39,391 nt of DNA from Halomicronema sp. CCY15110 (lineage in GTDB: Bacteria; Cyanobacteriota; Cyanobacteriia; Phormidesmidales; Phormidesmidaceae). A program made the translations under genes and the position numbers. Shown here piece after piece: positions 1 through 39,391 of this stretch; position 1 is the first letter of the stretch; each line of letters begins with the position of its first letter. The notes beneath the pieces are model-generated. The model was given only the letters and a program-made list of their open reading frames with translations, was not told the DNA's origin and did not search any database. The DNA lies in assembly GCF_016888165.1 (NCBI RefSeq), contig NZ_JACSWC010000167.1:1-39391 (forward strand), in the 5' to 3' direction.

Positions 1-105
1 CGTTCAATCCGGTTTCGACTTCGCTCAACCTGCCAGTATCGAGAGTTGAGCGAAGTCGAAACTCGGTTCATGGGGATTTTTTTTCGCGCAAGTCCCTTGA
101 CTCTC
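1..105. repeat. Dispersed ~100-bp palindromic repeat, copy A
   Basis: A nearly identical copy lies at 21022-21121. The core is a perfect 18-bp inverted repeat: GTTTCGACTTCGCTCAAC at 12-29 pairs with GTTGAGCGAAGTCGAAAC at 45-62, and an eight-T run follows shortly after (77-84). It may act as a mobile palindromic element (MITE or REP class) or as a terminator. The hairpin is seen directly; the mobile origin is inferred from the second copy. Confidence 0.8.
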
Positions 106-139
106 AAACTGGCACTGGCCGGCTAAATTTAGAAAAATT

Positions 140-181
140 GAAATCCTCCAAAATTGAGGTTAAAGAGATTTGGAGGATTTC
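140..181 (-). terminator. Intrinsic terminator of the YlqD-family gene
   Basis: A perfect 13-bp inverted repeat (140-152 and 169-181, arm GAAATCCTCCAAA) encloses a 16-nt loop. Read on the minus strand the second arm is followed by AATTTTT. It lies 33 bases beyond the stop codon of the minus-strand gene at 215-658, as expected of a Rho-independent terminator. The stem is rather AT-rich. Confidence 0.65.
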
Positions 182-214
182 GAGTAGGTGGGTATGGGAC
201 GGCAAACCGTTACT

Positions 215-658
215 TTACAACTCGCCGCGAATTTCTTCGATGACGCCGTCGCGCAAGAGAATTTCGACCTGCATTTTTTTGATCAGGTTATCGCCTTGGG
301 TCACGGTGAAAAAGCTTTCTGCTTGGCCTTGGTTGACTTCTTGATCCAGTTCCAGAGTTTGCACCGATTGGAGCTGTTGTAGTAACTGATTTTTTTGTTG
401 CAGCAGCTTGCTTTTATCTTGATTGAGCTTATTTTGCACGGAAGAAATTTGTTGCTTAACCGCTGGATCTTCAGGATCGACGGCTTGCTTTTGCACTTCT
501 GCCACTACTCGCTGACTCTGCATTTCGAGCTGCTGTAGGCGACTATCGGCTTGATTAATTTGATTCTGTAACTGTTTTTGCGCTTCCTCTTTCCATAGAG
601 GGGTCACGATCGCTTTGATGGTGATATTGCGTTTGAGCTGAAGTTGAGACACGTCCAT
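215..658 (-). CDS. YlqD-family protein
   Basis: A 147-residue protein that resembles the YlqD family, a group of unknown function found in Firmicutes and cyanobacteria. The N-terminus (about 1-25) and C-terminus (about 110-147, ending in a DGVIEEIRGEL segment) look like the folded parts. Residues about 25-100 are very rich in Gln, Lys, Leu and Glu with heptad-like spacing, so a long coiled coil is likely. No signal peptide or membrane segment is seen. It starts 116 bases after the acyl-CoA synthetase gene on the same strand and may be co-transcribed with it. It ends in its own hairpin terminator. Family assignment rests on recognition of the overall pattern, not on a catalytic motif. Confidence 0.75.
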   Translation of the reverse strand: MDVSQLQLKRNITIKAIVTPLWKEEAQKQLQNQINQADSRLQQLEMQSQRVVAEVQKQAVDPEDPAVKQQISSVQNKLNQDKSKLLQQKNQLLQQLQSVQTLELDQEVNQGQAESFFTVTQGDNLIKKMQVEILLRDGVIEEIRGEL

Positions 659-774
659 ACTCTCTAGCTAGTGGTCTGGGATGCAGAATGCACTGCTCCA
701 AATTGGCAGAGGATGTGACTGAAGGCAAGTCCTGAGGCGTAAACTTCCGCGAAAATTTAAACCCCGAAGTGCGC

Positions 775-2748
775 TTAGGCAAACATCCCGTCAATCATAT
801 CGCGATAGCGGGCGGTGACCACCGGGCGCTTAATTTTCAGGGTTTGGGTCATGGTGCCATCTTCGATGGAGAAGGGGGTGGCAACGAGCCGGAAGGGGCC
901 AACGCGATCGTCGGCGCGATAACCAGGACGGTCTTTGACGCGGCGGTTCAGTTCGTCTCGAAATAGCTTTTGTACGCGATCATCATCGAGGGTGATGCTG
1001 GCCCAGCCCGCCGTATTCTCGGCTGATTGATCGGGCACGTCGAGATACAGCGATTGCGCCGCTGCCCAGGTTTGCAACGCATCGAGATTAGGCACGATCA
1101 GCGCTCCGAGCGATCGCTGGTCTTGGCCCACCAGCATCATCTGGTCAATGTAAGGACTCTGGACGCACACGTCTTCGATGGGCTGCGGCTCAATGTTTTC
1201 ACCATTGGTCAGCACGATGGTATCTTTGGCCCGGCCCGTCAGCACAACGTTGTAGTCGGCGGTCAAGTAGCCGAGATCGCCCGTGTCAAACCAGCCGTCA
1301 GCGTCGATCGCCTTTTGGGTCGCTTCCGGATTTTTGTAGTAGCCCTGCATGATTTGGGGGCCGCGCACCAATACCAACCCTTTGGCTTCCAGCGGTAGGG
1401 GCGCTTTGGTTTCCGGATCCACAATCTTGAACTCCGTACCGGGAATGGGCTGCCCCGAGGCCCCCCGCAAGTTACTCCAGATGCGCCGCGCCGAAATCAC
1501 CGGAGACGTTTCCGTCAGGCCGTAGCCCACCAAAATCTGGACATTGACAATCTCAAAGAACAAATCAATATGCTGGGCCAGGGAGCCGCCGCCACTGATG
1601 AGTTGCTTGACTTGTCCGCCCGTCGCTTCTCTCACTTTGCTGTAAACGAGCTTTTCCCCCAGCCTGTGCAGGGGCCACGCCACGCCCTGTAACAACCGTG
1701 AGCCAAACCGACGAATGGCCGAAGTGTGGGGATGATCGAGGCTCAGACCATTGGCGATCCGGCGATTTTGCACATATTTCTTGCTGCACCACAACAATGT
1801 ATTGACGAGCTTTTGCTTACTAGCGGGCTGGTCACGAAAATTCTTCTGTGCGCCTTCGTAGATGGACTCCCAAATGCGGGGCACGCCGACCATGTACTGC
1901 GGCTGGCTGTTGCGAAAGTCGGCTTTGATGTGGCGAATGCTGGTGTAGGTCTGCGTACAGCCATTGGCATAGAGAAAATATTCCGCCGTGCGGCCAAAGG
2001 TATGCCAGGTGGGCAATAGTCCCAACACGCGATCGCCCATCTGCGGCTGTACCACTGCGCTCAACGTCGTGATTTGATGCAGCAGGTTGGCGTGGCTAAT
2101 CATCACCCCTTTGGGCTTGCCCGTCGTGCCCGAAGTGTAAATCAATGTCGCCAAACTGTCTGCGGTGACGGGCACCGGCTGCCAGGGCTGCTGGTTACCG
2201 ATATCCAGCAGTTGGGTGAAGTTGATCATTTTGAACGGCACCGACTCCGGCACGGCCTCATCCGACAGCAGCACCGCAAACTGCATCGGCAGGTCTTGAA
2301 AGCGATCGCTCAGCCGCCGCCACAGCTTCAGATTTTCCACGATCAAAACAGTGCTGTCGCTGTGTTCGGCAATGTAGCGCAGCTCTTCGGTCTCAGCTTG
2401 GGCGCTTCGCACCGCGTCAATGCCGCCCGCGGCCATCACGCCCTGGTCGGCAATGAACCAGCGATGGCTGTTATCAGCAAATAGGGCAACGTGGGCAGCG
2501 GGTTGCATGCCGAGCCCCTGTAACCCAGCGGCAAACTGCTGGATTTTGCTCCAGAGTTCCTGATAGGTCAGTTGCGCGCTGGGCTGATTGTGGGGATCAT
2601 TCATTGCCAACTGGCTGCCATAGCGGTCGGCGGCCAGTGGCCAGATTTCTGGCAGCGATTGAATCTGCCCATAGTCTTGGCCCTGGGCAATGCCGGCGCG
2701 ATCGCGCTGGTCTAACACTTGTAAAACGCGGCTGGAAGGTTGGTTCAT
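775..2748 (-). CDS. aas: Long-chain fatty acyl-CoA/acyl-ACP synthetase, AMP-forming
   Basis: A member of the ANL adenylating superfamily. These enzymes activate a fatty acid with ATP to acyl-AMP and pass it to CoA or ACP; the cyanobacterial member (Aas) recycles free fatty acids released from membrane lipids. The phosphate-binding motif YTSGTTGKPKG lies near residue 205, GYGLTETSP follows near residue 400, and DTGDLGYL near 480; the C-terminal part has the usual catalytic lysine region. From the ATG at 2748 the protein has 657 residues, close to the usual size. The reading frame extends upstream to a TTG at 2784, but the ATG is the better start. Whether CoA or ACP is the acceptor cannot be read from the sequence. 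Confidence 0.88.
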   Translation of the reverse strand: MNQPSSRVLQVLDQRDRAGIAQGQDYGQIQSLPEIWPLAADRYGSQLAMNDPHNQPSAQLTYQELWSKIQQFAAGLQGLGMQPAAHVALFADNSHRWFIADQGVMAAGGIDAVRSAQAETEELRYIAEHSDSTVLIVENLKLWRRLSDRFQDLPMQFAVLLSDEAVPESVPFKMINFTQLLDIGNQQPWQPVPVTADSLATLIYTSGTTGKPKGVMISHANLLHQITTLSAVVQPQMGDRVLGLLPTWHTFGRTAEYFLYANGCTQTYTSIRHIKADFRNSQPQYMVGVPRIWESIYEGAQKNFRDQPASKQKLVNTLLWCSKKYVQNRRIANGLSLDHPHTSAIRRFGSRLLQGVAWPLHRLGEKLVYSKVREATGGQVKQLISGGGSLAQHIDLFFEIVNVQILVGYGLTETSPVISARRIWSNLRGASGQPIPGTEFKIVDPETKAPLPLEAKGLVLVRGPQIMQGYYKNPEATQKAIDADGWFDTGDLGYLTADYNVVLTGRAKDTIVLTNGENIEPQPIEDVCVQSPYIDQMMLVGQDQRSLGALIVPNLDALQTWAAAQSLYLDVPDQSAENTAGWASITLDDDRVQKLFRDELNRRVKDRPGYRADDRVGPFRLVATPFSIEDGTMTQTLKIKRPVVTARYRDMIDGMFA

Positions 2749-2899
2749 GGCTGGCAACTCAGAGCAAAGCAGGCTTGCGGTCAATCGTACAACAGGATTC
2801 CATTAAGCCTAATCACAATCCCTTGATGGCAGACCATGTTCTCAGCCAGAATATCAATTGACTGGAATCAATCAGTAAGCCAACTGATTGTCTAAACTG

Positions 2900-2969
2900 A
2901 CGGGTACCCAATGCGGGGCTGAGCGTGGTCGCAAGATGGCGTTGGTCAAGGATGGGGTACCCGTTTTTT
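2900..2969 (+). promoter_or_regulatory. Long-loop inverted repeat with T tract upstream of the DUF427 gene
   Basis: ACGGGTACCC (2900-2909) pairs with GGGTACCCGT (2955-2964) across a 45-nt loop, and the second arm runs straight into TTTTT. No plus-strand gene lies upstream to be terminated, so it may be a leader attenuator, an operator (each arm holds the palindrome GGGTACCC) or a relic. Function is inference. Confidence 0.4.
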
Positions 2970-2970
2970 A

Positions 2971-3022
2971 ATGCGGCGATTTATGCTCAGATTGGAATGC
3001 GGCGATTTATGCTCAGATTGGA
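2971..3022 (+). repeat. Perfect 26-bp tandem duplication in the DUF427 leader
   Basis: The 26-bp unit starting ATGCGGCGATTTATGCTC occupies 2971-2996 and is repeated exactly at 2997-3022. It ends seven bases before the ribosome-binding site of the next gene, so it lies in the 5' leader or promoter. Two exact copies suggest a recent slippage duplication. Confidence 0.95.
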
Positions 3023-3044
3023 CAGTTTAGGAGAAATGGTCAAG

Positions 3045-3329
3045 ATGCCAAAAGCAACCTGGAATGGGGTCGTGCTTGCTGAGAGCGATCGCTGCGAAGT
3101 CGTCGAAGGTAATCAGTACTTTCCGCCCGATTCCCTCAAGATGGAATATTTCAAGCCCAGCGAAAAAACGACGTTCTGCCCGTGGAAAGGGACGGCCAAC
3201 TATTACACCGTAGAAGTCGAGGGGCAAACGAATCCTGACGCCGCCTGGGTATATCGTGAGCCTAAATCTGCCGCGAACAACATCAAGGGCTACGTCGCCT
3301 TTTGGCGTGGGGTCACGGTTGAGAGTTGA
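3045..3329 (+). CDS. DUF427 domain protein
   Basis: A 94-residue DUF427 protein. The family is small, globular and widespread in bacteria, with no settled biochemical role. Typical family features are the opening segment (ATWNGVVLAES), the PPDSLKMEYF segment, FCPWKGTANYYTV and the closing VAFWRGV. The start at 3045 is chosen because AGGAG (3029-3033) lies 11 bases upstream and because homologues begin close to this Met. The open frame continues upstream to 2925, but that part is encoded by the tandem repeat and is unlikely to be translated. It stands alone, divergent from the acyl synthetase and convergent with the Cup gene. No transmembrane or signal sequence is seen. Confidence 0.85.
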   Translation: MPKATWNGVVLAESDRCEVVEGNQYFPPDSLKMEYFKPSEKTTFCPWKGTANYYTVEVEGQTNPDAAWVYREPKSAANNIKGYVAFWRGVTVES

Positions 3330-3355
3330 GTCGGCACCAACGAGATGGTGCCGAC
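3330..3355 (+). terminator. Hairpin directly after the DUF427 stop codon
   Basis: GTCGGCACCA (3330-3339) and TGGTGCCGAC (3346-3355) form a perfect 10-bp GC-rich stem with a six-base loop, starting at the base after the TGA. No T tract follows, so it may stabilise the 3' end or act as a weak terminator. Confidence 0.5.
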
Positions 3356-3369
3356 CCATAAACCGATCA

Positions 3370-3430
3370 GGGGACGGTTCCCTGTCGGATCACCCCATCA
3401 GGTCAGGATCTGTTCTAGGGAACCGTCCCC
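3370..3430. repeat. REP-like inverted repeat GGGGACGGTTCCC
   Basis: A perfect 13-bp inverted repeat (3370-3382 and 3418-3430) encloses a 35-nt spacer in the convergent gap between the DUF427 and Cup genes. From general knowledge, the GGGAACCGTCCCC arm resembles repetitive extragenic palindromes found in several bacterial phyla; no transposase is nearby. Copy number elsewhere in the genome cannot be seen here. Confidence 0.6.
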
Positions 3431-3505
3431 TCTGCCCACAGGTTTTCATCATTGGAGTGGTGTGTCGGTGTCAAGGGTGATGTGCCTGGCCGCTCCCGGA
3501 AGGCT

Positions 3506-4651
3506 CTACCGTTCGGCTAGCTGCACAACGGCCAGTCGCGATGACATCAGCCGATCCATCCAGGTTGCCAAGAACGCCTGATTGGCAGCCTGTTCGGCGG
3601 GCACCTCGGTCGTCGCGGGGTGGGGTAACAGACCCTGGAGAGCGGCAGACGTGACGCAGAACATGGACTTTTGAAAGCTCTGGGTAATTTGCACCCGGAC
3701 ATCTTCATCCCCGCGCAGGCCCTGGCGATAGTAATCGGCCAGGTAATCGGGGAGAAAATGGCGCATATCTTGCATCAACAGGGTGGGGGGAATGCCCGCG
3801 CCCCCCACGGGCACCGGGTCGGCATAGAGCGCCCCATAGGCAAAGCGCGACTGATCCGGAGAAATCTGCTGCACCTGGGCGTTGTAAGACACCGTGCCCA
3901 GAAACGGGGTGCCGCGAAAAAAGACCGCTTCGACATAGGGAACGGCGGTATCCATCAGAAACGTTAGGCCCGCCGATGCGGGCAATAGGTCATGGCGATC
4001 GCCCCGGATCTCGACGCTGTAGGTGATCGGGAGGCTGGCGGCGGCAACCAGGCCGTCCTTGATGTGGGCCACTACTTCCGGGATCGACGTAATGCGCTGT
4101 TGGTCATACAAATCCGACAGGGTGAGAAACATTTCGCTCATCACCGTCCAAAACTGACCCAAGCCGCTGTAGTAGGCTGACTGGCGCACTTGTTCTGGCA
4201 AAAAGTCGGGAAACAGGCGGTGCAGCGTCTGCATCAACCAGTTGCCCTTGAGCTTGGCCTGAATCGCCCGATCGCAATTTTGCTGGAACTCGTCACTATC
4301 GAGATAGGCATCCAGACCGCCGCCGCCGTGCCAGAGCATGGTGCGCATGCAGTATTCGGCGTACTCATAGTTAATGCGATCGTGCCACCAGTGCTTCAAC
4401 AGTTTGTTGAGGGTAATGTCGCCATTGAAATATTTGAAGAAAGGAAACAGCAGCAAAAACTGATGATCCGCAATGTATTTCAGATTGACGGCATAGGCAT
4501 CTAACACCACGCCATAGCTTTTGAGGATGCCCACCACCTCTAGCACGTTGATCTCGGTGTCGGGCAACAGCGCCTCAGCCTTGAGCAGCCGCTCGATAAA
4601 GGGCTGGAGCGGATGGTCATTGACCAGATTGGGAGACAGCGTATTAGTCAT
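3506..4651 (-). CDS. cupB: CO2 hydration protein (CupB/ChpX type)
   Basis: A 381-residue member of the ChpX/ChpY (Cup) family, peripheral subunits of the specialised NDH-1 complexes on the thylakoid that hydrate CO2 to bicarbonate at the expense of electron flow. Hallmarks include LLPDTEINVLEVVGILKSYG near residue 30, KHWWHDRINYEYAEYCM near 85-105 and LWHGGGGLDAYL shortly after. The His of the WHGGGG segment and nearby Glu/Arg residues are the likely metal-site region by analogy with CupA structures. The ATG at 4651 overlaps the end of ndhD by eight bases, which indicates translational coupling. The order ndhF-ndhD-cup and the position beside ccm genes, recalled from Nostoc, favour the constitutive F4/D4/CupB set over the inducible F3/D3/CupA set, but this needs phylogeny. 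Confidence 0.9.
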   Translation of the reverse strand: MTNTLSPNLVNDHPLQPFIERLLKAEALLPDTEINVLEVVGILKSYGVVLDAYAVNLKYIADHQFLLLFPFFKYFNGDITLNKLLKHWWHDRINYEYAEYCMRTMLWHGGGGLDAYLDSDEFQQNCDRAIQAKLKGNWLMQTLHRLFPDFLPEQVRQSAYYSGLGQFWTVMSEMFLTLSDLYDQQRITSIPEVVAHIKDGLVAAASLPITYSVEIRGDRHDLLPASAGLTFLMDTAVPYVEAVFFRGTPFLGTVSYNAQVQQISPDQSRFAYGALYADPVPVGGAGIPPTLLMQDMRHFLPDYLADYYRQGLRGDEDVRVQITQSFQKSMFCVTSAALQGLLPHPATTEVPAEQAANQAFLATWMDRLMSSRLAVVQLAER

Positions 4652-6215
4652 CGGTAACATCGGGGGTAAACGGCAGCGGTGCAAAGCCCGCCATTGATGG
4701 TGGTGTCGTCGATGGCGGCTGGGCGATGGCGACACTGGGCGATCGCCAGGCCAGGGTGGTGACTTCGCTCCAGCGAGACAGCCAGTGCGGCTGCAATCCT
4801 AAGACGACGATGAGTAGCGCCAGGGCGATCGCGGGTAAGCGATCGCGCCAGGCGACCGGCGGCAACATCACATCCGGTTCGACTTTGTCGCTCGGCAACG
4901 CGATCGCTAACCGCCCAAAGAAAACCCGATTGACCAACAGCAAAAAATACACCGCCGTTAGGCCCGCGCCGACCATACACAACAGCGTCGGCACGGGAAA
5001 GGTAAGAAAGCTGCCCCGAAACACGATAAATTCCGAAATGAAGCCCACCATACCGGGGATGCCCGCACTGGCCATCACCCCCAAAATCATCAGACTCCCG
5101 ACCAGGGGCAGTCCCCGTTCGGGGTTGAGCAGTCCCCGCAGCACCGTCAGGTCGCGCGTTCCCGTGGTTTTGTAAACGATCCCGACAAGCAGGAACAGCA
5201 ACCCAGAAATCAGACCATGGCTGACCATTTGCAGCACCGTGCCCAAAATAGCCAGGGGAGTCGCCGCCGCTGCCGCCAGCAAGATATAGCCCATGTGACC
5301 GATGGAGCTGTAGGCCACCATTTTTTTCATGTCGGTTTGGGCGATCGCCGCCAGCGAGCCATAGAGCACGCTCACCACCGCCCACACCGCCAACCAAGGC
5401 GCAAAGAAGGCCCAAGCATCCGGCAGCATTTGCAGCCCAAAACGGACGATGCCGTAGGTGCCCAACTTCAGCAGTACGCCTGCCAAGAGCACCGACACTG
5501 GCGTCGACGCTTCGACGTGGGCATCGGGTAGCCAGGTATGAAACGGAAACAGCGGAATCTTAATGCCAAAGCCGATCAAAATTGCGATGAGGATCGTGCC
5601 CTGCTGCCAGAGGGTCATCGATTGGGCCAGGGTGGCATCGTAGTTGAATGAGCCCGTGCCCCCCAACCAGACAAACCCTAAAAAGCCGCCCAAAATCAAA
5701 ATTCCAGAGGTGGCGGTATAAATCAAAAATTTGGTGGCCGCATAGCCCCGCCTGGCCCCGCCCCAAATGGCAATGAGCAAATACAGCGGAATCAGCTCTA
5801 GCTCGTAGAAGATAAAAAACAGAATCAAGTTCTGAGCGAGAAACGCCCCCGCCACCGCCATATTGATCAGCAGCATCAAGCTGAAATAGAGTCGGGGACG
5901 CTGAATGGTGGCGGCACTGGCATAAACCGCGATCGCCCCCAGCAGACTATTAATCACCAATAGCGGCATGGATAGACCATCCACCCCCAATTGATAGGTC
6001 AGCCCCAGGGCATCGATCCACGGCAGAGATTCTACAAACTGCAAGTCGGGCTGCTGAATATCAAACCGGGTGGCGACCACAATCGCGCCCACCAAAGACA
6101 GCACCTGCACCAGCAGGGCGACTTGCCCCACCTCCTTAGCGGGTCGGTGGTGGGGCCATAGACTGACGATGACCGTCCCCACGAGGGGAATCAAAATTAA
6201 CGCACTCAGCATCAT
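4644..6215 (-). CDS. ndhD4: NDH-1 subunit NdhD4-type
   Basis: A 523-residue proton-pumping subunit of type I NAD(P)H dehydrogenase, homologous to complex I NuoM. It is strongly hydrophobic throughout with about 14 membrane helices. Family motifs are visible: FFIFYELELIPLYLLIAIWGG with the conserved Glu of the pump channel, PFHTWLPDAHVEASTPVSVLLAG with the conserved Lys region upstream, and KMVAYSSIGHMG. In the CO2-uptake complexes the D3 or D4 form replaces the respiratory D1/D2 form and anchors the F-Cup module. It starts nine bases after ndhF and overlaps cup by eight bases, so the three genes form one operon. Two consecutive ATG codons (6215, 6212) are possible starts. Assignment to D4 rather than D3 is inferred from context. 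Confidence 0.9.
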   Translation of the reverse strand: MMLSALILIPLVGTVIVSLWPHHRPAKEVGQVALLVQVLSLVGAIVVATRFDIQQPDLQFVESLPWIDALGLTYQLGVDGLSMPLLVINSLLGAIAVYASAATIQRPRLYFSLMLLINMAVAGAFLAQNLILFFIFYELELIPLYLLIAIWGGARRGYAATKFLIYTATSGILILGGFLGFVWLGGTGSFNYDATLAQSMTLWQQGTILIAILIGFGIKIPLFPFHTWLPDAHVEASTPVSVLLAGVLLKLGTYGIVRFGLQMLPDAWAFFAPWLAVWAVVSVLYGSLAAIAQTDMKKMVAYSSIGHMGYILLAAAAATPLAILGTVLQMVSHGLISGLLFLLVGIVYKTTGTRDLTVLRGLLNPERGLPLVGSLMILGVMASAGIPGMVGFISEFIVFRGSFLTFPVPTLLCMVGAGLTAVYFLLLVNRVFFGRLAIALPSDKVEPDVMLPPVAWRDRLPAIALALLIVVLGLQPHWLSRWSEVTTLAWRSPSVAIAQPPSTTPPSMAGFAPLPFTPDVTDD

Positions 6216-6224
6216 GCTCTGGCC

Positions 6225-8060
6225 CTACCACATTCTCCAAGTCGTCAAGAGCACTAACAGGCCCACCCCAACCACGATCGTCAGGATGTAACCCTGCGAT
6301 CGCCCCGATACGCTGTACTTCAGGCTTTCGCCCCCCATCAGCGACGCCAACCCAATACTGTTGACCACCCCATCGACGATGTAGCGATCGAACCAACTGC
6401 TGGCCAAGGACAATCGCTCTACCAACCCCACAACGGTGAGGCGATAAAGCTTTTCGGTGTAAAAGTCGTAGGCCAGTAAATCTTGCAGAATCCGCAGGGG
6501 TTTTTGGGTTGACCGAGCCAATGCTTGACTCAGCGGCATCGCCGCCCCGATCGCGACCCCGGCTACTCCGGAAGCAATCAGCAACACGAAGGCAGTCACA
6601 TTGATATATCGCCAGGGCGGCAGCAGATCCATTTGGTGCATTCCCAAGGGCACCAAGAGCGTCACGCCCACCAAAGTCACCATGGGCACCGCCATGGGCC
6701 ACGCCACCTCCGGTGCCCGCCGCGACTTGGGTTGAGCCGCCCCTAAAAACACTAGGCGAAACACGCGGGTTAGGTTTAACGCGGTTAGCAGATTCACCAG
6801 CAAAAAGACAGCGACCAGGGCCGGTTGCGATTGCCAGAAAAAGTCAATGCCCAGGGTGTAGCCCCAAAAGCAGCCCAGGGGAAAAATGCCCACCATCCCC
6901 AGGCCAGCGGTGATGTAAGCCACCGTCGTCGCGGGCATCTTGCGACTCAGACCGCCTAACTCTGTGAGGTCTTGGCAGTTGGTGGTCAAAATGATCGCCC
7001 CCACGCTCATGAAGAGCAACGCTTTGGCGATCGCATGGGTCAGCAAAATCGTCAGGGCCACCCCCGGCCACTCAGTACCGACGGCGATGAAGACCAAACC
7101 TAAATAGGCACTCGTGGAATAGGAAAACGTCCGCTTGATATCGACTTGCGCCAGCGCCACCAACGACGCCCCCAGCGCCGTTATGGTGCCAATGCCGATC
7201 AGCACATCCAACGCGATCGGAGACAGCACTACAATGGGCTGCAAGCGGATTAAGACATAGGCCCCACAGGTCACCACCACCGAATTGCGCAAAATCGACG
7301 CTGGGTTGGGGCCTTCCATCGCCTCATCGAGCCAGAGATGCAGGGGAAATTGCGCACACTTCCCCGTCGGGCCAGCAATGAGCGCCACCCCCAACAGCGT
7401 TGCGACCAAAGGGGCCAAATCTGCCACCTTGACCCATTCATACAGGTCGTTGAAGCGCAAGCTCCCCGCAAATGCCGACAGCGCAATCATCCCCATCAGC
7501 AGTAATACGTCACCGATGCGCTTAGTCAAAAAGGCATCGCGGGCTGCCGTCACCACCAACGGCTGGGCATACCAAAAGCCCACCAGCAGATAGGTCGATA
7601 GCGTCAGCATCTCCAACAAGGAGTACGACAGGAACAACGAACTGCTCAGGATGACCCCGCTCATCGCCGCTTCAAAGAAGCCCATCAGCCCAAAGAATCG
7701 CCCCAAGGCCCAATCTTTTTCGAGATAGCCCAGGGCAAAAAACTGCGCGAGGAAACTCAAGCCGGTAATCAACAGCACAATACCCAGGCTCAATCGAGAT
7801 AGCTCGAAGGACACATGCAGGGTCAAATCGGTAATTTGAAACCAATCCCAGTTCAACTCCTGCGACCCATACTCGCGCACCCGCCGAAACGCGCCCACGC
7901 CATGGACAAAGGCCAGCAGCGTCATCACCAGATTGAGATACGCCGCTGGGCGCTGCCCCGTGCGACGAACCAGCCCCAGCGACCAGGGCAGAGTGGCGAT
8001 CGCCCCTACCAAGCCATAGGCCGGTATCAGCCAGCCGCTTTGCATCCAAAAATCTGCCAT
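6225..8060 (-). CDS. ndhF4: NDH-1 subunit NdhF4-type
   Basis: A 611-residue antiporter-like membrane subunit of NDH-1, homologous to NuoL. Nearly the whole protein is hydrophobic helices. Recognisable family segments include ALGYLEKDWALGRFFGLMGF near residue 110, FWYAQPLVVTAARDAFLTKRIGDVLLL near 165-195, and PTGKCAQFPLHLWLDEAMEGPNP near 230-250, the last being the F3/F4-type form of the NuoL LPDAM segment. It is the first gene of the ndhF-ndhD-cup operon, transcribed away from ccmK2. The ATG at 8060 gives the N-terminus MADFWMQSGWLIP, as expected for the family. CO2 uptake rather than respiration is inferred from its Cup partner. Confidence 0.92.
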   Translation of the reverse strand: MADFWMQSGWLIPAYGLVGAIATLPWSLGLVRRTGQRPAAYLNLVMTLLAFVHGVGAFRRVREYGSQELNWDWFQITDLTLHVSFELSRLSLGIVLLITGLSFLAQFFALGYLEKDWALGRFFGLMGFFEAAMSGVILSSSLFLSYSLLEMLTLSTYLLVGFWYAQPLVVTAARDAFLTKRIGDVLLLMGMIALSAFAGSLRFNDLYEWVKVADLAPLVATLLGVALIAGPTGKCAQFPLHLWLDEAMEGPNPASILRNSVVVTCGAYVLIRLQPIVVLSPIALDVLIGIGTITALGASLVALAQVDIKRTFSYSTSAYLGLVFIAVGTEWPGVALTILLTHAIAKALLFMSVGAIILTTNCQDLTELGGLSRKMPATTVAYITAGLGMVGIFPLGCFWGYTLGIDFFWQSQPALVAVFLLVNLLTALNLTRVFRLVFLGAAQPKSRRAPEVAWPMAVPMVTLVGVTLLVPLGMHQMDLLPPWRYINVTAFVLLIASGVAGVAIGAAMPLSQALARSTQKPLRILQDLLAYDFYTEKLYRLTVVGLVERLSLASSWFDRYIVDGVVNSIGLASLMGGESLKYSVSGRSQGYILTIVVGVGLLVLLTTWRMW

Positions 8061-8689
8061 TGACCTCTGCGCTTATGGATATTCCCAGCCATCACCGTCG
8101 CCACCAGCAGCATTGCTTCCCATCGAGGCAACGGTGACAAAACTCGAAGGACAAGGCATTCAGCGCCCTACCTGACGATCCTCCAGCATCACGATCGCTA
8201 GAGCGATGAACTGCGAGCCAACCAATCCGACAGCGCGAACATCTTTCAGAGCGCCGGACAACCCGGTCAATCTTCTGGCTGAATACGGTTTATCATAACC
8301 GAATTTGGATAACGGCCAAACAGGCCGCTTTCAAGCGTTTGCAGCATTCACCCCACCTATGGAAGCGTTAATTTTCTCAACAAAATGTGACGAGATTCTG
8401 CGGGCGATCGAGAGCGCCAACTGCTGCCTTTGCAACGACTTGTGAACCAAGTCTGCGAAACATTTCATTAGTCGCATTGATATTTCATATTAAGGACAAT
8501 CATCAAGGCTTATATTGCCAAGGTGACAACGGCCTCATATCCTTGATTTACATGGAGTTTGAGTGAGCCACTTCCGGACCTTCTGAATCAAGCAGTATTT
8601 CTTAATACTTATTTGTCAGGCTTAGGGTTCGTGACTATTTCAAGTGAGTTGCAGTGGCTCATAGCGTCTTAAGAGGGAGATAACGATAA
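8061..8689. promoter_or_regulatory. Divergent regulatory spacer between the NDH-1/Cup and ccm operons
   Basis: This 629-bp spacer must hold the promoters of both CO2-concentrating operons. The half nearest ccmK2 (about 8440-8640) is AT-rich. It contains AGTATT-TCTT-AATACT (8594-8609), a palindrome about 80 bases before the ccmK2 start, and the inverted pair ATCAAGG (8502-8508) / CCTTGAT (8541-8547). Such symmetric AT-rich sites would suit LysR-type regulators (CcmR/NdhR, CmpR), but no regulator site is proven. AGAGGGAGA at 8671-8679 is the ribosome-binding site of ccmK2. No ORF of note is present. Confidence 0.6.
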
Positions 8690-8998
8690 ATGCCTATTGC
8701 AGTTGGAATGATTGAAACCAAGGGTTTCCCTGCTGTTGTTGAAGCTGCTGATGCCATGGTGAAAGCAGCTCGGGTGACTTTGGTGGGCTACGAGAAGATT
8801 GGGAGTGGTCGGGTGACTGTGATTGTGCGCGGCGACGTTTCTGAAGTGCAAGCTTCGGTCTCCGCTGGCGTTGAGTGTGCGAAACGAGTCAATGGTGGCG
8901 AAGTGCTCTCTACCCACATCATCGCTCGGCCCCATGAGAACTTAGAGTTTGTGCTGCCCATCCGTTACACCGAAGCTGTAGAGCAGTTTAGAACCTAG
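8690..8998 (+). CDS. ccmK2: Carboxysome shell hexamer protein CcmK2
   Basis: A 102-residue single BMC-domain protein. Hexamers of CcmK1/K2 tile the facets of the beta-carboxysome shell; the pore loop KIGSG at residues 36-40 is the one that lines the central pore. The sequence is complete, from [15 protein letters not shown] to the interface segment [12 protein letters not shown]. The short C-terminus (ends at VEQFRT) matches CcmK2 rather than the longer CcmK1. A good ribosome-binding site, AGAGGGAGA, precedes the ATG. It is first in the ccm operon, 298 bases before its close paralogue, from which it differs at only six of the first 101 residues (positions 2, 11, 58, 63, 64, 71). Confidence 0.96.
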
Positions 8999-9296
8999 AT
9001 CTTAGTGGCAAGTCTGGCCGACGATTGCAAGCGAGCTTTTGGGGATGCCAGTGACCTGCTGACGATGCCTTTGCTGGGCGATCGCCGCAGCCATCCAAAA
9101 ACCAACGCCATCGTTCGTCGATACCGGCACGTTGCCGAGTTTCCTAAATTGTTGACATCGTCGTTCCGCTAGAACTCATCGTGGTTACGGACGAACGTCA
9201 GGGGATACGGTACAACCAAAATGGCTGGACTGAGAGCCAATTCTCGTCGTGTTTTCAAGCAACTTAATTCATTATTAATTCAAAGGAGTTAGCGTT
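8999..9296 (+). other. Spacer between ccmK2 and ccmK1
   Basis: This 298-bp gap is long for an operon and holds no plausible ORF. A TTGACA hexamer at 9152-9157 could belong to an internal promoter, though I see no good -10 at standard spacing. The last 40 bases are AT-rich (TTAATTCATTATTAATT) and end with AAAGGAG, a strong ribosome-binding site for ccmK1. Confidence 0.5.
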
Positions 9297-9635
9297 ATGG
9301 CTATCGCGGTTGGCATGATTGAAACTTTAGGCTTTCCAGCTGTTGTAGAAGCTGCTGATGCCATGGTGAAAGCCGCTCGGGTGACCCTAGTGGGCTACGA
9401 AAAAATTGGGAGTGGTCGCGTGACTGTCATCGTGCGTGGCGACGTTTCTGAGGTACAGGCCTCCGTCGCTGCCGGTGTAGAAAATGTGAAGCGGGTAAAT
9501 GGCGGTCAAGTGCTCTCCACTCACATCATCGCTCGGCCTCACGAAAACCTGGAGTTTGTGTTGCCCATTCGGTACACCGAAGCGGTGGAACAGTTCCGCG
9601 AGAGCGTTAGTGGTATTCGCCCCTATGGCCGTTAG
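9297..9635 (+). CDS. ccmK1: Carboxysome shell hexamer protein CcmK1
   Basis: A 112-residue BMC-domain shell protein, almost identical to the upstream CcmK2 through residue 101 and carrying the ten-residue extra tail ([11 protein letters not shown]) typical of CcmK1. The KIGSG pore loop is present. CcmK1 and CcmK2 are the major facet components of the beta-carboxysome and are known to form mixed sheets. The AAAGGAG ribosome-binding site lies eight to nine bases before the ATG and is stronger than that of most genes here, which suits a protein needed in many copies. Only 13 bases separate it from ccmL. Confidence 0.96.
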
Positions 9636-9648
9636 GTAAACGCTTTTT

Positions 9649-9951
9649 ATGCTTTTGGCTAAAGTTCGCGGCACGGTTGTGAGTACATGCAAAGAGCCGA
9701 GCCTCAGTGGCGTCAAGTTTTTGCTGGTGCAGCTCATCAGTGATACGGGGGAGCCGCTACCCGACTATGAAGTCGCGGCTGACGTCGTCGGTGCGGGATC
9801 GGGAGAATGGGTGCTGATTACCCGCGGCAGCGGTGCCCGGGAACATCAGGGCTACCACGATCGCCCGGTTGATGCGGCAGTGATCGCCATTGTCGATACG
9901 GTCTCTTTGAGCTCCGGCACGTTGTACAACAAGCGTGACGATTTCAGTTAA
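9649..9951 (+). CDS. ccmL: Carboxysome vertex pentamer protein CcmL
   Basis: A 100-residue BMV-family protein (EutN/CcmL fold) that forms pentamers capping the twelve vertices of the carboxysome. Diagnostic segments are LAKVRGTVVSTCKEPSL at the N-terminus, YEVAADVVGAGSGEWVLITRGSGAR in the middle and DAAVIAIVDTVSL near the end. The length is normal. It starts 13 bases after ccmK1 with only a weak Shine-Dalgarno sequence, consistent with a protein needed in few copies per shell. A terminator-like hairpin follows 16 bases after its stop codon and may separate the shell genes from ccmM. Confidence 0.95.
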   Translation: MLLAKVRGTVVSTCKEPSLSGVKFLLVQLISDTGEPLPDYEVAADVVGAGSGEWVLITRGSGAREHQGYHDRPVDAAVIAIVDTVSLSSGTLYNKRDDFS

Positions 9952-9967
9952 ATCCTTCCAGGTCTGA

Positions 9968-10000
9968 GGGGACGGCTCATATTTTGTGCCGACCCCTTTT
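9968..10000 (+). terminator. Hairpin and T tract between ccmL and ccmM
   Basis: GGGGACGGC (9968-9976) pairs with GCCGACCCC (9988-9996) with one A-A mismatch and an 11-nt loop, then TTTT. It lies 16 bases after the ccmL stop and 61 before ccmM. It could cause partial termination or mark a processed 3' end. The upper arm resembles the GGGGACGG arm at 3370. Confidence 0.5.
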
Positions 10001-10060
10001 GCAGACCCAGGTGCGCTAGTGCCGCGAGAGGGCAGATAAATTAAGGGAGGGATCGGGTTT

Positions 10061-12100
10061 ATGGTGACCCGAAGCGCAGTAGCTCTGCAGACGCCTGGGT
10101 CTCTTGGATTCGGGCGACTAGCGGCTGACACGACAGCAATCGTGCATGATTTTGCCGAGGTCGTTGGCGATGTCCGGATTGCCGATGATGTCTTGGTGGC
10201 ACCAGGTGCGGCCATTCGGGCCGATGCCAATGTGGTGTTCAGCCTGGGGGCGGGCACGGCGATTCAAGATGGAGTTCTGATCCAGGCTTTGCGCGAGGGC
10301 AGAGTCCTGGGCGATGATGATAAGTCTTATGCAGTCTGGATTGGAGCTAACGTCTGTATTGCGCACAAAGCCATTATTCAGGGGCCAGCTTACATCGGCG
10401 ATCAGGCTTTTGTCGGTTTCCGCTCGACCATCTTTAATGCTCGCTTAGGCGCTGGTTGCATCGTGATGATGCACGCCCTAGTGCAGGATGTCGAGATTCC
10501 CCCTGGCAAGGTAGTCCCCTCGGGCGCGGTGATCACGCAGCAAGACCAGGCCGATCGCTTGGCCGATGCCCAACCTCCAGATCTCGCCTTTGTGGCCGAA
10601 CTCACCACCATTAATCAAGCGCTGCGGACAGGCTATGGGCAGGCCGTCATGATGTCATCGCAGCCGTCTGATGCCGCCGATCAGCACGATCGCGCACCGC
10701 TAACCTCTATCGCTCAAGACAACGGAACTAAGATCATGCAACCTCAAAGACTGACGACCGACATCGTGCAACAGGTGCGGCAACTACTCAACCAGGGTTA
10801 CAAAATTGGCACCGAACATGCGGATGCTCGTCGTTACCGGAGCAACGTGTGGCAAACTTGTAGCCCCATTCAGTCCACTCGTGAAGGCGATGTCTTGACC
10901 GCTTTAGAAGCCTGTTTAGAAGAGCACACCGGGGAGTATGTGCGGCTCTTTGGAATTGACCCTGCAGTCAAACAGCGCATTGCCAGCACCACGATTCAGC
11001 GGCCTGATGGCAAACCCGTAGCCGTACAGACTCGCGCCGTCCCCAATGCCGGTCACACCAGCCCGACAAGTAGCTACAGCAGCGGCGGCAACACCCCCAC
11101 CAGTGCCACTGGCGGTGACCTCAGCCACCACGTTCGAAACTGGCTGAGCCAGGGCTACCGCATCGGTTTAGAACATGCTGATGTGCGCCGGTATCGGAGC
11201 AACGTGTGGCAAACTTGCTCACCCGTACAGGCCAGCAGCGAGCACGAAGCCATGGCGGCAGTGCAGGCTTGCGTCAGCGAGCACCGAGGCGAATATGTCC
11301 GCATGTTTGGCATTGACCCCGTTGCCAAGCGACGCGTCTCGCCCGTCACCATTCAGCGCCCCGACGGGCCAGTGTCTCTGGGCAATCCTGGCGGCTCGAC
11401 CACCACCCCTGCTTCTAGCTATGCAGGGAACGGTGCAGCTACTGCGGCCCCCAGCGGTCAACTCTCTAGCGAAGCCGTACAGCAAGTCCGCGGATTGTTA
11501 AGCCAGGGGCTCAAAATTGGCACCGAACATGCTGATGCGCGCCGATTTCGCAGCAATGTGTGGCAAACCTGCTCGCCGATTGAGGCCACTCGCGAAAGTG
11601 AAGTGCTGGCCGCGCTGAATGCCTGCGTTCAAGAACATGCTGGTGAATATGTGCGCGTCTTTGGGATCGACCCGACTGCGAAGAAACGCTTATCACCCAC
11701 GATCATTAATCGTCCTGGCCAAGCGGGGAACAACGGTCACTCCGCCAGCGATGGCAGCAATGGTGCGTCTACATCTGGCGGCTCGACCTACGCGGCGGCA
11801 TCCCCCCCAGCCAATGGCAGTCGCCATCATGGTCACCAGCCTTTGAGCGAGGATGTCGTGCAGCAGGTGCGGCAGCTCGTGGGGCAGGGCTATCGCATCA
11901 GTCTGGAACATGCGGATGTCCGGCGCTACCGAAGTGGCGCTTGGCAAACGGGCGGTATGATTGAGGGCCAGAATCCGTCTGCCGTGCTATCTGCCCTGGA
12001 GTCTGGTTTGGCGTCTCACGCTGGGGAATATGTTCGATTGATTGGCATCGATCCCCACGCTAAACGTCGGGTACTTGAGACCACAATTCAACGACCCTAG
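10061..12100 (+). CDS. ccmM: Carboxysome assembly protein CcmM with four SSUL modules
   Basis: A 679-residue scaffold that links Rubisco, CcmN and the shell. Residues about 20-205 form a gamma-carbonic-anhydrase left-handed beta-helix. Of the three zinc histidines (75, 102, 107 in Thermosynechococcus CcmM), only His102 remains; positions 75 and 107 are Gln, so this domain is predicted inactive. The stretch after the helix also lacks the Cys pair known from the active homologue. Four Rubisco small-subunit-like modules follow at about 229-316, 353-437, 467-553 and 595-679, joined by Ser/Gly/Thr/Pro linkers. The first three carry two cysteines each (in WQTC and the following helix); the fourth has none. 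An in-frame ATG at 10736 (Met226), just before module 1, could start a short form. GGGAGG at 10045-10050 supports the full-length start. Confidence 0.96.
10736..12100 (+). other. Possible internal translation product of ccmM (short form, SSUL modules only)
   Basis: In other beta-cyanobacteria ccmM makes both the full-length protein and a short form (M35 type) from an internal start just ahead of the first SSUL module. Here the in-frame ATG at 10736 (Met226) is ideally placed and is preceded by GGAA about ten bases upstream. The product would have 454 residues and all four modules. Its use is inferred from the family. Confidence 0.5.
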
Positions 12101-12111
12101 TCACTTTTTGC

Positions 12112-12690
12112 ATGGTGCAGGCACATGAACCACGAGCCATCGGCGATTATTACATCGGGGCCAATGTCGAAATTGCGCCTGATGTGGCGATCGCGGCTGG
12201 AGTTGTTTTAGAAGCGGCTCCCGGCGCTCAACTGGTCATTGCCTCAGGGGTTTGTATTGGGATGGGCGTGATTGTGCAAGCTGCCGGGGGCAAGTTGGTA
12301 CTTGGTGCTGGGGTCAACTTGGGCAGCGGCGTTTTGATTGTTGGTTGGGGGTTAGTCGGCCCACACGCCTGTATCGGTGCTGAGAGTTCCTTGTTCAATC
12401 CGCAGATCGCTGCTGGAGGGGTGTTAACAGCGCGATCGCTCCACGGCATTCCCGGTACTGACACAGACATTTCAGCCGCCAGTAATGGTCAGGCTACGTC
12501 ATCTGCCCATCCGAGTAACGAGCCAGAAGTCGCTGAGGCAGCGAACAATGGGGCAGCAGAGCCTCAGTCTGATGAAGAGGGGCTGGCTCCGAGCCGCATC
12601 GTGTATGGCCGTGAGCAATTAACGCAACTCATAAAGACCCTCTTTCCCCATCGAGACGCGCTCAACGGTAATGGTCAAAGTCCATCTTGA
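12112..12690 (+). CDS. ccmN: Carboxysome adaptor protein CcmN
   Basis: A 192-residue protein linking the CcmM core to the CcmK shell. Residues about 10-115 are hexapeptide repeats of a left-handed beta-helix (IGANVEIAPDVAIAAGVVL and following), which bind the CcmM helix domain. A flexible Ala/Ser/Glu/Asn-rich linker covers about 118-160. The end, VYGREQLTQLIKTLFPHRD (about 164-182), is an amphipathic helix of the known encapsulation-peptide type that attaches to CcmK. It begins 11 bases after ccmM. No strong Shine-Dalgarno sequence is seen, so translation may be coupled to ccmM. Length and domain order are normal for the family. Confidence 0.94.
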   Translation: MVQAHEPRAIGDYYIGANVEIAPDVAIAAGVVLEAAPGAQLVIASGVCIGMGVIVQAAGGKLVLGAGVNLGSGVLIVGWGLVGPHACIGAESSLFNPQIAAGGVLTARSLHGIPGTDTDISAASNGQATSSAHPSNEPEVAEAANNGAAEPQSDEEGLAPSRIVYGREQLTQLIKTLFPHRDALNGNGQSPS

Positions 12691-12780
12691 TATAACAATT
12701 TTGCTGCACTCTGCCGACACCTGCTCGCACAGTTCCTACAATAAAGAGAATGCCCGTCCATTATTCTGTGAGGCCCTGTG

Positions 12781-13644
12781 ATGGTGGCAACTGATTCCAA
12801 AAAGCTAACGCTGGCACAACCCTCACCCCATGCTCGGCGATGGGCGTCGAAGTTAAAGGGGGCGGCTCTGGGGATGGTCTCAACCCATAGCTTTCCAGCG
12901 GTAGTGGGCACCGCTGACGCCATGCTGAAGTCTTCTGATGTGATGCTCATTGGTTACGAAAAAACGGGTGCCGGGCATTGCACTGCCGTTGTGCGCGGTG
13001 GCGTCGCCGACGTGCGCATGGCCGTCGAAGCGGGCACCGCGACCGCCAAACAATTTGGACAATTTATTTCGTCATCGCTGATCCCGCGACCTCTCCCTAA
13101 CTTAGAGGCCGTGCTCCCGATCTGTATGCATTTAGATGAACTCGATCGCATTGGCCAAGGGCACGTCGGTAGCGGGGCTTTAGGGCTGCTCGAAACGCGG
13201 GGCTTTCCGGCGATGGTGGGGGCGGCCGACGCCATGACCAAGGCGGCAGAAGTGCAGGTAGTGGCCCATCAATCCATCGGTGATGGGTTGTGTACCGTCA
13301 TCATTCGCGGCTCCCTGTCGAATGTGGCGATCGCGGTGGAAGCGGGCATGCACGAAGCCGAACGGATTGGCGAACTCCATGCGGTGATGGTGATTCCTCG
13401 GCCCTTGGATGATCTAGAGCAATCTTTGCCCATCGCCGAAGCACTCGAAACAGAACAGCCGGTACGTCTGCCCATCAAGCTCGAAGAAAAAGAGAAAGAA
13501 TTGGTGGAATTGCCGGCAGCGGCCACGGATGAAGTGGCTCAGGAGATGGCCATGCCAGAACCAACCGCTACTCCAGCCCCCCGACCGGCCCCCCAGAAGG
13601 TCGTGCCCCAACCGCCGCCACTGCAAGAGGGCGAGTTGGACTAA
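12781..13644 (+). CDS. ccmO: Carboxysome shell protein CcmO (tandem BMC domains)
   Basis: A 287-residue protein with two BMC domains in tandem, at about 27-115 (GMVSTHSFPAVVGTADAML to LEAVLPI) and 132-219 (GLLETRGFPAMVGAADAMT to LEQSLPI). CcmO is essential for shell formation in beta-cyanobacteria and makes pseudohexameric trimers. The pore loops differ from the CcmK type: KTGAG in domain 1 and SIGDG in domain 2. A Glu/Lys- then Pro-rich tail follows (about 220-287), probably disordered. GAGG at 12770-12773 lies seven bases before the ATG at 12781; a GTG directly before it is an alternative. It is the last ccm gene, 90 bases after ccmN, and faces miaA. Confidence 0.92.
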   Translation: MVATDSKKLTLAQPSPHARRWASKLKGAALGMVSTHSFPAVVGTADAMLKSSDVMLIGYEKTGAGHCTAVVRGGVADVRMAVEAGTATAKQFGQFISSSLIPRPLPNLEAVLPICMHLDELDRIGQGHVGSGALGLLETRGFPAMVGAADAMTKAAEVQVVAHQSIGDGLCTVIIRGSLSNVAIAVEAGMHEAERIGELHAVMVIPRPLDDLEQSLPIAEALETEQPVRLPIKLEEKEKELVELPAAATDEVAQEMAMPEPTATPAPRPAPQKVVPQPPPLQEGELD

Positions 13645-13660
13645 CTAAAATTTCTGGCCG

Positions 13661-14593
13661 CTATGGCGAGCTGACTTCAGCGCAAAACGCCGCGATCGTT
13701 TGCCAGACATCGTCTAATAAATCTCCCGAATCCGCATCAAACCAGGTGATCGCTCGTTTCCGAAACCACGTGCGTTGACGCTTGGCGAATTGGCGGGTGT
13801 TTTTCACGATCAGTTGCCGAGCGGCGGTAAGCGAATAATTTCCCGCCAGATACCCCAAAATTTCTGCGTAGCCTAGAGTTTGCAACAGCGGTAAATCGTC
13901 GCCATATTCTTTGCACAGATGTTCAACCTCAGCCACTAAACCCTGCTCAATCATGTGTTCTGTTCGCCGTTGAATACGGTTAGCCAGTGCCTCAGGCGCG
14001 CAATCGAGCCCAATATATAAGACTGGATATTCGGGGGGGCGCTGACCTTGCTGACCCGACAGCGGCTGTCCAGTCACATAGGCCACTTCTAACGCGCGGA
14101 TGGTGCGGACAGAATCGTTGGGATGAATTCGTCCGCTCGCCACCGGGTCAACTCCCTGCAACATGCCGTAGCACTGTACCTGTCCTAACCTGAGGAGCTG
14201 CGATCGCAACCCTGGCTGGGGGGCGACGGGGGGAATCTGCAAGCCATCCACCACCGAGGAAATATAGAGTCCGGTGCCGCCCACCAAACAGGGCAGCCGC
14301 TCCCGCTCAAGGTGGAGTTGGTGAATCAGGGCTTGCGCAGCTTGCTGATATTCCGCTACCGTCATCGTCTCCGTGGGGTCACGAATATCGATCAAGTGGT
14401 GTGGAGCCCGCGATCGCTCCTCTAAAGTCGGTTTAGCAGTGCCAATGTCGAGTTCTCGATACACCAACCGCGAATCGGCACTGAGAATGCTGATGGGTAA
14501 TCGGTTTGCTAACGCTAGTGAAAGTCCTGTTTTACCGGTCGCGGTCGGCCCCGCGATCGCCAGTAGACAGGGCGGCACTGACCCACCCCGCAT
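13661..14593 (-). CDS. miaA: tRNA dimethylallyltransferase MiaA
   Basis: Adds a dimethylallyl group to N6 of adenosine 37 in tRNAs that read codons starting with U, the first step to ms2i6A. The P-loop GPTATGKT lies near residue 14 of the chosen protein, followed by SADSRLVYRELDIGTAKP, GGTGLYI and DSVRTIRALEV, then QFAKRQRTWFRK near the C-terminus, all family hallmarks. From the ATG at 14593 the protein has 310 residues, the normal size. The frame stays open to an ATG at 14698, with another at 14656; neither start has a clear Shine-Dalgarno sequence, so the N-terminus is uncertain. It converges on ccmO with only 16 bases between stop codons and diverges from gyrB. Confidence 0.92.
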   Translation of the reverse strand: MRGGSVPPCLLAIAGPTATGKTGLSLALANRLPISILSADSRLVYRELDIGTAKPTLEERSRAPHHLIDIRDPTETMTVAEYQQAAQALIHQLHLERERLPCLVGGTGLYISSVVDGLQIPPVAPQPGLRSQLLRLGQVQCYGMLQGVDPVASGRIHPNDSVRTIRALEVAYVTGQPLSGQQGQRPPEYPVLYIGLDCAPEALANRIQRRTEHMIEQGLVAEVEHLCKEYGDDLPLLQTLGYAEILGYLAGNYSLTAARQLIVKNTRQFAKRQRTWFRKRAITWFDADSGDLLDDVWQTIAAFCAEVSSP

Positions 14594-14784
14594 CTGGTAT
14601 AGATCGGACGCACTACTGGACTGCCATCCGATAGGTGTAGAGCTTGGCAATAACATCCCTGCTGCAAGTGTCCCCAGAAACTGCTCTATGCAATGCATGG
14701 AAGCGTTTGTGGTAGAATTTTAGAGCCTTTTGACTTCAATTACGGTGAGAGGCGCTGAGGCGTCTTTTTGGGAGCAATTATTTT

Positions 14785-16722
14785 ATGGCGAGCAACTACG
14801 GTGCTGAGCAGATTCAAGTACTAGAAGGGCTAGAGCCAGTTCGTAAACGACCTGGGATGTATATCGGCACCACCGGGCCGCGCGGGTTGCATCATCTAGT
14901 CTACGAGGTGGTGGATAATTCTGTCGATGAGGCCCTCGCCGGATATTGCTCTCGCATCGAAGTCACACTGAATGCTGATGGCTCAGCAACCATTATTGAT
15001 GATGGTCGCGGTATTCCCACCGATGTCCATCCACAAACCGGCAAATCAGCCCTCGAAACCGTATTGACGGTACTCCACGCTGGGGGCAAGTTTGGCGGTG
15101 GCGGCTACAAAGTTTCTGGCGGGCTGCACGGGGTCGGCATTTCGGTCGTCAACGCCCTATCGGAATGGGTTGAAGTCACCGTCTGGCGCGACCGTAAGCA
15201 ACATCTCCAGCGGTTTGAGCGCGGTCTTCCGATCGGTGAGTTGCAGGTGAGTGCTAGCGGCAGCGATCGCACCGGCACCGCCATTGCCTTCCTGCCCGAT
15301 ACGATGATCTTCAGCACGGGCATTGAGTTTGATTACGATATTTTGGCGGGGCGTTTGCGAGAGCTCGCGTACCTCAACGGCGGCGTCGACATTATCTTTA
15401 CCGACAATCGTCTAGATCTGCTGAAGTCTGACGAGCCTAGGGTGACGCGCTATCACTACGAGGGCGGCATCAAAGAATACGTTCAGTACATCAACCACGA
15501 AAAACAGCCCGTTCACGAAGAGATTGTCTACGTCGAAGGGGAAAAAGATGGTGTGCAAGTCGAAGTGGCGCTGCAGTGGTGTATCGATGCCTACACCGAT
15601 AACCTGCTGGGCTTTGCTAACAACATCCGCACGATTGACGGCGGCACCCATCTGGAAGGCTTGAAAACCGTTCTTACCCGCACCCTAAATACCTTTGCGC
15701 GGAAGCGGAACAAGCGCAAAGACAATGAATCGAACCTCAGTGGGGAAAACATTCGCGAAGGCTTGACAGCCGTCATTTCCGTTAAGGTGCCCGAGCCCGA
15801 GTTTGAGGGGCAGACCAAAACCAAACTGGGCAATACGGAAGTTCGGGGAATTGTCGATACGTTAGTGGGCGAAACCCTGACGGAATATTTGGATTTCCAT
15901 CCTGGGGTGGTTGATACCATTCTGGAGAAGGCGATCCAGGCCTTTAACGCCGCCGAAGCCGCCAAGCGGGCGAGGGAACTCGTGCGCCGTAAGTCGGTGC
16001 TGGAGTCCTCGACCTTACCGGGCAAGCTCGCGGATTGCAGCAGCCGCGATCCCAGTGAGTCGGAAATCTTTATCGTGGAGGGCGACTCGGCGGGCGGCAG
16101 TGCAAAGCAGGGCCGCGATCGCCGGTTTCAGGCGATTCTGCCGCTGCGAGGCAAGATCATCAACATTGAAAAAACCGACGATGCCCGCATCTATAAGAAC
16201 ACCGAAATTCAAGCGTTGATTACGGCGCTGGGGTTAGGCATCAAAGGCGAAGAATTTGACGAGTCGCAACTGCGCTATCACCGCATTTGTCTCATGACCG
16301 ACGCGGACGTCGATGGGGCGCACATTCGCACCCTATTACTTACCTTTTTCTATCGTTATCAGCGGTCACTAATTGACCAAGGATTTGTGTACATTGCCTG
16401 TCCGCCGCTCTATAAAATCGAACGGGGGCGCAATCACTGGTACTGCTACAGCGATCGCGAGCGCGATACCATTCTGGGAGACTTTCCAGAAAACGCAAAC
16501 TACGGTATTCAGCGCTTTAAGGGTTTGGGTGAAATGATGCCCCAGCAGCTTTGGGACACCACCATGAATCCCGAAAGCCGGACGCTGAAAAAAGTAGAAA
16601 TTGAAGATGCTGCGGAAGCCGATCGCATCTTCACCGTCTTGATGGGCGATCGGGTCGCGCCCCGCCGCGAGTTCATCGAAACTTACGGCCCTAAACTCGG
16701 CCTCGAAGATCTCGATATTTAA
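14785..16722 (+). CDS. gyrB: DNA gyrase subunit B
   Basis: The ATPase subunit of gyrase, which introduces negative supercoils together with GyrA (not in this window). The 645-residue protein is full length for cyanobacteria. The GHKL ATPase domain shows [29 protein letters not shown] and SGGLHGVG in the first 120 residues. The TOPRIM domain has [17 protein letters not shown] near 425-440, PLRGKI, and [14 protein letters not shown] near 505. RFKGLGEM is near the C-terminus. The ATG at 14785 gives the usual [17 protein letters not shown] start. A promoter probably lies in the 86 to 191 bases between it and miaA. Confidence 0.97.
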
Positions 16723-16828
16723 AGAAATCGGCCAAAAGGTTGTGGCAAACCTTACAGGCTTTGCCCTAAATCCCATCAAGTCCTATGGTGGAGAGCATCA
16801 AAACCTTGTTCGATCAACCTTTAGGACA

Positions 16829-18139
16829 ATGAAGCGTGTAATGCTAAGACGGTATCTCAGCCCAGGATTGGCGATCGGTCTCAGCCTGTTTGTTTTATCC
16901 GCTTGCGGCGGTGGACCAGAGACCAGTACAGACGGCACTGGAGACGGAGGGGCTGGCACGGTGACTGTGCTTGGCGTCGTCGTGGGCGAGCAACAAGAAA
17001 AATTAGAAGCGGCGCTGGTGCCCTTTGAAGAAGCCACTGGCATTGATGTTGTCTACGAAGGCACGGACGCCTTTGCCACCCTGCTGCCCGTGCGGGTCGA
17101 GTCCGGCGATGCGCCCGACATTGCCATGTTTCCTCAGCCCGGTTTGATGGCAGATTTTGCTCAATCCGGCCAGCTCATTCCCGTCACCTCGTTTATGGAG
17201 ATGAGCGCCCTCGAAACCGCCTACCCCAGCGATTGGATTACCCTCGGCACCGTGAACGACGACGTGTATGGCGTCTGGTTTCGGGCCTCGGTCAAAAGTC
17301 TGGTGTGGTACAACCCCCAAGCATTTGAAGCCGCAGGCTACACCATTCCCACCAGCTGGGACGAAATGCTTGCCCTCAGTGACCAAATCGTGGTCGATGG
17401 CAGCACACCCTGGTGCCTGGGCATGGAGAGTGGCGACGCCACCGGTTGGGTGGGTACCGACTGGGTCGAAGACATTATGTTGCGGACAGCTGGCCCAGAG
17501 GTGTATGACCAATGGATTACCCACGAAATTGCGTTTGATGCCGCTCCCGTCCAGACGGCCTTTGAAGAGTTCGGCAACATTGTGCTGAATCCCGACTACA
17601 TTTCTGGCGGCATGGTCGGCGCAATTAGCACCCCCTTTGGCGACTCCATTCAAGGGCTCTTTGGCAACCAGCCTCGCTGCTATATGCATCGACAAGCCAA
17701 CTTTATTGCCAGCTTTTTGCCCGAAGAGGCAGTGCTCGGGGAAAACATCGCCGTCTTTCCATTACCCGGCATTGACCCCGAATTTGGCACCCCGGTGTTA
17801 GTCGCGGGGGATGTGTTTGCAATGTTTAACGATACGCCCGAAGCCCAAGCTTTGATGGAATATCTCACGACACCGGAAGCGCATGAGGTCTGGGCTGGCC
17901 TCGGTGGCTTTATCTCGCCACACAATAGTGTTGGGCTGGATGTGTATCCGGATGCAGTGACACAACAGCAAGCCGAGATTCTGGCCAATGCCGACATCGT
18001 CCGGTTTGATGGCTCTGATATGATGCCGGGAGTGGTCGGCACTGGTACCTTCTGGAGTGGCATTGTCGATTACGTTGGCGGTGAATCGGTAGACAGCGTT
18101 CTCGCTGACATTGAAGCCAGTTGGCCGAGTGAAGAATAA
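16829..18139 (+). CDS. Sugar ABC transporter substrate-binding lipoprotein (AglE/GgtB-like)
   Basis: A family 1 extracellular solute-binding protein of 436 residues from the ATG at 16829. The N-terminus has basic residues, a hydrophobic stretch and the lipobox LSAC with Cys26, followed by a Gly/Ser/Thr-rich linker, so it is a lipoprotein facing the periplasm. The body resembles alpha-glucoside-binding AglE and cyanobacterial glucosylglycerol-binding GgtB (EEATGIDVVYEGTDAF, DIAMFPQPGL, YGVWFRASVKSLVWYNP, STPWCLGMESG). Substrates of that group include sucrose, trehalose and glucosylglycerol; the ligand here is not known. The permease and ATPase genes are absent next door. The open frame extends upstream to a GTG at 16742, but a signal peptide fits only the later start. 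Confidence 0.85.
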   Translation: MKRVMLRRYLSPGLAIGLSLFVLSACGGGPETSTDGTGDGGAGTVTVLGVVVGEQQEKLEAALVPFEEATGIDVVYEGTDAFATLLPVRVESGDAPDIAMFPQPGLMADFAQSGQLIPVTSFMEMSALETAYPSDWITLGTVNDDVYGVWFRASVKSLVWYNPQAFEAAGYTIPTSWDEMLALSDQIVVDGSTPWCLGMESGDATGWVGTDWVEDIMLRTAGPEVYDQWITHEIAFDAAPVQTAFEEFGNIVLNPDYISGGMVGAISTPFGDSIQGLFGNQPRCYMHRQANFIASFLPEEAVLGENIAVFPLPGIDPEFGTPVLVAGDVFAMFNDTPEAQALMEYLTTPEAHEVWAGLGGFISPHNSVGLDVYPDAVTQQQAEILANADIVRFDGSDMMPGVVGTGTFWSGIVDYVGGESVDSVLADIEASWPSEE

Positions 18140-18474
18140 GTTTACGTTGGGGGACTGAACCTGGCCGCGATCGCTCGCAGGCTGCCGATTCGATAGCTCT
18201 GTTGGCTCCATGGCGATCGCTCAGCGGCTGACCGGGGCACATACCATGCAGCGATGACTCACAAGGGGCTTGATGTCTCTTACAATCTTTTGCAATTGGA
18301 TGAGTTTAATTCAATGAGCCAGGCTATTGACTGGTTGCCGCCCCTCACTGATCTGAGTCGAGCATCAATTAGGCCAGTCACCACGGCAACCGACCGCACT
18401 GGGTAGTTAAGCTGAAGGCTGACACAGCGATCGCAGCCGTCGCCTGTGCTTTAGCGACCAAGACTCCGGCTGGG
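18140..18474. other. Intergenic region, no gene seen
   Basis: This 335-bp spacer between the binding-protein gene and a minus-strand ORF holds several HIP1 or HIP1-like sites but no convincing ORF, tRNA or terminator. Confidence 0.5.
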
Positions 18475-18795
18475 TCAGCTCATTAACCCTTCAGCAGTTG
18501 GGAGTGATAACTTTTCAGACACACTACTGGCAAAAATCTTTTGGTTGCGCAAATTAGCCCAAAGACTGCACTCGTCATCGGAAGCAGTCAGAAACACATC
18601 AGCTCCGTTTTGCACCAACTTACAAGCTAAGTGATACAAGCGACTGCGCTCAGTAATAGGGGTTTGTCGCAGTCGATAGTAAAGTTCATTTTGAAAATGC
18701 ACGCCATCTTGCAAGCTGTCATTAAACCAAAATTTGAATGGCTGAACCTGACTTTCAGTAACAACTCTGGGCAACAAAGGTATAACCTCGCACAC
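18475..18795 (-). CDS. Hypothetical protein
   Basis: A possible 106-residue protein, unrecognised. Its composition looks like a small folded protein (QPFKFWFNDSLQDGVHF, then a helical segment and DVFLTASDDECSLWANLR) rather than a random frame. It has no signal peptide or membrane helix. The only start is a GTG at 18795, without a clear ribosome-binding site, in an AT-rich area. It stands alone between two long spacers. It may be a real lineage-specific gene or a chance ORF. Confidence 0.45.
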   Translation of the reverse strand: MCEVIPLLPRVVTESQVQPFKFWFNDSLQDGVHFQNELYYRLRQTPITERSRLYHLACKLVQNGADVFLTASDDECSLWANLRNQKIFASSVSEKLSLPTAEGLMS

Positions 18796-19239
18796 TAAAT
18801 CAATGTGACAGCTAACTCGTAGACGAAACCCAAATATGATGCTGGAAACAAATCACTAGTTATGTAAGAGCAAGCCACGATTACTAAAATCGATACTTAT
18901 CTTAAGTATTGCGATTTGCCTTACCGTTTCGCAATCCTGACATAACTTTCATAGAACTTTTATTGATTCAAGTTCTACACTCTCTCAGCTTAATAATAAC
19001 TTAACCCTTCGCTAATCCTAAAAATACCCACGTCCCGGTTAAGCCAGCTAGTCCACAACCGTCACCGCATTATCGCCCTTCGATTCGACCCACGCATGCA
19101 TCTCCATATCTGTAGCAGATTTCACTCGCGGACAAGACGCTCGCCCTAGACCGCTGATAGCTTTACAACTATGGGGTTGCCAAGTTGGCAGCCCCCTTGC
19201 CAGCGGTGCTCATCATGCGTTGAGATTGGTTGAACGTGC
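18796..19239. other. AT-rich intergenic region
   Basis: No credible gene in 444 bp. The region from about 18830 to 19020 is markedly AT-rich. A hairpin, GGGGTTGCC (19173-19181) with GGCAGCCCC (19187-19195), loop AAGTT, one G-T pair, lies 45 bases beyond the stop of the minus-strand gene at 19240 and could end its transcript, though no clear T tract follows. Confidence 0.5.
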
Positions 19240-19626
19240 TCACTGATAAGACTGTTTGATGGCAGCGGATTGCACCAGAGATACGAGAATATCATCAGTC
19301 AATGGCTGTACGAGAAAGCCATCAAGATCGAGAGCACAGGCATCCTGCTGCCAGTGAGGAGAGCCAGATTCAGTGAGCGCTACGATCGTTATTGGTGAAG
19401 TTTGTCTAGCTTGGCGCAAAACTCTAACCTGGTTCTCAAGCCAACTCTGGTTTTCACCCACCAAAATGACCAAACACGGATTCTTTTGTTGCGCTTGCTC
19501 AACTGCGTGTTCTGCTGAGTTTGCCAGTACAAAGGCATAGTGGTCAGCCAGGTTAGACAACTCTGCTCTTTGAGGACGACTTTCCTGTTCGTCTAAAACG
19601 AGGACATAATCTTCAAGCAGTTTCAT
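19240..19626 (-). CDS. Degenerate response-regulator receiver (pseudo-receiver) protein
   Basis: A 128-residue protein with the alternating beta-alpha pattern of a CheY-like receiver domain: YVLVLDEQE at beta-1 with an acidic cluster, PCLVILVG at beta-3, PITIVALT at beta-4 and DGFLVQPL at beta-5. The phospho-acceptor Asp is replaced by Val56 and the conserved Lys by Gln107, so it should not be phosphorylated in the normal way. In cyanobacteria such pseudo-receivers can act as protein- or ligand-binding modules, as in KaiA and CikA. The ATG at 19626 matches the start of beta-1; the open frame continues upstream to 19743 with sequence that does not look like part of the fold. No kinase or output domain is adjacent. 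Confidence 0.65.
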   Translation of the reverse strand: MKLLEDYVLVLDEQESRPQRAELSNLADHYAFVLANSAEHAVEQAQQKNPCLVILVGENQSWLENQVRVLRQARQTSPITIVALTESGSPHWQQDACALDLDGFLVQPLTDDILVSLVQSAAIKQSYQ

Positions 19627-19743
19627 AGATAGACCATTTATTGGGAGTTTCCAGCGGCGCAGAAGCAGGGAATGAACGGGGCTCACGGATGCATTGATTG
19701 AGTCGACACCCAAGTCAGCTACCTTAATTGTGGTGGATATCAA

Positions 19744-20416
19744 GTCTTCAATAGCGTAAACAATTTCTTTTTTTAAGCTTTCACACTACATCCATAGCGC
19801 GAAAGCACCTTTATTTTTTTATGTCGCTAATGATTTTATTGAGGTTAAGATTTTGAGATCAATCTGCATGACAGCATTGTTTTGGATGATTTTCATGCTG
19901 CTTTTGATCTAATGCCATCAGGTTTGGCCGAGAAGGGTTTCTGACCGATATCACGAGCGATCGCTATCTCAGTATAAAGTTGGCAGTTTATATAAGCGAG
20001 CATGACTCTCGCCAGTGACTCCAGACGACATCATTTTCGATATTAATACTTCAGATTCTTTACAGATATGTTGTAAACATTTGTCGCTCTTGTTGAAGTA
20101 GACGTTTACAGGTCTTAGAGGTTTTCCTCGCTTGGGTGAGAGAATACTTTTGATAATCTTAAGTTTGACTACATTAAAGTTTGCTTAAATTAAAATCTGG
20201 CCCTAAGGTACGTCGGACTGATTAATGACGATTAATTCAGCTTCGCTGTCAGGGAACTGTAATAGATTTCATTAGGTTTTGCCGTGCCTCCAATCGCTGT
20301 ATTGGCATAAGTGCTTGGCTGCTGCATCGCTAAACCGCTCACCACAGTTGCATGATTCAATCTACTTAATATGGTTGGTTAGATGAACTTCCAGAAGGAG
20401 GGCAAGCTTCATCGCT
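19744..20416. other. AT-rich intergenic region, 673 bp
   Basis: The longest clearly AT-rich stretch in the window, with runs such as TTTATTTTTTTATG near 19808 and a HIP1 site near 19958. I see no gene, tRNA or clear regulatory element. It may hold promoters for the two flanking divergent genes or an unrecognised small RNA. Confidence 0.5.
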
Positions 20417-20848
20417 ATGGGCAGAATTCATCTTAAGCAAATCAGAGAATCGCGAGGCTACTGGCTGGGAATGGTGGGCGCGATCGCGGTAGCTGGTTGT
20501 ATGAGCCCCATCACGGCGAGAGAGGCGGTGCAACAGACCGCAGATACTTTCATCGCCCACCGTAGTGAGTTCGAACAGTTGGCCGAAAGGGCATTGATCG
20601 ATTTAGAACAATCAGATGAACGTTCGCTGAAACTACCCGATCGCCCATTCTATGACAGCGCTTGGGTCAGCGAATCAATTAACAGTGATGGGATTGACGT
20701 GCAATTCGTTGTCGAGGAGTTTTACTTCCCACTGGTGTACATTTCCACCGACAATCCTCAAGATGTGCATGACACTTGCACGAACGGCGGCCAAGCCGTG
20801 AAACAGCTTGCACCCCACTGGTATATCTGCAAACGCGACTGGAACTGA
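20417..20848 (+). CDS. Small predicted lipoprotein
   Basis: A 143-residue protein of unrecognised family. Residues 13-28 form a hydrophobic signal ending in the lipobox VAGC (Cys28), so it is likely anchored on the periplasmic side of a membrane. The mature part is acidic, with an amphipathic helix (TADTFIAHRSEFEQLAERAL), a beta-like region (DVQFVVEEFYFPLVYIS) and a C-terminus holding two cysteines about 16 residues apart (HDTCTNGG and YICKRDW) that may form a disulphide. AGGAGGG lies about 14 bases upstream of the ATG, a little far. A hairpin (20973-20980 with 20993-21000) lies about 125 bases downstream. Confidence 0.65.
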   Translation: MGRIHLKQIRESRGYWLGMVGAIAVAGCMSPITAREAVQQTADTFIAHRSEFEQLAERALIDLEQSDERSLKLPDRPFYDSAWVSESINSDGIDVQFVVEEFYFPLVYISTDNPQDVHDTCTNGGQAVKQLAPHWYICKRDWN

Positions 20849-20972
20849 GGCGCGATCGCGGTTAGGGCTCAAAACCGCCCAATACCGTTCGTGGATGTCT
20901 GGATAAGTGACGGGTTAGGGGTTGGTACTTTGATGATGAACGCATATCGTGAACGCTTCCCATCTGGCTGCG

Positions 20973-21000
20973 CCCCTAATCAAGAGTGAGCCATTAGGGG
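20973..21000. repeat. Inverted repeat CCCCTAAT/ATTAGGGG
   Basis: A perfect 8-bp inverted repeat with a 12-nt loop lies between the small lipoprotein gene and repeat copy B. It has no T tract. It could be a weak terminator. Confidence 0.35.
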
Positions 21001-21021
21001 GCTGCAACTAAATAAAGTACC

Positions 21022-21121
21022 CGTTCAATCCGGTTTCGACTTCACTCAACCTGCCAGTATCGAGAGTTGAGCGGAGTCGAAACTCGGTCCATGGGGATCT
21101 TTTTTGCACGCAAGTCCCTTA
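21022..21121. repeat. Dispersed ~100-bp palindromic repeat, copy B
   Basis: Nearly identical to positions 1-105, including sequence outside the palindrome (CGTTCAATCC at one end, CAAGTCCCTT at the other). The arms here have one G-T-type change each (CTTCACTCAAC and GTTGAGCGGAG), so pairing is partly kept. As in copy A, it lies just beyond the stop codon of a minus-strand gene. Confidence 0.85.
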
Positions 21122-21160
21122 GGGTCGCTTTCAGAAAAATGAAATTAATTTAGCCTTACA

Positions 21161-22060
21161 TCATGTTTCATTCTGTAGTTCGCGGGCTTTCAAACTTTTT
21201 TCGATAAAGTTGATGATTTTGGTGCCGACATCAATGTTGGTGTATTTTTCAATCCCCTCCAATCCGGGTGAAGAGTTCACTTCCATGACCACCGGGCCAT
21301 GGTTAGACCGCAGCAGATCGACGCCCGCGACTCTGAGCCCCATCGCTTTAGCAGCCCGCACTGCGGTGCTGCGTTCTTCTGGCGTCAGTTTAGCCCGAGA
21401 CGCCGAGCCCCCTCGATGCAAGTTAGAGCGAAACTCACCCGCGGCTCCTTGGCGCTTCATTGACGCGATCACTTTGTCACCGACCACAAAGCAGCGAATA
21501 TCCGCCCCTTTGGCTTCTTTGATGTATTCCTGCACCAAAATGTTGGCATCCAGGCCCCGAAAGGCTTCGATCACAGACTTGGCGGCTTGATACGTTTCCG
21601 CCAAGACCACGCCAATGCCCTGAGTCCCTTCTAACAACTTGATGACCAGGGGCGCACCGCCCACCAGGTCGATCAATCCGTCGATATCTTGAGTGGAATG
21701 GGCAAAGCCGGTAACAGGGAGGCCAATGCCTCGCCGCGCCAACAATTGCAGGCTACTGAGCTTGTCGCGCGATCGCGTAATGGCTTGCGAAGAATTCGGC
21801 GTAAACACCCCCATAATTTCGAACTGCCGCACCACTGCGGTGCCGTAAAACGTGTTGGAAGCCCCGATGCGCGGAATGATCGCATCCACATCGGTAATCG
21901 GCGTGCCCTGGTACAGCACTTTGGGATCATGGGAAGTGATGTCCATATAACAGCGCATATGGTCAATCACCCGCATTTCATGACCCAACGCTTCCCCGGC
22001 CTCCTTGAGGCGACGGGTGGAATAGAGGGTACTGTCACGGGACAAAATGATGATTCTCAT
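21161..22060 (-). CDS. rimK: RimK-family ATP-grasp glutamate ligase
   Basis: A 299-residue ATP-grasp ligase of the RimK group, the size of Escherichia coli RimK, which adds glutamates to the C-terminus of ribosomal protein S6. Visible hallmarks are the N-terminal [53 protein letters not shown] (ATP lid), [27 protein letters not shown] and the metal-binding [15 protein letters not shown]. The start ATG overlaps the stop of the upstream protease gene by four bases, so the two are translated together. That pairing is a known arrangement of ligase with retropepsin-like protease. In cyanobacteria the natural substrate is not firmly established. Confidence 0.92.
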
Positions 22061-22551
22061 GGCAAATCGGGCTCGTCAATCTCGTCTGCAGGGTTGGCTT
22101 TGCGGCTAAATTGGCTCATCAGGTACGAGCCTCCAGGGTCTACTAAAAAGCGACGGCGCACCGCTTCGCGTCCGAGCAACATGCGAAATCCCATAACATC
22201 CCGATTCGTCAGGGTGAGTTCAATTTCCCAAGGCTGCTCCCCCAATGAAATTTGGGTTTTGATCACCGGGCGTTCTTGCGATTGGCCACCGGAATTACGG
22301 ATATGTCGCATTTCCAGCAGGGGCGCGATCGCCTCCACCGTCAGGCTCGCATCCCGCTGCAACGGATGCACCTTAAATCGCACCATCGTCCCTTCGGGAG
22401 CTGCCACATAATCTAGGTCAAACGCATGAAGCGCTGATGTTCTCGCCCCAGTATCGACCTTGGCCTTAACCCGATTGATGCCTAACTGGGGCAATGTGGC
22501 CCACTCACGCCAACCAATCGTTACCCAGTCATGTGCTGCTGATTCTCTCAC
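22057..22551 (-). CDS. rimB: Retropepsin-like protease RimB (Zn_protease family)
   Basis: A 164-residue protein of the group annotated as ATP-dependent zinc protease, which is in fact retropepsin-like. The catalytic motif [12 protein letters not shown] has its Asp at residue 33, and the later segments [11 protein letters not shown] and [18 protein letters not shown] fit the family. In Pseudomonas RimB takes part in the RimABK system that adds and trims glutamate tails on ribosomal protein S6. It overlaps rimK by four bases. A RimA-type regulator is not seen. It diverges from typA across 279 bp that should hold both promoters. Confidence 0.85.
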
Positions 22552-22830
22552 GGGGCAGTTTTGCTCATCGCTTTACGGGCTTTTGCCCTGTTTTATCCTA
22601 CTCATGGGAGGTCACGCGCCATCATCCATTGAGGAAATTGACAGGAATTGTATTGGCAGCAGTTTGCCCGGATCGAGGGTGGACAATCTGCCTTTTTCTC
22701 TGAAAGCTAGAAAAGACAAAGTCACCAGCGGGTTGAAGCGTACGTTACAATTGTTAAGATTGACCTTTGTTAAAAGACATTCCGTTAAACGATCGCACTT
22801 TTCTACACATCACAGGATTTCCCAGAAATC

Positions 22831-24621
22831 ATGACTCTTCCCATTCGCAACGTTGCTATCATCGCCCACGTTGACCACGGCAAAACCACGCTGGTAGACG
22901 CCCTACTCAAACAGTCCGGCATTTTCCGTGAGGGAGAAGAGATTCCTGACTGCGTGATGGATTCGAACGATCTAGAGCGGGAGCGGGGGATCACCATCCT
23001 CTCCAAAAACACCGCCGTCAGTTACCAAGATACTTTGATCAATATTGTTGACACCCCCGGCCACGCCGACTTTGGCGGCGAAGTCGAGCGCGTGCTGGGC
23101 ATGGTCGATGGCTGCATCCTGATTGTGGATGCCAACGAAGGGCCGATGCCCCAAACCCGCTTTGTGCTGAAAAAAGCGCTGGAAAAGGGCCTGCGCCCCA
23201 TTGTCGTCCTGAATAAAATCGACCGTCCTCAAGCAGATCCGCACAATGCCATTAATAAAGTGTTGGATCTCTTTATTGAGCTGGGCGCTGATGACGACCA
23301 GTGCGAGTTTCCTTACCTATATGCTTCCGGTCTCAGCGAATTTGCCAAAAAGAAACTCGACGACGACAGCAAAGACATGCAGCCGTTGTTTGAAGCGATT
23401 TTGGATCATGTACCGCCGCCAATCGGTGACCCGACCAAACCCTTCCAACTACAAGTCACGACGCTGGACTATTCCGAATATTTGGGCCGGATTGTCATCG
23501 GCAAGATTCACAACGGCGTCATTCGGATGGGTCAGCCAGCGGTGCTGATTGACCGCGAAGGCAAGCACAATAGGTCGAAAATCAGCAAGCTGTTAGGCTT
23601 CGAAGGCCTGCAGCGCATCGAAATTGAGGAAGCTAGTGCGGGTCAGATTGTGGCGATCGCGGGCTTTGCCGATGCCAACATTGGCGAAACCATTGCCTGC
23701 CCCGATGAGCCCGAAGCTTTGCCGTTGATTAGCGTTGATGAGCCGACGCTGAGCATGACCTTTGCGGTTAATGACTCCCCCTTTGCCGGCCAAGAGGGCA
23801 AGTTTGTCACCTCCCGACAGTTGCGCGATCGCCTCATGCGAGAACTCGAAACCAACGTCGCATTGCGGGTCGAGCCCACTGATTCCCCCGATCGTTTCTC
23901 CGTATCCGGTCGTGGTGAATTGCACTTGGGCATTTTGATTGAAAATATGCGCCGCGAAGGCTATGAGTTCCAAGTCTCGCAGCCGCAGGTCATTTACCGG
24001 GAAATGAATGGTCACCCCTGTGAGCCCTACGAGCTCGTCGTGCTGGATGTACCCGAAGATGCTGTCGGTGGCTGTATGGAGCGTCTGGGTCAGCGCCGTG
24101 GTGAGATGCAAGATATGCGTGTGACCGGCACCGGGCGATCGACGCTGGAGTTTGTGGTGCCCGCTCGTGGCTTGATTGGCTTTCGGGGCGACTTTATGCG
24201 CCTCTCCCGAGGTGAAGGGTTGATGAACCACAGCTTCTTGGAATACCGTCCCATGAGTGGCGAAATCGAAACCCGTCGCAACGGGGTGCTCATTGCTTTT
24301 GAAGAGGGCACAGCGACTTTCTATGCGCTGAAAAATGCTGAGGATCGCGGCGTCTTCTTCATTACCCCCGGCACCAAGGTATACAAAGGCATGGTGATTG
24401 GGGAAAACAATCGCCCTCAAGATCTGGAGCTGAATGTTTGCAAAACCAAGCAGCTCACCAACCACCGTGCCGCGTCGGGAGACGAACTCGTGCAGCTGCA
24501 AACGCCCGTCGAGATGAGTCTGGAACGGGCCTTAGAGTACATCAGCTCCGATGAGATGGTGGAAGTGACTCCAGAATCCATCCGCCTGCGGAAGATGTCG
24601 AAAAAACTGGTAAGACGTTAA
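22831..24621 (+). CDS. typA: Translational GTPase TypA/BipA
   Basis: A 596-residue ribosome-binding GTPase related to EF-G and LepA, involved in ribosome assembly and stress adaptation. The GTPase motifs are complete: [10 protein letters not shown] (residues 12-21), [22 protein letters not shown] and NKIDRP. The EF-G-like domains and the specific C-terminal domain follow, with [37 protein letters not shown] and the end [17 protein letters not shown]. The ATG at 22831 gives the normal N-terminus [15 protein letters not shown]. It is monocistronic: a strong terminator follows at 24665-24700. Confidence 0.96.
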
Positions 24622-24664
24622 GTTCGTTGTCAGTCATCAAAAAAACCTGGATACAGGACTGCTG

Positions 24665-24700
24665 GCGGCCCTCCATCATGCATGGGGGGCCGCTTGTTTT
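24665..24700 (+). terminator. Strong intrinsic terminator of typA
   Basis: GCGGCCCTCCAT (24665-24676) pairs with ATGGGGGGCCGC (24682-24693), 12 bp with one T-G pair and a five-base loop, followed by TTGTTTT. It lies 44 bases after the typA stop and faces the convergent gene at 24818, whose transcript it could also stop. Confidence 0.85.
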
Positions 24701-24817
24701 GTGACTGGCTGTGAGTACAGGGCAGCGACAGCGGGAGTTAACCTACTTGTACTCAAATGGCATACCCCATTGCTCAAACTGCACCCGACTCGCGATCAAC
24801 TCCCGATCGCGGGTGAA

Positions 24818-25531
24818 TTAGCTGGCCGCAGACGCGGCATCGTGGCGAATATCCAGCGCCTTACGGGTAACTTCTAGCGCTTCCGAGGCCCGCTTGAGCT
24901 TCGCTTCGAGATATTGCTTTTGGCTGACCAGCTGTCGCAATTTTTGATTGCGAGCGATCGCCTGACTAATCACGCCCAACTGCCCGGGGGGACAAGCTTC
25001 GCACTGCATGTGCCCGTCGGCGTCTAGGCGACATAGGCGATACTGACTGCCTTGGGTCGTGGCCTCCGCTTGGGTCTGTTGCGCGAGCTGCTCCACATAT
25101 GCGGCCACCTGTTCAGAATCACCGTGGCGCAAGATAGTCGCGTGTTCGTCCAGGGCCGTTTGATTGGCCTGGCGATCGGTGGATTCTAACCAGCCGTCGA
25201 CGATTGGCCCAGACATATACAGCGCTTGAATTTCCAGCAAAATATCGCGTAAAGCTTGATGCCAACCGACGATCGCTCCCTGCACATCGGCCAACAGGTC
25301 GAGGGCGAGGGCCGCGTTCGCATCATTGCGGTGGCTGCTAAAGCTGGGGCGTTGGGCACGGGGCAACAGTGGCAGCGCTGTCTGCTCTGCGGGGGCCGAT
25401 TGTTTCACCGCATAGGACACAGAAGCCGATGAGGTCGCATTAGGCGGTTGGTCGCCTTGGGGCGCTTTTGCCATTGCCGTCGCCGAGGGGATAAAAGCTG
25501 GCAAATCGAGGGAGGTTGGTTTTTGGGCCAT
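24818..25531 (-). CDS. Hypothetical protein with a three-cysteine motif and C-terminal coiled coil
   Basis: A 237-residue protein I do not recognise by name; it looks like a cyanobacterial hypothetical. Residues about 1-65 are Pro/Ala/Ser/Gln-rich and probably disordered. A helical middle part holds DLLADVQGAIVGWHQALRDILLEIQALYMSG. Near residue 180 the segment YRLCRLDADGHMQCEACPPG carries three cysteines (CX9CX2C), a possible metal or redox site. The last 50 residues form a Lys/Leu/Glu-rich coiled coil. The ATG at 25531 is chosen because AGGA lies eight bases before it; the frame continues to 25573. It is soluble by prediction and converges on typA. Confidence 0.65.
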   Translation of the reverse strand: MAQKPTSLDLPAFIPSATAMAKAPQGDQPPNATSSASVSYAVKQSAPAEQTALPLLPRAQRPSFSSHRNDANAALALDLLADVQGAIVGWHQALRDILLEIQALYMSGPIVDGWLESTDRQANQTALDEHATILRHGDSEQVAAYVEQLAQQTQAEATTQGSQYRLCRLDADGHMQCEACPPGQLGVISQAIARNQKLRQLVSQKQYLEAKLKRASEALEVTRKALDIRHDAASAAS

Positions 25532-26078
25532 GGCAATTATCCTGAACTCAGCGTGATTTAACCTTGATTCCACCCGCAGATGTCGCCCTCACCGTCGGCT
25601 GATCAACTCGGCCTCAAGGTCGCCCTTAGCTGATTGCATACCCTGGAGCACCCGCGACCCACATCAACAGTGGTGCCAGTCTCGTCAGCCCCCATGCCGC
25701 AGATAGCGTCACTGGGCGCGGTGAACGTTAGCGATCGCACCCATAAACAAGTGTCTGTTTGAGGGAGCCCACATCTCTTATAAAAGGATGCAACAAAAAC
25801 CCTGAAATGCAACAATTTTTTCGGAATTTCTGACCAAGATTACAAATTTCAAACCTATCCACGATGATGTTTAGTAAAAAGACAGTCACCAGGTCTAGCA
25901 ACATTGACCGATTCACCTGATAGCCTCAAGATCGATCACCGCCACCCGAGAATTGTTGAGATCAGTTGAGGCTAATTTCTAACAACGGGCACAAATTTCC
26001 CGGAATATTTTTGCCGCAGTGAGAAGCATAATCCATCGGTAACTCGGCAATATTTAACGACTACGCAAAGGAACTCGC
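25532..26078. other. Intergenic region, no gene supported
   Basis: This 547-bp spacer separates divergent genes. Two minus-strand frames of 60-70 codons overlap here but lack ribosome-binding sites and protein-like composition. The part after about 25780 is AT-rich and may hold the promoter of the secreted protein. AAAGGAA at 26068-26074 is that gene's ribosome-binding site. Confidence 0.5.
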
Positions 26079-27050
26079 ATGAAAGGCATCCCCTTAACCT
26101 CGTCGATTGGGCACCCTCACAGTTTGCCAGTATCGGCCTTTGGGACACCGCTATTGGCGGGGGCGATCGCCCTCAGCATGGGTCCCGCCGCGCTGGCGGA
26201 ACCGCTAGCGACCCTTGAACTGGGAGACATGCCACTGCGGAATCAAGAATTGATCGCTGGCCCAACGCGGGTCGTGATTATTGAGTTTGATCCCCTCAAT
26301 TTCGACACGGATGAAACGCAATATTTGACCTATGGGGTTTATATCAACGACGATTTTCAAACCCAAGTTCGTCAAGCCGTGGACTTTCGCTTTGCCAACT
26401 TTAGTCTGCAAAATCTTGATCCTGACGGCGTGCCAGAAGTTGTGTTTCATCGCTATACGGGCGGGGCTCACTGCTGTAGCATTTACACGATTTACTCCGC
26501 CCAGGGCGATCGCTTACATCGCAATCTGACCTATCCGCTGGACGCCGCTGCTGCGGGCGGATTTGAAGATATTGATGGCGACGGCTACAGCGAATTTTTG
26601 AGTGCTGATCAGCGATTTTTATACGCCTTCGGCAGCTATGCGAGTTCCTGGCCGCCAAATATTTTTCTCACGTTTCGCCACGGCTCATTGATTGATACCA
26701 CGCGGCAGTTTCCCGATCGGCTGCGGTCGACCGCTTACACGATGTACGAACACACTCGCGACAATCCTGGCCTGGGGGCCAATAGCATCCTGGCGGGGTA
26801 TGTGGGGCAAAAGGTGCTTATGGGCGAATACGAGTCCGGTTGGGACTATATGCTGGCCCATTACGACTCCACCGACACCTGGGGCCTAACAGAATACAGT
26901 ACCGATGGTGAAGAGATGGGCACCTTCGCCGACTATCCCGAGGCACTAGAGTCGTTTTTGCTGGATTTGGGGTATTTGACGGTGAACGGTGACCCCAACC
27001 CCAATCTTGATCTCAGTCGGGTGGTGGTAGAGCAAGAGTCGCTGCTATAG
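26079..27050 (+). CDS. Secreted protein with FG-GAP-like calcium-binding repeats
   Basis: A 323-residue protein with an N-terminal signal peptide: basic start, hydrophobic stretch PLLAGAIALSMGPA and a likely signal peptidase I site at ALA-EP (about residue 41). The mature part has beta-rich segments around two DxDxDG-like loops, LDPDGVPEVVF and FEDIDGDGYSEF, of the FG-GAP/VCBS type that bind calcium in beta-propellers. GGAHCCSIY between them holds a vicinal Cys pair. Function is unknown; a periplasmic or exported location is likely. AAAGGAA, about four bases before the ATG, supports the start. It stands alone. Confidence 0.7.
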   Translation: MKGIPLTSSIGHPHSLPVSAFGTPLLAGAIALSMGPAALAEPLATLELGDMPLRNQELIAGPTRVVIIEFDPLNFDTDETQYLTYGVYINDDFQTQVRQAVDFRFANFSLQNLDPDGVPEVVFHRYTGGAHCCSIYTIYSAQGDRLHRNLTYPLDAAAAGGFEDIDGDGYSEFLSADQRFLYAFGSYASSWPPNIFLTFRHGSLIDTTRQFPDRLRSTAYTMYEHTRDNPGLGANSILAGYVGQKVLMGEYESGWDYMLAHYDSTDTWGLTEYSTDGEEMGTFADYPEALESFLLDLGYLTVNGDPNPNLDLSRVVVEQESLL

Positions 27051-27430
27051 CAGTGAGTGGAGCGCTTTATGGCAGTTAACAACCTGAAGACGCTTCGCCG
27101 GCAAACAAAGTGATGCTGAGTTCGGGTCAGTTGTGAATGAGCAGAGCCAAATCCTCACATGTTTGGCGTATGGACTCAGATTAAATGCGAACAGTTGGCA
27201 AACAAAGCTTTTAACTCCCATTGAGTGCCAGCCCCTTGCTGGACTACTTGTCGGTAAGTAGGCAGGCCCGATCATCCTATCGACGGGTTTCGCCTTCGCT
27301 CAACCCTCAATCCCCGATCTGACAAGCCATATAGCTGACTGAGCGGAGTCGAAGTCAGCAACTGGTTGAACATTTAATTAGGCCGAGCTACTTAAATCAC
27401 CCTGAAGTCATGCTTGGCAACCCCTATTTA
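27051..27430. other. Convergent intergenic region with repeat copy C
   Basis: No gene is seen in these 380 bp between two convergent genes. The right half carries a diverged member of the TTTCGACTTCGCTCAACC palindrome family (27287-27357). The 11-mer GGCAAACAAAG occurs twice (near 27101 and 27197). Confidence 0.5.
27287..27357. repeat. Palindromic repeat, copy C (diverged)
   Basis: GGTTTCGCCTTCGCTCAACC and, 30 bases on, GACTGAGCGGAGTCGAAGTC are the two arms of the same palindrome family as copies A and B, with several mismatches and a different spacer. It lies in a convergent gene gap. Confidence 0.65.
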
Positions 27431-30298
27431 TCAGTTGTAAGTGGATTGCTCTGACACAAGGGCAGTGGCAGCTTCGGTCGATAGCGGTCGAGACAGCAAA
27501 TAACCTTGGCCGAATTCACACCCAAGGGCTTCCAGCCAGTTGAGTTGTTGAGGCGTTTCAATGCCTTCCGCGATCGCCGCGATCCCTAACTGGTCACTCA
27601 GTGCGACCACCGCTTCCACAATTTTGTAGTTCGTGTTGCCGAGTTGCATATGACTGACAAAAGACTTGTCAATTTTGAGATAGTTGGCTGGCAAGTTGTA
27701 GAGATAACTGAGGGAAGAATAACCCGTGCCAAAATCATCGATACTGATACGCACGCCCAATTCCTGTAATTGCAGTAATCGCTCAATAGCCGTTTCAATA
27801 TCCTCAATGAGCATGCTCTCCGTAATTTCTAGCGTGAGGATATGAGCTGGCAATTGCGCTCGCATCAATATTTGTTGAACAGTTTCCACCAGGGTCATCT
27901 GCCGCAAATCGTATCCCGATAGGTTGATGCTCATGCGCAAGTGGTGACAATGAGGCCACTGCGATCGCCATTGCGCCACCTGCCCACAGGCGGTCTGTAA
28001 CACCCAGCGACTGATGGGCGCGATTAACCCAGTCTCTTCGGCCACGGGGATAAAGTCACTTGGGGAAATGAGCCCCCGAGTCGGATGCCCCCAACGGATC
28101 AGGGCCTCAAATCCTGTGATTTGCTGAGTCTTCAGATCGACAATCGGTTGATAGTGAAGAGTAAAAGCTTGCTGATCGACCGCAACGCGTAGGTCATACT
28201 CCAGTTGCATACGTTTCATGGCCTGGACGTGCATTTCTACGTCAAAGATTTCGTAACCGCCACGCCTGGCGGCCTTGGCCCGATAAAGCGCAATATCAGC
28301 ATCTCGGAGCAAGCTTGAGGCTTCGGTGTAGTGACGATCGCCCCAAACCAAGCCAATACTCGTGGTGATGAAAACACTGTGTTCTGACATCGCGATCGGG
28401 CGTTCAAAATCGACCAGAATGCGCTCGGCAATCTGGGTCGCGCCCTGTAAGTCGGACAGATGCTCTAACAAAATGACAAATTCGTCTCCTCCGAGCCGAG
28501 CCGCGATATCCGCCGGGCGAATGATGTTTTGCAGCTTCTGGGCCACATGGATTAATAACTCATCCCCGACTTGATGCCCCAAGCTATCGTTGATGACTTT
28601 GAACTGATCCAAGTCGAGAAACAACACTGCAAATTGATAGGCCGCCGACTGCTGCGCTCGTTTGAGGGCAAGTTCCAGCCGATCATTCAACAACGTACGA
28701 TTGGGCAAGTCAGTCAGGCTATCGTGCAACGCCTGGTGGATGAGTTGGGCCTCAGCCCGTTTGCGATCGCTGATATCCAAAGCGATCGCCAAGAACGCTG
28801 ATTGCCTGCCGTAGTGAGTGGCCTGCAGATAGACGTCCACTGGATAGCAACTGCCATCAGCCCGCTGATGCACGGTTTCAAAATGCAGCTTAGAGACCTG
28901 GCCTTGCCGTAAGGGAGCGAGCTGCTGTTCAAATTCAACCGCCGATAGTTCCGTCATAATATCGACGGGCGTTTTTTGTTGAAGCTGTTCCAGAGAATAG
29001 CCGAGGTTTTCTAATGCGCCCTGGTTAGCATACTCAAACTTGAGCGTGTCACTCCGGAACAGGTAAATTTCATTGAGGCTGGCTTCCAGCACAGCCAGCA
29101 GGCGATTGCGCTCTGCCTCTGCCTGCTTACGTTCACTCACGTCCCGACAAATACAGAAATGGACAGTCTCACCATTTAGGACTTCCCGGCTGTAGCTGAT
29201 TTCCACATCACAGACCGAACCATCTTGACGACGATGCTGCGTTTCAAACCGGGGCGGTAAGAGTACTTCATCCTCGAGGATGGTCTGTAATTCTGCACGG
29301 GAAAACTGGGCATCCCAATCCACCACATTCAGGGTGTCAGTTGCCGCCAGGGAATAGCCGAGCATCTGGGCAAAGCTTTGACTGGCTTGCAAGACATTGC
29401 CCTGATGGTCCAACAGCACAATGCCGTCAATCGAGACGTTAAACAGGGTTTTACTCAGCAGGAGTTCTTGTTCCAGAGCAAGTTGCACCTGCTTGCGCTG
29501 AGTAATGTCTACCCCGGTGCTCATGAAATATTCCCCAAAGGGGACACTGGTCATGTGGAAGAACTGAGCCGTTGGCGGAAAATAGGCCTCCCAGGTGTAG
29601 GGTGTGCCTTCTGCAAAAATCTTTTTCACAATCGGCATAAACTGTTCCGTTGCATCATAAGCAAAGATTTCGTTGGTCGTTTTGCCGACAACTTCAGAAC
29701 GGGTTTTGCCCCAGGCGCTGAGCGCAGCAGGATTGGCCTCTAACAATCGCCAGGTCTTAATCGCACCCTGCTCATCACGCACGAGCTGCCAGAGATGGAC
29801 CTCGTGCATCATATTCTCGAACAAGTTCCGGTATTGTTCCTCACCTTGTTTAAGGGGGCTAATGTCCATAAAGGTGGTCACAATTTGGCTAAGGTGACCG
29901 TTTTCATCAAATTTCGGAATCGCTGCATTAAGAACCCAAACTGGTTCGGCTTTGCGGCCTCGCTGAATGCCAATTACCAGATTATGAACGGGTTTTCTCG
30001 TCGCGAGAACCCGCGACGCAGGATATTCCTCAACTGGCAATGGGCAGCCATCCTTACGCAAAAATGTCCAACCAGGATCACTCAACTCCTTGCCAAGCAT
30101 CTCCTCGTGAGTTAAGCCAAGCAGTATTTGCGCTGTCCTATTGCTTTTGATTATGGTTCCGTCTCTTCCATGAATCACGACCCCAGCCGGTATGCCTTCG
30201 ATCCATTCGCCCATCAGGCTCTGCTCTCGGAATGTTTGGCTGGCCTCCAGCTCCCGAACTCGCTGCTCCAGCTCTTCATAGGTCAATCTTTTAGGCAT
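27431..30298 (-). CDS. PAS-containing bifunctional-type diguanylate cyclase/phosphodiesterase
   Basis: A 955-residue signalling protein for cyclic-di-GMP. After a short coiled coil (MPKRLTYEELEQRVRELEA) come about four PAS domains (roughly 20-140, 155-270, 280-395, 400-520), joined by the usual DISxxKQ/ DITQRKQ/ DVSERKQ/ DISDRKR linkers. The GGDEF domain (about 530-690) has an intact RLGGDEF near residue 602 and the product-inhibition I-site RPAD five residues before it. The EAL domain (about 700-950) has EALIRW near 731, NLS, LEITES, DDFGTGYSSL near 852, KIDKSFV and AEGIE, so both activities look possible. No membrane helices are seen, so it is cytosolic. PAS ligands cannot be told. Confidence 0.92.
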   Translation of the reverse strand: MPKRLTYEELEQRVRELEASQTFREQSLMGEWIEGIPAGVVIHGRDGTIIKSNRTAQILLGLTHEEMLGKELSDPGWTFLRKDGCPLPVEEYPASRVLATRKPVHNLVIGIQRGRKAEPVWVLNAAIPKFDENGHLSQIVTTFMDISPLKQGEEQYRNLFENMMHEVHLWQLVRDEQGAIKTWRLLEANPAALSAWGKTRSEVVGKTTNEIFAYDATEQFMPIVKKIFAEGTPYTWEAYFPPTAQFFHMTSVPFGEYFMSTGVDITQRKQVQLALEQELLLSKTLFNVSIDGIVLLDHQGNVLQASQSFAQMLGYSLAATDTLNVVDWDAQFSRAELQTILEDEVLLPPRFETQHRRQDGSVCDVEISYSREVLNGETVHFCICRDVSERKQAEAERNRLLAVLEASLNEIYLFRSDTLKFEYANQGALENLGYSLEQLQQKTPVDIMTELSAVEFEQQLAPLRQGQVSKLHFETVHQRADGSCYPVDVYLQATHYGRQSAFLAIALDISDRKRAEAQLIHQALHDSLTDLPNRTLLNDRLELALKRAQQSAAYQFAVLFLDLDQFKVINDSLGHQVGDELLIHVAQKLQNIIRPADIAARLGGDEFVILLEHLSDLQGATQIAERILVDFERPIAMSEHSVFITTSIGLVWGDRHYTEASSLLRDADIALYRAKAARRGGYEIFDVEMHVQAMKRMQLEYDLRVAVDQQAFTLHYQPIVDLKTQQITGFEALIRWGHPTRGLISPSDFIPVAEETGLIAPISRWVLQTACGQVAQWRSQWPHCHHLRMSINLSGYDLRQMTLVETVQQILMRAQLPAHILTLEITESMLIEDIETAIERLLQLQELGVRISIDDFGTGYSSLSYLYNLPANYLKIDKSFVSHMQLGNTNYKIVEAVVALSDQLGIAAIAEGIETPQQLNWLEALGCEFGQGYLLSRPLSTEAATALVSEQSTYN

Positions 30299-31059
30299 CG
30301 GACATTTCCCTATTTAGTGAAGTGCGAATTTGAGCCACAGGGGATGAGGTACCCTCGCGCCAGCAAGCAACGCTGCATGACGTAGATTGGATGTGCTAAT
30401 TCATAAACTGGTTTGTTTGGCATCGCTTTGATGAATGTTTCGTGGAGTCATGCAGCATCACCTGCCTCTACTTGCGTGCGCGCAATCATGTCGGGAGTGT
30501 GCCCTGACTTTTTACTGAGTTGGTCATGATTCAGACGTGTGGTGAGAGTCTGGATCTGGGCTGGCGGCATTGTTCAAATCATGCGTGCCGATCATGCCTT
30601 TATATCCCTAAGTTAATCATTTAATTCCTTTCTAAAAGGTTTCCAAATGTAATAAGTAAGGCATGAAACTTATTGAAAACCAACATGAAATCCATCCGAA
30701 TGATCATCACCACCATGGAATACAGCCTCTATTTGGACATGGCAGAAATTTAGTCGATTCAGGATGGAATAGTTACCCAGCGCCGCAAGCACTCCACTCG
30801 CAAACGTTCCCGCTCTCTCCATCTTTCTACAAAGCCTGTAGTCTAAGTAGGTGGACAAAATTAAATGCTTGCAATGCTGCTGGTTTCGACTCCGCTCAAC
30901 CAACCGGAATACTTGGAATCATTGAGGTGTGGGCTGAGCGAAGTCGAAGCCCGGATGAGTCAATAAATATGTCCATGTACTTATTTATACTTAATGCGAC
31001 TTGGAAGTCCCGTTGGCGAGCGGCTAGGGGGATCGAAACTGATGCCATGCCGTCGCATG
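30299..31059. other. Intergenic region with repeat copy D
   Basis: This 761-bp gap lies between two minus-strand genes. A 149-codon plus-strand frame crosses it, but it runs through the palindromic repeat and has no protein-like features, so I do not call it. The part around 30590-30660 is AT-rich. Confidence 0.5.
30882..30953. repeat. Palindromic repeat, copy D
   Basis: GGTTTCGACTCCGCTCAACC (30882-30901) and GGGCTGAGCGAAGTCGAAGC, ending near 30951, form an imperfect palindrome of the same family as copies A to C, with a unique 30-base spacer. Confidence 0.75.
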
Positions 31060-32571
31060 CTAGCGAAACCGGGCTTCGATTTGGCGAACGGCGGTTTGGG
31101 CAGAATAACTGACCCCAGCGGTGCCCTCACCGGGGTGGGTGCAGTCACCCACCAGCCACAGATTGGGGAAGGGCGTGCGGTTGGCAAAGCCGAAGGGGCC
31201 AAAGGTGCTGACGCGCATACCCAAGCCGCCCACCGCACCGCGATCGCGGGCTGTAAAGCGCTCAAAGGTGCGGGGAGTCCCCGCCTCGACATGCACCACA
31301 TGTTCGGGTCGGAGATCAAAAAATTGCCCGAGTCGTGCGATCGCCGTTTCGGTATAGTGCTGTTTCAGCGCCGCGTAATCCTCAGCTTGGTGCCACTTCG
31401 CTAAGTCTGTAAACGACGAGGCAATAATCGTGGCCTGACCCGCCGGTGCGCGGCCATCGCCGGGCCGACTGACCGAGACAAACAGCGAATTGTTTTCGCC
31501 AATGGGGCCGTCGTAGTCATACAAAAATTGTAGGTGGGGCGGACAGTCGGCGGGAATCGCAGCCTGGTCAACGCCCATGTAGACGACAAATGCGCCGGAC
31601 GAATCCTCTAATTTTTGCACCCGCTGACGATAGCCTTGAGGAGCGCGATCGCCCAGCAGTTTCACCAGACTTTGCACCGTCACATTGCCGACCACGATGT
31701 CGGCGGGTTCCGTCCAAGTTGCGCCCGTTTTCTGACTGCGCACCGTGACTCCGGTGACCTGATTGCCCTCAGTGTGAATCTGCTCCACGGTATGACGCAT
31801 CAAGAGTTTGCCGCCATCCCGTTCCAACGCGGCCACGAGGCGATCGCTCAACACCTGCATACTGCCTTCGAGGTGAAACAGACCTTGCGGTGCTTGGGAA
31901 ACGCTGAGGGCGGTGGCGGCATATAGCAGGGCGGTTTCGTCGGCGCTGACCTGGGAATACAGCTTGAGCTGCATGTCCAAAAAGGTTTTGAGGCGGCGAT
32001 CGCTCCCCAATCCAAACGCTTTGAGCAATTGCCCGACGGTGGAGAACGTAAATGGCGCAGTGACCAATGTGTCGGGTCGCACGGCTGATACTAATTGCCA
32101 GACATCCCACGCATTGCGCGGCGGCAATACCGGCTCCCGACCCTGAAAGCGCCAGCTCGCTTGGAACAGCGTGTTGAGCAACTGCCAGAAGGGCTCACTA
32201 CCGGGAAACTGCCGCTGCCGCTCGGCTTGCCAAGCCTGGCGATCGCGCCAGACCGAAATCGGCTCAGACTCGCCGGGGAGGTACACCGCACAGGCCGGAT
32301 CGCAATGGGTGGCGGCGGGTGAGGGAATGCCCAGTTCGGCAAAAATCTCGTGGTGGATGCCGCCCGGCTCTAATCCGGCGACTTGGGTCGCGCCCACATC
32401 AAAGGTGAAGCCACGCCGCTGAAAAGTAGACGCACACCCACCGGGGACGATCGCTTGGTCGAATGTCGTAACTTCATAGCCGCGATGGGCCAATAGAGCG
32501 GCGGCGGTGAGGCCGCCAATGCCCCCACCAATCACGACGACCCGCTCTTTCTTAGACTGTCCAGCGACCAT
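31060..32571 (-). CDS. crtD: Carotenoid C-3',4' desaturase CrtD
   Basis: A 503-residue FAD-dependent desaturase of the phytoene-desaturase-like family. Cyanobacterial CrtD acts in the synthesis of myxoxanthophyll-type carotenoid glycosides. The N-terminal dinucleotide-binding site VVVIGGGIGGLTAAALLAHRG is followed by VPGGCASTFQRRGFTFDVGATQVAGL, which is characteristic of the CrtD group. The C-terminus has NLWLVGDCTHPGEGTAGVSYSA, the usual FAD-binding end. It lies 94 bases downstream of recG on the same strand and may be read from its own promoter. The stop lies next to the long spacer with repeat copy D. Confidence 0.85.
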   Translation of the reverse strand: MVAGQSKKERVVVIGGGIGGLTAAALLAHRGYEVTTFDQAIVPGGCASTFQRRGFTFDVGATQVAGLEPGGIHHEIFAELGIPSPAATHCDPACAVYLPGESEPISVWRDRQAWQAERQRQFPGSEPFWQLLNTLFQASWRFQGREPVLPPRNAWDVWQLVSAVRPDTLVTAPFTFSTVGQLLKAFGLGSDRRLKTFLDMQLKLYSQVSADETALLYAATALSVSQAPQGLFHLEGSMQVLSDRLVAALERDGGKLLMRHTVEQIHTEGNQVTGVTVRSQKTGATWTEPADIVVGNVTVQSLVKLLGDRAPQGYRQRVQKLEDSSGAFVVYMGVDQAAIPADCPPHLQFLYDYDGPIGENNSLFVSVSRPGDGRAPAGQATIIASSFTDLAKWHQAEDYAALKQHYTETAIARLGQFFDLRPEHVVHVEAGTPRTFERFTARDRGAVGGLGMRVSTFGPFGFANRTPFPNLWLVGDCTHPGEGTAGVSYSAQTAVRQIEARFR

Positions 32572-32665
32572 ATTTACATTTCGTTACGTCTTCTCATAGT
32601 TTAACCGCTGGCTGTCGCTAAACGCCGATGCCATGCTGTGAGTGTTTGCCGTATGGGGCTCTGTC

Positions 32666-35212
32666 TTACGTCAAAATGGCCCCGCCCATCAGCTTCTCGT
32701 AGCGGCGCTGGAGTTCTTTACGCAAGATTGGCAGGTGGGTCAGTTCGGCATCTTGCTCAATCAGTGACTCGGCGGCCTTGCGGGCGATCGCCAATGCATC
32801 CTGATCGGCGACGAGGCTCGCCAGCGCAAAGTCTGGGAGGCCCGACTGGCGGGTACCTAGCACTGCCCCCGGCCCGCGAAAGCGCATGTCCATTTCTGAA
32901 ATAAAGAAGCCGTCCTGAGACTCTTCCAGCACTTTCAATCGCTGTAGGGCGAGATCATTGCGGGTGCTGCTCATGAGTAGACAAAAAGATTGGGCCGCGC
33001 CCCGGCCCACTCGCCCCCGGAGTTGGTGCAGTTGAGAAAGGCCAAAGCGTTCGGCATGTTCGATCAGCATGACGGTGGCGTTGGGCACATCTACCCCGAC
33101 TTCGACCACCGTGGTGGAAACCAGGACGTGGGTGTGGCCGTCGCGGAACTGGCTGATGGCGTCGTCCTTTTCGGCGGAGGTCATGCGTCCGTGCAGCAGA
33201 CCGACTTTGAATTCGGCAAAGATCACCTCTTGCAAGCGCTGATGCTCGTCGATCGCCGATCGCAAATCCAGCTTTTCCGACTCTTCCACCAACGGCAGCA
33301 CAATGTAGACCTGTCGCCCCTGGGCAATTTCGCGGCGAATGAGATCGTAAGCGTGATTGCGATCGCGGCCTCGCAGCAAAGTAGTTTTAATAGCCTTGCG
33401 TCCCGGCGGCAGTTCGTCAATCTGACTCACTTCCAGGTCACCGTGCAGGGTCAGCGCCAGCGTCCGGGGAATCGGGGTCGCCGTCAGGGTCAGCACATGG
33501 GGATTGTCACCCTTGCGCTGGAGCCGCGCCCGCTGCTGCACCCCAAAGCGATGTTGCTCATCGATCGCCACCAAGCCCAACCGCTGAAACTGGACGGGAT
33601 CTTCAATGAGCGCGTGGGTGCCCACCAGCAGCGGCAGTTCCCCGGTCAACAGTTCACTGTGAATCTGTTTACGCTTTGCCGTGCGAGTGGAGCCCGTCAG
33701 CAACTCCACAGGCAAATTCAGCGCGTTGAACCAGCCCACCAGTTTGCGATAGTGCTGCTCGGCCAATACTTCGGTGGGAGCCATCAGCGCCGCCTGATAC
33801 CCCGCTTGAATCGCCGACAAGATGGCGACCACGGCCACCACCGTCTTACCGGAACCAACATCCCCCTGCACCAGCCGATTCATCGGCGTCGGCTGTTGAA
33901 TATCGGTCAAAATTTCGTTAACAACCCGCTGCTGCGCCCCGGTGAAGGCGAACGGCAGGTTGGCATAGAACTGATCAATCAGCACTCCTGTGGGCGGCAA
34001 AATCACTGACGTGGCCTCTTTCCGGCGCTCTTGCCGTCGTTGCAAGAGCCCCAATTGCAGATAAAAGAATTCGTCGAACACCAAGCGATGTCGCGCTTCC
34101 TGCAAGCCTTCCTCGTCTTTGGGAAAATGGATGTGGGCGATCGCGACGGGCAATGGCACCAGCCCGAATTCCTGACGAATCGCTGCCGGTAGGGGATCGA
34201 CCAGGTCAATGGCCGCAGGCATGGCGGAGGCGACCGCTCGCCGCACCAACGCCGCGCCCACCCCTTCCGTTAGCGGATACACGGGCACAATGCGCCCTAC
34301 CGTCAGCGACTCGGGATCGCCATCTGGCCCATCCAGCACCTCCAAATCAGGACTGTCGAGGGTGATGCCGTACTTGTTCTTTTTCACCAGGCCGGAAGCG
34401 GCGACGATCGCCCCCGTGGGGTACTTCCGCTTTTGCCCCTGCTGCCAGCCCATATTGCGAAATCGCTTGCCCGGCCAAAACTTGCTGATGCGCAGCTGTC
34501 CGGTCGCGTCTTTGAGCACCAACTCTTGAATGGTGAGGTTGGGATTTTTGGGACTGCTGAAGCAGGTCGATCGCGTCACCGTACCAACGAGGGTGACCGT
34601 CTCGCCGGGCTGCAAATCGCGAATGGCGACCTGTTGGGCGTAGTTGATGTAGTCGCGGGGATAGTAGTGCAGCAAATCTAGCGCGGTGAAGATGCCGAGT
34701 TTCGCTAACCGTTCCGCGTTCTTGGGGCCAACTCCTTTGAGATAGGTGACGGGCTGTTCTAACGGCGGCGTATTGCCTGCAAAGCTGGGAGCATTTTGGG
34801 ATGAGGCAGCGGGCGATCGCCCTGACTTTTCCTTAGTCCCCCCACTCCCCTGACGCGATGATTTGCCTGGGGCCGGTTTAGCCGCAGATGTTGGAGCTTT
34901 GCTGACTGGCGTCGCCTGCTCTAAAGATTTCTGGGTTTCGTAAATGGTCTTCCGGGTTTCGGCAACCAGGTACTGCCGGGCCGCAAAGCTCATCTCGCCG
35001 TAGCGACTGTAGTCAGCGGCCAGCGATCGCCACACGCCTTGCTTCTCTGCCGTCAACGGCTCCGGCGGTGCAGATAGCGCGCCCTGCAAAAACTCGCTAA
35101 ATCGCTGCTGGTGCCCCTCTAAGTCATTGAAGCCGCGATCGGCTTCCACCATCAGCGCCCGCTGCAACCGACTCCAATCCGGTGTCTTATCGTTAATGGG
35201 TACTTCACTCAT
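32666..35212 (-). CDS. recG: ATP-dependent DNA helicase RecG
   Basis: An 848-residue superfamily 2 helicase that remodels stalled forks and branched DNA. Compared with the roughly 690 residues of E. coli RecG it has an N-terminal extension of about 150 residues, including a low-complexity Ala/Ser/Lys/Pro stretch (about 100-140), as usual in cyanobacteria. The wedge OB-fold follows (YLKGVGPKNAERLAKLGI, then DLLHYYPRDYIN). Helicase motifs are complete: Walker A GDVGSGKTVVA near 450, DEQHRFGVQQR, TLTATPIPRTLAL, STTVVEVGVDVPNA and QLRGRVGRG. The TRG-like region lies near the end. Confidence 0.95.
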   Translation of the reverse strand: MSEVPINDKTPDWSRLQRALMVEADRGFNDLEGHQQRFSEFLQGALSAPPEPLTAEKQGVWRSLAADYSRYGEMSFAARQYLVAETRKTIYETQKSLEQATPVSKAPTSAAKPAPGKSSRQGSGGTKEKSGRSPAASSQNAPSFAGNTPPLEQPVTYLKGVGPKNAERLAKLGIFTALDLLHYYPRDYINYAQQVAIRDLQPGETVTLVGTVTRSTCFSSPKNPNLTIQELVLKDATGQLRISKFWPGKRFRNMGWQQGQKRKYPTGAIVAASGLVKKNKYGITLDSPDLEVLDGPDGDPESLTVGRIVPVYPLTEGVGAALVRRAVASAMPAAIDLVDPLPAAIRQEFGLVPLPVAIAHIHFPKDEEGLQEARHRLVFDEFFYLQLGLLQRRQERRKEATSVILPPTGVLIDQFYANLPFAFTGAQQRVVNEILTDIQQPTPMNRLVQGDVGSGKTVVAVVAILSAIQAGYQAALMAPTEVLAEQHYRKLVGWFNALNLPVELLTGSTRTAKRKQIHSELLTGELPLLVGTHALIEDPVQFQRLGLVAIDEQHRFGVQQRARLQRKGDNPHVLTLTATPIPRTLALTLHGDLEVSQIDELPPGRKAIKTTLLRGRDRNHAYDLIRREIAQGRQVYIVLPLVEESEKLDLRSAIDEHQRLQEVIFAEFKVGLLHGRMTSAEKDDAISQFRDGHTHVLVSTTVVEVGVDVPNATVMLIEHAERFGLSQLHQLRGRVGRGAAQSFCLLMSSTRNDLALQRLKVLEESQDGFFISEMDMRFRGPGAVLGTRQSGLPDFALASLVADQDALAIARKAAESLIEQDAELTHLPILRKELQRRYEKLMGGAILT

Positions 35213-35466
35213 TGGCTAGCAGGCGGGGCAGTGACAACGTCAGCGAATCTCTCAATAACGTTTAGGATTCTAGCCTAAGCGAGATTCACTCAGGCAAGCC
35301 CCATCCAGAGGCGTCAACGAGAAAATCTTTGGCCCAGTGGAGAGACCAGGGCGAATCCTCTGCCAAGCTCAAGCGGCCATCGCGGTCAGTCTAAACTGGT
35401 CGAGTGAGGCAGAATTAGGATTGAGCTTGAAGCAATTTCTAACGGGGCTTTTTCTTGAGGTCAAAG

Positions 35467-35709
35467 ATGAACGCACAATTGATGATTCAGCCATCTTCCT
35501 TCATCGATGCCGGCATTCAAATGCAACCTGTTAGCGGGCTGCATCTCTTCAAATTCAGTGACGACCTACAAGATCGCTTAGAAAACTTGAACGCCCAAAG
35601 GCGAGACGCTGAGCTAAGCCCAGCGGAAGAAGCTGAACTGACCGGCATTTTAGAACTAGACCAAATTTTTACGTTGCTCAATGCCAAAATCATCGCTGAC
35701 TCTGCGTAG
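35467..35709 (+). CDS. Small protein paired with an HNH nuclease pseudogene
   Basis: An 80-residue acidic protein (MNAQLMIQPSSFIDAGIQMQPVS start, then a helical region rich in Glu, Leu and Ala: ELSPAEEAELTGILELDQIF). From memory, small proteins of this kind often lie directly before HNH endonuclease genes in cyanobacteria; their role is not known, and an immunity or accessory role would be a guess. The ATG at 35467 follows TTGAGGTCAAAG, with GAGG about eight bases upstream. It ends two bases before the GTG of the broken HNH gene. Confidence 0.7.
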   Translation: MNAQLMIQPSSFIDAGIQMQPVSGLHLFKFSDDLQDRLENLNAQRRDAELSPAEEAELTGILELDQIFTLLNAKIIADSA

Positions 35710-35711
35710 GC

Positions 35712-36081
35712 GTGGCGATTTCCAGAGCGATTCGGCAACAAGTTACAGAACGCGCAAATTGTCGCTGTGAATACTGTCATTCTTCTGAAGAAGTGAGTGC
35801 CGCTCGGTTTGAGATTGATCATATTCAGCCGCGATCGCGGGTGGAGCCGATACGTTAGAGAACCTGGCTTTGGCCTGCCAGCGATGTAACAGTTATCGCT
35901 ACAACTGGGCACAGGGGGGATTAGTCATCCAAGGTCAGACGACTATGGGGCAGGCGACGTGCGATCGCTTAGATTTGAACGACGCGAAGCATACGGGACC
36001 ATCATTAAGGCTCGTCGTTTTTGGATGCAGGGCGGTTGGCATCCACCAATCGGTGACACCATCAACTCTGATGCTGATTAG
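35712..36081 (+). pseudogene. HNH endonuclease, frameshifted and internally deleted
   Basis: Translation from the GTG at 35712 gives a normal HNH start: CRCEYC (zinc CxxC), then ARFEIDHIQPRSR. Near 35848 (in CGATCGCGGGTGGAGCC) one base is missing and the frame hits a stop; the family sequence resumes in the next frame as GGADTLENLALACQRCNSYRYNW, with the second CxxC. After WAQGG a segment of roughly 25 residues usual in the family appears to be absent, then GQATCDRLDLND continues. A second shift near 35987 is needed to reach EAYGTIIKARRFWMQGGWHPPIGD and the stop at 36081. Two frameshifts and a deletion make it a pseudogene, though the first could be checked as a sequencing error. Confidence 0.85.
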
Positions 36082-36132
36082 TCGAGGGTAGGCTCACGCA
36101 TGACTCCTTGCGCATGACTCTAGGATTTCTTC

Positions 36133-36684
36133 ATGGCTGCCAATGACATTGCCCACTTGCAAGCGGTTCTGGCCCGCGTCTTTGAGTTCTCCCCCGCCGA
36201 CCTGGCTGCCAATCGCATGGGCATGATCTCGGACGCACAAAAGGCCCGCATGACCCATACCTACGATGCGAATTGCCGGATGGCTTGGGTGATCTTTGCC
36301 CTGATTTTTGGTCTGGGCTTTTTGGGGTTCTCGGCAGACATGATTCGCAATGAGAATCTGGGGGTAGATACTGTGCTCATTTACTTTGGCGTCACGGCTT
36401 GTTGGGGACTCATCGTGTGGGCCTTCATTCTTTACCATGGGCATCAACTGCAGCGGACTCTGCGGCAGGGCAATGTGCAGCCCGTAGCCGGACAGATCCA
36501 GCTCTGGACAGAGCGGAGTGAGGGTATGCGGAGTCGATATTTCTGCGTCGGCGGTTACAAGTTTAGGATGGATAACTACACAGATTTTTCGGCGCTACAA
36601 AAATCTGGCATCGCTGGGCGAGCAGCCATCCTGTACGTTTCGTATCCAAACCGCAGTCTGCTGTCTGTGCTTCTGCAAGCCTGA
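36133..36684 (+). CDS. Two-helix membrane protein
   Basis: A 183-residue protein of unrecognised family. An N-terminal cytosolic helix region (about 1-48) is followed by two membrane helices at about 50-68 (MAWVIFALIFGLGFLGF) and 82-102 (VLIYFGVTACWGLIVWAFIL). The C-terminal part (about 108-183) looks like a small beta-rich domain, GQIQLWTERSEGMRSRYFCVGGYKFRMDNYTDFSALQ, ending in SLLSVLLQA. The same C-terminal end is found again, decayed, at 37412-37591. The start is the ATG at 36133; a clear Shine-Dalgarno sequence is not seen. A structured hairpin lies after it (36748-36779). Confidence 0.7.
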   Translation: MAANDIAHLQAVLARVFEFSPADLAANRMGMISDAQKARMTHTYDANCRMAWVIFALIFGLGFLGFSADMIRNENLGVDTVLIYFGVTACWGLIVWAFILYHGHQLQRTLRQGNVQPVAGQIQLWTERSEGMRSRYFCVGGYKFRMDNYTDFSALQKSGIAGRAAILYVSYPNRSLLSVLLQA

Positions 36685-36747
36685 TGGCGATCGCTGCACC
36701 CAAACTAAAAGTCAGATCAGTCTGCAGCTGGAGAGAGAAGATCAGGA

Positions 36748-36779
36748 GTGACGCTGAAGTTGTTCAGCAACGGCGTCAC
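36748..36779 (+). terminator. Possible hairpin after the membrane-protein gene
   Basis: GTGACGC (36748-36754) pairs with GCGTCAC (36773-36779); an alternative inner hairpin GCTGAA-GTTG-TTCAGC lies inside. No T tract follows. It may be a transcript 3' end or a chance structure. Confidence 0.35.
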
Positions 36780-36901
36780 CCTGCGGTACAGCGGACGGTT
36801 AGTATGATCTGGCTGAATACGAAGGGGATGACCGCTGCCGATTTGCACAGTCAGGCGGCAGTTACAATCCTATGCTGAACCTGAAATCCGAGGAACCCTT
36901 G

Positions 36902-37384
36902 ATGGTGAACGATAAAGATATACAGCACCTACGTCGGTGCATCGAACTGGCCGCTGAGGCGCTCGCACTGGGTGATGAGCCCTTTGGCTCTGTGCTGGTA
37001 GCAGCGGACGGGCAAGTGCTGTTTGAAGATCACAACCATGTGGCCTCCGGTGATCAAACCCGCCATCCAGAATTCGAGATTGCCCGGTGGGCGGCAGCAA
37101 ATATGACCTCGGAGGCCAGAGCCGCCGCCACCGTCTACACATCGGGTGAGCATTGCCCCATGTGTGCCGCTGCCCACGGCTGGGTCGGGCTGGGGCGTAT
37201 CGTGTATGCGAGCTCCTCCGAGCAATTGGCAACGTGGCTAACCGAACTCGGCGTTCCAGCTCCCCCCGTACGCACTCTATCCATCCGTGAAGTCGTGCCC
37301 ACCGTGGTAGTTGATGGGCCAGTTCCCAGTCTTGCCGAACAGGTGCACGATTTACATCGTCGTCTCCACAGCCGGGAAATATGA
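36902..37384 (+). CDS. Nucleoside/cytidine deaminase-like zinc hydrolase
   Basis: A 160-residue member of the cytidine deaminase fold, in the branch annotated as nucleoside deaminase. Zinc and catalytic residues are clear: His55 and Glu57 in RHPEFEIA (an HPE variant of the usual HAE), and Cys85 and Cys88 in SGEHCPMCAAAH. Substrate (guanine, cytosine, adenosine or another amine) cannot be read from this. The start at 36902 is chosen because AGGA at 36891-36894 lies seven bases upstream; the open frame extends to 36872. It sits between the membrane-protein gene and the broken copy of that gene's 3' end, which suggests a local rearrangement. Confidence 0.82.
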   Translation: MVNDKDIQHLRRCIELAAEALALGDEPFGSVLVAADGQVLFEDHNHVASGDQTRHPEFEIARWAAANMTSEARAAATVYTSGEHCPMCAAAHGWVGLGRIVYASSSEQLATWLTELGVPAPPVRTLSIREVVPTVVVDGPVPSLAEQVHDLHRRLHSREI

Positions 37385-37411
37385 AGCCCGTGGCGGATCA
37401 AATCCGACTCA

Positions 37412-37591
37412 TCCAGGAGCGGCGCGAGAGCAGGCAGGACCCGATATTTTTGCGTTGGTCGTCACAAGTTGAGAATTGACCACTATCAGCATTTTGCGGC
37501 GCTACAGCAATCAGGGGTCGCGGGGCGGGAAGCCATTTTGTCTGTTTCATTTCCCCGGCATAGCCTGTTGTCTGTAGTTCTGCAAGCTTGA
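37412..37591 (+). pseudogene. Truncated, decayed copy of the membrane-protein gene 3' end
   Basis: Reading from 37442 gives RYFCVGRHKLRIDHYQHF and on to SLLSVVLQA and a TGA at 37589-37591. This aligns residue for residue with the C-terminus of the gene at 36133-36684 (RYFCVGGYKFRMDNYTDF to SLLSVLLQA). Similarity carries on past both stop codons through GATGGCGATCGC and some 30 bases more. The N-terminal half with the membrane helices is absent, and no start codon or ribosome-binding site is present. Confidence 0.8.
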
Positions 37592-37823
37592 TGGCGATCG
37601 CGGCATGCAACCAATCGTCAGGTCGGTCGGCGGCTTGGGCCGCTGGTGGTTGACGGTTGGGCGTCAGACGCGGCGCGATCGCCCGTCGGTCATCCATGGC
37701 CCGCGATCGTGATTTGATCAGCAATGACACCGCCTCGCTAGCCGTGGCGAGTCTCACCCAGGCCGTAGCCGCTGCCGCTACGCCACACCGGGTTGGGCAC
37801 ACTGGTTGAAATTGAGGTGATTC

Positions 37824-39197
37824 ATGCATCGGCGAAATTTCCTGACGCTATTTGCGTTGACGTTGCTGGGGGCGGTTAATCATGCCTGTGGCAAAGAACG
37901 ACTCAGCGGCACGGCGGCGGCCAGCAAAGGGCGGATTGTGGTCGTCGGTGCTGGGTTGGCGGGGTTAGCGGCGGCCCAAGAGTTGCAAACGCACGGGTAC
38001 GACGTGGTGGTAGTCGAAGCCCGCGAACGGATTGGGGGGCGCGTTTGGACGAGTCTCCAGTGGGCCGATGCCCCGTTGGATTTTGGGGCGACCTGGATAC
38101 ATGGCACGCAGGGCAATCCCATTACTGCTTTGGCGGATCAAATCAATGCCCCACGCATCACGACGAGTTACGACCGGGCGATCACTTACAACACCTCAGG
38201 GCAGCCCCTCTCCCCAGCGGCAGCTAGCCGCATGGCAGAGTTGAGAGCACAGGTGTTGAGGGCGATCGCGATCGCCCAGGATGCCGAAGTTGACCGCTCA
38301 ATTCGGGCCGTCATCGAGCCCTTGCTGCAACAATTTGAGTCAGTTTCAGAAGCCCAGCGGTTCATTAATTTCATCCTCAATAGCGAGATCGAGCAGGAAT
38401 ATTCCGGCAGCATCGATCGGCTTTCTGCACATTGGTATGACAGCGACCAAAACTTTGAGGGTGATGAGGCGCTATTCGTGCAAGGCTTTCGAGTCATCCC
38501 CGAGTTGCTCGCGCAAGGCTTAAGCATTGAACTGGGTCAGGTTGTACAAGCGATTCAATGGGATCAATCGCCCGTGCGAGTGCTGACTCAGCAGACTGAA
38601 TTCCTCGCTGACCACGTGGTGGTGACGCTGCCGCTAGGGGTTTTGCAAGCGGGCACGGTACAGTTCACCCCCGACTTGCCGCCCGCCCAGCAGACAGCGA
38701 TCGCTCAACTCGGCATGGGCGTTTTGAACAAATGCTATCTGCGATTCCCTGAGAGCTTTTGGCCCACGGAGGTAGATTGGTTGGGGTATGTTGCCGCCAA
38801 TTCTGGTGCGTGGGTCGATTGGGTGAGCTTTGCCCGCGTCGCCAATCAGCCCATTTTGTTGGGGTTTAATGCGGCCAATCGAGGCAGAGACGTGGAAGCC
38901 TGGTCGGATCAACACATGGTTGCCGATGCAATGCAAACCTTAAAAACAATCTACGGTGCCAATATCCCCGCACCCACCGACTATCAACTGACCCGGTGGG
39001 CCACCGACCCGTTTTCGCTGGGGTCGTACTCCTACAATGCCGTTGGGTCAGCGCCGCAGATGCGCCAACAGCTTGCCGCACCCCTGGGCGAGACGGTGTT
39101 TTTTGCCGGTGAGGCCACCAATGAGGACTATTTTGGGACGACTCACGGGGCCTATTTGTCCGGGCTACGGGCGGCCCGTGAAATTATCGAGAGATAG
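37824..39197 (+). CDS. FAD-dependent amine oxidase, exported
   Basis: A 457-residue flavin amine oxidase (monoamine/polyamine oxidase family), oxidising an amine to imine with release of H2O2. The FAD site is VVVGAGLAGLAAAQELQ near residue 40, followed by VVEARERIGGRVWT and LDFGATWIHG; the C-terminus has GETVFFAGEATNEDYFGTTHGAYLSGLRAAREI. The N-terminus RRNFLTLFALTLLGAVNHAC fits a Tat signal (RRxFL) and may end in a lipobox-like Cys22, though position -3 is Asn, so lipidation is doubtful. Folded export with FAD through Tat is consistent. The substrate is not known. The gene stands alone after the decayed region. Confidence 0.88.
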   Translation: MHRRNFLTLFALTLLGAVNHACGKERLSGTAAASKGRIVVVGAGLAGLAAAQELQTHGYDVVVVEARERIGGRVWTSLQWADAPLDFGATWIHGTQGNPITALADQINAPRITTSYDRAITYNTSGQPLSPAAASRMAELRAQVLRAIAIAQDAEVDRSIRAVIEPLLQQFESVSEAQRFINFILNSEIEQEYSGSIDRLSAHWYDSDQNFEGDEALFVQGFRVIPELLAQGLSIELGQVVQAIQWDQSPVRVLTQQTEFLADHVVVTLPLGVLQAGTVQFTPDLPPAQQTAIAQLGMGVLNKCYLRFPESFWPTEVDWLGYVAANSGAWVDWVSFARVANQPILLGFNAANRGRDVEAWSDQHMVADAMQTLKTIYGANIPAPTDYQLTRWATDPFSLGSYSYNAVGSAPQMRQQLAAPLGETVFFAGEATNEDYFGTTHGAYLSGLRAAREIIER

Positions 39198-39309
39198 CCT
39201 GCGCTGTCCCCACAACTCCGCCGCCTCAAGACGCTGCGTGAACTGCACTGGGTAGGCTAGTGCTCTGTCAGTGCTTGATTTTAGAGTTGGACATACTCGT
39301 CAATATCCT

Positions 39310-39366
39310 TCGATAAGCTCAGGATGAGCGTGAGCCGTACGTTCAGGCTGAGCCTGTCGTTCACGC
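39310..39366. repeat. Dispersed imperfect palindrome (CTTCGATAAGCTCAG type)
   Basis: CGATAAGCTCAGGATGAGCG (39311-39330) pairs imperfectly, about 15 of 20, with CGTTCAGGCTGAGCCTGTCG (39340-39359). From general experience, CTTCGACAAGCTCAGG elements are repeated widely in many bacterial genomes. Its distribution in this genome cannot be seen. Confidence 0.55.
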
Positions 39367-39391
39367 AGTGGCTCCCTCCAGGAGCAAGCCC

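Follow-up and report, generated by a model that had tools for sequence, protein, structure and literature searches.

Two of three zinc ligands are missing from the gamma-carbonic anhydrase-like domain of CcmM in Halomicronema sp. CCY15110, one of many such losses among CcaA-bearing relatives

Introduction

CcmM has been described as inactive where the beta-carbonic anhydrase CcaA is present, in Synechocystis PCC 6803, Synechococcus elongatus PCC 7942 and others (PMC9865033; PMC9120777; PMC5472144), and the published marks of this inactivity are Trp, Asn and a Cys pair, not the zinc ligands (PMC9865033). The ccm operon of Halomicronema sp. CCY15110 raises the question of what remains of a gamma-carbonic anhydrase (gamma-CA) site when the ligands themselves disappear, and of which enzyme would then serve the carboxysome. 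The locus lies in the window analysed here, the whole stretch of 39,391 nucleotides of contig NZ_JACSWC010000167.1, and a preliminary description of it had proposed that the CcmM domain is purely structural, with carbonic anhydrase activity left to a separate enzyme such as CcaA encoded outside the window.

The ccmM gene and its active site

The open reading frame was assigned to CcmM by its match to NCBIfam NF053794 (726.8 bits, cut-off 550), by four PF00101 matches and by its layout, a gamma-CA-like beta-helix at the N-terminus with SSUL repeats behind it, within an operon ordered ccmK-ccmK-ccmL-ccmM-ccmN-ccmO (Table 1). By analogy with 7942, the internal in-frame ATG at 10736 is a possible start of an SSUL-only isoform. 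Upstream of ccmK and head to head with it (8690, +), the window carries chpX (CupB), ndhD and ndhF of a CO2-uptake NDH-1 at 3506..8060 (-); ndhF and the start of ndhD are found at the corresponding place in the relative G002 (locus L289).

Table 1. Positions in the window of ccmM, its domains and active-site codons, and ccmN
Feature	Position	Strand	Evidence or remark
ccmM, 679 aa	10061..12100	+	gamma-CA-like domain and four RbcS-like (SSUL) modules
Gamma-CA-like domain, left-handed beta-helix, residues 1-195	10061..10645	+	gapless alignment to 3kwc; AF2
Ala56 replacing Glu56	10226..10228	+	codon GCC; GAG in G002, G004, G012
Gln75 replacing zinc ligand His75	10283..10285	+	codon CAG; His in G001, G005
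His102, sole zinc ligand kept	10364..10366	+	codon CAC
Gln107 replacing zinc ligand His107	10379..10381	+	codon CAG; common to G001, G005
Region of activating Cys194/Cys200, here Gln194 and Ser200	10640..10660	+	alignment; Cys pair kept in G002, G004, G012
Possible SSUL-only short isoform (M35 type), in-frame ATG, codon 226	10736..12100	+	ATG directly before SSUL 1
SSUL 1, Cys pair 267/285	10751..11005	+	PF00101
SSUL 2, Cys pair 386/404	11111..11362	+	PF00101
SSUL 3, Cys pair 504/522	11462..11716	+	PF00101
SSUL 4, without Cys	11843..12097	+	PF00101
ccmN, adaptor partner of CcmM	12112..12690	+	NF053793 100.6 bits (cut-off 100)

Residues are numbered from the start Met of the window CcmM and compared with the active Thermosynechococcus CcmM (PDB 3kwc), to which residues 3-195 align with zero gaps. 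Both the alignment and the codons bear out the initial reading that Gln75, His102 and Gln107 stand where 3kwc has its three zinc histidines. Replacements extend to Glu56 and the activating Cys pair (A56, Q194, S200), in keeping with the absence of cysteines noted earlier for this region. Within the first 206 residues the only histidines are His29, His102 and His138, so that no alternative His triad is possible; the case that would have spoken against the preliminary description, other histidines at the metal site, was looked for in the alignment and the sequence and none was found near the site. Its statement that CcmM of S. elongatus 7942 keeps all three histidines is correct in PDB 7o4z.

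The fold, as had been claimed, is otherwise intact. An AlphaFold2 model of the domain, predicted from an input with 31 natural relatives, has a mean pLDDT of 84.8 and is closest among PDB structures to 3kwc (rmsd 1.3 A over 172 columns, ~59% identity), followed by the 7942 domain and then by the CcmM-CcmN complex. Comparison of the domain with that of the sister genome G001 gives dN 0.05 against dS 0.78 (dN/dS about 0.07), which indicates that it is maintained under strong purifying selection. The proposal of a purely structural domain is consistent with every test run, and, judged by the residues present, the domain almost certainly forms a structural trimer without catalytic function. It should be kept in mind that one His ligand remains and that Gln can in principle coordinate zinc.

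Zinc-ligand loss among the relatives

The alignment of CcmM loci covered 65 genomes of the window's family together with other families of the class, and each locus was given a triad code for residues 75/102/107 (HHH being intact). Two members of the window's genus, a Halomicronema MAG (G002) and Oscillatoria sp. CS-180 (G004), retain the full site with HHH, the Cys pair and Glu56. The triad is HHQ in G001 and G005 (Leptolyngbya sp. SIOISBB) and QHQ in the window genome, G000. These last three species are nested together in the CcmM tree (99% SH-aLRT) and have in common H107Q and the loss of Glu56 and of the Cys pair, while Gln75 is private to G000. The assembly is in 443 contigs, which might suggest a sequencing or annotation error or an overlooked second, intact CcmM; however, the genome is 99.9% complete with one CcmM-type match only, and Gln107 occurs in the sister genomes with differing codons (CAG, CAA) and is thus no sequencing accident. 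For Gln107, the sister genomes and the dN/dS value rule out both an error and a pseudogene, and an explanation of this kind for the locus as a whole is extremely improbable.

Most CcmM of the window's family have lost ligands. The triads are YHQ, YYQ, NHQ or HHQ in group g12 and EHH or EHR in g13; G007 reads QCY, G008 QPQ, G011 and G389 QHH, G013 HHQ, and G015 shows a separate QHQ. Ligand loss is also found in five other families, with HHQ in f24 g77, QHH in f22 G193, HHN in f15 g54, HHY in f15 G259, GHY in f23 g103 and HHY in f4 G050. The parsimony minimum is 8 changes on the CcmM trees and 6 on the CcaA tree, which is made mostly of the window's family; the trees are rough because the eroded sequences form long branches. 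Two genomes stand apart: G009, a 98% complete MAG of the family in which neither CcmM nor any beta-CA was detected, and G387 (locus L286), whose 3.0 Mb genome lacks CcaA and has ccmM in broken form (a 155 aa frame reading HYH), as if carboxysomes were being lost.

This spread of residues bears on two other readings of the site. It could be argued that metal is still bound and some activity kept through Gln75, His102, Gln107 and water, given that Gln is a possible weak zinc ligand and recurs at position 107 in several lineages. Against this, the site has also lost Glu56 and the activating Cys pair, and the Tyr, Glu, Asn, Pro, Cys or Arg that other family members have at the ligands look like decay rather than a fixed new site; residual catalysis is therefore very unlikely. 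Alternatively, the vacated pocket may have been recruited to a new role, such as trimer packing or the binding of another ligand or partner, with Gln107 selected and not neutral. The presence of Gln107 in several separate groups (g1, G015, g12, G008, G013 and f24 g77) and the purifying selection on the domain would fit such a role, but substitutions at residue 75 vary widely among genera, and a single base change turns His into Gln, so that the recurrence of Gln107 is not decisive. Recruitment is thus unlikely, if less so than residual catalysis.

Order of decay

Decay of the site appears to follow an order. Among the HHH copies of CcaA-bearing genomes, 24 lack the Cys pair only and 18 lack the Cys pair and Glu56, and both features are gone in 50 of the 52 ligand losers (one of the 52 being a partial sequence). 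The usual order in the relatives would therefore be loss of the Cys pair first, then of Glu56 and then of the zinc ligands. In the window lineage the changes at the Cys pair, Glu56 and His107 map to one branch, and the change of His75 would have come later. Consensus in the ligand losers is gone at R53, D55, E56, P59, F60, D70, H75, L77, H107 and G108, with further loss at positions 20, 44 and 51; these positions lie mostly within the catalytic cluster, and 40 of 71 highly conserved positions are retained at 90% or more.

CcaA and the other carbonic anhydrases of the genome

The window genome encodes exactly one beta-CA, on contig C69, outside the window. It is CcaA-like, with 5swc as its best PDB match (E 4e-92); its zinc ligands Cys39, His98 and Cys101 and its Asp41/Arg43 dyad are intact, and it ends in a C-terminal RIYRG peptide. 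The LSREQAERIYRG end is common to the family and is predicted to act as a carboxysome-targeting extension. The expectation of a separate carbonic anhydrase thus holds, since an intact CcaA is present on another contig. Searches of the same genome returned no alpha-CA and a single CcmM-type match, with no second or satellite CcmM. A gamma-CA-like protein on contig C361 was considered as a second CcmM and rejected: it is short, and although three His are kept it has no SSULs and is a member of the general hexapeptide family.

In the curated genome set, ligand loss is found in 50 of 118 genomes with CcaA versus 1 of 56 without it, and any active-site decay in 93 of 118 versus 3 of 56, counts in which the genomes are not phylogenetically independent and the CcaA-lacking ones were drawn partly from high-scoring matches. 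A Fisher test of CcaA against ligand loss, which includes incomplete MAGs and treats genomes as independent, gives p 5e-7; a phylogenetically paired sign test has only five well supported pairs, too few to separate the association from shared ancestry. In the window's family a ligand loser always has CcaA, with the exception of the MAGs G324, G389 and G392, and the beta-CA residues of the losers are intact where covered. Four MAGs of the family have no detectable beta-CA, probably due to incompleteness. G050 (f4, locus L334) lacks CcaA and any beta-CA and carries H107Y (TAT) with Glu56, the Cys pair and all else intact, being either an exception or an assembly error. Across families, ligand loss is found in nearly every case beside a separate, intact CcaA able to supply the activity.

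Satellite CcmM copies

In several relatives there is, besides the main protein, another CcmM of about 316 aa composed of a gamma-CA domain and one SSUL. Satellite CcmM with a single SSUL has been described in Leptolyngbya and Acaryochloris (Long 2011, cited in PMC5853843); its gamma-CA domain is of the same family as that of the window CcmM, and it occurs in relatives of the window genome. The copies form one clade with 100% support and keep HHH and the Cys pair in 18 of 18. In the window genome and in G001 no satellite copy was found. An intact satellite accompanies an eroded main CcmM in G011, G311, G319, G365, G392 and G306, and this conservation beside an eroded main copy adds to what is known of such satellites (PMC5853843). 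Some copies look damaged, with a frameshift in G005 (L329) and upstream stops in G306 (L330). The clade (L329, L330, L174-L180, L242, L247) extends across several families on short branches and was possibly spread by horizontal transfer.

A probably structural CcmM domain beside CcaA

Very probably, as a whole, these observations reflect a structural CcmM domain, CcaA as the carboxysome carbonic anhydrase and a stepwise decay of the gamma-CA site. The domain would trimerise CcmM, bind CcmN and CcaA and let the SSUL modules condense Rubisco, and CO2 inside the carboxysome would be made by CcaA. It is proposed that selection on the gamma-CA site was relaxed once CcaA supplied the activity, after which the site would have decayed in steps. 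A broader statement has about an even chance of being right, namely that in the window's family the main CcmM is a scaffold only, after repeated and ordered erasure, and that carbonic anhydrase duty rests with CcaA and, in some species, with a short CcmM that has a complete zinc site.

Beyond the preliminary description, the loss turns out to be one of many, the decay to be ordered and some relatives to have a satellite gamma-CA that is still intact. What had been a rule of thumb, inactive CcmM where CcaA occurs, can thereby be followed within one family as an evolutionary series that runs from full to erased sites with the fold kept. Such a series offers natural mutants that bear on which steps abolish activity and on whether a gamma-CA fold serves assembly alone, and it shows in which genomes CcmM should not be annotated with a gamma-CA. 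Our literature search, which did not reach key subscription-only work, found nothing on the loss of CcmM zinc ligands or naming His75, His102 or His107 of CcmM; inactivity of CcmM beside CcaA is already known, and recurrent zinc-ligand loss appears unreported in the searchable literature.

Comparison with known systems

The window CcmM is ordinary in direction and uncommon in extent. In 7942 the CcmM domain has lost carbonic anhydrase function and CcaA is essential (PMC8580825; PMC13249358). CcmM of 7942 and of Synechocystis PCC 6803 resembles that of the window in fold, operon, structural role and the company of an intact CcaA; the 7942 protein also lacks the Cys pair but keeps three zinc His, whereas the window CcmM keeps one. 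At the other end, CcmM of Thermosynechococcus (3kwc) and Nostoc 7120 has been described as an active gamma-CA in strains without CcaA (PMC9120777). The 3kwc fold is about 59% identical to the window domain and, unlike it, has the complete set of HHH, Glu56 and Cys pair. A parallel outside cyanobacteria is found in the plant gammaCAL proteins, in which two of the three zinc His are missing and which nevertheless serve in mitochondrial complex I (PMC7567890). Like the window CcmM, these are subunits of a gamma-CA trimer kept as structural parts after loss of two zinc His, although they act in another organelle and within a hetero-trimer that retains one active site.
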